The notes under the pieces were generated by a model, which searched no databases, was not told the DNA's origin, and saw only the letters and a program-made list of their open reading frames with translations. Positions 1 to 64,000 of a stretch of 64,000 nucleotides of DNA are shown here, piece after piece. The stretch's first letter is position 1. Each line of letters starts with the position of its first letter. The stretch covers positions 1 through 64,000 of the forward strand of contig JAEEHM010000093.1 in the NCBI GenBank assembly GCA_016280895.1. The letters run 5' to 3'. Made by a program: the position numbers and the translations under genes. This stretch comes from Bacillota bacterium (GTDB lineage Bacteria > Bacillota_I > Bacilli_A > ML615J-28 > CAG-698).

Positions 1-28
1 ACCAAGATTTTTATCTTGGTTTTTATTT
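1..28 (+). terminator. Rho-independent terminator of an upstream gene
   Basis: accaagatttttatcttggtttttatt: inverted repeat followed by T-run. Confidence 0.6.
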
Positions 29-101
29 ATGAATACTATTAAAATAAATTGAAAAGACTAGTATAATGTGATAAAATAATATATAGTGATGGAGGCATAA
101 A

Positions 102-1763
102 ATGTTAACAGATATTGAAATAGTAAAACAAAATAAAATGGCTAAAATTAGTGATGTAATTAAAAATTATGATATAAAGGAAGAAGAATTATATCATTAT
201 GGTAATTACATGGCAAAGCTAGATTTATCAATATTTGATAGATTAAAAAATAAAAAAGATGGTAAATTAATTTTAGTAACTGCGATTACTCCTACTCCAA
301 CTGGTGAAGGTAAATCAACAACTACAATTGGCCTTGTTGATGCAATGAACATCATTGGTAAAAAATGTGTAGGTGCAATAAGAGAACCATCATTAGGTCC
401 TGTCTTTGGTATTAAGGGTGGAGCTGCTGGTGGAGGATATGCCCAAGTCAATCCAATGGTAGATTTAAATTTACACTTTACTGGTGATTTACATGCCATG
501 ACAACAGCAAATAATTTAGTAAGTGCTGTTATTGATAATTATTTATATCAAGGAAATCCACTTAATATAGATCCTAATCGTATTACTTGGAAAAGATGCA
601 TGGACTTAAATGATCGAGCCTTAAGAAAAGTAGAAGTAGGCTTATCATCTAAAAAAGAAACAAAGAGATTTGATTATTTTAATATCACAGTAGCCTCTGA
701 AATAATGGCAATGGTTTGTTTATCGACATCAATTCATGATTTAAGAGAAAGATTAGATAGAACTATTGTTGCATATAATACGGAAGGAAAAGAAATCACA
801 ATTAAGGATTTAGGTATTACTGGTTCTTTAATGGTACTTTTAAAAGATGCAATTAAGCCTAATATTATTCAAACCTTAGAAAATAATCTAATATTTGCGC
901 ATGGAGGACCATTTGCGAATATCGCTCATGGCTGTAATAGTATATTAGCAACTCGCCTTGCATTAAAGGTATCTGATTATGTAATAACTGAGGCTGGTTT
1001 CGGTGCTGATTTAGGAGCTGAGAAGTTCTTAGATATTAAATGTAGAGAAGCAGGATTAAAACCTAATTGTGTTGTAATGGTAGCTACAATTAAAGCACTT
1101 AAATACCATGGTGGTAAACAAATTGCTGATATAAAAACAGAAGATGTTGATGCTTTAAAGAAAGGTCTTGCTAATTTAGAAAAGCATGTAGAAACTATTC
1201 GTACTTTCAATTTACCAGTAGTTGTTGCTATTAATAGATTCTTAACTGATACAGATGCTGAAATACAAGTATTACTAGACTGGGCAAAAGCACATAATGT
1301 TGAAATATCTTTATCAGAGGTATATGAAAAAGGTGGTAAAGGTGGAGTAGATCTCGCAAGTAAAGTAGTTGCTGCATGTAAAGATGTTACATACAAGCCA
1401 CTATATGATTTAAATGATTCAGTTTATGATAAGATTTACAAGATTGCTTCAATTGCCTATGGTGCAGCTCATGTAACATATAATGAAGATGCCAAAGCAA
1501 TACTCGATACAATTGATAATTCTAAATTCAAAGATTATTATATCTGTATGGCAAAAACTCCAAATTCATTGACTGATGATGCTAAAATAATTGGAAGACC
1601 AAAAGATTTCACTATCAATATTAAAGAAGTGAGAATATCGACTGGTTCTAAATTTATCATTTGCTTAACTGGTGCTATAATGACAATGCCAGGACTATCT
1701 AAGGAACCAATGGCACTTAAGATAGATATGAACGATGATATGGAAGTCTTTGGCTTGATGTAA
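102..1763 (+). CDS. fhs: Formate--tetrahydrofolate ligase
   Basis: ORF 553 aa with characteristic TAITPTPTGEGKSTTTIGL and REPSLGPVFGIKGGAAGGGYAQVNPM motifs. Confidence 0.97.
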   Translation: MLTDIEIVKQNKMAKISDVIKNYDIKEEELYHYGNYMAKLDLSIFDRLKNKKDGKLILVTAITPTPTGEGKSTTTIGLVDAMNIIGKKCVGAIREPSLGPVFGIKGGAAGGGYAQVNPMVDLNLHFTGDLHAMTTANNLVSAVIDNYLYQGNPLNIDPNRITWKRCMDLNDRALRKVEVGLSSKKETKRFDYFNITVASEIMAMVCLSTSIHDLRERLDRTIVAYNTEGKEITIKDLGITGSLMVLLKDAIKPNIIQTLENNLIFAHGGPFANIAHGCNSILATRLALKVSDYVITEAGFGADLGAEKFLDIKCREAGLKPNCVVMVATIKALKYHGGKQIADIKTEDVDALKKGLANLEKHVETIRTFNLPVVVAINRFLTDTDAEIQVLLDWAKAHNVEISLSEVYEKGGKGGVDLASKVVAACKDVTYKPLYDLNDSVYDKIYKIASIAYGAAHVTYNEDAKAILDTIDNSKFKDYYICMAKTPNSLTDDAKIIGRPKDFTINIKEVRISTGSKFIICLTGAIMTMPGLSKEPMALKIDMNDDMEVFGLM

Positions 1764-1767
1764 AAAT

Positions 1768-1795
1768 AAAAATGCAGAACATCTGCATTTTTTAA
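1768..1795 (+). terminator. Terminator after fhs
   Basis: aaatgcagaacatctgcatttttt hairpin with T-run. Confidence 0.7.
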
Positions 1796-1807
1796 TAAGA
1801 GGCATAT

Positions 1808-3001
1808 ATGAATGATTTAAAATTATTATATATAAATTCTAATTATAAATTAGAAATTAAATCTAAATATCCATTAAATAAAGATAATATTGATGAATAT
1901 TTTTCTATTATTTTCAAACATAAAGAAGAAATAGAAATAGAAGAAGAGAATAATTTATATTATTTATCAATAAAAGGTGGTTTTAAAAAGAACAATCTTT
2001 ATTATTTTTCTATTAAATCAGAAGATGTATCTTTTGTTGAATTCAATAATTCTAAAATAATATTAAAAATAAAAGAGAAAAAAGAAAAACTACCAGCTTA
2101 TTGGACTAATTATTTAGATGAAAAAATAGAATTAATAAATGATAAAATGAAGAATTATGAATATGCCTTCATTCATTTTACAGATATGCATATTTATACT
2201 AATAATATGAAATCCCCTGCTATTATTAAATATTTGATGGATAAAACTAAAATAGATGATATTATCTTTAATGGTGATATAATAACATATTATGGTTTCT
2301 TTATTGATGCTTATGATGAATTAATCAAATTTAAAGAAGCATTCAATGAAATGAAATATGTACTTGTATATGGAAATCATGATTCAAATGCGAAAAAGAA
2401 TAAGAAAGAAGATTTCCTTATTCCCCTTGATGATTATAAATATTTAGTAGCTAATAATTCTAAAGTCAAATATGTAAAGAATAAGATGTATGGAATATAT
2501 GAAATAAATAATATCAAATTCATTATTTTAGATACTGGTGCTGATTTAGCAAGTTGTTTTGATGATGAAGAATTATCATATTTAAGAGATGAATTATTAA
2601 ATACAGAAAGTGATAAACATGTAATAGTTTTAGCACATAAGGTATTTATTGGTACAAGTCCATACGTGTTGAATCCAACAATTGAAATAAGTGATGTTGG
2701 AAATAAAATCATAAATACGATAAATGAAGTAAAAGATAAAATGAAAGCTAAGCTAATAATGTTGATATCTGGTCATAATCATACTGATTATTATCAAAAT
2801 GTAGGTTTTAATGCACTATGTAGAACTTGTGATGCTTCATATTTCAATGCTTCATATGATTGTAAATACCCTATTAGATTTGATGGCACAATAAATGAAC
2901 AAGCAATCGATGTTGTATTTTTAAATACCATAACACAAAAAATAGAAATAATGAGAATAGGTTGTGGTGATAAAAAAGAAGATTTAATATTAGATTATTA
3001 G
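1808..3001 (+). CDS. Calcineurin-like metallophosphoesterase
   Basis: FTDMHIY, FNGDII, YGNHDSN and SGHNHTD metallophosphoesterase motifs. Confidence 0.85.
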   Translation: MNDLKLLYINSNYKLEIKSKYPLNKDNIDEYFSIIFKHKEEIEIEEENNLYYLSIKGGFKKNNLYYFSIKSEDVSFVEFNNSKIILKIKEKKEKLPAYWTNYLDEKIELINDKMKNYEYAFIHFTDMHIYTNNMKSPAIIKYLMDKTKIDDIIFNGDIITYYGFFIDAYDELIKFKEAFNEMKYVLVYGNHDSNAKKNKKEDFLIPLDDYKYLVANNSKVKYVKNKMYGIYEINNIKFIILDTGADLASCFDDEELSYLRDELLNTESDKHVIVLAHKVFIGTSPYVLNPTIEISDVGNKIINTINEVKDKMKAKLIMLISGHNHTDYYQNVGFNALCRTCDASYFNASYDCKYPIRFDGTINEQAIDVVFLNTITQKIEIMRIGCGDKKEDLILDY

Positions 3002-3042
3002 ACACATATGTTATTTATATAACAAGACATATGTGTCTTTTT
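3000..3042 (+). terminator. Terminator
   Basis: gacacatatgt...acatatgtgtcttttttg inverted repeat and T-run. Confidence 0.7.
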
Positions 3043-3135
3043 TGTATAATATGCTTCCAAAATAATCGATTATGTGGTAAAATGTATAAGGTTAACTTTA
3101 ATTACCAAAATAAAAAGAAGAAAGAGAAAAAAATT

Positions 3136-4911
3136 ATGAAAAAAGAAAGAATTAATGTATTTTTCGCTGTTGATGATAATTATATTGATTTTTTAGCAAT
3201 AACTTTATCATCAATCATCGATAATGCGCTAGATGAAAATTACACATATAATTTTAGAGTTTTACATAATGGTTTAAGCCAAAAATCAAAGAATCGTCTA
3301 AAACATTTCAACTCTAAGAGATTTAAAGTATCATATTTCAATGTTGGTGATAGATTAGATACGTTAGAAAGAAACTTTAAATTACGTGATTATTACACAA
3401 TGACAACATATTATCGTCTATTAATACCAGATGCATTCTTCACAATTGATAAAGCATTATACCTAGATTGTGATATTACAGTATTAAGTGATTTATCTAA
3501 ATTATATAAGACTGATATAGGTGATAATCTAGTCGGTGCTATTGCCGATGCATCAGTTCAAATTGTACCTGAATTTATCACTTATGTTAATAAAGCATTA
3601 AAGATTAAAAAAGAAAGATATTTCAATGCTGGTATTTTAGTAATGAATTTGAAAGAAATGCGTCAAACTCATTTATTGAAGCGTGTATATGAACTATCAA
3701 AAACTACAGCTTTTAAGGTAGCACAAGACCAAGACTTACTTAATGTAATATGTAAGGATCGTGTCACATATGTATCACCATCTTGGAATGTAATGCCAAT
3801 TGGTGAACGTGCTGTCAATATTGATCTTATTCACTACAATTTAATTTATAAGCCATGGAAAAGAAAAGATATTATGTATCAAGAACATTTCTGGCATTAT
3901 GCAATTAAAGAAGGCTTAGAAGATGCAATAAAAGAAAGACTTGCAGAAATCACTGATGAATATTTCAAGATGGAAGAAGCAGGTATGGAAAACTTGAAAA
4001 AGTTATGTCTATATGAAGCTGCTCATCCAGAAAAATATGTAGCATGTGAAACTATCAATAATGATTTTATTGATTATAAGCTAAGTACAGAAAGAAGAGA
4101 AATATATGAACGCATTGCTGAACTAGAAAAGCAAGGCAAGTTCGACCAAGATGTTGAAAATGATCCTCCATATGTTCCTCTACATGCTGGTGATGTTGAC
4201 TATTTCCACAAGAAATTAAAAACAAAAGCTTATGCGAGATTTTATAATTTTTCATCATTTAAATATTTCAATCACCAAATTAAAAAAGGTCGTATTATAA
4301 TTGATGATTATATTGGCGTTGAAAACTTGAAAGCTTTAAAGACAGGTGCCATTTTGACATGTAATCACTTTAATCCATTTGATTCAATTCCACTTCATAA
4401 GGCTGTTAAGAAATATCATCGTAAGAAAGTCTTATTCAAGGTAATCAAAGAAGGTAATTACACATTCCCTGGTCTATTTGGACGCTTTATGAGATATTGC
4501 AATACCTTACCACTTGCTAATGACTTTGAAGTATTACGTCAAATGATTAAATCAGTTGGCTATTGGATGGATAAGGGATATTGTGTATTAATTTATCCGG
4601 AACAATCATTGTGGTGGAATTATAAAAAACCAAAACCAACAAAGCCAGGTGCATTTAATTTTGCAGCTAAATTCAATAAACCAGTAGTACCTTGTTTTAT
4701 CACAATGCGTCAAACTGATAAATTGAATAATGAAGGTGATCATATTCAAGCTTATACTCTTCATATCTTAAAACCAATCTATCCAAATCCTGAACTTTCA
4801 ATTAAGGATAATATGAAGATGTTACAAGAGGCTCATGATGCTGCTTGGAAAAATGTTTATGAAGAAACATACGGTATTAAGCTAGAATATAGCACTGAGA
4901 AAGCTGAATAA
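3136..4911 (+). CDS. Fusion protein: family 8-like glycosyltransferase + PlsC-like 1-acyl-glycerol-3-phosphate acyltransferase
   Basis: N-terminal GT8 signature (FFAVDDNYIDFLAITLSSIIDNA, YLDCDITVLSDL); C-terminal acyltransferase (CNHFNPFDS, IYPEQSLWWNYKKPKPTKPGAFNFA). ORF track start 3031; ATG at 3136 follows a purine-rich stretch. Confidence 0.8.
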   Translation: MKKERINVFFAVDDNYIDFLAITLSSIIDNALDENYTYNFRVLHNGLSQKSKNRLKHFNSKRFKVSYFNVGDRLDTLERNFKLRDYYTMTTYYRLLIPDAFFTIDKALYLDCDITVLSDLSKLYKTDIGDNLVGAIADASVQIVPEFITYVNKALKIKKERYFNAGILVMNLKEMRQTHLLKRVYELSKTTAFKVAQDQDLLNVICKDRVTYVSPSWNVMPIGERAVNIDLIHYNLIYKPWKRKDIMYQEHFWHYAIKEGLEDAIKERLAEITDEYFKMEEAGMENLKKLCLYEAAHPEKYVACETINNDFIDYKLSTERREIYERIAELEKQGKFDQDVENDPPYVPLHAGDVDYFHKKLKTKAYARFYNFSSFKYFNHQIKKGRIIIDDYIGVENLKALKTGAILTCNHFNPFDSIPLHKAVKKYHRKKVLFKVIKEGNYTFPGLFGRFMRYCNTLPLANDFEVLRQMIKSVGYWMDKGYCVLIYPEQSLWWNYKKPKPTKPGAFNFAAKFNKPVVPCFITMRQTDKLNNEGDHIQAYTLHILKPIYPNPELSIKDNMKMLQEAHDAAWKNVYEETYGIKLEYSTEKAE

Positions 4912-4913
4912 AA

Positions 4914-5489
4914 ATGTTGTATATAATTATTATTTTAATAATGATGACAATCATTGCAGTATTAAATATTATATTTAACGCAATGTTTCCTTTCTATGTT
5001 TACATCGTATCAACAATTCTATTCACTATTTTAGTTATAATAGTTGATGCTATTGTTGCAACAATCATTAGAAAACTTCCAGAAAAAGGCTTTGATTATC
5101 ATAAAAAGATCTTCAATCCAAGTAAAAGAAGTATAAAATTCTATGAATTAATTGGTGTAAAGAAGTGGAAGGAAAAGGTACCAGAGCTGGGAATGTTTAC
5201 GCATTTTCGCAAGAACAAAATCGAAGATCCAAAGAATCCAGAATATTTGAAAAGATTTATTCTAGAAGCTTGTTATGGAGTAATCATTCACTATGTGAGT
5301 CTACCTTTATCATTTATAATAATGCTGTTTGATTTTAAGATGTATACAGGAGAGTCTAATTTGTATTTGACTGTTGCACTACCAGTTGCAATAGTTAATG
5401 CAGTATTAATCGTACTACCTGCATTTATCTTGAGATATAATTTACCAAAATTAATAAGACTTTATGAAATAAGTCTAAAAAGGAAATAA
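4914..5489 (+). CDS. Hypothetical membrane protein
   Basis: Several hydrophobic segments; 2-nt spacing to both neighbours. Confidence 0.6.
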   Translation: MLYIIIILIMMTIIAVLNIIFNAMFPFYVYIVSTILFTILVIIVDAIVATIIRKLPEKGFDYHKKIFNPSKRSIKFYELIGVKKWKEKVPELGMFTHFRKNKIEDPKNPEYLKRFILEACYGVIIHYVSLPLSFIIMLFDFKMYTGESNLYLTVALPVAIVNAVLIVLPAFILRYNLPKLIRLYEISLKRK

Positions 5490-5491
5490 TT

Positions 5492-6691
5492 ATGAAAGAT
5501 ATTTTCGTTTACCCTATCAAATCATTATTACATAATCAAGATATAATTGATAATAATTCTAGGTTCTTACTTGATGAATTAAGTAAAATTACCAATTACA
5601 ATTATATTTTATGTGATGATGTAAAGAAATTGAAAGGACATGATTCTTTAATCTTAGTCCAATCCGGGGGATCTGAAAATATCTTTTTAAATGAGATATA
5701 TCCTTATTATGGTGGGCCTTATTATCTCCTTACATATGGTGCTAATAATTCCCTTGCAGCATCACTTGAAATACTTGCATATCTTAACCAAAATGATAAA
5801 GAAGCAGAAGTATTACATGGAGATATTAAATATATAGCATCACGTATTGAATACATATATAATAAGAAAGAGAATCAAAAAATAAGATTAGGTGTATTTG
5901 GAAAACCAAGTGATTGGTTAATATCATCAAATGTAGATTATGATAAAGCATTAAAGATATTTAATATTGAACTTGTTGATGTAAGTGGCGAAGAATTAAG
6001 GATGCAAATATTGAAATATATTGACATTGATTATCATTATGATTTCAAGAAGAAATTTGATAATAATGATACACTTACTAAATCATATGCAATCTATGTT
6101 GCATTAAAAGATTTAGTAAAGAAACTTGATTTACAAGGTTTTACGATCAGATGCTTTGACCTTCTTAATATCACCAAACAAACATCATGCTACGGCCTCG
6201 CTAAACTAAATAGTGAAGGAATTGTAGCCACTTGTGAAGGTGATATCCCATCAATGATATCAATGTATATAATAAGAAAAGAATTGAAATTAAGTGCTTT
6301 TCAAGTTAATCCTCAATTTATTAATCAAGATAAAAAAGAAATATCATTTGCGCATTGCACAATACCTTTAGATATGGTAAAAGATTATTCTTTAATGACA
6401 CACTTTGAATCTAATATGGGACTTGCAATTAAAGGAAATATTAAAGAAGGAGATTGCACAGTATTTAAAATATCTGCTGATTTAAAATCATTTTATGTAG
6501 ATGAAGGCAAATTAGTACAAGATGAATTTTCTCTCCTTAGATGTAGAACACAAGTTAAAGTAATATTTGATAATGATGTCAATTATTTCTTAACATCTAC
6601 TTTATCTAATCATCATATTATTATTTATGGTAGATATGCATCTGTATTAAGTAATTATTTAAGATCACTTGGATTAAATAGAATAATATGA
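5492..6691 (+). CDS. L-fucose/L-arabinose isomerase-like protein
   Basis: Overall resemblance to fucose isomerase-like proteins (FTIRCFDLLN, GLAKLNSEGIVATCEGDIPSMISMYI). Confidence 0.6.
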   Translation: MKDIFVYPIKSLLHNQDIIDNNSRFLLDELSKITNYNYILCDDVKKLKGHDSLILVQSGGSENIFLNEIYPYYGGPYYLLTYGANNSLAASLEILAYLNQNDKEAEVLHGDIKYIASRIEYIYNKKENQKIRLGVFGKPSDWLISSNVDYDKALKIFNIELVDVSGEELRMQILKYIDIDYHYDFKKKFDNNDTLTKSYAIYVALKDLVKKLDLQGFTIRCFDLLNITKQTSCYGLAKLNSEGIVATCEGDIPSMISMYIIRKELKLSAFQVNPQFINQDKKEISFAHCTIPLDMVKDYSLMTHFESNMGLAIKGNIKEGDCTVFKISADLKSFYVDEGKLVQDEFSLLRCRTQVKVIFDNDVNYFLTSTLSNHHIIIYGRYASVLSNYLRSLGLNRII

Positions 6692-6770
6692 ATAAACTTA
6701 TAAAAATTGTTATTTGAAATTGTGTATCAATCTTCGAATAACTTTTTTTAAAAATGAATATATGGAACGA

Positions 6771-6862
6771 TACTTTAATTTTATTCCTTTTTTTATAAAA
6801 ATATACTTTAATTTTATTCCTTTTTTTATAAAAACATACTTTAATTTTATTCCTTTTTCTTG
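6771..6862. repeat. Three tandem copies of a 33-bp AT-rich repeat
   Basis: tactttaattttattcctttttttataaaaayA starting at 6771, 6804 and 6837 (third copy partial). Confidence 0.95.
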
Positions 6863-6902
6863 ATGTTGAGCATAATATATGCTATAATGTGATAGTAATA
6901 TT

Positions 6903-8198
6903 ATGAAAAAATTAGACATTAGAAAAGACATAGCAACAAGAAAATATCACAAAACAAAGAAAATCTTTTATATGATTTATCGCTACGTTATGAAAATAGT
7001 AGGTAGAAAATATAATGCAACTTTTACTAAAGTTGATAATATTAAAGAATGTAAGGGACCTTGCTTTGTAATATTTAACCACTTATCAAGAATTGATCAT
7101 TTTTACACAAATGAAATTACATATCCAAAAAGAGTCAATATGATTGCAGGATATTCAGAATTCTTTAGGTCACACTTACATTTTGCGTTTAAGCATAACA
7201 ATGTACTACCAAAGAAGAATTATGCAACAGACTTTGTGGGTACAAAAGCAATGATGTCAATCATTAAACAAGGTGGAAGTATCTCCTTTGCACCTGAGGG
7301 CCTAGCATCAAATGATGGTATGGCAAAACCAATTGTGCCTAATACTGGTGCGATGCTTAAGAAATTTGGTATTCCTGTATATTTTGTGGAACTTAGAGGA
7401 CAATACCTACAAAATACTAAGGTATGTTTAGATGTAAGAAGAGGTAAAACATTTGCTAAAATATCATTACTTTTCTCTAAAGAGGATTTAGAAAGATTAA
7501 GCGGTGAAGAAATTGATGATATCATCAATGATCATATTTATCATGATGAATATAAGTGGCAAAAAGAACAGCACATTAAATGGAAAACTAATGGAAGAAT
7601 ATGTGAGAACTTAGACCATTTGCTGTATAGATGTCCTAAATGTGGAGCTGAATTTAATATGGAAGCTAAGGGAGATTACATCAAATGTAAAGCTTGTGGT
7701 AATGGTGCTACAATGGATGATTATTATGATTTCCATCCATTTGATGATACTTGCGTAATCCCTGAATTAGTAAGTGATTGGGTAAATCAAGAAAGAATTG
7801 ATATTATCAAAAAGATTAGAAAAGATGAGAACTTCTCATATTCAGTTAAGGCAAAACTAGGAATGCTTCCTAATGACCATTACATCCAGGACAAACAATT
7901 ATCAGAAATAGTATCAAGTGGTACCATCACAATTGATCATAGTGGTATGCATTATAAAGATGATAATGATGAAAAATATAATTTTGATTTAAATTATAAA
8001 TTATTATTCACTACATTTACAGAACTTGATTCTAAATCAATGGATGTTTATGTAAATGGTGAATTCTATGATTTCTATCCTGAACAAAATTCTGTTATTT
8101 ATATGAATATGTTGATAGAAGAAATGCATAGACTTCATGTAGATTATTACAAGAATTTCAAACAAAATGCATATATGTATGAAAATTTAGATGATTAA
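6903..8198 (+). CDS. 1-acyl-sn-glycerol-3-phosphate acyltransferase with C-terminal zinc-ribbon extension
   Basis: FNHLSRIDHF and FAPEGLASNDG acyltransferase motifs; CPKCGAEF...CKACGNG zinc ribbon. Confidence 0.75.
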   Translation: MKKLDIRKDIATRKYHKTKKIFYMIYRYVMKIVGRKYNATFTKVDNIKECKGPCFVIFNHLSRIDHFYTNEITYPKRVNMIAGYSEFFRSHLHFAFKHNNVLPKKNYATDFVGTKAMMSIIKQGGSISFAPEGLASNDGMAKPIVPNTGAMLKKFGIPVYFVELRGQYLQNTKVCLDVRRGKTFAKISLLFSKEDLERLSGEEIDDIINDHIYHDEYKWQKEQHIKWKTNGRICENLDHLLYRCPKCGAEFNMEAKGDYIKCKACGNGATMDDYYDFHPFDDTCVIPELVSDWVNQERIDIIKKIRKDENFSYSVKAKLGMLPNDHYIQDKQLSEIVSSGTITIDHSGMHYKDDNDEKYNFDLNYKLLFTTFTELDSKSMDVYVNGEFYDFYPEQNSVIYMNMLIEEMHRLHVDYYKNFKQNAYMYENLDD

Positions 8199-8202
8199 GA
8201 AT

Positions 8203-8236
8203 AAGAAGATACATTTTAAGATGTATCTTTTCTTAT
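8203..8236 (+). terminator. Terminator
   Basis: aagatacattttaagatgtatcttttctt hairpin. Confidence 0.6.
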
Positions 8237-8406
8237 TGACTTAATAACTAAGAAAATATATAATTAAAATGGAAGAGAAAGAGATTAAAATAGAAGAACA
8301 AGCACTAGAAGCATTGAAAATAAAAAAACTATTTGATCAATATGTCTTCTCAAGCGAGATTTCTATTTCATAATTAAAGTTTGTAGAGTGCAAGGAGGCA
8401 TAAAAT

Positions 8407-8646
8407 ATGAATATACAATTCAATTCTTTATTAAGTGTAATCCTCATTCCTCAAGTTTTAAATATTATCGAAGAAAAAGAAGAAATAGATGAAATGGAAG
8501 CCTTAGAAGAATTCTATAATTCAAAAACATATGAAGTGCTTTCTAATGAAGAAACTAAGGTATGGCACTATAGTGCTTTAACAATATACATGATGTGGAA
8601 AGAAGAAAAGGAAACTGGGGAATTGGTGTTTCCGGAGGAACAATAG
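8407..8646 (+). CDS. Small hypothetical protein, partner of a DUF3791 protein
   Basis: 79 aa, stop directly abuts next ATG (tagatg); resembles small proteins found beside DUF3791/DUF3990 genes. Confidence 0.55.
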   Translation: MNIQFNSLLSVILIPQVLNIIEEKEEIDEMEALEEFYNSKTYEVLSNEETKVWHYSALTIYMMWKEEKETGELVFPEEQ

Positions 8647-8853
8647 ATGAGTAAAGAACTAAGATTTATAGTACTTTGTATTGAGGAATATAAAAATGAA
8701 AAAGGCCTAAGTGGAAAGAAAACATTAGAATTGTTTAATAAATATTCTGTATGTGAATACATTAAAGAATTTTATGAAGCACTACATACTACAGGCACAA
8801 AATATATAATCAATGATATTGATTTATATATTGATTCTTGTAAAAGAGCATAA
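8647..8853 (+). CDS. DUF3791-like protein
   Basis: 68 aa; FIVLCIEEYKNEKGLSGKKTLELFNKY...IKEFYEALHTTGTKYIINDIDLYI pattern. Confidence 0.65.
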   Translation: MSKELRFIVLCIEEYKNEKGLSGKKTLELFNKYSVCEYIKEFYEALHTTGTKYIINDIDLYIDSCKRA

Positions 8854-8886
8854 AAAGCGTTATTAAAATATATAACGCTTTTTTAT
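8853..8886 (+). terminator. Terminator
   Basis: aaaagcgttattaaaatatataacgctttttt hairpin. Confidence 0.7.
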
Positions 8887-8909
8887 TATGATATAAAAAT
8901 GAAAAAGTA

Positions 8910-9032
8910 GGATAAATGGCCAAAACCTATATAAAAACATCGATTTTGGCCGATTATCTCAACATTTTGAGGGATAAACGGCCAAAACCCATATAAAAAC
9001 ATTGATTTTGGCCGATTATCTCAATTTTTTGA
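8910..9032. repeat. Two direct copies of a 62-bp unit, each with an internal inverted repeat (ggccaaaa...ttttggcc)
   Basis: ggataaa[t/c]ggccaaaacc[t/c]atataaaaacat[c/t]gattttggccgattatctcaa at 8910 and 8972. Confidence 0.93.
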
Positions 9033-9059
9033 AAAACTAACAAAAGATGCCAAAAAATG

Positions 9060-9085
9060 TCGGTAGCAATTTTCGCTACCGACTC
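9060..9085 (-). terminator. Terminator of the arc operon
   Basis: cggtagcaattttcgctaccg inverted repeat, with A-run (T-run on minus strand). Confidence 0.65.
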
Positions 9086-9093
9086 TTTTCATA

Positions 9094-10011
9094 TTATTCA
9101 TATTTAATTATTGTACCTTCCTTAAAAGCAAGAGCTTCTAATGCATTTTCAATATCAGTAATTATTGCAACTTTATTTTTATCCTTCACAAAGCTAATGC
9201 AAGCTTCAATTTTTGGTTTCATTGAACCTGCTTTAAATTCATTATTATTCAAATATTTACAAGCATCATTTAGGTTTATGATTTCTAAATCTTGTTCATT
9301 AGTTTGTCCAAAATTAATTTTAGCGTTTTTAACTTGTGTTAATATCAATAATACATCAGCATTTATATCTGATGCTAATTTAGAAGATGCAAAATCCTTA
9401 TCAATTACAGCATCAATTCCTTCTAATTTACCATCATTTTCAATTACTGGGATACCGCCACCACCACAACATATTACTGTATAATGATTATCAAGAAGAG
9501 TATTTATTTCTTTTTCTTCAATAATTTTAACAGGTTTTGGACTTGCAATAACGCGTCTATATCCCCTACCACTATCTTCCTTAGTAGGATATGGAAGTGC
9601 TTCAGCTTCCTCTTTAGTATAGAAAGGTCCAATTGGTTTTGTAGGATTTAAAAATGCAGGATCGTTCTTATCTACTAGCACATTTGTGAGTACTGATACG
9701 ACATGTCTATCTGAATTTAATTTTCTTAAATCATTAGAAATAGCTTCAATTAAATGGTAGCCAATGTATGATTGACTCATGGCACCACATTCAGAAAATG
9801 CCATTTCATATACATTTTTGTTGTGCTTATGGCCTTCAGAAAATGCCATATTGATGAGTCCTACCTGTGGTCCATTACCATGAGTTATGACTACTTCATT
9901 ACCTTGATTGATGATTTTTGCAAGATAAGGAGATACCTTTCTTACGTTTTCTTTTTGTTCTTTGGGATCAATGCCAAGCGCATTTCCCCCAAGTGCAATC
10001 ACAATTCTCAT
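9094..10011 (-). CDS. arcC: Carbamate kinase
   Basis: MRIVIALGGNALG, VVITHGNGPQVG, CCGGGGIPV motifs. Confidence 0.95.
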   Translation of the reverse strand: MRIVIALGGNALGIDPKEQKENVRKVSPYLAKIINQGNEVVITHGNGPQVGLINMAFSEGHKHNKNVYEMAFSECGAMSQSYIGYHLIEAISNDLRKLNSDRHVVSVLTNVLVDKNDPAFLNPTKPIGPFYTKEEAEALPYPTKEDSGRGYRRVIASPKPVKIIEEKEINTLLDNHYTVICCGGGGIPVIENDGKLEGIDAVIDKDFASSKLASDINADVLLILTQVKNAKINFGQTNEQDLEIINLNDACKYLNNNEFKAGSMKPKIEACISFVKDKNKVAIITDIENALEALAFKEGTIIKYE

Positions 10012-10012
10012 C

Positions 10013-10999
10013 TTATTTTACCATTGTTGCATACATTACAGCTTTGATTGTATGTAGTCTATTTTCAGCTTCATCGAATACTACAGATTGAGGTCCTTCA
10101 AATACTTCCTCAGTAACTTCTAGTCCGTTCATGCCAAACTTCTTATATACTTCCATACCAATCTTAGTTTCTAAATTATGGAAAGAAGGTAGGCAGTGAA
10201 TGAAGATACAGTCTGGTTTTGCTTTCTTAAGTAAGGAAATATTCACTTGGTAATCTTTCAATAAATTGATTCTTTCTTGCCATACTTCATCAGCTTCACC
10301 CATAGAAACCCAGACATCAGTAGCGATAACATCAGAACCCTTTACCTCATTTACATCTTCAGTAAATGTAAGAGTAGCACCATTTTCTTTCGCAATCTTT
10401 AAACATTCATTTCTTAATTCCTCACTTGGCCATAACTGTCTTGGTGCAATCATCTTAAAATTAAGACCCATTTTAGCAGCACCTACCATATAGCTATTAC
10501 CCATATTGTATCTACCATCACCTAAATATGATAAGGTAATACCTTCTAGTTTTCCTTTATGCTCTTTTATGGTAAGAAAATCTGCTAAGATTTGAGTTGG
10601 ATGGAATTCATTTGTAAGTCCATTCCATACAGGAACACCTGCATATTCAGCAAGTTCCTCAACGACACTTTGGCCAAAGCCACGATATTCAATTCCATCA
10701 AACATTCTACCTAGTACTCTAGCTGTATCTTTGATAGATTCTTTTTTACCCATTTGGGAACCAGTAGAACCAATATATACAGCATTCATACCAAGATCAG
10801 CGGCAGCAACTTCAAAGGCACATCTTGTACGAGTAGAATCTTTTTCAAAAAGAAGAACAACATTCTTACCTTTTAATACATCATGTTTAATACCTTTTTT
10901 CTTTTCATCTTTTAATTTAGCTGCTAAATCTAGTAGATAATTAATTTCTTCTTTAGAGAAATCTAATAATTTTAAAAAGTTCTTTTTATATAAATCCAT
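10013..10999 (-). CDS. arcB: Ornithine carbamoyltransferase (catabolic)
   Basis: [46 protein letters not shown] track start 11095 overlaps arc[15 protein letters not shown] start at 10999 is preferred. Confidence 0.93.
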
Positions 11000-11012
11000 A
11001 ATTTTTATCTCC

Positions 11013-12233
11013 TTATAAATCTTCTCTATATAGTGGCATTGACATACATCTAGGGCCACCACGACCACGTGATAATTCACTTGATGGAATTTCAATTACC
11101 TTAATTCCATATTCTTTCAACAAATTATTAGTGATGTCATTTCTTTCATATGCGATTACAACACCAGGGGAAATGCATATACAGTTAGACCCATCACTCC
11201 ATTGTTCTCGATCACTATCAATGGAATCATTGCCACCACATGGGATTAATGATATCTTTTTACCTAATTTTTCTTCTAAGATTAATTCTAATTTTTTATT
11301 TAGTTTCTTTGTTTTTATAGAATTTTTATCTTTTGTAAGTTCATATACATGCATCTTTTCATAACAAGCTTTATGAATTGTGAATTTATCATAATCAACT
11401 TGTGAAAATATTGTGTCTAAATGCATGAATGTTCTTTCAAATGGAATATGAAAGGCTAAGATACTTTCATAATTTGTGTTATTATTGAAGAATAAGCTTT
11501 CTGCTAGTCTTTCAATTGCAAGGGCAGAAGTACGCTGACTAACACCAACAATTAAGCACTTATCTGATAACACACAAATATCTCCACCCTCGATATTATA
11601 TTTATCATCTCTGTTATAGAAGATTCTAGCATCTTTATAATCCTTATGATATTTAAAAATGAATTTCGCAAAGATTGTTTCTCTTTTTCTTGTTTTAGAA
11701 TACATCGCATTTATTGATACACCATCATTAATAACTGCAAATGGATCTCTTGTGAAATATAGATTTGGCATTGGATTAGTAGCAAAAATAGAATTGTTTA
11801 CAAAATCATGCAATCTTTTTTTCTCTAATTTTAATTTATCATAAAGTTCTTTATATTTAATTCCACTTATACATTTCTTTACTAATTCTTTTTCATCCTT
11901 AATCGAATTTAAAAATGTGTTGATATGTGCTTTTAAGATATTAGGAGTTGGTCCTAAATCTTCTAAGAATGTTTCAATGAATTCTTTTTTCACATTTTTA
12001 TCTTTTAAGACCTCAGCTGCTAAATCTACTAAATAAACAACCTCAATACCATTTTCCCTAAAAGCATTAGCAAAGGCTTGATGTTCTTTTTTAGCTAAAG
12101 GTAGCCAAGGTATATCATCAAATAATAATTCTTCTAAGGAATTAGGTGTTAAATTATTTAATTCTTCACCTGGTTCATGAAGTAATACCTTCTTTAATTT
12201 CCCTATTTCTGAATAAATATGTAAACTTGGCAT
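11013..12233 (-). CDS. arcA: Arginine deiminase
   Basis: [48 protein letters not shown]. Confidence 0.96.
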
Positions 12234-12385
12234 AATTGTCTCCTTTTAAAATACCGACTTATTATATCACAAATATAATTGTTTATCTATATTTTAAATG
12301 GAATATTTATAAATATTATGAAGAATGCAAAAAATGCAAAAAATGCAAAATAAAAAAATGAATACAAAGTAGTTATTTTTAAATA

Positions 12386-12480
12386 AAAACTTACTCTGAA
12401 TTTGGTGCTAATTAGTAGAAAACTCACTCCGAAATTAGAAAAAATTACATAAAACTCGCTCCGAATTTAGAAAAAATTAT
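12386..12480. repeat. Three imperfect tandem repeats (~32-33 bp) upstream of the giant lipoprotein gene
   Basis: aaaactYRctcYgaaWtt... starting at 12386, 12419 and 12451. Confidence 0.8.
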
Positions 12481-12531
12481 TAAAAAAATATACAATTTTT
12501 TAAAAATGTATATTTACTTATTAAAATATGG

Positions 12532-12537
12532 TATAAT
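12532..12537 (+). promoter_or_regulatory. -10 element (TATAAT) of the giant lipoprotein gene
   Basis: ggTATAATtag 32 bp before the preferred ATG at 12569, which has an aaaggaggagg RBS. Confidence 0.5.
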
Positions 12538-12568
12538 TAGACATAAAGATATAAAGGAGGAGGAATTT

Positions 12569-15500
12569 ATGTCTAAAGTATTGAGGAAAATATCTATATT
12601 AGTATTATTCCTAATTTTAGGACTTGTTTTAGTTGGTTGTGACAAAAACAATGATACCAATGATAATGGTAAAGATGGAGAACCAACACTAGCATCACTT
12701 GATGCTAATAAGCAAGGTACATATTATGGCGATGATGTAGTTGTAGAAATTACAGCATCAAAAGTTAAGATTACAGACCCTACTGGTAAAACATTAGAAT
12801 ATGATATTTACCAAGAGGGAGATAAGTATTATATTTTAGAAGAAGGTAGAAAAATCTATTGTACCTTTGGTGATGGTACAGTTACTAATGAAAAAGGAAC
12901 TTTCTCTAAAAATGGTTCAAGTACAGGACCTAAGGCTGCAAATATTCCATCTAACTTACAAGGTGAATATTTCTTAGGACCTATGAAAATTATTGTTTCT
13001 GCATCTAAAGTTAAAATCATAGAAGCAACTGGAGCAACTATGGAATTTAATTTGTATGAAGAAAATGGTCAAATATATGTCATAGAAGATGGAGAAAAGA
13101 TAATTTGTACATTTGGAGAAGATAGTGTAACTAATAAATATGGTACATTCACACGTAATGGTTCAACACTATCTAATGTTACTGCTGCAGAAGCTGCAAG
13201 AAAATATTTAGAATTCTTAGGCTTAAGTGGTGAATTTAGAGTTCCAAGTGGAACTAGCATTCAAGATACTAAATTTAAAGAAGATGAAGCTGATATCTAT
13301 GCTATCACAGTTATTGATCCTAATGAAAAATATGAAGATTATTATCGTTACTTTAATGATTTCATGCTTTCAAATGGATTTGAAACTTCATCAACAATTT
13401 CTTCAATTGCGTATTTCAAGATGGGTGATATGATTTATGGTGCATCACTTGCTTATGATACTACTACAAATGGACTTGCAATTGTAGCTAGTAAGATGAC
13501 AAATGATACTCCACCTGCAAAAGATATGAGTGCTGAAGAATTCATTGCTGATTTCTTAAAGGAAACAGGATATCAAATTGAACTTCCTTCATTTGTGACA
13601 ACATTATCTGATAAGGTATGTTCAATTGAAGATGGACTAGTTTATTATACTGTGAAATCTAAGGTTGAATATAGTGCTGCTGTAACAGATAAAGTCGTGC
13701 TTAATGATTTGGTATCTGCCCTTGATGGCAAATTATCATCATATGATTTTGTGAAGGGTGACCCTTCAACTACAACTTATAATGATGCAAGGCTTACTAC
13801 AATTACTTGGATGAAGAGTGGTTCATTTGAAGCTATTCAATTAGAAATTACTTTTAATAAAGAAACATATTGTACTTTCAGCATTAGTGCGCTTGTGTCA
13901 AAATATGAAGGTAAAGTTAATCCAGAATGGCCAACAAATGAAATAATTCAATTCTTTGGAGGCTACGCTATTATTCCAACATTTTCAGGTGATTATAAGG
14001 ATTTAGAATTAATCAAAATCAGTAGTAATGAAATTATGATTAATATTACTGGTCCTACTGATGCCGATTTAAGAGGATGGAAGGTAAATCTAAAGGAACT
14101 TGGCTTTAGTGAAGTTGCTGATGAAAGTTATAAAATGACATTAGAAAACAATAAAACTGCTCGTGTACAAGCTAATATGGTAGATGGTATTGTTGTACTT
14201 GAATTCAAATTTATGGAAGAAGTAAGTACTCCATGGCCTAGAGATTTTATTGAACAAAAATTAGGTAAAGAAGTCGCAAATATTATTCCTGCAGTACAAG
14301 AGCTTGGGTATACTACATTTAATCAATCATTCTCACTTGATACACTTACTATCAATGTTGAATGTGAAACAACTGAAAACGCAATTGATTTATACAAACA
14401 AGCTTTAACAAAAGCAGGATTTGTGTTAAATTCAAGTACTTATGAATTTACACTTGATAACTTTGATGTTATTGAAATCTTCTTAAGTCAAAGAGATTCT
14501 AATCATCCAAACGCATTTTCACTTTATATTACCTATGATGAATATGAAGGAATGCAATTAGAATTACCAGAAAACTTCAAGATTCAAATCAATCAAAATG
14601 GTTTTTCACTAACTAAGATTGGTGAATCTTATGTATATGAATATCAATATCAAGGAAGCTATAAGAGTGTAGAAGTATATTTATATGATGCTGCTTTAAA
14701 GAAGTGGTTAAATAGTACTGGTCAATTATATACTGTTTCTCTTCCAGGAGTAGAAGCTGCACAGTGGCAAAATTATGGTACTACTGATAGTCCTAAATAC
14801 TATCAATATGTTGATAGACCACAATTAGATGAATTCTTAGCTACAACTAAGGGCTTAGCTTATTCATATTATCAAAATATGTTAGATGCAAGCAATGTCA
14901 CTAAAGATGCAACTAAGAATGCAACTATTGCTGGTGTTGCTTGTGAATATGTATCATTTAGTGAAAGTACTAATGTTGCTGGATATTCATATACTACAAC
15001 AACAGAACTTTGGATTGATCCAGTTACTAGGATGACTTATAAGTGTGATTATACACTTAATATGAACGGAACAGTTCAAAAGAACACTGTATATGAAATC
15101 ATGGCTATTGATAAGACTCCAACAACATTAAAAGAAGCTGGTATTGCAAATTGTATGCTTCCAACATTTGATAAAGCTAATTCAACAGATGATGATCACT
15201 TATATGGTGAAGTACAAGTTGTACCTGCAACATGTGGTACTGATGGACAATCTTATCAAGTATGTTCATGCTGTGGTGAAAAGAAGATAATTGCAAGTGA
15301 GGCTGCAACTGGTAAACATACACCAGTTACTTATAATGGAGAAATTGCGGTATTTACTGATTATGAAGGACATCACTGTCATAAATGTGAAGTATGTCAA
15401 CAAGATTATGATATAGAAGATTGTACATTTGATGAATGGGTTGTAGATAGAGCTGCAACTTGTAAAAATCCAGGTACAAGACATCATGATTGTAAGATTT

Positions 15501-17668
15501 GTGGTGGAAGAATTACAGAAACTATCCCAGTTGATAGAGATGGACACTTATTCGTAGGTACTTATACTGATAATGTAACTATTGTGTTACCTACTAAGAC
15601 TACTGAAGGTAGTATTACATGGACATGCTTAGAGGAATGTGGAGCATCTAAGTCTATTAAACTTCCTGCATTAAGTGAAACAAGCTACACAATGGGTGTA
15701 TATAATGATTTCTTAACAGATCAAAATTATAAGATGTATGGTCTAAACTTAACTGCAATGACTAAAGAAATCAATGATTTATTGAAGCCAAGTCAAGCTT
15801 TAGATGAATTCTATATCACTTATACATTATTTAATGGCTATAATGAATTTGTGTACAATTATGATGAAACAAATCCATTATATGGATTCTTAGGTGATAT
15901 GTTTGCTGATGCACAAGCTACAATTAGTGCTGACTTTGTAGGTGATTATTTCAATGAAAACAATCATAAAATAACACTTGCTACTAACACTATCGCCCTT
16001 GCTGATGCAAGCGGAAGCATTGCTACTTATAGTTTATTTACTAATAGTACAGGTATTTATTTCGAAGATGCATCTAATACTAAAGTATATATTACATTAA
16101 ATGATGATGGCTCAGTTACTTTAACTGACTTAGGCACATTTGAAAAGAGAATTGCTGCTAACATTAGTGAAGAATTACAAGGAAATTACTTTGATGAAGA
16201 AAAAACTACTAAAGTAGTTGTATCAGCATCTAAAGTTCAAGTAATTAATGCTAACGGTAAAGTATATGAATATGATTTATATGTAAAAGACGAAGAAATT
16301 TATATCATTACTGAAGAAGATGAAAAAGTTGTATGTGAATTTGGCGATGGATATGTTTCAAATACATTTGGCACATTCTATAAAGAACATGTTAATACTG
16401 ATCCACTTGCTGAAATTACAGAAGCATACCAAGGCGTTTTATACAATGAAGATAATGTAATGATTGAAATAGGTGAAAATAGAATCAAATTATTCTTCGT
16501 AGAAGCTGGTGTTGAATATAGCTTACATCAAGATAGCGATGGCATCTATTTTGAAGATGATGATTTAGAACATGTATATTTATATTTATGTGATGATTAT
16601 TCAGTAATCGTTGGTGAATTAGGCACATTTGCAAAGAGAGTTGTAGCTCATATGAGTGAAGATTTCCAAGGCACTTATACAGGTGATGGTGCAACAATCG
16701 TTGTTTATGAATCAAGAGTTACAGTTACAACTGAAAGTGGTTCAGAATCTTACACATTATATGTAAGAGATGAAGTCATTTATGTAGTTGTTGATGATGA
16801 AATCATCGTATGTGAATTTGATGAAAATTCAGTAACTAACGCATTTGGAACATTCACTAAAGGTGAAGAACAACAATATAATGATGAATTAGCATCAATC
16901 AATATAAAATATCATGGTGAATTCTTCAATGATGATAATTATATGATCGCAATTGGTGAAAACAAAATGACATTAGTGATTGGTAAAGATGAATATTATT
17001 ATCCATTATATCAAGATAGTGATGGCATTTATTTTAGAGCTGAAGGCGAAAGAATATCTATGACATTAAATGAAGATTACACAATCACAATTGAAGGCTA
17101 TGGTGATTTCGCTAAGCGTGTATACGCAAACTTAAGTGAGGAATTACAAGGCACATATTATGGTGAAGAAGGTATTACAGTAGTAGTATATGCATCTTAC
17201 GTAGATGTAACAACACCTGAAGGCACTTTCAGTTATGATTTGTATGTAAAAGATGGTGAATATTACATTATTGATGATGGCGATATTGTAGTATGTGAAT
17301 TCTACGATAATTCAGTTACAAATGACTTTGGCACATTCACTAAGGAAGCAGAAGCTGATCCATATGAATTCCCAGCTAGTGAAGTTGAAGAATTCTTAGG
17401 CTTTGATGGATTTATCACATTCTATCGTGATAATGCAACATACACAAGTGAAATTGTTGAAGGTGATAATAGTTATATCACTATCACAATGACAAAATCA
17501 GAAGAAGATGAAGCATCTAATGCTGAAATATTAGCAGATATCATCAATTCAATTGATGGATATACTGAAGAATATGGCTATTATGATGTAGATTTAGGAT
17601 ATGCATTCTATATCACACTTTCAGAAGATGAAGCATCAATACAAGCAATCTATTATCTTCTTGGATAA
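12569..17668 (+). CDS. Giant modular surface lipoprotein
   Basis: Lipobox LGLVLVGC; repeated ~65-75-aa modules at N- and C-terminus; central Cys-rich CxxCG modules. ORF track start 12506; ATG 12569 preferred. Confidence 0.85.
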   Translation: MSKVLRKISILVLFLILGLVLVGCDKNNDTNDNGKDGEPTLASLDANKQGTYYGDDVVVEITASKVKITDPTGKTLEYDIYQEGDKYYILEEGRKIYCTFGDGTVTNEKGTFSKNGSSTGPKAANIPSNLQGEYFLGPMKIIVSASKVKIIEATGATMEFNLYEENGQIYVIEDGEKIICTFGEDSVTNKYGTFTRNGSTLSNVTAAEAARKYLEFLGLSGEFRVPSGTSIQDTKFKEDEADIYAITVIDPNEKYEDYYRYFNDFMLSNGFETSSTISSIAYFKMGDMIYGASLAYDTTTNGLAIVASKMTNDTPPAKDMSAEEFIADFLKETGYQIELPSFVTTLSDKVCSIEDGLVYYTVKSKVEYSAAVTDKVVLNDLVSALDGKLSSYDFVKGDPSTTTYNDARLTTITWMKSGSFEAIQLEITFNKETYCTFSISALVSKYEGKVNPEWPTNEIIQFFGGYAIIPTFSGDYKDLELIKISSNEIMINITGPTDADLRGWKVNLKELGFSEVADESYKMTLENNKTARVQANMVDGIVVLEFKFMEEVSTPWPRDFIEQKLGKEVANIIPAVQELGYTTFNQSFSLDTLTINVECETTENAIDLYKQALTKAGFVLNSSTYEFTLDNFDVIEIFLSQRDSNHPNAFSLYITYDEYEGMQLELPENFKIQINQNGFSLTKIGESYVYEYQYQGSYKSVEVYLYDAALKKWLNSTGQLYTVSLPGVEAAQWQNYGTTDSPKYYQYVDRPQLDEFLATTKGLAYSYYQNMLDASNVTKDATKNATIAGVACEYVSFSESTNVAGYSYTTTTELWIDPVTRMTYKCDYTLNMNGTVQKNTVYEIMAIDKTPTTLKEAGIANCMLPTFDKANSTDDDHLYGEVQVVPATCGTDGQSYQVCSCCGEKKIIASEAATGKHTPVTYNGEIAVFTDYEGHHCHKCEVCQQDYDIEDCTFDEWVVDRAATCKNPGTRHHDCKICGGRITETIPVDRDGHLFVGTYTDNVTIVLPTKTTEGSITWTCLEECGASKSIKLPALSETSYTMGVYNDFLTDQNYKMYGLNLTAMTKEINDLLKPSQALDEFYITYTLFNGYNEFVYNYDETNPLYGFLGDMFADAQATISADFVGDYFNENNHKITLATNTIALADASGSIATYSLFTNSTGIYFEDASNTKVYITLNDDGSVTLTDLGTFEKRIAANISEELQGNYFDEEKTTKVVVSASKVQVINANGKVYEYDLYVKDEEIYIITEEDEKVVCEFGDGYVSNTFGTFYKEHVNTDPLAEITEAYQGVLYNEDNVMIEIGENRIKLFFVEAGVEYSLHQDSDGIYFEDDDLEHVYLYLCDDYSVIVGELGTFAKRVVAHMSEDFQGTYTGDGATIVVYESRVTVTTESGSESYTLYVRDEVIYVVVDDEIIVCEFDENSVTNAFGTFTKGEEQQYNDELASINIKYHGEFFNDDNYMIAIGENKMTLVIGKDEYYYPLYQDSDGIYFRAEGERISMTLNEDYTITIEGYGDFAKRVYANLSEELQGTYYGEEGITVVVYASYVDVTTPEGTFSYDLYVKDGEYYIIDDGDIVVCEFYDNSVTNDFGTFTKEAEADPYEFPASEVEEFLGFDGFITFYRDNATYTSEIVEGDNSYITITMTKSEEDEASNAEILADIINSIDGYTEEYGYYDVDLGYAFYITLSEDEASIQAIYYLLG

Positions 17669-17679
17669 AAAAGGAAAAA

Positions 17680-17712
17680 GGGACTTAAATATTTATTTAA
17701 GTTCTTTTTTTG
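17680..17712 (+). terminator. Terminator
   Basis: gacttaaatatttatttaagttctttttt. Confidence 0.7.
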
Positions 17713-17783
17713 CGCAAATATTGCGCATTAATATCCGAGTAAAAGCGCAAAAATTACGCATTTTCGATTGGCAAAAAGCGCAA
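17712..17783. promoter_or_regulatory. Cluster of GCGCAA half-sites upstream of XRE-MNT gene (candidate operator)
   Basis: gcgcaa at 17712, ttgcgc at 17721, gcgcaa at 17745 and 17778; first two form an inverted repeat. Confidence 0.45.
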
Positions 17784-17814
17784 ATAGTTATATAATAATA
17801 GTGGAGATGATGAT

Positions 17815-18276
17815 ATGAATGAATTAAAAAGGAACAGATTAGAATTAAATATTACTCAAGAAGAAGCTGCCAGGTTATTAAATATATCTAGAAGGACATA
17901 TCAAAAATATGAAACAATAGAAAACAATGATCCTAAACTAGACTATTATGTTTTTAAATTTAAAGAACTAAACAAAGTAGATGAAAATACTGGTTTATTA
18001 TCTATTGATAAAATAAAAGCAGTTGTTTCTAGTATTATGAGTAAATACAAAATAAAAACATGTTATTTATTTGGCTCTTATGCCAAAGATAAGGCTAGCC
18101 CAAGCAGTGACATAGATTTATTAATTGATTTTGACATTACTGGTTTAAACTATTATGGTTTAGTAGAAGAACTAAGAGAAAAGCTTCATAAGAAAGTAGA
18201 TTTATTAACACTTAAATCAATAGAGAATAATTCACAAATGTTGTTTGAAATATTAAAATATGGAATTAAAATATAG
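17815..18276 (+). CDS. XRE-type HTH fused to MNT-family nucleotidyltransferase
   Basis: N-terminal LNITQEEAARLLNISRRTYQKYE HTH; C-terminal YLFGSYAKDKASPSSDIDLLID (GSx10DxD). Confidence 0.85.
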   Translation: MNELKRNRLELNITQEEAARLLNISRRTYQKYETIENNDPKLDYYVFKFKELNKVDENTGLLSIDKIKAVVSSIMSKYKIKTCYLFGSYAKDKASPSSDIDLLIDFDITGLNYYGLVEELREKLHKKVDLLTLKSIENNSQMLFEILKYGIKI

Positions 18277-18288
18277 GAAGGTGCTTAT

Positions 18289-18894
18289 ATGATTATTTCG
18301 ATGGAAGAATATCTAAAGAATCCAACATCTGCATCTAGTTTATCTTTCTATAAAACTAATAATATCAATATCAATAAAAAAATAGAAATTGTTGATAAAG
18401 TAGAAGATAATACTTTAAATAGATATTATTTTAAATTAGTTCATTATTTAAATAATATCAAAGATATTAAATTAGATGATAATTATACTTTCACAAATGC
18501 AAGTATAGAAGAATTTAATGATCATATAAATTCTTGTTATGATGATATAAATATAAATATTGAAGATTTAATGAAATATAAAAATAGTATTGTATATGAT
18601 AAAGATTTATGGATTGCGATAAAAGATAAAAGAAATAATAAAATAATTGGAACAATTATTGCGTCTTTTGATAAAGATATCAAAGAAGGATATATCGAAT
18701 GGTTACAAATATCAAAAGAATATAGAAACAAAGGTTTAGCCTTTGTGCTTGTAAATGAACTACTAAAGAGATTAAAAGGTAAAGCCCAGTTTGTGACTGT
18801 AAGTGGTGATGTCAACAATCCTTATCATCCATTATCTTTATACCAGAGATGTGGTTTTACTGATATAAGGATCTTTAAAATAATTGGAGATTAA
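18289..18894 (+). CDS. GNAT family N-acetyltransferase
   Basis: EWLQISKEYRNKGLAFVLVNELLKRLKGKAQFVTVSGDVNNPYHPLSLYQRCGF. Confidence 0.8.
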   Translation: MIISMEEYLKNPTSASSLSFYKTNNININKKIEIVDKVEDNTLNRYYFKLVHYLNNIKDIKLDDNYTFTNASIEEFNDHINSCYDDININIEDLMKYKNSIVYDKDLWIAIKDKRNNKIIGTIIASFDKDIKEGYIEWLQISKEYRNKGLAFVLVNELLKRLKGKAQFVTVSGDVNNPYHPLSLYQRCGFTDIRIFKIIGD

Positions 18895-18895
18895 T

Positions 18896-19369
18896 ATGAT
18901 ATTTAGAAAAGCTAAAATAGAAGAACAAGATATTATTTTAAATTTATATAATCATGATAGGTTTAAACCATATACTGCTTGGGATGATACTTATCCTACA
19001 ATTGATAATATCAAAGAAGATATTTCCAACAATAATTTATTTGTGTTAGAAGATGAAAACGAAATATTAGGCTCTATTGCGATTAACACCATAAATGAAT
19101 TAGATAATGAAGAAAAATATAGAAACGAAATAGGCCTAGAATTTGCCCGTGTAATCGTAAATTTTAAGCACAGAGGTAAAGGATATTCTAAACTATTAAT
19201 TCAAAATGTAGAAGAAGAAATTAAAAGAAGAGGGTATCATCATATTCATATCTGTGTATATGAAAATGATGATATTGCCCTGTCTTTATATCAAAAACTA
19301 GGATATATTAAACTTTCTAGAAAGAAATTATTTGATTATTATTTTATATTATTCAAAAAAGACTTATAA
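18896..19369 (+). CDS. GNAT family N-acetyltransferase
   Basis: FARVIVNFKHRGKGYSKLLIQNVEEEIKRRGYHHIHICVYENDDIALSLYQKLGY; ATG 18896 preferred over track start 18884. Confidence 0.85.
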   Translation: MIFRKAKIEEQDIILNLYNHDRFKPYTAWDDTYPTIDNIKEDISNNNLFVLEDENEILGSIAINTINELDNEEKYRNEIGLEFARVIVNFKHRGKGYSKLLIQNVEEEIKRRGYHHIHICVYENDDIALSLYQKLGYIKLSRKKLFDYYFILFKKDL

Positions 19370-19426
19370 AAATAGATTTTTAGTTATTCGTATGTGTTTG
19401 CATCATTAGTATTCAACAAATAATCG

Positions 19427-19551
19427 TCCATTTTTCTTGATTAATTAATCAATTTTTAGAGTATACGTCGCGGAAATTAATTTTATAAAGATTAATCCAA
19501 TATTTGGATGTTTTTATAAAGTTGGTTTCCGTTTTTTTGTTTTTTACTTAA
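19427..19551 (+). repeat. Truncated copy of the structured leader element seen at 21354-21585
   Basis: Shares tttttcttgattaattaatca and agagtatacg..cgcggaaattaattttataaagat..tccaat.tttggatgtttttataaagttggtttccgttttttt; lacks ~125 bp in the middle. Confidence 0.85.
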
Positions 19552-19589
19552 TGAGGATATTATATTAATCCTTCAAAGCTATGATAATT

Positions 19590-19705
19590 TTGCCACTGGT
19601 AGTGGCAAAATTTGAGAAATAGACAATGAAAATTGAAATCAAAGAAATATAAGATGCAATTCAAAATTTCCCACAACTTGTGGGAAATTTTTTCGTATGC
19701 TGAAT
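19590..19705 (+). pseudogene. Fragment of DUF1016 (YhcG-like) gene linker
   Basis: gccactggtagtggcaaaatttg...aagatgcaattcaaaatttcccacaacttgtgggaaa..ttttcgtatgctgaa is similar to 23689-23820. Confidence 0.55.
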
Positions 19706-19712
19706 TTGTGCC

Positions 19713-19782
19713 ATGTTAAATGTCAATATTATTTTAACCAAAAAAGAGAATATTAATTTAACCAATGGGGGATAGGGGAAAA
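19713..19782. repeat. 70-bp repeat, copy A (IS21-like end / MITE-like)
   Basis: atgttaaatgtcaatattattttaaccaaaaaagagaatattaatttaaccaatgggggataggggaaa; copies at 57123 and 62857. Confidence 0.9.
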
Positions 19783-19785
19783 TTA

Positions 19786-19852
19786 AAAAATAATAAGAAA
19801 GAATATGCTAAAATGGCAAAAGTAGTAACTCCATATGGAGATGGACATTGCT
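19786..19852 (+). pseudogene. Micro-fragment of the 3' end of an mnaA-type UDP-GlcNAc 2-epimerase gene
   Basis: aataataagaaagaatatgctaaaatggcaaaagtagtaactccatatggagatggacat closely matches 52692-52752 (NNKEEYAKMAKAVNPYGDGH). Confidence 0.8.
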
Positions 19853-19916
19853 GAAACAAAGAGGCCAATAGAGAAAAGTAGAAGCATAAAAATATTATTA
19901 TATTTATGAAAAAATC

Positions 19917-19967
19917 TTGACATCAATTATAAAAAATGATATAATAAAATTACCTAATAGGTAATTT
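19917..19967 (+). promoter_or_regulatory. higBA promoter and operator
   Basis: TTGACA (19917-19922), 17-bp spacer, TATAAT (19940-19945), then AAATTACC-TAATA-GGTAATTT (19947-19967). Confidence 0.8.
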
Positions 19968-19990
19968 CGTTTTGCGATTGGAGTAGTGCT

Positions 19991-20362
19991 TTGAAAATAA
20001 AATATACAAAAGAAGAGTTTAAAAGTATTTGTGAAAGTTTCAAAGAGGCAAAAAATTTTTTTGGAGGAAACGAAATACTGGCAAAAAGTTTATTATCTAG
20101 AATAAATGCAATTGCAAATGCAAGTGTTATTCTTGATATAATAGTTTTTCCTCCAATGCACTTTCATAATTTGTATGACAAAGGGAAAAATAAAAATTTT
20201 AAAGGATATTATGCAATAGATGTTAAAACAAGAAAAGATAAATGGAGAATTATACTCAGACCATTAAATGAAGATGAAACTGTATGTGAAAAAAATATTG
20301 ATGAAGTAGCCAAATTAATTAAAATGATAGAGATTAAGGAAGTGAGTGATCATTATGAGTAA
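19991..20362 (+). CDS. higB: HigB/RelE-superfamily toxin
   Basis: HNLYDKGKNKNFKGYYAIDVKTRKDKWRIILRPL pattern; overlaps downstream XRE antitoxin; TTG start. Confidence 0.75.
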   Translation: MKIKYTKEEFKSICESFKEAKNFFGGNEILAKSLLSRINAIANASVILDIIVFPPMHFHNLYDKGKNKNFKGYYAIDVKTRKDKWRIILRPLNEDETVCEKNIDEVAKLIKMIEIKEVSDHYE

Positions 20363-21344
20363 TTATAAGATTATTAATGATAAAATAGCATTTCATCCTG
20401 GATACTATATAGAAGAATATCTAGTAGAAACAAGATTGTCACAAAGAGATTTTGCTATGAGACTAGGAACTACTCCAAAAAATGTTAGTATGATAGTGAA
20501 TGGTGAACAACGTTTATCACTAGATATTGCCTCTAAATTGTCCAGATTAATGGGAACTAGTATAGAGTATTGGCTCAATCTACAAAACCAATATGATCTA
20601 TTGTTGGAAAGTGAAAAATTAGAAGAAGAAAGCCAAAAAGAATTAGAGTTATTTAAATTATTAGATTATAGTTATTTTGTTGAAAATTTTGATTTGAGAG
20701 AATTGCCTAGAAAAAAGAAAGAGCAAGTAAATGAGTTAAGGAAATTTTTGAATGTTGCTTCATTAAGAGTGCTGGAAAACGAAAATATGTATCTTCATAC
20801 TGATGATACGATTGAATACTCTTTTAATGATATTATAAAATCAAATATAATGGCACAAATAGCTACAAATTTAACGCTTAAAAAAGTAGATACACCTGTA
20901 TTTGATAAAAACAAGTTTATTGAAACAGTTTACAGTTATTTATTAGAGAAAAACAATAAAGAAGAGTATTCATTTAATAGGTTAGTGAAATCTTTTTATG
21001 ACACTGGAGTTGATTTGATTACTTTACCTAATTTGCCTGGATCTCCAATAAGTGGAGTAACAAAAAGAATAGATAGCCATATTATGCTGATGGTTGTTAA
21101 TGATAAAGATTATTCTTCAAAATTTTGGGAAACTATCTTGAAAGAATCGGCTAATATAGTACAAGGGAAAATGGGAGTTACGTTAAAAGAAAAAGGAGAA
21201 GCAAGCGAAGAAAAAAACTACGAAAGTTATTGGATTAGTTTAAGGGAAAACAATCGACCATACAGTAATTATTTAAATGATAGCAGGAAAAAAATAGAAT
21301 ACGAAAAGAAAGCTAATAAGAAAAAAAGTTTTGTTGAATTGTAA
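20355..21344 (+). CDS. higA: HigA-type XRE antitoxin with degenerate ImmA/IrrE-like C-terminal domain
   Basis: AFHPGYYIEEYLVETRLSQRDFAMRLGTTPKNVSMIVNGEQRLS HTH; C-terminal GVDLITLPNLPGSPISGVTKRID...FWETILKESANIVQG. Confidence 0.8.
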   Translation: MSNYKIINDKIAFHPGYYIEEYLVETRLSQRDFAMRLGTTPKNVSMIVNGEQRLSLDIASKLSRLMGTSIEYWLNLQNQYDLLLESEKLEEESQKELELFKLLDYSYFVENFDLRELPRKKKEQVNELRKFLNVASLRVLENENMYLHTDDTIEYSFNDIIKSNIMAQIATNLTLKKVDTPVFDKNKFIETVYSYLLEKNNKEEYSFNRLVKSFYDTGVDLITLPNLPGSPISGVTKRIDSHIMLMVVNDKDYSSKFWETILKESANIVQGKMGVTLKEKGEASEEKNYESYWISLRENNRPYSNYLNDSRKKIEYEKKANKKKSFVEL

Positions 21345-21353
21345 ATGATATGA

Positions 21354-21585
21354 GACCATTTTTCTTGATTAATTAATCACTTTTTGTTATAATATTATTG
21401 TAGAAAAGCGAGTTTAAAACTTATTATTTACTCTAAAGAAATGATAAGTATATCGTAATTTTACTACTCCGATGTTTCGGTAAAGGTATTGCGCTTTAGA
21501 GTATACGCGGAAATTAATTTTATAAAGATTTGTCCAATGTTTGGATGTTTTTATAAAGTTGGTTTCCGTTTTTTTTGTTTTTTAC
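21354..21585 (+). ncRNA. Candidate structured leader/small RNA with promoter and terminator-like hairpin
   Basis: TTGATT-N17-TATAAT promoter (21365-21393); actctaaag (21430-21438) complementary to ctttagagt (21494-21502); CCGAtgttTCGG hairpin; nested CGGAAA/TTTCCG, TTTATAAA and TCCA/TGGA stems followed by T8; second partial copy at 19427-19551. Confidence 0.6.
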
Positions 21586-21599
21586 AGAAGGAGGGTATT

Positions 21600-22136
21600 A
21601 TGAGTAAAGAACATATGCTTGGTAAAATAATTGATTTTGAAGTTAAATTTAACAGAGTTAGGTTTTATATTGGACTAAAAGATTCAAAGTGGGGATGGAC
21701 TAATAAAGATTATGTAGATGAAAATGGTAATAAGCCAGTTGGTCTAAAACCACATGATGATTATTATGGTAATAATTGGGATGTCATTCCCTATGAACAT
21801 ACTGCTGGAAGAGTATATGATGAATTCATAATAGGGATGAGAGAATACTATTATGATGTAGATTGGATTGTTGTTGAACCTTGCATGGATGAAAATGGTT
21901 CAAATTATTGTAAAAATGATTTTAAAAAACGCATGGTTCCTTGTGTAATAGTAATTAAAGATGAACTTGCATTAAAACATCAAGGCGAAAAATCATTTAA
22001 ATATTGGTATGATTTTTTAATAAATGATGGAAATGGTGAAGATTATGATGGGCAAGATATTGAAGCTTTTTATCTTGAAGATTATTTAATGGTTGGAATA
22101 ACATTAGAAACAGATAAATGTAGTGTAACTTTTTGA
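21600..22136 (+). CDS. Hypothetical protein, acidic, no recognised domain
   Basis: ATG 21600 with gaaggaggg RBS; directly downstream of the structured leader. Track start 21489 lies within the leader. Confidence 0.75.
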   Translation: MSKEHMLGKIIDFEVKFNRVRFYIGLKDSKWGWTNKDYVDENGNKPVGLKPHDDYYGNNWDVIPYEHTAGRVYDEFIIGMREYYYDVDWIVVEPCMDENGSNYCKNDFKKRMVPCVIVIKDELALKHQGEKSFKYWYDFLINDGNGEDYDGQDIEAFYLEDYLMVGITLETDKCSVTF

Positions 22137-22150
22137 TGGAGGAAAAAAAG

Positions 22151-23395
22151 ATGTTTGATAAAGTGAAAGCACCATTGTTAGATAATATTAAGTGGAATAG
22201 TTTGAGTAGAGATGGAGTCATATGCGATGATGAAACTATGAAAATTGTGAACAGAATATTTGAAAAATTGAAAATTTTTGATAACAAAAATAAAAATGAA
22301 AAAGATGATTGGTACTATTTTCTATACTATGAAGCAAAACGTGGCTCAATAGAGGATTATGCTGATTATAAGGAATATTTAGAAGAAGGATATGTTAAAA
22401 ACTATCAAGAATTTAAAAAGGATTGGTTGTTTAATTATCCTAAAGAGACATATTGGTATAAACTAGAATTTAGAAAAGTGATTAATGATGACAAAACTTT
22501 TGTAATGATGGGGATTAATCAACACACGTTTTTAAATATAGATCCAATTAATGGAGTAGGATGGAAATATGATTACACTGAAATTGTTGGTGTAATTGAA
22601 GAAATAGTTGATGAAGTAATATCTAAAATAAAAACTGATGAATATATTCCTTATCTTAAAGCACACTTTCCATATACGATGCGTAAAGGCATCATATCTA
22701 TAAAGGATTTTTGGAATTTATATCCAGATATTAAAGAAGAGTATTTTAATGATTTAAAACAATATGATCTAAATCAATTTATCAAATTCATTCAAGAGGA
22801 CAACTTAAAAGAAAAAGCTACTATTTTTAAACATTTTACAGCAAAAAAGTATTATGACATATGTGCTTTGGGCTATCGAGCATTGGGATTTGATAGTGAA
22901 AGTAAATTGTCTAACAAAGAATTATTTTACAAAAAATCAGATGGACGGGTACAAGGTTTAGATGACATTGATATGAATTCTGAAACGGAATTTGATGATT
23001 GGTACAATGAACATAAGCATAGATTTGATCATACATTTGAAATTCTTCCAGGAAGATCATTTTATCGTGGCCATTTATATATTGCCAAAAAAGATGATGG
23101 ATATTATTTATTATTATGGGGGAACAATTACTTTACAGCAAAGCAAATAATTGTATTTTACATGGAATTAAGAAAGAAAGGTATTATTCCCTATTTATAC
23201 GATTCAGAATTAATAGTAGGAAGATTAGAAGAAAGCGTCGATATTGCAGTATTACCCGAATACGAAGATACGTATGGATATTCATATGTTTTTGGTAAAA
23301 CTTATATCGATGCTATAAATATTGATGATGATAAATCAGATGAATTCATAAAAAAAGTAAAATGGGAAGATATGTTATTACCCAAATTAAAATAG
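22151..23395 (+). CDS. Hypothetical protein, no recognised domain
   Basis: Long ORF downstream of 21600 gene; GGAGG RBS at 22138-22142 then ATG 22151 (track start 22133). Confidence 0.75.
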   Translation: MFDKVKAPLLDNIKWNSLSRDGVICDDETMKIVNRIFEKLKIFDNKNKNEKDDWYYFLYYEAKRGSIEDYADYKEYLEEGYVKNYQEFKKDWLFNYPKETYWYKLEFRKVINDDKTFVMMGINQHTFLNIDPINGVGWKYDYTEIVGVIEEIVDEVISKIKTDEYIPYLKAHFPYTMRKGIISIKDFWNLYPDIKEEYFNDLKQYDLNQFIKFIQEDNLKEKATIFKHFTAKKYYDICALGYRALGFDSESKLSNKELFYKKSDGRVQGLDDIDMNSETEFDDWYNEHKHRFDHTFEILPGRSFYRGHLYIAKKDDGYYLLLWGNNYFTAKQIIVFYMELRKKGIIPYLYDSELIVGRLEESVDIAVLPEYEDTYGYSYVFGKTYIDAINIDDDKSDEFIKKVKWEDMLLPKLK

Positions 23396-23455
23396 TAAAA
23401 CATAACAAGATGGTAAAAGTAGAGTTAAAATAAATAATTTAAAGAGGAGGATATT

Positions 23456-23668
23456 ATGACAGATATAATTATTAAAACTAAAGAATTTAAAAAATGGGTT
23501 ATTGGTATAAGTGCCAAATATAAACAATCACAAATAAAAGCAGCAATAAAAGTTAATAGTGAAATGTTATCTTTTTATTTTGAACTTGGAAAGGAGATTT
23601 CAAATACATCGTTTAAAGCAACATGTGGAAGTAAATTTTATGATAATTTAAGTAAGGAAAGCTTATGA
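23456..23668 (+). pseudogene. Truncated DUF1016 N-terminal domain (YhcG-like) protein
   Basis: IKAAIKVNSEMLSFYFELGKEI...CGSKFYDNLSKESL followed by premature stop. Confidence 0.7.
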
Positions 23669-23688
23669 GATATACTAAGAAATATAAT

Positions 23689-23870
23689 TTTTGCCACAAC
23701 TTGTGGCAAAATTTGTCTAATATAAGATGTAATTCAAATCTTTCCACAAGTTGTGGAAAAATGTTTAAGTATGCTGAAATTGTCCCACAACTTGTGGGAA
23801 ATATTTTCGTATGCTGAAATTACGCCCCAAGTTGGTGCGCAAATAAAAAATAAAATTACGCAACAAGTTG
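23689..23870. repeat. Array of five palindromes with CAACTTG/CAAGTTG core inside decayed DUF1016 gene
   Basis: gccacaacttgtggc, tccacaagttgtgga, cccacaacttgtggg, cgccccaagttggtgcg, gcaacaagttgc; centres about 35-50 bp apart. Confidence 0.9.
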
Positions 23871-23920
23871 CTGCGCAAATACAATATTTATGGTTCAATG
23901 AAAATGAAATACATAAGACA

Positions 23921-23943
23921 TTGTGCAAACGATGTTTGCACAA
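23921..23943. repeat. Perfect 10-bp inverted repeat
   Basis: TTGTGCAAAC-GAT-GTTTGCACAA. Confidence 0.9.
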
Positions 23944-24032
23944 TCTATTCTGAGCTGTTCACATTATAGATTGCAACTATCGGTGAATATTTAAAAGTAG
24001 ATCTTGTTATGCTAAAAATATTATATTATTTG

Positions 24033-24082
24033 TTGCATTATAATTTCATGTGTGATATAATTAAAGTGTAAAAAATTTACAC
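24033..24082 (+). promoter_or_regulatory. Promoter and operator-like inverted repeat of ATPase-TOPRIM operon
   Basis: TTGCAT (24033-24038), 17 bp, TATAAT (24056-24061), then GTGTAAA-AAA-TTTACAC (24066-24082). Confidence 0.7.
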
Positions 24083-24098
24083 AATGGAGATATATGAA

Positions 24099-25250
24099 AT
24101 GTTAAAAAAAGTCAGATTTAAAAATTTTAGGTGTTTTAGTAAAGAAACAATTATTGATTTCACAAGAACAAAATATGAATTATTAGAAGAAACTAATACA
24201 TACAATGATATTGTTAAAGGTGCTTTCTTTTGGGGTGCCAACGCTAGCGGAAAATCATCTTCTTTATTTTCCATTTCTATTCTTTTTGATTTGTTGTTTA
24301 AAGAAATAAATGTTGTTGGTTCTCAATGCTATTTTTCTAAATCAAAAGAAATGTTTTTTGAATATACTTTTCTAGAAGAAAATGATGAAATCGTATATTA
24401 TGTTGCATTTGATAGAGAAGGAATGATTAAAAAAGAATCTTTGAAGTTAAACAAGGATATATTATTAAATAGAATTTATGATTCTGCAGAATCAAAACTA
24501 ACTGAGAATGATATTTTTAAAAAAGAAGATATGAATTCTCAAAGTGTTTTTTTAAAAACTATTTATTTTAATACAAAATTCAATAGTTTTCCAGTTTTGA
24601 AAAAATGGTATGAGAGTTTAAAAGAAGCAGTTTATATTAGTTTTGATAGAATTATCGAAAATCAAAATGCAATTGTGAATTTCAATAATAATATAAAAAA
24701 TGATATTTACTTAGATAATTATTTAAGCACATATGGAGAAAAATATATCAATGATTACTTTAAGGAACTTGGACTACCATATAGAATAAAATATAATAAT
24801 AAACTTTCTAATGTTGGGGGATTACCTGTTCCTGTTGAATACAAAATTAGTTTTAAGAGAGACGGTTTTGATGTAGATTTTCCTTTTGTTACTGAATCAA
24901 TTGGTAACAAGAAAATATTAGCAATTCTCCCATCAATTCTTCATGCTATTAATAATAATAGTATTTTGATGATTGATGAATTTAGTGGTTCTTTTCATAA
25001 TGAATTAGTTAATAAAACTATTAAATTCTTTATGAAACATAGTCAAAGTGCTCAGATGTTTGTGGTTACACATATTACATCTATTCAAAGATCTAGTCTT
25101 ATAAGACCAGATCAAATCTACACATTGGATTTTGGTGCTGATGGGGCTTGCATTAATAGAGCATCTAGCGCAAAGCCTAGAGAAACGCAAAACTTTGAAA
25201 AGATGTATTTGGCTGGAGTGTTCGGAGGTGTTCCTAATTACAATGATTAA
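24099..25250 (+). CDS. AAA15-type ATPase (RloA/AbiLi-like)
   Basis: RFKNFRCFSKE; Walker A GANASGKSS; ILMIDEFSGSFH Walker B; VVTHITS. Confidence 0.85.
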   Translation: MLKKVRFKNFRCFSKETIIDFTRTKYELLEETNTYNDIVKGAFFWGANASGKSSSLFSISILFDLLFKEINVVGSQCYFSKSKEMFFEYTFLEENDEIVYYVAFDREGMIKKESLKLNKDILLNRIYDSAESKLTENDIFKKEDMNSQSVFLKTIYFNTKFNSFPVLKKWYESLKEAVYISFDRIIENQNAIVNFNNNIKNDIYLDNYLSTYGEKYINDYFKELGLPYRIKYNNKLSNVGGLPVPVEYKISFKRDGFDVDFPFVTESIGNKKILAILPSILHAINNNSILMIDEFSGSFHNELVNKTIKFFMKHSQSAQMFVVTHITSIQRSSLIRPDQIYTLDFGADGACINRASSAKPRETQNFEKMYLAGVFGGVPNYND

Positions 25251-26028
25251 AAAGAGAATTGATGTTAGTATCAATAGAGGGAAAAACATCGGAAAAGTAT
25301 TAATAATCACTGAAGGTAAGGATCCAGAAATAAAACTGTTGAAAAAGATATTTAATGATATTTTGGATTATGATATTATCACAAAGGCTAATGATGAAAA
25401 CTTTATGGAATTTAAATCTAAAACGGATAATTATTCTCGAGTGTTTGTTGTTCAATGTCCTAATTCTAATATCATTTCCATTGATCAAGATCAAGATAAG
25501 TTAGAAATCATTTATTTAGACTTATTAAAAAAATATCAATCAACAATAGATAATGCAGCAACATATTATATATTTGATAGAGATAGAGAATCAAATACAT
25601 ATAATAATACTTTATCACAATTAAAGAAGTATGTTAATGCAAGAGATGGAACTGAATTTAGTGAAGCTGGTATGTTGCTGCTTAGCTATCCATCAATAGA
25701 AGCATATGAAGCAATAATTGATGGTAATAAGTGTCAATACTTTTGCGATGCGAAAGAAGCAAAAAAGAGAATGAAGTATTTTGATATTAATAATATATCA
25801 GAAGAAGATTTAATCCAAAGCTGTAAAATTATTGTTGGTAAAGTAATTAGTATTATTAAAAGAAATATTGAAGAAAAAGATTATGATAATTTATTAGATA
25901 TTAATTTAAGTGTATTTAATTATGAAGAAGATTTGTTTATCAACAATTCTTGTTATTATTCATTGAGTTTAATTATATTTATGCTATTAGACTTAAACAT
26001 TTTAGAAATTAGTAATGATATAATATAA
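25243..26028 (+). CDS. RloB/AbiLii-like (TOPRIM-like) partner protein
   Basis: Overlaps ATPase stop (ATGATTAA); KVLIITEGKDPEIKLLKKIF and YYIFDRDRESN motifs. Track start 25132; ATG 25243 preferred. Confidence 0.7.
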   Translation: MIKKRIDVSINRGKNIGKVLIITEGKDPEIKLLKKIFNDILDYDIITKANDENFMEFKSKTDNYSRVFVVQCPNSNIISIDQDQDKLEIIYLDLLKKYQSTIDNAATYYIFDRDRESNTYNNTLSQLKKYVNARDGTEFSEAGMLLLSYPSIEAYEAIIDGNKCQYFCDAKEAKKRMKYFDINNISEEDLIQSCKIIVGKVISIIKRNIEEKDYDNLLDINLSVFNYEEDLFINNSCYYSLSLIIFMLLDLNILEISNDII

Positions 26029-26047
26029 ATACATAATTACAATTGGT

Positions 26048-26084
26048 TTATAAAAGAGGATTTTTTCCTCTTTTATTTTTCTTT
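26048..26084 (+). terminator. Terminator
   Basis: aaaagaggattttttcctcttttatttttc. Confidence 0.65.
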
Positions 26085-26127
26085 ATGTATTGTATTTTTG
26101 ACATTAGTATGTTATAATAAATATATA

Positions 26128-26148
26128 TGTTCGTTCGATTAACGAACA
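26128..26148. promoter_or_regulatory. Inverted repeat, candidate autoregulatory operator
   Basis: TGTTCGTT-CGATT-AACGAACA 24 bp before the ATG of the winged-helix gene. Confidence 0.55.
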
Positions 26149-26171
26149 ATTACTTTGAGAAAGGGAATTTT

Positions 26172-26789
26172 ATGGAAAATAATGCTTTATTTAAGCCTTC
26201 TCCACAATACAAGGAATTGATGATTTTATCAACAATTGCATCAAATAATGATGTTAGTCAAAGAATGTTAGCATCTAAGTTAAACATTTCTTTAGCAATG
26301 GTCAATTCTTATCTAATTGAAGCTGAAAATAATAAATACATAAAATTAGATAATAGTGAAAGAAGAACTAAATATTTAATTACTAAATTAGGTCTTGAAA
26401 GAATCAAAGTTTTAAATATTGGTTTACTTAAATCTTCTTTAGATGTATATAATTATGCTAAGATTGAATGTGAAAAGTTTTTAAGAAGTATTGAAGATAA
26501 AGGTTTCAAAAACATTCTATTCTATGGGGCTGGTGAAGTTGCAGAAATATTATTGTATGTTTTAAATAATGGTACTTTTGATATTTGTGTTAAAGCTGTT
26601 ATTGATGATGATCATAACAAACAAGGCACTAAATTTGTGAATCTTCCCATTATTCCTTTAAGTAAAGTTATAGATTATAAAAATATCGATGGTATATTAG
26701 TATCTAGTTATACTAATATTGACATTATAAATAAAAAACTGAATGATTATGGATATGATAAATCCAAAATATTGAATTTCTTTGAATAA
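26172..26789 (+). CDS. Winged-helix regulator with C-terminal Rossmann/sugar-binding-like domain (EPS locus regulator)
   Basis: SQRMLASKLNISLAMVNSYLIEAENNKYI wHTH; ILFYGAGEVAEILLYVL Rossmann-like; track start 26127. Confidence 0.7.
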   Translation: MENNALFKPSPQYKELMILSTIASNNDVSQRMLASKLNISLAMVNSYLIEAENNKYIKLDNSERRTKYLITKLGLERIKVLNIGLLKSSLDVYNYAKIECEKFLRSIEDKGFKNILFYGAGEVAEILLYVLNNGTFDICVKAVIDDDHNKQGTKFVNLPIIPLSKVIDYKNIDGILVSSYTNIDIINKKLNDYGYDKSKILNFFE

Positions 26790-26812
26790 GAGTACAAAAA
26801 CAGGAGTGTTTT

Positions 26813-27826
26813 ATGAATATTTTAGTTACTGGTGGTGCTGGTTTTATTGGCTCACATACAGTTGTTGAATTAATTAAGAATAAACATAATGTTATAATTG
26901 TTGATAATTTCTGTAATTCTAAAAAATCTGTTATTGATAGGATTGAGATTATTACAGGTATTAGACCAATTGTGTACGATATTGATGTTAGGGATGAATT
27001 AGAATTAGATAAAGTTTTCAATTATTACAAAATAGATGCTTGTATTCATTTTGCCGGTTTAAAGGCTGTTGGTGAATCTTCTAAGATTCCTCTAACTTAT
27101 TATGATAACAACATTGCATCAACTTTATCACTATTAAAGGTGATGAAGAAACACGATGTTAAAAACATCGTCTTCTCATCTTCAGCTACAGTTTATGGTG
27201 AATTTGCACCTGTTCCTTATACTGAAGATACAGAAGTTGGTGGTACAACTAACCCATATGGTACTACTAAATTATTTATTGAATATATTCTAAAAGATTT
27301 ATATAAGAGTGATAAAGATTGGAATATCGCAATTCTAAGATATTTCAATCCAATTGGAGCACATGAAAGTGGTTTAATTGGTGAAGATCCTAATGGTATT
27401 CCAAATAATCTTGCTCCTTATATTACTCAAGTTGCAACTGGCAAGTTAGAATATTTAAGAATATTTGGAAATGATTATGATACTAAAGATGGAACTGGTG
27501 TTAGAGATTATATCCATGTATCAGACCTTGCATACGGACATGTTTGTGCTTTAAACAAATTGAATGAAAAACCAGGTCTTGTTATTTATAATTTAGGTAC
27601 AGGTATTGGATATTCAGTTTTAGATGTATTACATTCATTTGAAAAAGCAGTAGGTAAGAAAATACCTTATAAATTTGTGGAAAGAAGGGAAGGTGATCTT
27701 CCTTGCTACTACGCAAATCCACAAAAAGCATATAAAGAAATGAAATTCAAAACTAAAAGATCTTTAGATGATATGTGTAGAGATCAATGGAAGTGGCAAC
27801 AATATGCTACTAAAAATAATATATAG
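26813..27826 (+). CDS. galE: UDP-glucose 4-epimerase
   Basis: MNILVTGGAGFIGSHTVVEL, SSSATVYG, YGTTKLFIE, RYFNPIGAH. Confidence 0.95.
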   Translation: MNILVTGGAGFIGSHTVVELIKNKHNVIIVDNFCNSKKSVIDRIEIITGIRPIVYDIDVRDELELDKVFNYYKIDACIHFAGLKAVGESSKIPLTYYDNNIASTLSLLKVMKKHDVKNIVFSSSATVYGEFAPVPYTEDTEVGGTTNPYGTTKLFIEYILKDLYKSDKDWNIAILRYFNPIGAHESGLIGEDPNGIPNNLAPYITQVATGKLEYLRIFGNDYDTKDGTGVRDYIHVSDLAYGHVCALNKLNEKPGLVIYNLGTGIGYSVLDVLHSFEKAVGKKIPYKFVERREGDLPCYYANPQKAYKEMKFKTKRSLDDMCRDQWKWQQYATKNNI

Positions 27827-27840
27827 GAGATATTTTAAAT

Positions 27841-29517
27841 ATGGATACATATTTACAAGAATATAATAGATGGTTAAATAAAATAGAAGATAATCAAGAA
27901 CTTAAATCTTTAAATGATGAAGAAATAAGAGATGCTTTCTATCAAACTATCACTTTTGGTACTGCAGGTATGAGAGGTAAAATGGGCCTAGGTACTAATA
28001 GAATGAATAAATACACTTTAAGAAGAGCTAATTATGGATACGCTCAATTTTTAAAAGATACATATAAAGATAATCTAAGTGTTGTTATCGCAAGAGATAA
28101 CAGATTAAATGGTGAAGAATTTGTGAAAGAATGTGTTAAAGTATTATCCACATTTGGAATAAAGTCTTACATCTTTAATGGAATTACTCCTACACCAGTA
28201 TTATCTTATGCAGTAAGATATTTAAAATGTAGTGGTGGAATTGTAGTAACAGCATCACATAATAATAAAGATTATAATGGTTATAAAATTTATGATAATG
28301 AAGGCTGTCAATTAGTGCCAGCACTTGCTAACATTGTAGTTAACAATGTAGCTAGTGCTCCAGATTATTTTGATATTAAGGTTAATGATTTTGAAGATGC
28401 TTTAAAACAAGGTTTAGTAGAATACGTACCTGAAAAGCTAGAAGAAGATTATTTAAATGAAGTATTAAAGCTTCAAATTAATCCTAATATCAAAAAAGAT
28501 AATTTTAAGATTTGTTACACACCATTACATGGAACTGGTGGAAAGTTAGCATCAAAATTATTTGAAACTTTAGGTTATGATTATGTTAAAGTTAATGAAC
28601 AATTTGTGAATGATCCATATTTTACAACTGTTCCATATCCTAACCCTGAAGATCCTAAAGCATTCACTTTAGCTTTGGAATATGCTAAAAAAGAAAATTG
28701 TGATATAATAATTGCAACAGATCCTGATGCTGACAGAGTTGGTGTTGCTGTAAGAGAAAAGAATGGTGAATATAGACTACTTACTGGTAATGAAACTGGT
28801 GCTATTTTAATCTATTACATTTGTACAAACGCTAATATTTATCCTAATTCTTATATGATTGACACAATTGTAACATCTAGATTAGGTAGAAAGATTGCGA
28901 AGAAGTATGGTGTTAAGACACTTCAAACTTTTACTGGTTTTAAATATATTGGACAACAAATTACTAAACTTGAACAAGAAGGTAAAGATTTCAAATTTGG
29001 TTATGAAGAAGCTTTTGGTTATACTGTAGGTACAATTGGAAGAGATAAAGATTCTTTACAAGGAATGTTACTGGTAGCTGAGGCTGCATGTTTCTTCAAA
29101 CAAAGTTCTTACAGAACTCTAGTTGAAATTTTAAAGATGTTGAATAGTGGCTTTGGCTTTATGCAAGCTAGTCAAAACACTTTAATACTAGAAGGTGAAA
29201 AAGGCCAAGAACAAATCAAGTCTGTAATGAAATATTTGAGAGAACATGAGCTTGATAAGATTGGCGAATATAAAGTTGAAAAATGTATAGATTACAGTAA
29301 ACAAGATTATATCGTAAATGGAATAAACTTAGGTAAAGCTGATGTAATCGAATATAATTTTGATGAAGATAATTATTGTATCTTTAGACCAAGTGGAACT
29401 GAACCTAAATTAAAGTGCTATATTGGTACATCTGGTGAAACTCAAGAAGAATCAGATAATAAAACTAAAGAAATAAAAGATGCAGTTAATGCATTATATG
29501 ATGTAATATTAAAATAG
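27841..29517 (+). CDS. pgcA: Phosphoglucomutase/phosphomannomutase
   Basis: TFGTAGMRGKMG, GIVVTASHNNKDYNGYK, ATDPDADRVG, RPSGTEPKLK. Confidence 0.93.
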   Translation: MDTYLQEYNRWLNKIEDNQELKSLNDEEIRDAFYQTITFGTAGMRGKMGLGTNRMNKYTLRRANYGYAQFLKDTYKDNLSVVIARDNRLNGEEFVKECVKVLSTFGIKSYIFNGITPTPVLSYAVRYLKCSGGIVVTASHNNKDYNGYKIYDNEGCQLVPALANIVVNNVASAPDYFDIKVNDFEDALKQGLVEYVPEKLEEDYLNEVLKLQINPNIKKDNFKICYTPLHGTGGKLASKLFETLGYDYVKVNEQFVNDPYFTTVPYPNPEDPKAFTLALEYAKKENCDIIIATDPDADRVGVAVREKNGEYRLLTGNETGAILIYYICTNANIYPNSYMIDTIVTSRLGRKIAKKYGVKTLQTFTGFKYIGQQITKLEQEGKDFKFGYEEAFGYTVGTIGRDKDSLQGMLLVAEAACFFKQSSYRTLVEILKMLNSGFGFMQASQNTLILEGEKGQEQIKSVMKYLREHELDKIGEYKVEKCIDYSKQDYIVNGINLGKADVIEYNFDEDNYCIFRPSGTEPKLKCYIGTSGETQEESDNKTKEIKDAVNALYDVILK

Positions 29518-29525
29518 GAGTTAAG

Positions 29526-30398
29526 ATGAATAAAATACATAAAGCAGTAATACCTGCAGCTGGTTTTGGAACAAGATTTCTTCCTGCTACAAAAGCGATA
29601 GCGAAAGAAATGATTCCCATTATTGATAAACCTACAATAGAATATATTGTGAGAGAAGCAATGGATGCAGGTATTGATGAATTCTTGATTGTAATTAATG
29701 AACATAAAGATTCTATTAAAGAGCATTTTGGTCATAATTATCCATTAGAAGAATTCTTAAAAGAAAAAAATAAAAAAGAAGAACTTGATATTATATTAGA
29801 ATTACCTAATAAAATAAAAGTTGATTATGTAATTCAATATGAACAAAAAGGTTTAGGCCATGCTATTTTACAAGCAAAAGAGTGGGCGAATGGCGAAGAC
29901 TTTGCAGTATTATTAGGCGATGATGTCGTTGTTAATAAAGATTATCCAGCAATCAAGCAATTATGTGATTATTACAATAAAGTCCATTCCACAATCGTAG
30001 GTGTACAAACAGTGCCACTAGAAAAAACTAAATTGTATGGAATTGTGGATCCTTCATTTGTGTTTACTGGCAATGCTACTAAAATTCATGATTTTATTGA
30101 AAAACCAGAACCTGAAAAGGCTCCATCTAGACTTGCTGTTTTGGGTAGATATGTTTTAACTAATAAGATTTTTGAATTATTGGAAACACAAGAAAAAGGA
30201 AAAGGCGGAGAAATACAACTAACAGATGCTATTAAAAGATTAATAGAATTTGAAAATGTTTATGCATATATGTTTGAAGGTAAAAGATATGATGTGGGCT
30301 CTAAAGAAGGATTTGTAGAAGCTACAATTGATTTCGCATTAGATAGAGAAGATTTAAGAGAGATTATAAAAGAATATATTAAAAATAAAAATTTATAA
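29526..30398 (+). CDS. galU: UTP--glucose-1-phosphate uridylyltransferase
   Basis: KAVIPAAGFGTRFLPATKAIAKEMIPIIDKPTIEYIVREA. Confidence 0.96.
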   Translation: MNKIHKAVIPAAGFGTRFLPATKAIAKEMIPIIDKPTIEYIVREAMDAGIDEFLIVINEHKDSIKEHFGHNYPLEEFLKEKNKKEELDIILELPNKIKVDYVIQYEQKGLGHAILQAKEWANGEDFAVLLGDDVVVNKDYPAIKQLCDYYNKVHSTIVGVQTVPLEKTKLYGIVDPSFVFTGNATKIHDFIEKPEPEKAPSRLAVLGRYVLTNKIFELLETQEKGKGGEIQLTDAIKRLIEFENVYAYMFEGKRYDVGSKEGFVEATIDFALDREDLREIIKEYIKNKNL

Positions 30399-30412
30399 TT
30401 GGTAGGTTATAT

Positions 30413-31708
30413 ATGGATATAAATTTAGAGCACCTAAGTGCATCTAAGAAACTTAGAGACTTAGGCGATAACGTATTTGAAGAAATAAAAAATAAAACTA
30501 TTGCAGCAAAGAATGATTTGCTGGAAAAGAATAATAAAAAAGAAGATTTAACTGGTTGGATTGATTATCCTAATGAAATATCTGATGAATTGATAGATGA
30601 TATTTTAAAAACTGCTGAAGAAGTAAAGAATAAATGTGAAGTATTTGTTATTATTGGTATTGGTGGTTCTTACTTAGGAACTAAAGCAGTGTTAGAAGCA
30701 CTAAATCCAAGAAGAAGAGAATTTGGAGAATTGAAAATCATATTTGCGGGATTCTCATTATCTTCTAGTTACACATCATATTTATTATCTTACCTAGAAC
30801 ATAGAGCTTTTTGTATAAACTATGTTTCTAAATCAGGTAATACTACAGAACCAGCTATCGCATTTAGACTTTTTAAAAACCTTCTTAAAAAGCAACATAA
30901 GAGTGCATACAATGATTGGATTTATGTAACAACTGATGAAAAAGAAGGCAATGCAATTAAGGAAGCTAAAGCTAATGGATACAAAACCTTTTATATCCCA
31001 TCAAACATTGGAGGCAGATATTCATGTTTTACAGCTTCTACCTTATTTCCACTTGCTTGTAAAGATGTTGATATTAAAGAATTTTTAAACGGAGCAAAAC
31101 AAGCAAGGCTTGTTTGCTTAGCAGAAAGCTTTGATAACAATATTGCAATGAAATATGCATATGCAAGAAACCTATGCTATAGAGCTGGTAAACAAATAGA
31201 AGCGTTGTGTTTATTCTCTCCAAGATTACTTTCACTTGGAGATTGGTGGAGACAATTATTTGCAGAATCTGAAGGCAAATCTGGAAAAGGATTATTTCCA
31301 ATTGAAATGAATTACTCAACAGATTTACATTCAATTGGCCAAATGGTTCAAGATGGTAAAAAGATTCTATTTGAAACAATCATAGATGCTAAATACACAA
31401 TGATGGGATTATCGCTAGAAGAAGATAATGATAATTTCGATGGATTAAATTATTTGGCTGGAAAAGATTTGCATTATATCAATAATCAAATGCTAGAAGC
31501 TACAATTGAAGCTCATACTAAAGGATTAATACCAATTGTAACTATTGGTATTAGTAGAATTGATACTAATCATTTAGGTAAATTAATGTATACATTTATG
31601 TTTGCATGTGCATTAAGTGCATATGTATTAGGTGTCAACCCATTTGATCAACCCGCTGTTAGTGAATATAAAAACAGAATGTTGGAATTATTGAAGAAAA
31701 ACAATTAG
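30413..31708 (+). CDS. pgi: Glucose-6-phosphate isomerase
   Basis: VIIGIGGSYLGTKAVLEAL, VSKSGNTTEPAIAFR, GRYSCFTASTLFPLA. Confidence 0.96.
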   Translation: MDINLEHLSASKKLRDLGDNVFEEIKNKTIAAKNDLLEKNNKKEDLTGWIDYPNEISDELIDDILKTAEEVKNKCEVFVIIGIGGSYLGTKAVLEALNPRRREFGELKIIFAGFSLSSSYTSYLLSYLEHRAFCINYVSKSGNTTEPAIAFRLFKNLLKKQHKSAYNDWIYVTTDEKEGNAIKEAKANGYKTFYIPSNIGGRYSCFTASTLFPLACKDVDIKEFLNGAKQARLVCLAESFDNNIAMKYAYARNLCYRAGKQIEALCLFSPRLLSLGDWWRQLFAESEGKSGKGLFPIEMNYSTDLHSIGQMVQDGKKILFETIIDAKYTMMGLSLEEDNDNFDGLNYLAGKDLHYINNQMLEATIEAHTKGLIPIVTIGISRIDTNHLGKLMYTFMFACALSAYVLGVNPFDQPAVSEYKNRMLELLKKNN

Positions 31709-31885
31709 TTAACGTTAGAGTTGAAATGATTGAATTATACTTAAAAAATAATAGAAGTCTTAATATTTATTATTTGGTGGCAAAAAAAATAATTAGCATA
31801 ATAGTCTAATTTGTCATTTAATACAAGAAATTCGGTTTTTATCTTTTGTTATTTTTTTTAAATAGGAGGAGTAGGAGGAGAAAAG

Positions 31886-32506
31886 GTGTATAAGCATTTT
31901 TTAAAAAGGTTTTTTGATATTATTATTTCTTTTTTTTCTTTGCTAATTTTGTTTCCATTATTAGTGATTTTAAGTGTTTTAGTTGGACTTACATCAAAGG
32001 GACCTGTATTTTTTAAACAAGAAAGAATAGGAAAAAACGGCAAAGTTTTTAAAATGATTAAATTCCGATCAATGGTTGTTGGTGCAGAGTCGCAAGGTGT
32101 TTATTCTGATAACAATGATAAAAGAATAACTAAAATAGGAAAATTCTTGCGAAAATCCTCTCTTGATGAATTACCTCAATTGTTAAATATGTTAAAAGGC
32201 GATATGTCTTTAATTGGGCCAAGACCTCCACTGACATATCACCCATGGAAATTTGAAGAGTACACCGATGAACAAAAAAGAATGTTTGAGGTTAGACCGG
32301 GATTAACCGGCTGGGCACAAGTGAATGGAAGAAAAGAAGTTGAGTGGAACAAACGAATCGAATTAAATGTTTGGTATGTTGATAATATAAGTTTTTGGCT
32401 TGATTTCAAAATATTATTTTTAACTTTTTTTAAAGTTATCAAAAATGAAGGTAATGAAAATAAAGGCGCAACAGTACAAAATATTGAAGAAAAAGAGAGA
32501 CAATAA
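31886..32506 (+). CDS. Undecaprenyl-phosphate sugar phosphotransferase (initiating transferase)
   Basis: PVFFKQERIGKNGKVFKMIKFRSM, KFLRKSSLDELPQLLNMLKGDMSLIGPRPPL, RPGLTGWAQVNGR; GTG start. Confidence 0.93.
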   Translation: MYKHFLKRFFDIIISFFSLLILFPLLVILSVLVGLTSKGPVFFKQERIGKNGKVFKMIKFRSMVVGAESQGVYSDNNDKRITKIGKFLRKSSLDELPQLLNMLKGDMSLIGPRPPLTYHPWKFEEYTDEQKRMFEVRPGLTGWAQVNGRKEVEWNKRIELNVWYVDNISFWLDFKILFLTFFKVIKNEGNENKGATVQNIEEKERQ

Positions 32507-33333
32507 TGGCATTAAAATTAATGTATATAACTAATAATCCTAATGTTGCAGCAATAGCAGAATCATATGGAGTTGATAGAATATTTGTGGATATGGAATA
32601 TATTGGTAAGTCCGAGAGACAAGGTGGGATGGATACAGTTCAATCTCATCATACTTTTGACGACATAAAAAGAATTAAAGCAGTATTGAAAAAATCTGAA
32701 TTGATAGTAAGGTGTAATCCTATTCATGGCGAAACCAAAGACTACTGCTCATCTAAAGAAGAGATAGAGAAGATAATAGAAAATGGTGCTGATATAGTAA
32801 TGCTCCCTTATTTTAAAACAATTGAAGAAGTAAAATTATTTTTGTCACTCGTAAATGGAAAAGTAAAAACAATGTTGCTAATAGAAACGCCAGAATCTGT
32901 AACTATTTTGGATGAAATATTATGCTTGAAGGGAATCGATTTCATACATATTGGCTTAAATGATTTAAGCTTAGGCTATAACAAAAAGTTTATGTTTGAA
33001 CTTTTATCAAATGGTCTCGTAGAAGTCCTTTGTTCAAAAATAAAAAAAGAAAAAATACCATACGGGTTTGGTGGGATTGCTTCATTAGGACACGGAGTTT
33101 TACCATCAGAAAGAATAATAATGGAGCATTATAGATTAGAATCAAGTTGTGCGATTTTATCTAGAAGCTTTTGTAATGCACAGCAAATTTCTGACATAAA
33201 AAAAATAAAGAATACTTTTAAAAAAGGCATTAGGAAAATAAGAAAATATGAAAAACAATGTGAGAGGAAATTTAAACCATTTTTAGATAATGAAAATGAA
33301 ATAAGAAAAAAAGTTGAGGAAATACTAGGGTAA
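32506..33333 (+). CDS. HpcH/HpaI aldolase/citrate lyase family protein
   Basis: DRIFVDMEYIGKSERQGG, MLPYFKTIEEVKLF, MLLIETPESVTILDEI, FIHIGLNDLSL. Confidence 0.8.
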   Translation: MALKLMYITNNPNVAAIAESYGVDRIFVDMEYIGKSERQGGMDTVQSHHTFDDIKRIKAVLKKSELIVRCNPIHGETKDYCSSKEEIEKIIENGADIVMLPYFKTIEEVKLFLSLVNGKVKTMLLIETPESVTILDEILCLKGIDFIHIGLNDLSLGYNKKFMFELLSNGLVEVLCSKIKKEKIPYGFGGIASLGHGVLPSERIIMEHYRLESSCAILSRSFCNAQQISDIKKIKNTFKKGIRKIRKYEKQCERKFKPFLDNENEIRKKVEEILG

Positions 33334-33337
33334 TAAT

Positions 33338-34255
33338 ATGAATATTCTTATAACTGGTGCATGGCAATGCAACGAAGATGATTTAACTGCGTTAAATAGA
33401 ATGGGGCACAATATAGTCTTCATGAAACAAGAAAAGGATGAAATTCCATGTGAGGCGACCTGGGTAGAAGCAGTAATTTGTAACAACTTATTCAACTATC
33501 ATGTTATATCGATTTTCAATAATTTAAGATATGTACAAACAACTAGTGCAGGACTAGATAGAATACCAATGGATTATTGTACAAAACATAATATAGTTGT
33601 AAATAATGCTAGAAATGTTTATTCTATCCCAATGGCGGAATTTGCTGTTTCTAGCGTTTTGGATTTATTAAAAAGGAAAATGGATTTTTGGGAAAATCAA
33701 AAACAACATTTATGGAAAAAAATCAGAGATATAGAGGAGCTGAATAATAAAATTGTGTTAATTGTCGGGTGCGGTAATGTTGGCTATGAGTGTGCGAAAA
33801 GATTTAGTGCTTTTAATTGTACTGTACTCGGTGTAGATTTAAACGATGAAAAAAAAGAGTATTTTGATAAAGTGGTTCCAATAATTGATATTTATAATGT
33901 GCTTCCTCAAAGCGATATTATTATTTTAACTTTGCCACTAACAAATAGTACTTATCACTTATTCAATAAAAAGTTATTTGCTATTATGAAAAAAAATTCA
34001 ATAATAGTTAATTTAGCAAGAGGAGAAATAATTAATACTGATGATCTAATTGATAGTTTGAATAAGCATTTGTATGCGGCAATTTTAGATGTTTGTGAGG
34101 ACGAACCATTAGAAACTGATTCAAGATTATGGGATATGAAAAATGTTTTAATTACCCCCCATAATAGTTATGTTGGTAATTCGAATTCCTTAAGACTGAG
34201 AGAGAGAATTATTTCAAATTTAAATGAGTATATGAAGGGAAAAAACTATGGATGA
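33338..34255 (+). CDS. D-isomer specific 2-hydroxyacid dehydrogenase family protein
   Basis: TTSAGLDRIPMDYC, LIVGCGNVGYECAKRF, NLARGEIINTDDLI, LDVCEDEPLE. Confidence 0.87.
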   Translation: MNILITGAWQCNEDDLTALNRMGHNIVFMKQEKDEIPCEATWVEAVICNNLFNYHVISIFNNLRYVQTTSAGLDRIPMDYCTKHNIVVNNARNVYSIPMAEFAVSSVLDLLKRKMDFWENQKQHLWKKIRDIEELNNKIVLIVGCGNVGYECAKRFSAFNCTVLGVDLNDEKKEYFDKVVPIIDIYNVLPQSDIIILTLPLTNSTYHLFNKKLFAIMKKNSIIVNLARGEIINTDDLIDSLNKHLYAAILDVCEDEPLETDSRLWDMKNVLITPHNSYVGNSNSLRLRERIISNLNEYMKGKNYG

Positions 34256-35108
34256 ATTAATAAAAATCAAAGAACTTAGGAAATTACAATTAGTTGAATT
34301 ATTTATTTTAGTTGAGTTTAAAAAGTTTTGTGAAAAGAATAATTTACGTTTTTATTTAATAGATGGTTCTCTTTTAGGAGCTGTTAGACATAAAGGTTTT
34401 ATTCCTTGGGATGATGATATTGACGTTTGCATGTCCCGAAAGGACTATAATAAAATGATTGAAGTTTCTAATTGCCACATTAGTGATAAAATTGAATTAC
34501 TCGATCCAAATACAAATAACGAATTTAAGGGCATTGTGCCATTATTGATATATAAGAATTCTGAGGTTATATCTAAACAGTTTAGAACAAATGAAAATTT
34601 GAAGATAAGTATAACCATTTTTGTTTATGATGGAGCACCAAAGAATAAAATACAAAGATTTTTTTATTATAATCGAATGTTTTTGCTAAGAGCTAAGCAT
34701 GCTTTGTGCAGAGCTGATTTTAAACATGTTAATACTAAAAAAGCAAAGATATTTGGGCCGTTATTGAAACCATTTTTTAGAGAAAAAAATGTTTATAAGT
34801 ATAAAAATAAAATTTTAAAATTGCAACAAAAGTATCCGTATGATAAATCTTATTATGTAGCAACAAATGCGGATAATGGTCCGCAAGTAGGTTTGTTCAC
34901 AAAAAAAGAATTTGAAGAACCTATTAAACTAGAATTTGAAAAAATGATTTTCTATACATATAGTTGTTATAAAATAGCTCTTGAAAGAAATTATGGAGAT
35001 TATATGACACCTCCACCAGATAATAATCGGGCAACAAGGCATAGTTTTAATGCAAGTATTGAAGCAAACTTTGATTTTAATTTTTTAGACAAGGAAAAAA
35101 TAATATGA
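34248..35108 (+). CDS. LicD family phosphotransferase
   Basis: LIDGSLLGAVRHKGFIPWDDDIDVCMSRKDY; NYGDYMTPPP. Confidence 0.92.
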   Translation: MDELIKIKELRKLQLVELFILVEFKKFCEKNNLRFYLIDGSLLGAVRHKGFIPWDDDIDVCMSRKDYNKMIEVSNCHISDKIELLDPNTNNEFKGIVPLLIYKNSEVISKQFRTNENLKISITIFVYDGAPKNKIQRFFYYNRMFLLRAKHALCRADFKHVNTKKAKIFGPLLKPFFREKNVYKYKNKILKLQQKYPYDKSYYVATNADNGPQVGLFTKKEFEEPIKLEFEKMIFYTYSCYKIALERNYGDYMTPPPDNNRATRHSFNASIEANFDFNFLDKEKII

Positions 35109-36310
35109 AAAAAATCTTATTAATTTCAAACTACTTTCATTTAAAATCCGAAAAAGAAATAAATAGGTATAGAATATTGGCTGAAATGCTGAGTTTAAAT
35201 AATGATTTTGAAGTTGAAGTTGTTACCTCGAAGTTTTATCAACGAACTTTACAAATGCGTAATATTCCAGAAGAAGAAATAAAGAAATTGCCATTTAAAT
35301 TTACAACAATATATGAACCTGGTTATAAAAAAACGATTAGTTTTAGAAGACTTAAAAGTTCAAGAGTCTTCTCCAAAAATGTCATTTCATACATTAAGAC
35401 AATTGGTAGTATTGACTTAATTTATCAAGTCGTTCCAACTTTAGATGTAGCTAGCAAAGTGGTACGATTTGCTAATGAAAATAATATTCCAATTATAATT
35501 GATGTTCAAGATCTATGGCCTGAAGCTTTTAGAATTGCATTTGATATCCCTATAATTAGTTCCTTGCTTTTTCTTCCATATAAAAGAAAAGCCAATTATA
35601 TATATAAAAATGCAAATGAAATTTGTTCTGTTTCTAAGACATTTTTAAATAGAGCTTTGTCTGTCAATAGAAATAATATAAAGGGTCACTTTGTTTATAT
35701 AGGTGTTGATTTAGCACAAGTTGATAAATACTGCGAAGGAGTTCGAGAAAATGATATGGAAAAGCTCATAATTGCATATTGTGGCTCCTTAGGAAATAGT
35801 TACGACTTAGAGACTGTTATTATTGCATTATCAAAAATAGATACTCCAATAAAACTTCTAGTAATGGGCGATGGAGAAAAAAAGGATAGATTAATTCAAA
35901 TGGCTAGGGATTATAATGTTGATGCAGAATTTACAGGCTTTATTAATTATGAATTGATGTGTAGGAATTTGAGATTTGCAAATATTGTCGTTAATCCAAT
36001 TATTAGTAAATCAACAGGGAGCATTATAAATAAGCACGGTGATTATGTCGCATCAGGTAGACCAATTTTAAATACTCAGCAATGCAAAGAATTTATGGAC
36101 TTAATTGATGAATATCATATGGGGCTTAATTCTCCGAGCGGTGATGTGAATATGCTAGCCAAGAATATTTTATACCTAATAAATAACCCTGATGAAAGAA
36201 AAAAAATGGGTATAAATGCAAGAAAATGCGCAGAAGAGAAATTTAATCGAGAAATTACATATAAAGAAATAATAGAAACAATTTACAGTTTTTTTGAGAG
36301 AAAGGAATAA
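35105..36310 (+). CDS. Glycosyltransferase (GT4-like)
   Basis: DVQDLWPEAFR, IAYCGSLGNSYDLETVI, VMGDGEKKDRL, GDYVASGRPIL. Confidence 0.85.
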   Translation: MKKILLISNYFHLKSEKEINRYRILAEMLSLNNDFEVEVVTSKFYQRTLQMRNIPEEEIKKLPFKFTTIYEPGYKKTISFRRLKSSRVFSKNVISYIKTIGSIDLIYQVVPTLDVASKVVRFANENNIPIIIDVQDLWPEAFRIAFDIPIISSLLFLPYKRKANYIYKNANEICSVSKTFLNRALSVNRNNIKGHFVYIGVDLAQVDKYCEGVRENDMEKLIIAYCGSLGNSYDLETVIIALSKIDTPIKLLVMGDGEKKDRLIQMARDYNVDAEFTGFINYELMCRNLRFANIVVNPIISKSTGSIINKHGDYVASGRPILNTQQCKEFMDLIDEYHMGLNSPSGDVNMLAKNILYLINNPDERKKMGINARKCAEEKFNREITYKEIIETIYSFFERKE

Positions 36311-36313
36311 ACT

Positions 36314-37384
36314 ATGATTTATGTAGATGAAAAAATAAAAAATACTTACCGTATACCTCAACCAGAAGGAAGAGGAAAATTTATTAGATTGGATCAAAAT
36401 GAAAATCCTGATGGCATCCCAAAATGGTTATTCGATAAAGTTATTGATAAGATTACTCCTGAGTTTTTAGCTATTTATCCCGAAGAAACGAGACTTACAG
36501 AAAAGTTTGCAAAAAAAATTGGATTAAATCTAGAAAACGTTACACTTACAGATGGAAGCGTGGTTGGAATGGGATATGTAATAAAAGTGTTTGGTGAAGA
36601 TAAAAAAACGCTTTTATGTGTGACCCCTTCTTTTGGAATGTACAAAGTTTATGCTGAAATGGTTGGCATGCAAGCAAAATTACTAAATTATGAACAAGAT
36701 TTTTCATTTGACATTGAAAAAATAATTAATTCTATTGACGATAACACTGGAATTGTTGTTTTAGTTAACCCTAATATGCCGATTGGCAACACTTATGACC
36801 AAAAAGATATAGAAAGAATAGTAATAACAGCAGAAAAAAGAGGTGCTCTTGTTATAATTGATGAAGCATATCACTATTTTTATAATGATACTTCTTTAGA
36901 GTTGGTAAAAAAATATGATAATGTGGTTATTTTAAGAACTTTTTCAAAAATGTTTTCTATCCCAGCTCTTAGAATGGGTGCTATTATTTCAAATAGTGAT
37001 GTAATAAGATATATTAATAATTATAAACCTCATTATACTGTTAACTCTATTGCTTTGTTATTTGGAGAAGCAATTATCGATAATTACGAATTAGTTTTAA
37101 CTGACCTAAAAAAAGACTATGAAGAAGGAAAAAATTACATATACAAAGAATTAAAAGATAACAATTATGATTATATTCCTTCAGCTGGCTGTTTTGTATG
37201 TATTAAACCAAAATATAAGTCATCTGAAGAAATAACAAAATTGTTAAAAGAAAATGGAATATTAATTTTGTGTGGATCAGGAGACTTGACTGGTTATTTG
37301 CGTTTAACAATAGCGCACAAAAAATATATGGAATTGTTTATGGATTGCCTCAAAAGAATAGATGTAGGTAATTATAATGAGTAA
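36314..37384 (+). CDS. PLP-dependent aminotransferase (HisC-like)
   Basis: IRLDQNENPDGIP, VLVNPNMPIGNTY, VIIDEAYHYF, RTFSKMFSIPALRMG. Confidence 0.88.
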   Translation: MIYVDEKIKNTYRIPQPEGRGKFIRLDQNENPDGIPKWLFDKVIDKITPEFLAIYPEETRLTEKFAKKIGLNLENVTLTDGSVVGMGYVIKVFGEDKKTLLCVTPSFGMYKVYAEMVGMQAKLLNYEQDFSFDIEKIINSIDDNTGIVVLVNPNMPIGNTYDQKDIERIVITAEKRGALVIIDEAYHYFYNDTSLELVKKYDNVVILRTFSKMFSIPALRMGAIISNSDVIRYINNYKPHYTVNSIALLFGEAIIDNYELVLTDLKKDYEEGKNYIYKELKDNNYDYIPSAGCFVCIKPKYKSSEEITKLLKENGILILCGSGDLTGYLRLTIAHKKYMELFMDCLKRIDVGNYNE

Positions 37385-38093
37385 TTATTTAATATTACTA
37401 GCTGGAGGTACTGGAACTCGTATGGGAGCTAATGTGCCTAAGCAGTTTTTGATAGTTAATAATAAACCAGTAATTGTTCACACCATTGAGTGCTTTCAAA
37501 AAAAAGATAATATTGAAGGTATACTTATTGTTTGTATTAAGGAATGGATTGATTACATGGGCAAATTGATTAATGAATATGGACTTTATAAGGTGAAATG
37601 GATAGTTGAAGGTGGCTCAAGTGGTCATGATTCAACAAGAAATGGTATTTTCTTTTTGAAAGAAAAGATAAAAGAAGAAGATTTTATTATAATTCATGAT
37701 GCTGCAAGACCTATTGTTCCTAGCAAGGCTATAGATAATATGTTAGAAGTTGCTTATGATAAAGGAAATGCCTCTTTAGCTATTCCGTGTTATGAGACTG
37801 CTATTATTACTTTAGACAAATTGTCAGGCATAAAAGATTTGGATAGAAATAGTTTTATGAGAGTTCAAACACCTCAAGCATATAAATACTCTGATATATT
37901 ACCACTATATGAGAAAGCAGAAAAAGAGAACAAACATGATTTTGTTTATGCTGATTTAGTTTTAATATATTATGGTAAGCGTGTATACTTTTCGAAAGGA
38001 TTCACGAACAATATAAAGATTACAAAAAAAGAAGACATTGCTTTGTGCGAAGCTCTTATGAATTTTAGCGAAGAAGAATTATACAGTTTATGA
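37377..38093 (+). CDS. IspD/TarI-like cytidylyltransferase
   Basis: LILLAGGTGTRMGANVPKQFLIVNNKPVIVHTIECF, IIHDAARPIVP, RVQTPQAY. Confidence 0.9.
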   Translation: MSNYLILLAGGTGTRMGANVPKQFLIVNNKPVIVHTIECFQKKDNIEGILIVCIKEWIDYMGKLINEYGLYKVKWIVEGGSSGHDSTRNGIFFLKEKIKEEDFIIIHDAARPIVPSKAIDNMLEVAYDKGNASLAIPCYETAIITLDKLSGIKDLDRNSFMRVQTPQAYKYSDILPLYEKAEKENKHDFVYADLVLIYYGKRVYFSKGFTNNIKITKKEDIALCEALMNFSEEELYSL

Positions 38094-38164
38094 TTTTACT
38101 TTAATCAAAGATATTTGGATTTAAATTATATTTGAACTTTTATACAAAAAAGGAAGTGTATTAT

Positions 38165-38932
38165 ATGAAAAAAATAGTTTTCTCTTTTGATGATGGACGC
38201 AAAGATACTTTTGATAATGCCATTACAGTTTTAGATAGATATGGCCTAAAAGCAACTATTAATATTGCTACAGACTTTATTCTACATCCAAGCGATTATA
38301 ATAATTTCTTGTCAGCAGGTGGATTACCTATGACTGTAGAAAATATTAAAGATATTCAAAGTAGGGGTTATGAAATTGCATGTCATGGAAATAAACATCA
38401 AAATTCAATGTCTGATGTGAAAGAAGGTATAAAAATTTTAGGCGATTGGGGTATAAAAACAGACTCTATTGGCTTTGCAAGCCCTTTTTCTAAGTTGACT
38501 GAAGAGGAAACATTGGATATAGATACTATGATAGGCAAAGAAATAGAATATATTAGAAGTGGAAGACAAGTTAGGAGAGAAGGCTTTATGTATTCTTGTT
38601 TATATGTACTTATGAATATTTTTAAGTCTAAATACTTATTCTATCGTCTTAATAAAAGATCTATAGTAAATTCACAAAAAACTAGATTTTTTTATGGAAT
38701 CACTATAACTAATAAGACTTCATATTCTCAAGTAAAATATTTGATAAATAAAATGCCAGAAGAATCTATTATCATCCTTATTTTTCATAGTATATTAAGG
38801 AAAGAAGATGTGGGATACGGATTGGATAAGTGGTATTGGGATATTGATAATTTTGAATCCTTATGTAAGTTTGCAAAGGAAAACAGTGATATTAATGTTG
38901 TGACAAATATGGAGGCTTTGAATGAAGACTAG
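38165..38932 (+). CDS. Polysaccharide deacetylase family protein
   Basis: MKKIVFSFDDGRKDTFDNAITVLDRYGLKATINIATDFI; EIACHGNKHQNSM. Confidence 0.85.
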   Translation: MKKIVFSFDDGRKDTFDNAITVLDRYGLKATINIATDFILHPSDYNNFLSAGGLPMTVENIKDIQSRGYEIACHGNKHQNSMSDVKEGIKILGDWGIKTDSIGFASPFSKLTEEETLDIDTMIGKEIEYIRSGRQVRREGFMYSCLYVLMNIFKSKYLFYRLNKRSIVNSQKTRFFYGITITNKTSYSQVKYLINKMPEESIIILIFHSILRKEDVGYGLDKWYWDIDNFESLCKFAKENSDINVVTNMEALNED

Positions 38933-39932
38933 TTTATATTTAGTTAATCAAGTTAAATATAGTGATGTTGATTATCATTTTGGCACCTTTTTTACATCGC
39001 CTGAATGGGTTTCCTTTCTTGAAAAAAATCAAAAAGCAACACCTATTGTGTTAAAATTGATGGATGATAAGAAAATAGTTGGATATTTTATTTCTCTAAA
39101 AATTAAAAAAATGGGTTTTAAAATAGTTGGTAGTCCTTTTGAGGGATGGCTAACGCCTGATATGGGTTTTATTAACGTAAATGATTTAGATTATTCAAAA
39201 GCGGTTTCAAGTATTGTGGATTATATCTTTCATAAGTTGAAATGTCATTATATTCAAATTTGTGACAAGCAAATTACAACAGATGTTGTTACTATTAAGC
39301 ATAAAATAGAGTATACACAGCTATTAAAAATTGATATTACAAAAAGTGAGGAAGAAATACTTGCGATGTTCACAAAAAATGGACGAAGAGATGTTAGAGC
39401 ATCTTCTAGAAAGGGTGTTAGGGTTATTAAAGTTCCTTTTGATAAAGAGTTTGTAGAAGTATATTATGATCAACTAATTGATGTTTTCGCAAAACAAGGA
39501 CTTAAACCAAATTATTCATTAAGAAAACTATATGATATGGTTGATTCATTGCAAAGTAAGCAAGAATCAGTATTAGCACTAGAGGCAATCAATGAATATG
39601 GAAAAATTATTGCTACTGTTTTTTCATTTGGAGAAAATGATTGGGCATATTATGTTGGTGCAGCAAGTTATAGAGTTTACCAAGGACAATTACCTAATGA
39701 AGCGTTATTTTGGGAATTTATCAAGTTTTGGAAAAATAGAGGTATTAAATATATTGACTTGATGGGATATAGAAAATATAAGTTGAAATATAATCCCGAA
39801 ATTACTAATCAACCAAGATTGGTTTTTCAAAAGATTCCTGGATTGTATTTTGGAAAAAAGGTGGCAAATAGAATTGTCCGTTTAGTAAGGAAAATAAAGG
39901 GGCTAACGATAAGAAAAAAAGGTGAAAAATAA
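38922..39932 (+). CDS. FemAB/GNAT-fold acyltransferase (exopolysaccharide-associated)
   Basis: FTKNGRRDVRASSRKGVRV, AYYVGAASYRVYQGQLPNEALFWEFIKFWKNRGIKYIDLMG. Confidence 0.8.
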   Translation: MKTSLYLVNQVKYSDVDYHFGTFFTSPEWVSFLEKNQKATPIVLKLMDDKKIVGYFISLKIKKMGFKIVGSPFEGWLTPDMGFINVNDLDYSKAVSSIVDYIFHKLKCHYIQICDKQITTDVVTIKHKIEYTQLLKIDITKSEEEILAMFTKNGRRDVRASSRKGVRVIKVPFDKEFVEVYYDQLIDVFAKQGLKPNYSLRKLYDMVDSLQSKQESVLALEAINEYGKIIATVFSFGENDWAYYVGAASYRVYQGQLPNEALFWEFIKFWKNRGIKYIDLMGYRKYKLKYNPEITNQPRLVFQKIPGLYFGKKVANRIVRLVRKIKGLTIRKKGEK

Positions 39933-41203
39933 TGAGAGTTTTGATAATTAGTTATGCTCCTCTATCATTGAAAAGCAATGGAGGAAAATCATTTCTTTCT
40001 CTTTTTTCAAATTTTAAAAAAGACCAATTAGTCCAATTTTATATTAATCCAAGCCTCCCTGAAAAATGCTGGTGTGAATCATATTACCAGCAAAAAGAGA
40101 GAGATTTAATAAATATTTTTAAAAATAAAAGAAAAAAGCACTCTATAACCCCAAAAGATGATGATTTTAATAGTAATACTTCAAAAAAAACGAAGAATCG
40201 ATATTTTAAATTATTTATAAGGGATATAGTGTGGAAACTGTTTTTTAAAATCAATGGAGAGTTTGAAATATGGGTAAAAAGATATGCTCCAGATATTATT
40301 TTCTCTGATACTGGCGATAGTTCTTTTTTATATAATCTTACAATAAAAATATCAAAAAGATTTAATATTCCTTTTGTAGGATATTTTGGTGATGATTATT
40401 ATTCATTAAAGGCAAAAAAACTTCAAGTTTTTAAGAGAATTGTATTAAACAATCATAAGAAAGTTTTAAAAAAATTCATTTCTCTAGGTGAAAAACATAT
40501 TTTTGTTAATGAATATTTTGAAACATTTTATAAAAACGAGTTCTCGATTGATGATGATAAGTTGATAACAATTTATAATGGATCAAATTTTGATTTTCAA
40601 AATAATTGCTCTCATGTCGAAGATAGAAATTCATTAATACTTAGTTATATAGGTAATATTAGTTTAAAACGTGATGAGAATATCATTTCTCTAGGAGAAG
40701 CATTAGACTTTATAAACAATAATTTGCACACAAATCATAAATTATTAGTCTACACTAGAATAAATGATGATTTTATATTAAGATGTAAAAAAGTGAATTC
40801 AATTAAGTTCATGGGAGCTATACCTGGAAAAGAAGTGAAAAGTGCTATAGAAAATAGTGATATATTAATTCACACTGAAAGTTTTAATAAAAATGAAATA
40901 GAGATGACTAAGTATTCGTTTTCTACAAAAATTGCAGATTCATTATCGAGTGGTAAATGCTTATTAGCATATGGTCCCCCAAATATTGCATCAATGGATT
41001 ATTTGATAAATAATAACTGTGCTTTTTGTATTGTCGATAAACAAAACTTGCTAAAAGGATTAAAAGAATTGCTAACGAATTGTGAATTAAGAAAAATGTA
41101 TGGAGAGATTGGAAAAAAAGTTGCTTATGATAATCACAATTCACAAAAGAATAGTGACAATATAAAAACTATTCTTGAAAGGATTATCAATAAAAGGAGT
41201 TAA
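39932..41203 (+). CDS. Glycosyltransferase
   Basis: PDIIFSDTGDSSFLYNL; C-terminal SYSFSTKIADSLSSGKCLLAYGPPNIASMDYL. Confidence 0.75.
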   Translation: MRVLIISYAPLSLKSNGGKSFLSLFSNFKKDQLVQFYINPSLPEKCWCESYYQQKERDLINIFKNKRKKHSITPKDDDFNSNTSKKTKNRYFKLFIRDIVWKLFFKINGEFEIWVKRYAPDIIFSDTGDSSFLYNLTIKISKRFNIPFVGYFGDDYYSLKAKKLQVFKRIVLNNHKKVLKKFISLGEKHIFVNEYFETFYKNEFSIDDDKLITIYNGSNFDFQNNCSHVEDRNSLILSYIGNISLKRDENIISLGEALDFINNNLHTNHKLLVYTRINDDFILRCKKVNSIKFMGAIPGKEVKSAIENSDILIHTESFNKNEIEMTKYSFSTKIADSLSSGKCLLAYGPPNIASMDYLINNNCAFCIVDKQNLLKGLKELLTNCELRKMYGEIGKKVAYDNHNSQKNSDNIKTILERIINKRS

Positions 41204-41205
41204 GA

Positions 41206-42420
41206 ATGAAAGTATTACAAATAAATAGTGATTTTAGGTTTGGAAGTACGGGAAAAATAACAGGAAGTTTACATGATTCTTTACTACAAAAAGGTATTGA
41301 TTCATATGTATGCTATGGGAGACCCAATGAAGATATTGAACCTAATACATATTCTACTATAAGTTCTTTTGGCTCAAAATTTCAACACCTTCTTTGTAAC
41401 ATATTTGGTGACCCTTATGCTTTTTGTTATCTCTCAACTTCTCGTGTGAAAAAATACATTAGGCAAATATCCCCAGATATAATACATATTCAATGTATCA
41501 ATGGTTATTTTGTTAATATTTATCAACTAATCAAGTGGTTGGCCACTAATAATTATAAAGTTGTTATTACGTTGCATGCAGAGTTTATGTATACTGGTGG
41601 TTGCGATCATTCATACGAGTGTGAAAAATGGAAAGGTAATTGCGAAAAATGCGCTCAGAAATGTAAAAAATCCCCTTTGCGTAATTTAAAATCATGGAAA
41701 ATCCATTCAAAACTGATGAATAGTTTTTCGCTTTTTCATACAGAGAATGTGCGAATTGTTTCTGTGTCAAAGTGGTTGATGCTAAGGGCAAAAGAGTCTT
41801 CAATTATGAAGAGATTTTCACACGCTTATGTGTTAAATGGTATTGATTCGTTTATTTTTACTAAACGTGAAAATAGATTAACTTGTATACCTTTTTCAGA
41901 TAATTATCTGCTATTTGTTACTGCTATGTTCAATGATAATTGTTATGATAATAAAGGTGGAAAATACATAATTAGTATTGCAAAAAAATTATTGGATGAA
42001 AAGAGTGATTTAAAAATAGTTGTTGTAGCATCATATTTCAATATAAAGGAAAAGTTGCCAAATAATGTTGTATTTTTGGGGAGGATAAAAGACCAAATGT
42101 CATTATCTCAATTATATACAAATGCATCAATTACACTTATAACAAGTAAAAGAGAAACTTATGGGATGACCGTTTCAGAAAGTTTAATGTGTGGAACGCC
42201 AGTTGTTGGGTTCAAAGCAGGAGCACCTGAAAGCTTTGCATTAAAAGATTATAGTTGCTTTGTAGATTATGGAGATATTGATGCTTTATATGATGCAATA
42301 AAACTATTTTTAAATAAAAAAATAAATAAAGATGAATTATCAAAAATAGCTATATCAAACTATTCAATGGAAAAAATGGTAGTAGATTATGTTAACATTT
42401 ATAAAGAATTAGGTGATTAA
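41206..42420 (+). CDS. Glycosyltransferase (GT4-like)
   Basis: DFRFGSTGKITGSLHDSLLQKGIDSYVCYGR; ITSKRETYGMTVSESLMCGTPVVGFKAGAPESF. Confidence 0.88.
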   Translation: MKVLQINSDFRFGSTGKITGSLHDSLLQKGIDSYVCYGRPNEDIEPNTYSTISSFGSKFQHLLCNIFGDPYAFCYLSTSRVKKYIRQISPDIIHIQCINGYFVNIYQLIKWLATNNYKVVITLHAEFMYTGGCDHSYECEKWKGNCEKCAQKCKKSPLRNLKSWKIHSKLMNSFSLFHTENVRIVSVSKWLMLRAKESSIMKRFSHAYVLNGIDSFIFTKRENRLTCIPFSDNYLLFVTAMFNDNCYDNKGGKYIISIAKKLLDEKSDLKIVVVASYFNIKEKLPNNVVFLGRIKDQMSLSQLYTNASITLITSKRETYGMTVSESLMCGTPVVGFKAGAPESFALKDYSCFVDYGDIDALYDAIKLFLNKKINKDELSKIAISNYSMEKMVVDYVNIYKELGD

Positions 42421-43492
42421 TATGTTTCATATAATATTCTTAGTTTTATTATTACTAGTTTATTCTTTCTTCCATTTTAGAGAAAAGCCAAATAGAAAAA
42501 TGGAAGTGGTAGCTATGTCACTAGTTATATTTCTTTTTGGAGCTTTAAGAGGAAAAAATGTTGGAATAGATGTGCATACATATTTTGACTATTATGAGCA
42601 ATGTGTAAGCATACCATTGGCTACTTTTTTTCAAAAATCAACTATTAATACATTTTATCAAAGAGATACTGGATTTTACATATTATTAAAATTGTTGACA
42701 TATGTATCCAGTAATCCACAATTAATGTTAGTTGTAATATCGGCATGGTTTTCTTTTGCGTTTGCTTATTTTGTTTATAATCAAAAAGGAAATACTTTTA
42801 TTATTTTTATAATGTTTATTACTTTTAGAATATATGCTTTCACATTAACAGGGCTAAGAGAAACAGTAGCCCTAGGCTTTATTTTGTTCGCTATTTGTCA
42901 ACTTCAAAAGCAAAAGATATTTAAATCGCTGCTACTCACAATTATGGCTTCTTTTTTTCACTTATCATCAATTGTATTTGTTTTGGCCATTATTTTAAGT
43001 TTTATTAAGAATTATAAGATTGTTTGTATTCTTATAATGGGGATGACCATTATTAATTTATTGACACAAAATCAATTAATTTACTATTTTTCTAAGGTGT
43101 TGTTGAATGGCCGTTACTCCCAATATGGTGAAAAAGCAGTTGGTCAAGCGATATCTTTTTCTTCTACATTCATAATATTTATAGTCTTTTATCTTTTTGT
43201 CCTGCTTAATAATAGAAAAATTAAGGAGAGTAATGAAATTATTAATGTGGACTTCAACACTATATCTTTAGGTATGGCCTTTCTTATTACTGGATTATCC
43301 GTAGACAATATTTTTAGACTGGGTTATTATTTTATCTTTTTATTATTTCCTTTATTTGATGTATCTATTAATTATTTTGCTAATAAAAAAACAGCAATTA
43401 TTGTGAAAGTTATTATTTGTTTGTTACTAGCTACACAGTATATAATTCTCGGGCCAGGTGCTGGCGTAACAGACTATAATTTCTTTTGGTAA
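42413..43492 (+). CDS. EpsG family polysaccharide polymerase (Wzy-like)
   Basis: Multi-TM; RGKNVGIDVHTYFDYYEQ and TGLRETVALGFILFA pattern. Confidence 0.82.
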   Translation: MINMFHIIFLVLLLLVYSFFHFREKPNRKMEVVAMSLVIFLFGALRGKNVGIDVHTYFDYYEQCVSIPLATFFQKSTINTFYQRDTGFYILLKLLTYVSSNPQLMLVVISAWFSFAFAYFVYNQKGNTFIIFIMFITFRIYAFTLTGLRETVALGFILFAICQLQKQKIFKSLLLTIMASFFHLSSIVFVLAIILSFIKNYKIVCILIMGMTIINLLTQNQLIYYFSKVLLNGRYSQYGEKAVGQAISFSSTFIIFIVFYLFVLLNNRKIKESNEIINVDFNTISLGMAFLITGLSVDNIFRLGYYFIFLLFPLFDVSINYFANKKTAIIVKVIICLLLATQYIILGPGAGVTDYNFFW

Positions 43493-43534
43493 CTAGGCTT
43501 TGGCCCTTTTTATTAATAACGAAGGAGAGAATGT

Positions 43535-44662
43535 ATGAAAAAATGTCTGTTAATATCATATTTTTATAGTGACAATTTAGGAGATATTTGTATTAGTAAC
43601 AAAATTGAAAGCGAAGTAAAAAAATATTTTGAAATAACAAAGTATCATATAAATGGAAATATAAATATAGAAAAAAGGAAAAAAAATGCTCATAAAAAAA
43701 ATAAAATAATTACCATAATGAGAAAAATCAAACTTGGTTTTTTATATGATTTTTACTCAAAAATTAAAATCAAATCAAGAGTAAACTATGAACTGTCAAA
43801 GATGTCTTTCGACTGTGCGATTTTTGGTGGAGGAAATTTATTATTTGAAACAACATATAATTCAAAATATATTAAAAATATAGAAAATATTTGTAATTTT
43901 TTAAGAAAACATAATATTCCATATATTTTCTCATCTATAGGTGCTGGTCCTTTTTTTAATAAGGCCCAAAAAGCGCGTGCAATTAGACTAGTTTCAAATA
44001 GTTTTTATTCTTCTTTTAGAGATGAAGCTTCTTATAGATTATTATACGACGATAGTAACAAAGAAAAAATGTATATTACATCTGATCCAGTTTTAAGTTG
44101 CAATATAACTACTAATAGGGTAAAAAAAACAAATTATATTTTAATTAATATTATAAATATTGATTTATTTTTTAATAATTATGATAAGGAAAAAATGGTT
44201 AAAAAATTAATAGACATAATAAAACAAATTAGCGTGAGCAGATGTAAAAAAATATGTATTTTTTCATCTGATAAAGCAGATTATCCACTATTAAATGTTA
44301 TTTACATGTGCTTAAATAAGGATGGTATAGATGTGGAACTTGAATTTATAGAGACAGTTCAGGATTTATTTGACTTAATTTCAGGTGCAGATTTTATTAT
44401 TGCTTCAAGGATGCATTCTTTAATTATTTCATATTTGTTAAATAAAGAGTTTCTATCATTGTCTTGGTCTGAAAAAGTAAATTCATTTATGAATATAATA
44501 GAAATGAATGAAAGAAATATTAAATATGAAGATGTATCTTTTGATGATATAGATTCCTTAATGGATAAAAAGATAGTTTATAATAAAAAACAAATAGAAA
44601 AATTACGAAAACTATATAAAGAGGAAGTCGAAAGAATTGAATCATTCGAAAGAAACATATGA
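43535..44662 (+). CDS. Polysaccharide pyruvyl transferase family protein
   Basis: YFYSDNLGDICISNKI, CAIFGGGNLLFE, SSIGAGPFF, FIIASRMHSLIISYL. Confidence 0.88.
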   Translation: MKKCLLISYFYSDNLGDICISNKIESEVKKYFEITKYHINGNINIEKRKKNAHKKNKIITIMRKIKLGFLYDFYSKIKIKSRVNYELSKMSFDCAIFGGGNLLFETTYNSKYIKNIENICNFLRKHNIPYIFSSIGAGPFFNKAQKARAIRLVSNSFYSSFRDEASYRLLYDDSNKEKMYITSDPVLSCNITTNRVKKTNYILINIINIDLFFNNYDKEKMVKKLIDIIKQISVSRCKKICIFSSDKADYPLLNVIYMCLNKDGIDVELEFIETVQDLFDLISGADFIIASRMHSLIISYLLNKEFLSLSWSEKVNSFMNIIEMNERNIKYEDVSFDDIDSLMDKKIVYNKKQIEKLRKLYKEEVERIESFERNI

Positions 44663-44683
44663 TTATTATAATTGGAGATAAAA

Positions 44684-46228
44684 ATGAGAATTAAAAGTGA
44701 TATTCAAATCAAAGTTGGAGCTATACTATCATATGTTCAAATGGGAATTAGTATTTTAGTGACGCTATTATATACTCCTTTAATGATTAATGTTTTAGGT
44801 AAAAGTGAATATGGTTTATATAATACTGTTGCATCAACAATATCTTTGCTTTCCATTTTAAATCTAGGGTTTAACAGTAGTTATATTAAGTTTTATTCAC
44901 TTTATAAAAAAAATGATGAACTTGAGAAAATAAAGAAATTAAATGGATTGTTTCTTGTTATCTTTATTATTATTGGTATTATTGCATTCGTATGTGGATT
45001 TTTTATAACATTTAACTTAGATTTGGTATTTAAAGACGGACTAAGCGTAGAAGAGTATCTACTGGCAAAAAAACTAATGATAATATTGACAATAAACCTA
45101 ACCATATCCTTTCCAATGAGTGTTTTTAGTAATATCATTTCTGCACATGAAAGATTTGTGGTTTTAAAGAGTATATCGATATTAAAAACTGTTGCCACCC
45201 CAATTTTATCAGTACCACTTTTATTACTGGGATACGGGTCATATGGAATTGTTTTGGTGACTCTAATTATTTCTTTGCTTACGGACATTATATATGTTTT
45301 ATATTGTTTAATTAAATTGAAAATAAGATTTATTTTTAAACAATATGATAAGAATATAATTAAAGAATTAGTTGTATTTACTAGCTTTATTGCAATTAAT
45401 TTATTAGTTGACCAAATTAACTGGAATGTTGATAAGATAATATTAGGAAGATATAGGGGAACAGATGCAGTGGCTATTTATTCTGTGGGATATACATTGT
45501 TTACATTTTTTCAATTGTTTACAGGCTCTATGTCTTCATTATTTACGCCAAAAGTGCATAGAATCGTTAACGAGACAAGTGGTAAAGAACAAAAAATACT
45601 ATTAACTGATTTGTTTACAAAAGTTGCGAGAGTGCAATTTTTAATTGCAGGATTAATAATTACTGGTCTGATTTTTTTTGGGATGAATTTCATATGTGAT
45701 TATTGGGCGGGAAGTGATTATTATGAATCCTATTATGTTATGTTATTATTATGTATACCAGCGATTATTCCGATGACACAGAATATAGGTATTGAAATTC
45801 AAAGAGCTCAAAATAGACACAAATTTAGAAGTGTTGCATATTTAATAATGGCAGTTTTAAACGTTGTTCTGTCAATTAATTTATGTAAAAAATATGGTCC
45901 TATAGGCTCTGCAATAGGAACTGCAATTTCGTTATTAATTGGGCCAGGGCTTATTATTAATATTTACTATCAAAAGCGATGTAATATTAGTATTATTTCT
46001 TATTGGAATAATATTTTTCGATTGTGTTTAGGTTTAATAATCCCTTGTATTGTTGGCTTTTTTATATATAAATATTCAGACTTAAGTAATATATGGACAT
46101 TTATTATTTGTATCTTTGTTTATTCAATTACATATTGTTTGTCAATGTGGTTTATTGCTATGAACGAATATGAAAAAAAATTAGTTAAAACTCCAATTTA
46201 CAGGCTTTTTAATAAGAATAATAACTGA
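44684..46228 (+). CDS. Oligosaccharide flippase (Wzx-like, MATE/MVF superfamily)
   Basis: Multi-TM; IKVGAILSYVQMGISILVTLLYTPLMINVLGKSEYGLYNTV; track start 44672. Confidence 0.9.
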   Translation: MRIKSDIQIKVGAILSYVQMGISILVTLLYTPLMINVLGKSEYGLYNTVASTISLLSILNLGFNSSYIKFYSLYKKNDELEKIKKLNGLFLVIFIIIGIIAFVCGFFITFNLDLVFKDGLSVEEYLLAKKLMIILTINLTISFPMSVFSNIISAHERFVVLKSISILKTVATPILSVPLLLLGYGSYGIVLVTLIISLLTDIIYVLYCLIKLKIRFIFKQYDKNIIKELVVFTSFIAINLLVDQINWNVDKIILGRYRGTDAVAIYSVGYTLFTFFQLFTGSMSSLFTPKVHRIVNETSGKEQKILLTDLFTKVARVQFLIAGLIITGLIFFGMNFICDYWAGSDYYESYYVMLLLCIPAIIPMTQNIGIEIQRAQNRHKFRSVAYLIMAVLNVVLSINLCKKYGPIGSAIGTAISLLIGPGLIINIYYQKRCNISIISYWNNIFRLCLGLIIPCIVGFFIYKYSDLSNIWTFIICIFVYSITYCLSMWFIAMNEYEKKLVKTPIYRLFNKNNN

Positions 46229-46266
46229 TTATCTTTTTAAATTATTTATGAAAATGAGGTAAATGT

Positions 46267-47307
46267 ATGTCAATTTTTAAAAATAAAGTTTTAATGATTA
46301 CAGGTGGTACTGGATCTTTTGGCAATGCAGTATTAAATAGATTTTTGCCATCTGATATTGCTGAAATACGAATTTTTTCTCGAGATGAAAAGAAACAAGA
46401 TGATATGAGACATGAATATCAAGCTAAATATCCTGAATATGCTAATAAGATTAAATTCTATATTGGCGATGTTAGAAATTTAGAATCATGTAGAAGTGCT
46501 ATGTATGGAGTAGACTATATATTCCATGCGGCTGCTTTAAAACAAGTGCCATCTTGTGAATTTTTCCCAATGGAAGCTGTAAAAACAAATGTTATTGGTA
46601 CAGATAATGTATTAACTGCCGCAATTGAAGCAGGTGTTAAATGTGTTATTTGTTTATCTACTGATAAAGCAGCATATCCAATTAATGCTATGGGTATCAC
46701 AAAAGCAATTGAAGAAAAGATTGCTGTTGCTAAATCTAGAAATAGCGGTAATACTAGAATTTGTTGCACAAGATATGGAAATGTAATGTGCTCACGTGGT
46801 TCTGTTATTCCACTATGGATTGATCAAATTAAACAAGGTTTACCTATTACTATTACAGAACCTTCAATGACAAGATTTATTATGTCACTTGATGAAGCTG
46901 TTGATCTTGTATTATTCGCATTTGAGCATGGTGAAAATGGAGATATCTTAGTTCAAAAAGCTCCAGCTTGTACTATAAAGACACAAGCAGAAGCTGTATG
47001 TGAATTATTTGGTGGCAAGAAAGAAGATATTAGAGTAATCGGTATTAGACATGGTGAAAAATTATATGAAACATTACTTACAAATGAGGAATGTGCTAAA
47101 GCCGTAGATATGGGTAATTTCTTTAGAGTTCCTGCTGATAATCGTGGATTAAATTATGATAAGTATTTTACAGAAGGTAATGTTGAAAGAAACACATTGA
47201 CTGAGTTTAATTCTAATAACACAAAGAGATTGAATCTTAAAGAAACAAAAGAAAAAATTGCTTCACTTGAATATATTCAAGAAGAACTTAAAAAGATGGA
47301 GAAATAG
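46267..47307 (+). CDS. CapE/FnlA-like polysaccharide biosynthesis epimerase/dehydratase
   Basis: VLMITGGTGSFGNAVLNRF, FSRDEKKQDDMRHEY, HAAALKQVPSCEFFPMEAVKTNVIGT. Confidence 0.93.
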   Translation: MSIFKNKVLMITGGTGSFGNAVLNRFLPSDIAEIRIFSRDEKKQDDMRHEYQAKYPEYANKIKFYIGDVRNLESCRSAMYGVDYIFHAAALKQVPSCEFFPMEAVKTNVIGTDNVLTAAIEAGVKCVICLSTDKAAYPINAMGITKAIEEKIAVAKSRNSGNTRICCTRYGNVMCSRGSVIPLWIDQIKQGLPITITEPSMTRFIMSLDEAVDLVLFAFEHGENGDILVQKAPACTIKTQAEAVCELFGGKKEDIRVIGIRHGEKLYETLLTNEECAKAVDMGNFFRVPADNRGLNYDKYFTEGNVERNTLTEFNSNNTKRLNLKETKEKIASLEYIQEELKKMEK

Positions 47308-47308
47308 G

Positions 47309-48163
47309 ATGAGATTTTTAATTTGCGGATGCAATGGAATGGCTGGACATACTATATCTTTGTATTTAAAAGAGCAAGGACATTATGTGTTTGGCTTTGA
47401 TAGAAATAAATCTAATTTAATAGATTCGGTTGCTGGTGATGCATGTGATAAAGAATTTGTTAAAAACTTAGTATTATCAGGAAATTATGATACAGTAATA
47501 AATTGTATTGGAATATTAAACCAAGCAGCAGAAGATAATAAAGCACTTGCAACATATCTTAATTCATATTTTCCTCATTTTTTAGCTGATATTACTAAAG
47601 ACACTAACATACAAGTAATTCATATGTCTACTGACTGTGTATTTAGTGGTAAAAGAGGAGAATATACAGAGAATGATTTTCAAGATGGAACTACTTTCTA
47701 TGATAGAAGTAAGGCCCTTGGAGAATTAAATGATAATAAGAATATCACATTAAGAAATTCTATTGTCGGACCTGATATTAATCCAAAAGGAATCGGATTA
47801 TTAAATTGGTTTATGCAACAAAAAGAAGAAATTAATGGATATACAAAAGCAATGTGGACAGGACAAACTACATTACAACTTGCTAAAACTATGGAATATG
47901 CAGCGATTCATAGATCAAGTGGATTAGTAAATGCTGTACCTGACCATTCTATTTCTAAATGTGATTTATGTGGATTATTTAATAAATATCTAAGAAATAA
48001 TAAAATAATCATTCATCCAGTAGATGGAATTAATGCAGATAAGAGTTTAAAAAGAACAAATTTTAAATTTGATTATTTAATTCCTGATTATGAAACACAA
48101 ATAAAAGAATTATCAGAATGGATATATAAACATAAAGAATTATATCCTCATTATAATTTATAA
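47309..48163 (+). CDS. RmlD-like SDR family reductase
   Basis: LICGCNGMAGHTISLYLKEQGH, NCIGILNQAAEDNK, HMSTDCVFSGKRGEYTENDF; 284 aa, no obvious cupin extension; track start 47258. Confidence 0.87.
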   Translation: MRFLICGCNGMAGHTISLYLKEQGHYVFGFDRNKSNLIDSVAGDACDKEFVKNLVLSGNYDTVINCIGILNQAAEDNKALATYLNSYFPHFLADITKDTNIQVIHMSTDCVFSGKRGEYTENDFQDGTTFYDRSKALGELNDNKNITLRNSIVGPDINPKGIGLLNWFMQQKEEINGYTKAMWTGQTTLQLAKTMEYAAIHRSSGLVNAVPDHSISKCDLCGLFNKYLRNNKIIIHPVDGINADKSLKRTNFKFDYLIPDYETQIKELSEWIYKHKELYPHYNL

Positions 48164-48176
48164 AAGGAGATTTTCC

Positions 48177-49301
48177 ATGAGTAAATTAAAATTAATGACA
48201 ATTGTGGGTACTAGACCAGAAATCATTAAAATGTCAGCAATTATTAAAAAATGTGACAAATACTTTGATCATGTTTTAGTTCATACTGGCCAAAACTATG
48301 ATTATCAATTAAATCAAGTTTTCTTTAATGATTTAGGTTTGAGAGAACCAGATTATTATCTAGGCGTTGTTGGAAATGATTTAGGAGAAACAATGGGAAA
48401 TGTTATTGCTAAATCATATAAATTAATGAGTGAAGTAAAACCAGATGCTATAATTGTATTAGGTGATACTAATTCTTGTTTATGTGTACTTGCTGCTAAG
48501 AGATTACATATACCAGTTTTTCATATGGAAGCTGGTAACAGATGCAAAGATGAAAATTTACCAGAAGAAGTAATAAGAAGAATTGTAGATGTAACATCAG
48601 ATGTCAATTTATGTTATTCTGAACATGCAAGAAGATATATTTTAGATAGTGGTGTTAAACCAGAATACACATTTGTTGTTGGATCTCCAATGACTGAAGT
48701 ATTAAATGGATGTATTGATAAAGTTAATAATTCTAAAATATTAGAAGAACTAGGATTAAAGAAGAATGGATATATTTTGCTTTCTGCTCATAGAGAAGAA
48801 AATATTGATAATGAAGCTAATTTCTTTAGCTTAATGAATGCTGTAAATGCAATGGCAGAAAAATATGATATGCCAATTCTTTATAGTTGTCACCCGCGTT
48901 CTAAAAAATATATTGAAGCAAGGGGATTTAAATTTGATAAGAGAGTAATACAACATCAACCACTAGGTTTCTTTGATTACAATAAACTTCAACAAAATGC
49001 TTTTTGTGTAGTTTCTGATAGTGGAACTATACCTGAAGAAGGTTCATATTTTAAATTTCCCGCAGTATCAGTAAGAACATCTACTGAAAGACCAGAAGCT
49101 ATGGACAAAGGAGTGTTTGTGATAGGATCAATATCTACTGAAAAAGTATTACAAGCAGTAGACTTAGCAGTAGAAATGCATAAGAATGGTGATGATGGAT
49201 TAACTGTACCAGCATATGCTGATGAAAATGTATCAACAAAAGTTATTAAGATTATTCAAAGTTATACTGGAATCATCAATAAGATGGTTTGGAAAAAATG
49301 A
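48177..49301 (+). CDS. UDP-N-acetylglucosamine 2-epimerase (non-hydrolysing), CapG/FnlC-like
   Basis: IVGTRPEIIKMSAII, HTGQNYDYQLNQVFFNDL, HMEAGNRCKDENLPEEVIRRIVD, SDSGTIPEEGSYFKFPAVSVRTSTERPEA. Confidence 0.93.
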   Translation: MSKLKLMTIVGTRPEIIKMSAIIKKCDKYFDHVLVHTGQNYDYQLNQVFFNDLGLREPDYYLGVVGNDLGETMGNVIAKSYKLMSEVKPDAIIVLGDTNSCLCVLAAKRLHIPVFHMEAGNRCKDENLPEEVIRRIVDVTSDVNLCYSEHARRYILDSGVKPEYTFVVGSPMTEVLNGCIDKVNNSKILEELGLKKNGYILLSAHREENIDNEANFFSLMNAVNAMAEKYDMPILYSCHPRSKKYIEARGFKFDKRVIQHQPLGFFDYNKLQQNAFCVVSDSGTIPEEGSYFKFPAVSVRTSTERPEAMDKGVFVIGSISTEKVLQAVDLAVEMHKNGDDGLTVPAYADENVSTKVIKIIQSYTGIINKMVWKK

Positions 49302-49355
49302 AAGAATTAAAAAAGGTTGTAAGTTTAAGCAAAAGAGGAAGGGAAAATGATAAAA

Positions 49356-49889
49356 ATGATTATTTTACCATTTAAAGTATTAAAAAAACATTGTATTGTA
49401 CACCTCTTGTGGTTTCTATTTGTGCCAGTAATATCATCAATTGGTTTAATATTTAATTTAATGAATTCAAATATGCCACAAGTAGTAGAAGATATTGGGA
49501 TAGGATATTTTTATATTATTTCAATAGCATTAATTTGCTCAAGCATTTATGATATTGCAGTGTGTTTTTATGAATTTGTGATTGAAAAACGTAAAGATAC
49601 ATTTATGGTATTTAAATTATGGTCTTTTTTTGTACTACTAGTTCTTATTATTCCAACTATTCTATTTCAAACTACTAAGATAGGAGATTTATGGCCTATA
49701 CAATTCGTTTTATTTGTTATAGTATGTTTTATATCTTTCTATGTAAGGTTAGTATTTAAAATGGATACATATTTAAATGAAGATGGTGACTATCTGCTTA
49801 AAGAAAATGAAGATATTGAGAAACTAAAAAAGAATCTAAGAAAGGGAAACAATCCATCGGCTCCTGATGGAACAAATATAAAAGTATGA
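49356..49889 (+). CDS. Hypothetical multi-TM membrane protein
   Basis: About four hydrophobic segments; 4-bp ATGA overlap with the DGQHR gene; MIILPFKVLKK start 49356. Confidence 0.7.
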   Translation: MIILPFKVLKKHCIVHLLWFLFVPVISSIGLIFNLMNSNMPQVVEDIGIGYFYIISIALICSSIYDIAVCFYEFVIEKRKDTFMVFKLWSFFVLLVLIIPTILFQTTKIGDLWPIQFVLFVIVCFISFYVRLVFKMDTYLNEDGDYLLKENEDIEKLKKNLRKGNNPSAPDGTNIKV

Positions 49890-50965
49890 AAAAAATATAT
49901 TTGATTAAAATTAGTCAGCCCATTGGAACTTTTTATTGTGGCAAGATTTTCAGTGATGATTTAAAAATTATAGCCTCTCCTCAGAAGAGAGATAATACTG
50001 GCGGAATTCAAAGACGTTTAAGAGCTGAGAGGATAAAAGATATTTCTCAGTATTGCGAAGATCCAGATGCAACATTTCCCACTCCAATTATTATTGCAAT
50101 AGACGAAAGCAATAATCTTAAAAAGTTGGAGAATGATATTTTTGAATATGATTTAGATATGAATGAAAAAATTCATGCCGAAATTCTCGATGGCCAACAT
50201 AGATTGTACGGAATAATTGATTCTAAAAAGAATATAGAGTTGCCAATAGTAATTATGTTTAATTTAACTGAAGAAGAAAAAGCATATATTTTTTCAACAA
50301 TTAATAGTAATCAACAAAAAGTTGATAAATCACTGATATATGATTTGTTTGAGTTAAGTAGAACAAGAAGCCCATATAAAACTTGTCATGAATTAGCAAG
50401 ACTCTTTAATTCAAATAACAGCTCTCCATTTTATGGTAGATTAAAAATGTTGGAAACTAGGGAGTCAGAAAATGAAACATTATCACAAGGGACATTTGTT
50501 AGATATGTTTTAAATTTGGTTACTGATAATCCACAAAAAGATTATATAGATTTGAAAAGTGGGAAAAGAATAAAATATGAAAACGCAAGTTGTCCTTTGA
50601 GATACTATTTTTTGAATAACCAAGACGAGGTAATCTACCTTATTTTATCAAATTGTTTCAGCGCCGCCAAAAATGTGTTTAGAGAAGAATGGGATAACCC
50701 AAAAAGATATATTTTGACTAAAACAACAGGTTTTGGAGGAATTGTCAAGTTTTTAAAGAGCGCTTTACCTATGATATTTAAAGGGTCGAAAGATTTGACC
50801 ATTGCAGCATTTGAAAAAATCTTTAAAAATGTTAAAAATGATTTTTCTATTCAACATATAGTTTTAACTTCTTCCTTTTTTCCACCTGGTGAAATGGGCG
50901 AAAAAAAGCTGGCTGAATATATAAATAATGCTTTTATCAAATTATTGGAACACAATGAAATCTAA
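49886..50965 (+). CDS. DGQHR-domain protein (DndB/DpdB-like, ParB-like fold)
   Basis: [36 protein letters not shown]. Confidence 0.85.
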
Positions 50966-51209
50966 TAGTGATAACTTTAGAGCATCTTCAATACAAGGAG
51001 TAATGAAGAGAGTAAAAGCTAAAGGAGTAAAGGTAATAATATATGAACCAACACTAGAAGATGGAAGTGAATTCTTTGGATCTGTTGTTGTAAATGATTT
51101 AAATAAGTTTAAATCATTATGTGATTGTATTATAGCTAATAGATATGATTCTTGTTTAGATGATGTAGAAGATAAAGTTTATACAAGAGATTTATTTAGA
51201 AGAGATTAA
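50952..51209 (+). pseudogene. 3' fragment of UDP-glucose 6-dehydrogenase (ugd'), copy 1
   Basis: [45 protein letters not shown]... Ugd C-terminal domain; near-identical to 54266-54520. Confidence 0.88.
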
Positions 51210-51210
51210 C

Positions 51211-51238
51211 TAAACTGGACTTGATAGTCCAGTTTTAA
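51211..51238 (+). terminator. Terminator
   Basis: aaactggacttgatagtccagtttta. Confidence 0.6.
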
Positions 51239-51350
51239 TTACTAAAATAACACTCTACTCTTTGACATTATTGGACAATTATTATATAATATAGTTAATA
51301 GAAATATAATATATTTATTCAAATATTAAATATTACTTTGGAGCATAAAT

Positions 51351-52439
51351 ATGGATTATGATTTATTAGTTGTAGGAAACGGGTTTGATTTGGGATCTAA
51401 TTTTAAGACAAGTTATAAAGATTTTTTAATATATGAGGGACAAAAAGGTATTACTAATCCTTTGATTTCATTTTTGTCTAGCGCTTATAATAAGAATTAT
51501 TTTGTTAATGAAGATTGGAACGGCTTTGAAAAACTAATTTGTCAATATCTTCAATTTATAGCGTATTGTTTTAGTGAAAACGAAAATATAGAAACGTGGT
51601 TTTCAGAAGCTGAACCAGATGGATTTGGCTCGTATGGTCATAGATTTTACTACTGGAAAATTAAAGATATTAGAAAGATACCTAGTAATATTTTTTTAAT
51701 AATTAATCTACAAAATCCGCTAGATAGACTTATGTGGATATCTACGGAATCAAATTTTATATCCAGCTTTGCTGGTGCAGATTCGTACTCTTCTTTGAAA
51801 GAATTATATTTTAGAGTACGTATTTGTGCTAATAAAGTTAATGCTACAAAAGAATATGCTATGAATTATATATTAGACGAATTTAATGCAGAATTACTTC
51901 GTTTAGAAGAAGAATTACAAAATTATATTAAGATTTCTACTGATCAAATTAAAGCACCAGCATTAATTGCTAATCACAAACCTCATAGAATTGTTTCATT
52001 TAATTATAGTGAAACAGCACAAAAGTATTATGGCCTTGATGAAGAGCATATTGCATATATTCATGGAAAGGTATCGACAAATGTCGTCATAGGTGTAGAA
52101 CCATCAATGATACAAAATCAAACATTTGATGAGGAATCTAATTTTATTAGGTTTTTTAAACGCTTTAGACGCATTTATAAAAACTGTAATAGTGATTACA
52201 ATAATAAAATAATAAATCAACTGCCTAATAATTCTATAATTGCAGTCTTTGGGCACTCCCTTGATTTATCTGATAAGTCAATTTTAAAACCGCTATTTGA
52301 AAAACGATATAAACAATATGACATATATTGTTATGGAAATAAAGAGGTTTACGAATTGAAATTATCAAAATTGATAGGACTTGATTTATTAGATGAATTA
52401 TATAATGATAATAAGATAAATTTTATTGAAGTTAATTAG
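51351..52439 (+). CDS. AbiH-family abortive infection protein
   Basis: DYDLLVVGNGFDLGSNFKTSYKDFL; RIVSFNYSETAQKYYG; YIHGKVS; IAVFGHSLDLSDKSIL. Confidence 0.85.
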   Translation: MDYDLLVVGNGFDLGSNFKTSYKDFLIYEGQKGITNPLISFLSSAYNKNYFVNEDWNGFEKLICQYLQFIAYCFSENENIETWFSEAEPDGFGSYGHRFYYWKIKDIRKIPSNIFLIINLQNPLDRLMWISTESNFISSFAGADSYSSLKELYFRVRICANKVNATKEYAMNYILDEFNAELLRLEEELQNYIKISTDQIKAPALIANHKPHRIVSFNYSETAQKYYGLDEEHIAYIHGKVSTNVVIGVEPSMIQNQTFDEESNFIRFFKRFRRIYKNCNSDYNNKIINQLPNNSIIAVFGHSLDLSDKSILKPLFEKRYKQYDIYCYGNKEVYELKLSKLIGLDLLDELYNDNKINFIEVN

Positions 52440-52467
52440 TATTATTTCTATATATAAATTGAAATTA

Positions 52468-52812
52468 ATATCATAGAACCAATTGAAGTATTTGATTGTC
52501 ATAACTTTGAAGCAAGATCTTATTTAATATTAACTGATAGTGGTGGAATACAAGAAGAAGCACCAGCATATGGTGTACCAGTATTAGTAATGAGAGATAC
52601 TACTGAAAGACATGAAGGAGTACAAGCAGGTACATTAAAAACTAGTAGGAACATCTGAAGAAGTAATATATAATGAATTTACTAAACTTCTTAATAATAA
52701 AGAAGAATATGCTAAAATGGCAAAAGCAGTAAATCCATATGGAGATGGACATGCTTGTGAAAGAATTGCTGATATTCTAGAAGGAAAAGAATATCAGGAG
52801 TGGAAGAATTAA
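52468..52812 (+). pseudogene. 3' fragment of mnaA/wecB-type UDP-GlcNAc 2-epimerase, frameshifted
   Basis: NIIEPIEVFDCHNFEARSYLILTDSGGIQEEAPAYGVPVLVMRDTTERHEGVQAGTLK then frameshift to GTSEEVIYNEFTKLLNNKEEYAKMAKAVNPYGDGHACERIADILEG. Confidence 0.92.
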
Positions 52813-52872
52813 ACTTAAGCATTTCACATAGAGATGCCAATTATACTAAAAATGAATGGAGGGAATTGATAA

Positions 52873-53064
52873 ATGACATTTTATGAAATTATTTCAGTTG
52901 TTTTAGCTAGTATTAGTTCTTTGGTCGCGATTTTATCTTTTATTTTTAGTTTTAAAACTAAAAAGAAATATGATAGTTTCATGAAGTCACAGTTGAAAAT
53001 TGATAAGAACGCTGGTGTTGCTGTAGGTGTTAATAATGGTGAAGTCAATGTCAAACAAAAGTGA
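52873..53064 (+). CDS. Small single-TM protein with C-terminal AVGVNNGEVNV motif
   Basis: 63 aa: TM segment (IISVVLASISSLVAILSFIFSF) then KNAGVAVGVNNGEVNVKQK; overlaps next gene by 17 bp. Confidence 0.75.
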   Translation: MTFYEIISVVLASISSLVAILSFIFSFKTKKKYDSFMKSQLKIDKNAGVAVGVNNGEVNVKQK

Positions 53065-54115
53065 TATTTCTACTAACAACGGCACAGCTGTTGGAGTCAA
53101 TAATGGTGAGATTAACATACAAAATGGTCTAACTTTAGAAGGATTAAGACCTTATATTGAAGAAGTTGTTTGTTCTGAGATTGAAAAATACAAGAATAAA
53201 GCCCTTGAAACAGCAAGATTACGTGATGGCGAGTTCGTAGTTTCAGTATTTGACAAGTTAAACAAATTGGAAACTAAGATTGAAAAAGTCCAAGAAGCCT
53301 TATCATCTCCATCAATGCAGTTTGATTTATTAGAAGCAGAAAGGGGATATATTAAAACAGGAAGCCAGTCTTTGCTGAATATTTTGGGAGAATTAATTGC
53401 AGAAAGAGTTAATTGTAATGAGGCGACTATTAAACAAATAGTACTTAGTGAAGCAATTAAGACAGCTCCTATTCTCTTGGATAAGCAACTTGATATTTTG
53501 GCGTTGAGGTTTATTATTTCAAGAACGAGCCTTCCTGGAACTAGAACATTAAAACAATTGATTTCTTTTCTTAAAGAAGATGTGTTACCTTTTTGTTCTA
53601 GAGTAAATAAAATAGATAGAGTAGATTTTGAACATCTTGATTATACTAGGTGTTCAATAAAGAGCGTTATGTCTACTTCGCTATACACTATTTTGTGGCA
53701 CAACTATACTTCTGCTTTTTATGTGCCATTTTCTTCTGATTTATTAAAGATGGAACTTATTAATGGCAAGAACTTATATGAGTGGTATCCTGAAGTGTTT
53801 ATTAACGATGGAATAAACACATTAACATTTAGAAAGAATAATTATTCGGAGTTTTCAAATCAATTAAATGAAAGGAAGGATATACCTGAATCTGTTAAAA
53901 ATAAAATGATTACATTTTATAAAACCCATTGCATCGAGGAAAAGAAAGCATTTGATTATCTATTGAAAAATGCACCTGAATTGGAGCCGATAAATGAAAT
54001 GTGGGATAAAGGAGTTTCATCGATTGTTTTAAGTTCAATTGGACTAGCTATAGGAGCCATTCATATTAAAAATAATGTAAATTCATATATTGATTTAGAC
54101 ATTTGGATTCATTAA
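53048..54115 (+). CDS. LPO_1073/Vpar_1526-like protein with N-terminal AVGVNNGEINI motif
   Basis: N-terminal STNNGTAVGVNNGEINIQNG; body LLEAERGYIKTGSQSLLNILGELIAERVN...IVLSEAIKTAPILLDKQLDILALRFII; track start 53027. Confidence 0.7.
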   Translation: MSNKSDISTNNGTAVGVNNGEINIQNGLTLEGLRPYIEEVVCSEIEKYKNKALETARLRDGEFVVSVFDKLNKLETKIEKVQEALSSPSMQFDLLEAERGYIKTGSQSLLNILGELIAERVNCNEATIKQIVLSEAIKTAPILLDKQLDILALRFIISRTSLPGTRTLKQLISFLKEDVLPFCSRVNKIDRVDFEHLDYTRCSIKSVMSTSLYTILWHNYTSAFYVPFSSDLLKMELINGKNLYEWYPEVFINDGINTLTFRKNNYSEFSNQLNERKDIPESVKNKMITFYKTHCIEEKKAFDYLLKNAPELEPINEMWDKGVSSIVLSSIGLAIGAIHIKNNVNSYIDLDIWIH

Positions 54116-54157
54116 TAATAAAAATTCGCCAAGTATTGATAAGAGTATATGATAATT

Positions 54158-54520
54158 GTTGAATTTAATAGAAATAGAAAAGATCATATAGCAGATGCAG
54201 TACTTGCAAAAGCCGGATTTACTGAAAAGAATGCTAATAAGATAACAATAGGATTATTTAGATTAACAATGAAATCTAATAGTGATAACTTTAGAGCATC
54301 TTCAATACAAGGAGTAATGAAGAGAGTAAAAGCTAAAGGAGTAAAGGTAATAATATATGAACCAATGCTAGAAGATGGAAGTGAATTCTTTGGATCTGTT
54401 GTTGTAAATGATTTAAATAAGTTTAAAAAAGAATGTAATTGTATTATAGCTAATAGATATGATTCTTGCTTAGATGATGCCGAAGATGAAGCTTTCACAA
54501 GATTTTTTAAAAGAAAATAA
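54158..54520 (+). pseudogene. 3' fragment of UDP-glucose 6-dehydrogenase (ugd''), copy 2
   Basis: [50 protein letters not shown]...; 160/162 nt identical by eye to 50952-51113. Confidence 0.88.
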
Positions 54521-54787
54521 GTAAATTGGATTTAAAAAACAAGTTTTAATTTTAGTAGCATGATTTGTAAGATGATTGAATCAAGACAATAAGTATTAAA
54601 TAATAAAAAAAAGTAAAAACTAATTAGAATTGCATTTAATGAAATTGTAATAACAAGATGTAGGAAAGCTTAATATAAATAACCAGAACAAAGCTAGAAA
54701 TTGAGTATCTAATCAAAAAAAATCTAGGCTATTGTTTGTAAAAGGTAATTTCATATAGCACTGCAGCGTAATATAGAAAGAGGGAAA

Positions 54788-56872
54788 ATGGACACATTTA
54801 AATTTGATGAATACAAATATGAAAATGATTACGAATTAATTGAAGTAATAAATGAAAATGTATGTATAAATAAGATAGAAAAATTTTTTAAAAATAATAT
54901 TGAAAATTTTGAGTTTGAAACGATATTATCTATTATTATTTGCAAAAGCGAAGGCTTTTCATTTTTAAAATCAAAAGGAGTGTTTAGAGTTTTTGATAAT
55001 ATTAATAATTCTTTACATGTATTTGATTTATTAGAAAGACTGTTAAAATTGAAAAGTAGGATTAATATCGATGAGATATATATAGAAATGAAACTTGAAT
55101 TCAAAAAAATCGTAGAACCAATTAAAAGAAAAATAGATAAGTATACGAATATTGCACTGCATTACAAAGAATTTGCAATACTTGATATTATGTCAATTTG
55201 TGCAAAAAAACAGGACTTGATTAGCAATAATTTAAAATCTAAAATTAAAAATATCAATTTCGATTCTAAAGAAATAAGTTTTGTAGATTATTGTAATGGC
55301 GCATCTATATTTATAAGTCTTTTATGTGAACAATCAAATATGTTCAAAAGTAATACTAAGCACTTATATGCTGATAGAGATTTTAATATTGAAAAAAGTC
55401 TCATTTTTTTTAATAAGTTATATAAATTAAGAGAATATGAAATTTATATTGACTGCTTTGGATTCAAGGTGTGTAAAAATAATAATACATTTACCTTATC
55501 TTCACCAAATAAGGATTTGATGAAATGTATAAGTTGTTGTACAATTTTATCTTTTTTTGAAAGAATGAACTCAGCTTACTATACAAGAGATTTTTCAGGT
55601 ATTAGCTTTTCTGAATTTGTTAATAAAGATAAAGAGTATAAACTAGATAAAATCATAAAAACTGAATATAAGGATAACTTCAATTATAAAAGATATGTAT
55701 TTTCTATAACTAATTTATTTGGAAAATTGTTTAAAGAAAACTTTTTATTTAAGGAGGAAATGACTATTCTTGATGCACTGGCACGTGAATTTGTTGTTCC
55801 AGAAGTAAAATTGCTTAATATGAAATTTAGAAATAATTTGAATATTTGGGATGTTTTCAAATTTAAAAGAATTTTTGATTTGTGGAACGAAAAAATAAAA
55901 AGATTAGAATTTTCTGATAATTCTATTTATTTCAATACAGTTTCTCAAAGGCTAAAACGCTCTGATTTTAATCTTTTATTCAAATATCTATATGACAATG
56001 AAGAGAAAATAACTGATATGATTGAAATGATGAACTTTAACGCAGCAAATTCTATAAAGGATATTTTGTATAGCCCTTTTGTAGTTTTAGATGATTTTGT
56101 ATATTTTTCTCCGATTTTAGTTTCACAATCTAATATTCCAGGAAACTGTATTTCCGTAGCTAAGTATAAATCTTTGAATGATGAAAACTATAGGATTATA
56201 AATAATAGAAATGAATATGTTGAAGAATTATTAAGAAAAGTTTGCGAGCAAACTAATATTAAATGTAGAGTTGGGGAAATGGATTTTTCGTATAGAGGTA
56301 TAAAAAGTGATATTGATGTTTTACTATATAATGATGACTATATGATAATTGTTGAATGTAAGTCACCAACAGCTTCTACAAATGCATTTGAATTAAGAAA
56401 AATTTATTCATATTTAGAGAAGGGCGCTAAGCAACTTGATTTATCTCTTAAGGCGATGCAGGATGATGACTTTTATAAAAATAAAATGCATGAGTGGAAC
56501 ATACCTATTAGAAAAAGGAAAATATATTCATTGATTTGTAATGCGCAACGAGAGTTTAATGGTATTTTTATAAACAATCATCCCGTTAGATCTGTTAAGG
56601 AAATGTGTAATTATCTACTTGATGGAACAATAATAGTTTCAAATAATGAATATGTTGTTAGAACAAATGATGATGTTTTTGAATCGCTTATAGAATATAT
56701 TGGAAATAATAGTTTTATTTTTAAGGTGCTTGATTCATTGACTGAGTATAAAGAAATGTTTCATATTGAAAATAAGAAATTTGAAATGGAGAACTTTGCA
56801 TTAGATGCTCGAAATTTGGATTCAATTTTATCAAGAGAGTATGAAAAACTAGAACAATCAAAAATTAAATAG
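54788..56872 (+). CDS. Large hypothetical protein with C-terminal PD-(D/E)XK-like nuclease domain
   Basis: GIKSDIDVLLYNDDYMIIVECKSPTAS...LEKGAKQLDLSLKAM; inside defence island. Confidence 0.7.
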   Translation: MDTFKFDEYKYENDYELIEVINENVCINKIEKFFKNNIENFEFETILSIIICKSEGFSFLKSKGVFRVFDNINNSLHVFDLLERLLKLKSRINIDEIYIEMKLEFKKIVEPIKRKIDKYTNIALHYKEFAILDIMSICAKKQDLISNNLKSKIKNINFDSKEISFVDYCNGASIFISLLCEQSNMFKSNTKHLYADRDFNIEKSLIFFNKLYKLREYEIYIDCFGFKVCKNNNTFTLSSPNKDLMKCISCCTILSFFERMNSAYYTRDFSGISFSEFVNKDKEYKLDKIIKTEYKDNFNYKRYVFSITNLFGKLFKENFLFKEEMTILDALAREFVVPEVKLLNMKFRNNLNIWDVFKFKRIFDLWNEKIKRLEFSDNSIYFNTVSQRLKRSDFNLLFKYLYDNEEKITDMIEMMNFNAANSIKDILYSPFVVLDDFVYFSPILVSQSNIPGNCISVAKYKSLNDENYRIINNRNEYVEELLRKVCEQTNIKCRVGEMDFSYRGIKSDIDVLLYNDDYMIIVECKSPTASTNAFELRKIYSYLEKGAKQLDLSLKAMQDDDFYKNKMHEWNIPIRKRKIYSLICNAQREFNGIFINNHPVRSVKEMCNYLLDGTIIVSNNEYVVRTNDDVFESLIEYIGNNSFIFKVLDSLTEYKEMFHIENKKFEMENFALDARNLDSILSREYEKLEQSKIK

Positions 56873-57014
56873 TTATGATTCTTTTATTGTTATTTATCAC
56901 ATCACTCACAAAAATATGAATTTTATGCGAGCCTTTATCATTTTTAGCAAAAGATAAATCTTTATTTATATTAATAGATTTTAAGTTTAAGATATTAATT
57001 AATTCATCAGTCAT
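56865..57014 (-). CDS. Small hypothetical protein
   Basis: 49-aa ORF with GGAGGTAAA-ATG RBS (57012-57020 on minus strand). Confidence 0.35.
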   Translation of the reverse strand: MTDELINILNLKSININKDLSFAKNDKGSHKIHIFVSDVINNNKRIITI

Positions 57015-57122
57015 TTTACCTCCTTCAATGTTTCTACAAAAATATAATATCAAAAAAGGTAGATTTATTCAATATGAATCCACCACTTATTTGAAAGGTA
57101 TAGTCTTAACACCACTTATTTT

Positions 57123-57192
57123 ATGTTAAATGTCAATATTATTTTAACCAAAAAAGAGAATATTTATTTAACCAATGGGGGACAGGGGAAAT
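57123..57192. repeat. 70-bp repeat, copy B (IS21-like end)
   Basis: atgttaaatgtcaatattattttaaccaaaaaagagaatatttatttaaccaatgggggacaggggaaa. Confidence 0.92.
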
Positions 57193-57227
57193 GCTTTAGA
57201 TTGGTTATATTTTTTATAAATTAAAAG

Positions 57228-57255
57228 TTGACAATATTTTACTGTTGTGTATAAT
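57228..57255 (+). promoter_or_regulatory. Promoter of TrlF/Ppl-like gene
   Basis: TTGACA (57228-57233), 16 bp, TATAAT (57250-57255). Confidence 0.7.
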
Positions 57256-57340
57256 ATATAGTGGGCTTGTAATAATAATAATAATAACATTATTTAATTA
57301 CTAGCTAAAAAAGAATATTTTATAAAAAGAAGGAGGAAAT

Positions 57341-60300
57341 ATGAACGAAATAGGTTCGATTTGGAGAAGGTGGGATTTTCATGTACATACGCCATACTCT
57401 CTATTAAATAATGAATTTGGTGATTGCGATGATGAGGAAATTTGGGATAAATATGTTCACACATTATATGTGAAAGCAATTTCACTTTCAATAGGTGCTA
57501 TATTTTTGACAGATTATTTTATTATAGAAGGTTATGAGAAAGTAGTTTCCATTATAAAAAATCAAGAAAGAATGAAAAAAATTTTTGCGAATGAAATTAA
57601 AAAGGATTCTAATTTTTTAACAAAAGTAAATAAAATAGCAATTTTTCCTAATATAGAATTTAGAACGAGTGATACAATTAATCAAAATAAAGTACAAGTG
57701 CACGTCTTGTTTTCTAACGAATTAGCATCTAATACGATAAAAAAATATTTTTTGAAAATGTTATATTGCGATTTATCTGGAAATAAATGGTATTGTGATT
57801 TAGATGACTTAAAAAAACTTGGTGAATATTGTGATGAACGTGGAATTGGCAATTTGGTTGGGCACAATCGTTTAAAACTTGGAATGAATAATTTTTCAGT
57901 TAAAATTGATGATGTCAAAAAATATTTAGAAGATAAAAGATTTGAAGGAAAATACATTATTGTTAGTGTCGTAGAAGACTTGGATACACTTAATTGGCAA
58001 AATCAATCTGGTAGCTTGAGAGTAAAATATCGACAATTAAGTCAAGCGGTTTTTACCTCAAATGATAATAATATAAAATGGTTTAAATCTGAAGAATGCG
58101 AAAAAACCATAGGTAAAACTTTGCCTTGTATAACTGGCTCTGATTGTCATAATTTTGAAGATATGTTTGAATCAAATAATTTGAAGTATTGTTGGGTTAA
58201 ATCTGACACAACTTTTAGAGGACTAAAAGATTCTTTAAAGAATTCGGAAGAAAGAATTTATATTGGTGAAAAACCAATTGATATTGCTTTACAAGAAAAA
58301 AGAAAATCATATACGATAAAATCTATAGACATATATACTGACAGTTTAGAATCACAAAAACATTGGATAAATGGACACCTTGATTTTAATCCAGGAATGA
58401 TATCAATAATTGGAAATAAAGGAAGTGGTAAAAGCGCTATTTCTGATATTATATCTTATCTTGGTAACACTTCAAAAGAGTCATATTTTTCTTTTTTGAG
58501 ACGCGATAGATTTTTTGACAAAACTAATAAATACGCAAATAATTACAAAGGATATTTAACGTTTTATGATGGTGCTAAAACTGAGGAAAAAATAATAAAA
58601 GAGAATGGCTACGATTCAGAAAAAATTGAACGAGTCATGTATTTACCACAAAGATATATAGAAAATACCTGTAATGACATTAATAGAACCTATTTCAAGA
58701 ATGAAATCGAAGGTTTAATCTTTTCATATATCGATGATCTAGATAAAAATGGCTGTAAGAATCTAACAGAATTAATTAATAAGAAATTTTCAACAATCAA
58801 TATTGAAATAGAGACTTTAAAAGTTAAAATTAATGACATAAATAAGGATATTGTAGAAAAAGAAAGAAAGTTAACATTAGAATTTAGAAACCACTTAAGT
58901 TTGAATAAGCAAGAAATTTTGCAAAAAATTGAAAATCATAAAAGATCTAAGCCTGAACAAATAGAAAAACCATTATTAGATGACAATAACAAGTATTTGA
59001 TTTTATACTCAAGGTGTAGCCAGTTGAAAAAAACTGTTCTTGAAGATCATAATATGGAGTATACAAAATACGAAAAAATAACTGATGAACTCAATTCTAT
59101 AGATTATATTATTAATATCGAAAATGAAGTAAAAAAACGAATTATTGAATTAAACAATTTGTATAAAAACCATAATGATCAATACAATTTGGACATTAAT
59201 TGTGAAGTATCATTAGTAAAGAATGAAGAAAAAGAATTTAATGAGTATTATAAGAGATTAAACGATGATCAAGCTAAATTAAGGGAAAAATTGGTAAAAA
59301 TTGACAATGAAAGTTCTATTTATGATATTGACAACACAAAGTATGAAGAAATTGAAAATAAAATAAAACTGATTTCTAATTACTTTGCGAAAGAAGCTGC
59401 CATAGACGAAATATTTGAAGAACTATCAAAAAAAATATCTACGCAGCAAGCTCAATACCAAGCAAATCAAGAAGAAATTAAAAAATGGGATTTAATTGAT
59501 TATGGTCTTAAAAACGGAAATAGTATAATTCCATATGAGAACTCTCTAAAAGGAATACAAACCCAAATCGATTATGTAAATAATGAATTACCAAATGAAA
59601 TAAACAAGCTTAAAAATAAGCAAATTGAATTAATAAATGAACTTTATGAAAAACTTGTTTTGAAAAGAAATTCATTAAGAGAATTGTACGAGGCTGTTCA
59701 AAACAAAGTAAATAGTGTACTGGAAGATGGACTTGATAAAATGACATTTGATTCAGTAATTGCATTTGATTCTGCCCTTATAAAAAAGATTGATATGATG
59801 GTTAACCATCGAGTGTCTTCGAAGTATTCTGATTTATCATATTTAGAGAATATAGTTCCTAAAATTGATTTTAATGACAAACAATCAACGATTTCATTTA
59901 TAAAAGAACAATTTGGTAATTTATGCAACGATCTTAACTGCTTTTATAAAAATATGTTAAAGGATAATAATCAGGTTGATTTTTATAATCTATTATCTAA
60001 ATTGGATTATTTAAGTGTTCAATATGATTTAAAGATGAATAATAAGGCCTTGGATCAATTATCGCCTGGCGAAAAAGGAATAGTCTTATTAATCTTTTAC
60101 CTTGCATTGGATAAGGGAAATAAAACGTTAATTATTGATCAACCAGAAGATAATTTAGACAATCAGTCTATTTTTGAGAGATTAACAAAATTAATAGTGA
60201 TGGCAAAGAAAAACAGGCAAATAATCGTGGTGACACATAATCCAAATATAGCAGTAGCTTGTGATTCTGAGCAGATCATATACGCATCAATTGATCAAAA

Positions 60301-60433
60301 CACAAATAAAATATCATATGAATCTGGTTCAATAGAAAACCCGACAATATCAAAGCATATTGTGGATGTTTTAGAAGGAACATTACCTGCATTTTGTTAT
60401 CGAGAATCTAAATATGATGTAGGTGATAAATAA
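57341..60433 (+). CDS. TrlF/Ppl-like PHP-domain AAA/SMC-type ATPase
   Basis: GSIWRRWDFHVHTPYSLLN PHP motif; Walker A IIGNKGSGKSAISDI; coiled coil; QLSPGEKGIVLLIFYLALDKGNKTLIIDQPEDNLDN. Confidence 0.87.
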   Translation: MNEIGSIWRRWDFHVHTPYSLLNNEFGDCDDEEIWDKYVHTLYVKAISLSIGAIFLTDYFIIEGYEKVVSIIKNQERMKKIFANEIKKDSNFLTKVNKIAIFPNIEFRTSDTINQNKVQVHVLFSNELASNTIKKYFLKMLYCDLSGNKWYCDLDDLKKLGEYCDERGIGNLVGHNRLKLGMNNFSVKIDDVKKYLEDKRFEGKYIIVSVVEDLDTLNWQNQSGSLRVKYRQLSQAVFTSNDNNIKWFKSEECEKTIGKTLPCITGSDCHNFEDMFESNNLKYCWVKSDTTFRGLKDSLKNSEERIYIGEKPIDIALQEKRKSYTIKSIDIYTDSLESQKHWINGHLDFNPGMISIIGNKGSGKSAISDIISYLGNTSKESYFSFLRRDRFFDKTNKYANNYKGYLTFYDGAKTEEKIIKENGYDSEKIERVMYLPQRYIENTCNDINRTYFKNEIEGLIFSYIDDLDKNGCKNLTELINKKFSTINIEIETLKVKINDINKDIVEKERKLTLEFRNHLSLNKQEILQKIENHKRSKPEQIEKPLLDDNNKYLILYSRCSQLKKTVLEDHNMEYTKYEKITDELNSIDYIINIENEVKKRIIELNNLYKNHNDQYNLDINCEVSLVKNEEKEFNEYYKRLNDDQAKLREKLVKIDNESSIYDIDNTKYEEIENKIKLISNYFAKEAAIDEIFEELSKKISTQQAQYQANQEEIKKWDLIDYGLKNGNSIIPYENSLKGIQTQIDYVNNELPNEINKLKNKQIELINELYEKLVLKRNSLRELYEAVQNKVNSVLEDGLDKMTFDSVIAFDSALIKKIDMMVNHRVSSKYSDLSYLENIVPKIDFNDKQSTISFIKEQFGNLCNDLNCFYKNMLKDNNQVDFYNLLSKLDYLSVQYDLKMNNKALDQLSPGEKGIVLLIFYLALDKGNKTLIIDQPEDNLDNQSIFERLTKLIVMAKKNRQIIVVTHNPNIAVACDSEQIIYASIDQNTNKISYESGSIENPTISKHIVDVLEGTLPAFCYRESKYDVGDK

Positions 60434-60596
60434 AAACAATAGACAATCAAAAATAGTTAAATGCTTGATAAAAAACAATATAAAAAGAAATACATATGAG
60501 CAAATACAATCCTTATTAAAAGTTTTGATGCATCTATTTATAAAACGACTAAGGATTCTATAACTGTTAGCATTTATGACTAAGCACTTTAGTCGA

Positions 60597-60665
60597 AAAC
60601 TAACTCCTTTTATAGCTGCATTTGATTAACCACTATTATCAATGACTATGAAGGAGTTTTTTTAT
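60597..60665 (+). terminator. Possible long-stem terminator
   Basis: aactcctt...aaggagttttttta. Confidence 0.4.
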
Positions 60666-60689
60666 TTGTGTTAAATATATAATAAAGAT

Positions 60690-60941
60690 AACCAAAAAGT
60701 GGAAAGTTAATTTTACCAATTAATTGTCCATAGGTTATCTTTTTTGATATACTATACACATATGGAGGATAAAAATTATGAATATGTGTATTAGTACTAA
60801 ATTAGCAGAATTTAAACACTGAATATTAAACCAAACTTTAGTGAATTATCAAGATTATTGGGTGTAGATCGTCATACATTAAAGAAGCACTATGAAGCAG
60901 GAGGAGTTAAGCCAAGAAAGAAAAGACAATATAATGTGTAA
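60690..60941 (+). pseudogene. Decayed IS21-family element (left-end-like repeat + IstA N-terminus, frameshifted)
   Basis: aaccaaaaagtggaaagttaattttaccaat resembles the 70-bp repeat; 60822-60941 encodes NIKPNFSELSRLLGVDRHTLKKHYEAGGVKPRKKRQYNV* (IstA-type HTH). Confidence 0.65.
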
Positions 60942-61015
60942 AAAACCGAACAATTAATGCAAAAAGTCTTTACATAAAAATTACAATATGGTAAAATTAT
61001 GTAGAGGTGTTAACA

Positions 61016-62332
61016 ATGAAGAAACTATTACAATTTTCAACATACGGAATTAAAAATATTGAGAACATGATTACTCTTGATTTTGCTAACCAAACAATTG
61101 AAAAGGGTATTCAAAAAACTAATAATGTTAAAGGAATTTTTGGCTATAATGGAGCTGGTAAAAGTGCCATTATCACTTCAGTTGATTTTTATAATAAAAT
61201 TGTTTGTAATCCTAATTATTTGGTACAAAATGATACTAAAGATAATTTGAGCAAATTAGTCAATTATATTAGAAATGAATTTTATATTTCTGCATTATTT
61301 GAATTTGACAAAGGCATTGTCATAAAACATACTATAAAATTAGTTAAAGGTGAAATTATATCTGATTTTGTTATTTCTGAGGAATGCATTTCTATGTCAA
61401 TGGGGCGAACACTTAATGATAAGTTTAAACCAATTATTGAGAAAAGAGAAAACGAAATCTATATTGAAGACAAAATCAAAAATGCTTCAACTCGAAATTA
61501 TGAATTTTCATTAAATGATTTAAAATACAGTTCAATAGTTCAAAGCATGATGCAACAAATAATTGATCATGATAAAGAAGAAAACAATAGCGAGTTCTCT
61601 GTATTAGAAAAAATAGCTTTATCTCTTTATTCAAGTGTTAATAGTATATTGGTTTATATGCAAGAAACAGATATACACAATAATTATAAAATTGACAATA
61701 ACATTTTGAAGGACTTAATTAGTAGAGTAGAAAAAATTAAAGTTGATTTGACTGATTTTACCGAAGTTTATACAAGCGATACTATTGTTCCTAAATCTGA
61801 ATTTGAAAACTATGAGAAAGAAAATAAAAAGCTAGAAAGATTTATCAAATACTTTAAGCCAGATTTGAAGGAAATCAAATTAATACCTAGTGAAAATAGA
61901 AATGTATATAATGTAAGAAAATTATTTGTATATGAGAATTATCGTGTTGAACTAGAATTTGAGTCTTCAGGAATAAAACAATTAGTTAAACTATATTCTT
62001 ATCTAGAAAAATGTGCTAAGGGAAGAATTGTATTTGTTGATGAAATTGATACAAATATAAATGCAGTTTATTTTGAAAAACTAGTATCATTCTTTAAAAA
62101 TTATGGAAAAGGACAATTGATATTTACTACTCATAATATTGAAGTAATGAAGGCATTAAAGAATCAAAGTAGATCTATTGCTGTTTTAGGCGTTGATAAT
62201 AAATTAGATACATGGGTAAGTAAAGGAAACAAATCTCCAATTAATGATTATATAAATGGAGACTTCCCTAATTCACCAATGAATATTGAAGATTTTGACT
62301 TTATTAATATTTTTATGGGTGATGAAAAATGA
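61016..62332 (+). CDS. AAA-family ATPase (RloA/AbiLi-like)
   Basis: Walker A GIFGYNGAGKSAIITS; SSGIKQLVKLYSYLEKCAKGRIVFVDEIDTNI; LIFTTHNIEVM; track start 61007. Confidence 0.85.
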   Translation: MKKLLQFSTYGIKNIENMITLDFANQTIEKGIQKTNNVKGIFGYNGAGKSAIITSVDFYNKIVCNPNYLVQNDTKDNLSKLVNYIRNEFYISALFEFDKGIVIKHTIKLVKGEIISDFVISEECISMSMGRTLNDKFKPIIEKRENEIYIEDKIKNASTRNYEFSLNDLKYSSIVQSMMQQIIDHDKEENNSEFSVLEKIALSLYSSVNSILVYMQETDIHNNYKIDNNILKDLISRVEKIKVDLTDFTEVYTSDTIVPKSEFENYEKENKKLERFIKYFKPDLKEIKLIPSENRNVYNVRKLFVYENYRVELEFESSGIKQLVKLYSYLEKCAKGRIVFVDEIDTNINAVYFEKLVSFFKNYGKGQLIFTTHNIEVMKALKNQSRSIAVLGVDNKLDTWVSKGNKSPINDYINGDFPNSPMNIEDFDFINIFMGDEK

Positions 62333-62814
62333 TAAAATTAGTTTTTATTATGGAAACCCGTTCATCCAATAGATCAGATTGGATGTACATAAAATCTTCA
62401 ATTGATTATTTTTATAAACCAAGAACATTTGCCTTAGACAAAATATTTGCTACCACAAAATCTGAGCTTATTAGCCAAGACACAAGAATTAAAAGTAAAA
62501 TAGATGATCCAACAAGAGAAGTAAAGGTTATAATTGTTGCTTATTATGATAGGGAAGAAGATTTGAATGATAAAATAATAAAGTATTGTAATGATAATGA
62601 TTACGATTTGGTTTGGATGAATTTAGATGTCGAAGATGTCTATTTAGGAAAACAAGTGCTAGATAATCGTAAAAAATCTGAAGCGATTAATTTCCAATCT
62701 AAAAAGCATAAATTGCTTCCAAAACTTACTGGACTTGCAAACACTTCCCCTTCGAAGACAAGACATACAACAAATTTGCTTTTAGTATTGGATAAATATA
62801 TAGCAAGAAATTAG
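62329..62814 (+). CDS. Small partner protein (minimal RloB/TOPRIM-like candidate)
   Basis: ATGA overlap with ATPase; LVFIMETRSSNRSDWMYI and IIVAYYDREED motifs. Confidence 0.6.
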   Translation: MIKLVFIMETRSSNRSDWMYIKSSIDYFYKPRTFALDKIFATTKSELISQDTRIKSKIDDPTREVKVIIVAYYDREEDLNDKIIKYCNDNDYDLVWMNLDVEDVYLGKQVLDNRKKSEAINFQSKKHKLLPKLTGLANTSPSKTRHTTNLLLVLDKYIARN

Positions 62815-62856
62815 CATAAAAGTTACATAATTGTAATTTTTGTGTTCGTTTTAAAC

Positions 62857-62926
62857 ATGTTAAATGTCAATATTATTTTAACCGAAAAAGAGAATATTAA
62901 TTTAACCAATGGGGGATAGGGGAAAT
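62857..62926. repeat. 70-bp repeat, copy C (IS21-like end)
   Basis: atgttaaatgtcaatattattttaaccgaaaaagagaatattaatttaaccaatgggggataggggaaa. Confidence 0.92.
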
Positions 62927-63043
62927 GTGTCTGAAGTATTTTATTCTTTAGAAACAAAGAAAACGAGAAATGGAACCTAAATCTTTGCCTAATAAAAACA
63001 AACTTTGCTTAAAAATGATACAAAAATAGGCAAATTGCTTTAA

Positions 63044-63109
63044 AACCTTGGGTTTAGTCGTAAAAACCTTGGGTTTCGTTTGTAAAACCTTGGGTTTGAT
63101 GGTATAATA
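63044..63109 (+). promoter_or_regulatory. Three 21-bp-spaced palindromes overlapping a promoter
   Basis: AAACCTTGGGTTT at 63044, 63065 and 63086; -35 TTGTAA (63081-63086), 17 bp, -10 TATAAT (63104-63109). Confidence 0.85.
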
Positions 63110-63126
63110 AACACAAGAGGTGCATT

Positions 63127-64000
63127 ATGAAAAAGATAGGTTTGTTTTTAATAACATTATTATTTTTAATATTTACAGTTTCCTGCAAAAATGAACAAGA
63201 AAAAGAAGATGATTTCAACAATGAATTATATATAAATAAAGTAAATGATATTCTTTCTTTAGAAGATTTTAATTTACCAAATGGGAAAATTAAAAAAGTA
63301 GATGAAATAAATAATGATACAATAAAATATGTTGTTGTAAAAATAGAAGAAAGTGATACAGATTATAATACATATAAAGAATATATAGATAATTATTTTC
63401 AAAATATCAATTATAAAAATGCTACTAGAATATTAAGATTTGATAGAATTAATAATTTCAATATTTATCGAAGTTCTAATGAATATAGTAAGTTATCATT
63501 GTATTATAATGATGTAAGTAATTATTATTATATAAGTGCAACATATAATGAAGAAGATTATTTAGGTGAATCAGCAATAATATTGTTCGATTATTTTAAT
63601 AAAATATATAATCTAAATATATCATTTTTAAAAGATGTTAAATTCATAAAATCTATAGCTGGTTTTGATGGTGAACTTGGTCTTAATTTTGAAATTTATG
63701 GTAAAGATGTAAATGAGATAAATATAGATCAATATTATACATATTTAAAAGATATGGAAAAGGTAATAGATAAAGATTACATTAAAACTGAAGAAGTTTA
63801 TGCAATTGAAGAAAATATGACTGAATATTTTGTGACATCTTTTTATAATATTGAAGATAAAGATGATGTATATAAAATATCTAATTATTATCTAATGTAT
63901 AATAAGAGGATCAAATTAACATCAGATGGTAAATCAGAATTAACATCTTATAGTTTCTCTATATCAGGAGAATCTTATGATCAAGATAAGAACAAAATCC
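63127..64000 (+). CDS. Lipoprotein, truncated by window end
   Basis: MKKIGLFLITLLFLIFTVSCKNEQEKEDD lipobox; open to the end of the window, so absent from the ORF track. Confidence 0.85.
   Translation, partial: MKKIGLFLITLLFLIFTVSCKNEQEKEDDFNNELYINKVNDILSLEDFNLPNGKIKKVDEINNDTIKYVVVKIEESDTDYNTYKEYIDNYFQNINYKNATRILRFDRINNFNIYRSSNEYSKLSLYYNDVSNYYYISATYNEEDYLGESAIILFDYFNKIYNLNISFLKDVKFIKSIAGFDGELGLNFEIYGKDVNEINIDQYYTYLKDMEKVIDKDYIKTEEVYAIEENMTEYFVTSFYNIEDKDDVYKISNYYLMYNKRIKLTSDGKSELTSYSFSISGESYDQDKNKI

What the first reader, a model, noticed from the sequence alone, without database searches (positions are those of the whole stretch)
52873..54115. Overlapping TM-protein/receptor pair with a matched AVGVNNGE motif at facing termini: candidate amyloid-type signalling defence module
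A 63-aa protein consists of one TM segment and a C-terminal IDKNAGVAVGVNNGEVNV. The next gene (17-bp overlap, LPO_1073/Vpar_1526-like) begins with ISTNNGTAVGVNNGEINI. The two stretches share 12 of 18 positions although the rest of the proteins are unrelated. Established knowledge: bacterial amyloid signalling motifs occur as matched short Gly/Asn/hydrophobic motifs at the effector C-terminus and receptor N-terminus of adjacent genes, and VGxNNG resembles RHIM/PP-like cores. Inference: the receptor templates polymerisation of the TM peptide to depolarise the membrane during phage infection.
Basis: partly seen in the sequence, partly recalled or inferred. Interest (0 to 1): 0.86.

Follow-up and report, generated by a model that had tools for sequence, protein, structure and literature searches.

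The report
Matched-motif membrane peptide and partner pair
A tiny membrane protein and the soluble protein encoded right after it end and begin with the same short sticky-looking motif, and the same two-gene pair, with changed but still matching motifs, turns up in phage and restriction defence loci of distant bacteria, which points to a membrane-acting defence switch triggered by motif-to-motif assembly.

Summary
A 63-aa one-TM peptide (52873-53064) overlaps by 17 bp an NF045477 (LPO_1073/Vpar_1526) protein (53048-54115). Its C-terminal IDKNAGVAVGVNNGEVNV matches ISTNNGTAVGVNNGEINI at the partner's N-terminus at 12 of 18 positions. None of 2,000 shuffles reaches that score.

I found 15 distinct split loci (Bacilli, Clostridia, Gammaproteobacteria, a gut phage scaffold). 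All 15 have the small hydrophobic protein followed by LPO_1073, and in all 15 the best alignment joins C-terminus to N-terminus. The motifs differ greatly between loci (AVGVNNGE, QAGRDVNI, GYQAGRDI, QADxI, TQIGxQNN) yet stay matched within each pair (p about 3e-6; one per subtype, best of 5,040 pairings). Matching is weak within the QAGRD subtype alone.

LPO_1073 proteins without a partner carry their own N-terminal hydrophobic helix and no motif, so the motif pair replaces a covalent link. Several loci sit in defence contexts: three in type I restriction operons, one in the P2 gpA-gpQ hotspot, the window beside AbiH and TrlF.

Pair-specific coupling of a membrane peptide to a helical partner is well supported. 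Cross-beta templating, sensing and membrane killing are inferred. The receptor is not an NLR.

The parts
52873..53064 (+). 63-aa membrane peptide: one TM helix (about residues 6-24), Lys-rich juxtamembrane stretch, C-terminal motif
   Evidence: ORF; hydropathy peak 2.57; AlphaFold2 helix 3-43 followed by a disordered C-terminus; 67% identical ortholog in L018
52999..53052 (+). C-terminal motif of the membrane peptide, IDKNAGVAVGVNNGEVNV
53048..54115 (+). 355-aa LPO_1073/Vpar_1526 family protein (partner, putative sensor); starts 17 bp inside the peptide gene
   Evidence: NF045477 172.6 bits; PHROG_19542; AlphaFold2 mean pLDDT 82, mostly helical body after residue 30
53066..53119 (+). N-terminal motif of the partner, ISTNNGTAVGVNNGEINI
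   Evidence: modelled as short low-confidence strands at residues 6-9, 12-15 and 23-25
50952..51193 (+). 242-bp direct repeat (3' end of a UDP-glucose dehydrogenase gene), left copy, bracketing AbiH plus the pair
   Evidence: family
54266..54507 (+). 242-bp direct repeat, right copy, 93% identical
   Evidence: UGDH fragment ORF 54149-54520
51351..52439 (+). AbiH-family phage abortive infection protein next to the pair (context)
   Evidence: PF14253 E 3.7e-28

Best explanation
A two-gene membrane-acting defence module. The second gene makes a soluble helical LPO_1073 protein (proposed infection sensor). The first makes a small membrane peptide (proposed effector). In the resting state the two motifs are flexible tails. 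On infection the LPO_1073 body oligomerises or exposes its N-terminal motif. That motif nucleates a shared beta-arch or cross-beta assembly with the matched C-terminal tails of membrane peptides, clustering the TM helices and compromising the membrane so that the infected cell stops. Shown: the conserved architecture, the motif on both partners in every split locus, pair-specific co-diversification, the substitution of the motif by a covalent N-terminal hydrophobic segment in partner-less members, and repeated occurrence in defence loci. Inferred: cross-beta assembly (about 0.55), the sensor/effector assignment (about 0.55), membrane damage as output (about 0.5), phage defence as the role (about 0.75).
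For: 15 of 15 split loci carry both motifs, with the best T-R alignment always at T C-terminus and R N-terminus. Cognate motif score is 53.1 against 29.0 for non-cognate, with none of 300,000 permutations as high; one per subtype gives the best of 5,040 pairings. Among 146 identical paired residues in 13 loci, 79 use different codons, so the match is kept at protein level. A bare DNA pattern for QAGRD[IV]N[IV] in 2.9 million viral contigs returned 10 stretches, of which 4 were this two-gene pair. Partner-less members L020-L024 carry their own N-terminal hydrophobic helix and no motif, which parallels the split versus all-in-one NLR architectures reviewed in PMC12881547. L080 has TQIGVQNNF against TQIGQQNNY, a RHIM-type QIGxxN core in both partners. 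Contexts: between HsdS and HsdR in two loci and just after HsdR in a third; P2 gpA-gpQ locus, a proven anti-phage hotspot (PMC9122126; PMC9519451); AbiH, DGQHR and TrlF neighbours in the window.
Against: No assay of assembly, toxicity or phage resistance was possible. The motif is modelled with low confidence (pLDDT about 50) and as a monomer only. Within the closely similar QAGRD subtype, cognate matching is weak (score p=0.047; core identity p=0.16), so partner specificity there may be loose. No Pfam amyloid-motif model is hit. The LPO_1073 fold matches nothing in the PDB, so its sensing role is a guess. Vpar_1526-type members next to galU look like housekeeping proteins.
Confidence: 0.5

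Rival explanations
1. Constitutive docking: the two motifs form an ordinary one-to-one (or small) beta-type complex that anchors LPO_1073 to the membrane. The membrane peptide is only an anchor and LPO_1073 itself is the effector or sensor. No amyloid is involved.
For: LPO_1073 members without a partner carry their own N-terminal TM or hydrophobic helix (L020-L024), exactly what an anchoring role predicts; genes overlap or nearly touch, suggesting matched synthesis; the membrane peptides are little more than a TM segment plus motif.
Against: A constitutive anchor does not need a duplicated, mutually similar motif; similarity between the two partners is the hallmark of homotypic stacking. The L080 version has a RHIM-type core. 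Motifs are short, Gly/Asn/Gln-rich and proline-free in nearly every case.
Confidence: 0.27
2. Toxin-antitoxin pair: the small membrane peptide is the toxin and LPO_1073 the antitoxin that holds it through the matched tail; infection that perturbs LPO_1073 releases the peptide.
For: Small TM peptides are common toxins (general knowledge); toxin-first, overlapping gene order; defence-locus context.
Against: LPO_1073 exists alone with its own hydrophobic segment in L020-L024, which an antitoxin would not need. No partner-less membrane peptide was found (weak evidence; one search was a narrow search).
Confidence: 0.13
3. Motif similarity is a by-product of a tandem duplication or recombination at the gene junction with no functional pairing.
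For: In the window the two motifs lie within about 120 bp of each other, and they are similar in every locus.
Against: Maintained across several motif subtypes with co-divergence and with about half of identical residues in different codons, so selection holds the proteins together.
Confidence: 0.03

Closest known systems
NLR-associated bacterial amyloid signalling motifs (BASS 1-10; Dyrka et al. 2020, as described in PMC8086366 and PMC12261475)
   Same: Matched short motifs at the C-terminus of one protein and the N-terminus of the adjacent gene's product; motif families diverse, paired within loci; one family (BASS3) is RHIM/PP-like.
   Different: The receptor here is LPO_1073, mostly helical, with no NB-ARC or NACHT domain; the other partner is a bare TM peptide, not a Bell-domain protein. 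Whether these motifs fall inside BASS1-10 could not be tested (profiles and the original paper not held).
RHIM / fungal PP motif signalling (RIPK1/RIPK3; HELLP/PNT1, reviewed in PMC12881547)
   Same: L080 pair has QIGxxN in both partners; window motif aligns to it as AVGVNN; output in HELLP and MLKL is membrane attack.
   Different: No RHIM or PP Pfam hit; most subtypes lack the full core; no assembly data.
LPO_1073/Vpar_1526 family (NF045477; PHROG_19542) and its membrane partner PHROG_27656
   Same: The window receptor is a full-length member; most gamma-proteobacterial membrane partners tested belong to PHROG_27656.
   Different: These families are listed without a function; the paired motif is not part of the NF045477 model, which begins just after it. 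The window peptide itself has no PHROG hit.
P2 gpA-gpQ (tin/old) hotspot defence systems (PMC9122126, PMC9519451)
   Same: The E. coli pair sits exactly between the replication endonuclease and portal genes (L011); systems there include ones with TM proteins, such as the AC1 TIR system.
   Different: This pair is not mentioned in the passages read; supplementary tables could not be opened.

Membership tests
LPO_1073/Vpar_1526 family (NF045477) | Profile score above the curated cut-off over the full model | tested here: met
   172.6 bits, model 1-257
Bacterial amyloid signalling pairs (BASS type) | Similar short motif at C-terminus of one and N-terminus of the other product of adjacent genes | tested here: met
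   15 of 15 split loci
Bacterial amyloid signalling pairs (BASS type) | Motifs co-diversify between loci | tested here: met
   15 loci, p about 3e-6; one per subtype best of 5,040; weak within the QAGRD subtype (p=0.047 and 0.16)
Bacterial amyloid signalling pairs (BASS type) | Receptor is an NLR (NB-ARC or NACHT) | tested here: not met
   No NB-ARC or NACHT hit for the receptors; mostly helical model with no PDB match
Bacterial amyloid signalling pairs (BASS type) | Effector has a Bell domain | tested here: not met
   The effector-side protein is only a TM segment plus motif
Bacterial amyloid signalling pairs (BASS type) | Motif belongs to one of the ten BASS profiles | not testable with these tools
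   Profiles not held; original paper not held
Bacterial amyloid signalling pairs (BASS type) | Motif peptides form fibrils and cross-seed | not testable with these tools
   Needs peptides
RHIM / PP motif | Core [IV]Q[IV]GxxN (from general knowledge) or Pfam hit | tested here: inconclusive
   L080 has TQIGVQN and TQIGQQN (QIGxxN, but T at the first position); window has TAVGVNN/VAVGVNN without Q; no Pfam RHIM or PP hit up to E 10
Anti-phage defence system | Located in defence loci in independent lineages | tested here: met
   Three type I RM operons, P2 hotspot, AbiH/TrlF neighbours
Anti-phage defence system | Protects against phage | not testable with these tools
   No assay; no PADLOC model hits either protein

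The most novel reading that the evidence does not exclude
A widespread class of two-component immune switches in which an NLR-free, nucleotide-independent helical sensor directly seeds amyloid-type polymerisation of a bare transmembrane peptide. It would be the minimal known amyloid-signalling cell-death circuit, with partner specificity encoded in a fast-diversifying 15-20 residue motif.
Probability: 0.4. Interest if true: 0.88.

Novelty: new variant of a known kind. Interest (0 to 1): 0.76.

Why it matters
Amyloid signalling in bacteria is known from NLR-Bell pairs. Here the same matched-motif logic appears with a different, non-NLR partner and the smallest conceivable effector, a TM peptide, in at least two phyla and inside proven or probable defence loci, including E. 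coli prophages that are easy to test. It gives an unexplained named family (LPO_1073/Vpar_1526, PHROG_19542/27656) a concrete, testable function, and a set of naturally diversified motif pairs with which to measure cross-seeding specificity.

Tried and rejected
Recent DNA duplication as the source of the match: rejected, half of identical residues use different codons. Chance match: rejected. Motif found throughout unrelated proteins: a profile of the motif in 300 genomes gave only one locus below E 0.01, the pair in G417 (L018), whose sequences were in the profile; the many hits near E 0.2 are short partial matches and were not followed. Fold comparison of the LPO_1073 model gave no usable match in PDB or BFVD. 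Profile search of solved structures: only marginal hits. Literature: the one paper naming either founding protein is a Veillonella outer-membrane proteome, not opened. Weak sub-cut-off matches L003, L083, L084 and L085 were not counted; L003, L083 and L084 were looked at as reading frames only. P. vagans L065 has no intact partner and an altered N-terminus, and was left out as degraded.

Full report
Check of the observation. The window encodes a 63-aa protein at 52873-53064 and, starting at ATG 53048 inside it, a 355-aa protein ending at 54115. The peptide has one predicted TM helix (residues 6-24), a Lys-rich stretch and the C-terminal motif IDKNAGVAVGVNNGEVNV. The partner begins MSNKSDISTNNGTAVGVNNGEINI and is a full-length NF045477 LPO_1073/Vpar_1526 member; the family model starts at about residue 26, just after the motif. 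The two motifs share 12 of 18 residues; the local alignment score of the two full proteins is 71 against a maximum of 52 in 2,000 shuffles. Six of the 12 shared residues use different codons, so the similarity is old and held at protein level.

Relatives. tblastn, viral-contig scans, one genome-wide scan and family searches in whole genomes gave 15 distinct split loci: the window; L018 (Clostridia MAG, 68% identical receptor); E. coli P2-like prophage and phage-plasmid (L002, L011); viral-contig loci L017, L027, L030, L034, L067, L074 and L076; Pantoea plasmid L009; gut phage scaffold L010 (its LPO_1073 gene is truncated); and whole-genome loci L080, L081 and L082. In each, a 62-93 aa protein with a hydrophobic N-terminal part lies directly upstream of LPO_1073, at -17 to +9 bp in the 13 loci measured. 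Gamma-type peptides have mostly two hydrophobic helices, Bacillota ones mostly one; L082 falls below my hydropathy threshold although its sequence has a Gly-rich hydrophobic stretch. A DNA pattern for QAGRD[IV]N[IV], chosen only from the motif, pulled 10 stretches out of 2.9 million viral contigs and four of them are this pair.

Co-diversification. The motif changes markedly between loci: AVGVNNGE (window, L018), QAGRDVNI (most gamma loci), GYQAGRDI against SYQAKRDI (L034), QADVIKEVVI against QADHISGLTI (L076), GISGGKNS against GISSGDNS (Pantoea), QKAGKNSTQSQIGSVTI against QKAGDNSQQLIVESMSI (L082), TQIGVQNNF against TQIGQQNNY (L080). Cognate C-/N-terminal alignment scores average 53.1 against 29.0 for non-cognate; none of 300,000 permutations reached the observed mean. 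With one locus per subtype the true pairing is the best of all 5,040. Limits: this does not model phylogeny; within eight gamma-type loci p is 0.006, within the seven QAGRD-type loci 0.047, and by core identities 0.16. So the evidence is strong that subtype is shared by partners, and weak that closely similar pairs discriminate. Across 13 loci 79 of 146 identical paired residues use different codons.

Fused members. LPO_1073 proteins without a membrane-peptide neighbour either start with their own hydrophobic helix (L020: MEPLSLIALSAVIGGAAGKF...) or carry an N-terminal TM and a long linker (L021-L024, the last three beside galU), and none has the motif. The matched motif therefore stands in for a covalent link between a membrane segment and LPO_1073. 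The review PMC12881547 describes the same alternation, amyloid-linked versus all-in-one, for fungal NLRs.

Context. L080 and L081 lie between hsdS and hsdR of type I restriction systems with hsdM upstream; the fused L020 follows hsdM-hsdS-hsdR. The E. [quoted passage not shown] PMC9519451). It is rare in E. coli: full-length in 6 of 5,426 genomes. In the window the pair sits with AbiH, a DGQHR protein and a TrlF ATPase inside a polysaccharide locus; 242-bp repeats of a UDP-glucose dehydrogenase gene end bracket AbiH and the pair. L018 is also in a polysaccharide locus, judged from its neighbouring reading frames. L082 sits beside a class II tRNA synthetase gene and gives no defence signal.

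Structure. The receptor model (13 sequences, mean pLDDT 82, pTM 0.76) is mostly helical from residue 30; the motif is modelled with low confidence as three short strands. No PDB or BFVD match is significant. The peptide model is one helix 3-43 with a disordered motif tail. Neither model tests assembly.

Mechanism. Step 1, the motifs bring the two proteins together: supported by comparative evidence, about 0.9. Step 2, by homotypic beta-arch or cross-beta stacking: inferred from mutual similarity, composition and the QIGxxN core of L080, about 0.55. Step 3, LPO_1073 is the trigger and the peptide the membrane effector: inferred, about 0.55. Step 4, the output stops infected cells: inferred from context, about 0.75 for a defence role. 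Plain membrane anchoring of LPO_1073 is the main rival; toxin-antitoxin is second.

Known or new. The pair-level logic is that of BASS motifs and RHIM/PP signalling. Two BASS-defining features were tested and not met: no NLR receptor and no Bell effector. It works like an amyloid-signalling pair but is not filed as a member. In the papers searched I found no functional description of LPO_1073 or of this pair. I rate it a new variant of a known kind.

Noticed in passing
window 50952-51193 and 54266-54507: A 242-bp direct repeat (93%) of the 3' end of a UDP-glucose dehydrogenase gene brackets AbiH, an epimerase gene fragment and the pair; looks like a recombination scar by which defence cassettes entered the polysaccharide locus.
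   Followed up: partly
window 52460-52811: Apparently broken UDP-GlcNAc 2-epimerase-like fragment between AbiH and the pair; read by eye from the sequence, no profile search made.
   Followed up: no
window 54788-56872: 694-aa protein with an IDVLL...IIVECK stretch resembling a PD-(D/E)XK nuclease core (weak HSDR_N_2, E 0.019), next to a TrlF-family ATPase at 57341-60433; possible further defence unit.
   Followed up: no
window 49886-50965: DGQHR/DndB-like protein (DNA phosphorothioation-associated DGQHR type) next to an unassigned 180-aa membrane protein; no search for other dnd genes was made.
   Followed up: no
L029 368-1285: Single-chain protein with TM, then QAGRDVNI motif, then an unassigned domain of about 250 aa: the motif also occurs outside LPO_1073 pairs.
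   Followed up: no
L022-L024 (and L021): TM-anchored LPO_1073 proteins with long disordered-looking linkers; in L022-L024 directly beside galU, apparently a housekeeping branch (Vpar_1526 type) without the motif.
   Followed up: partly
L010 1215-1496: Gut phage scaffold membrane peptide carries two motif copies in one tail, while its LPO_1073 gene is truncated.
   Followed up: no
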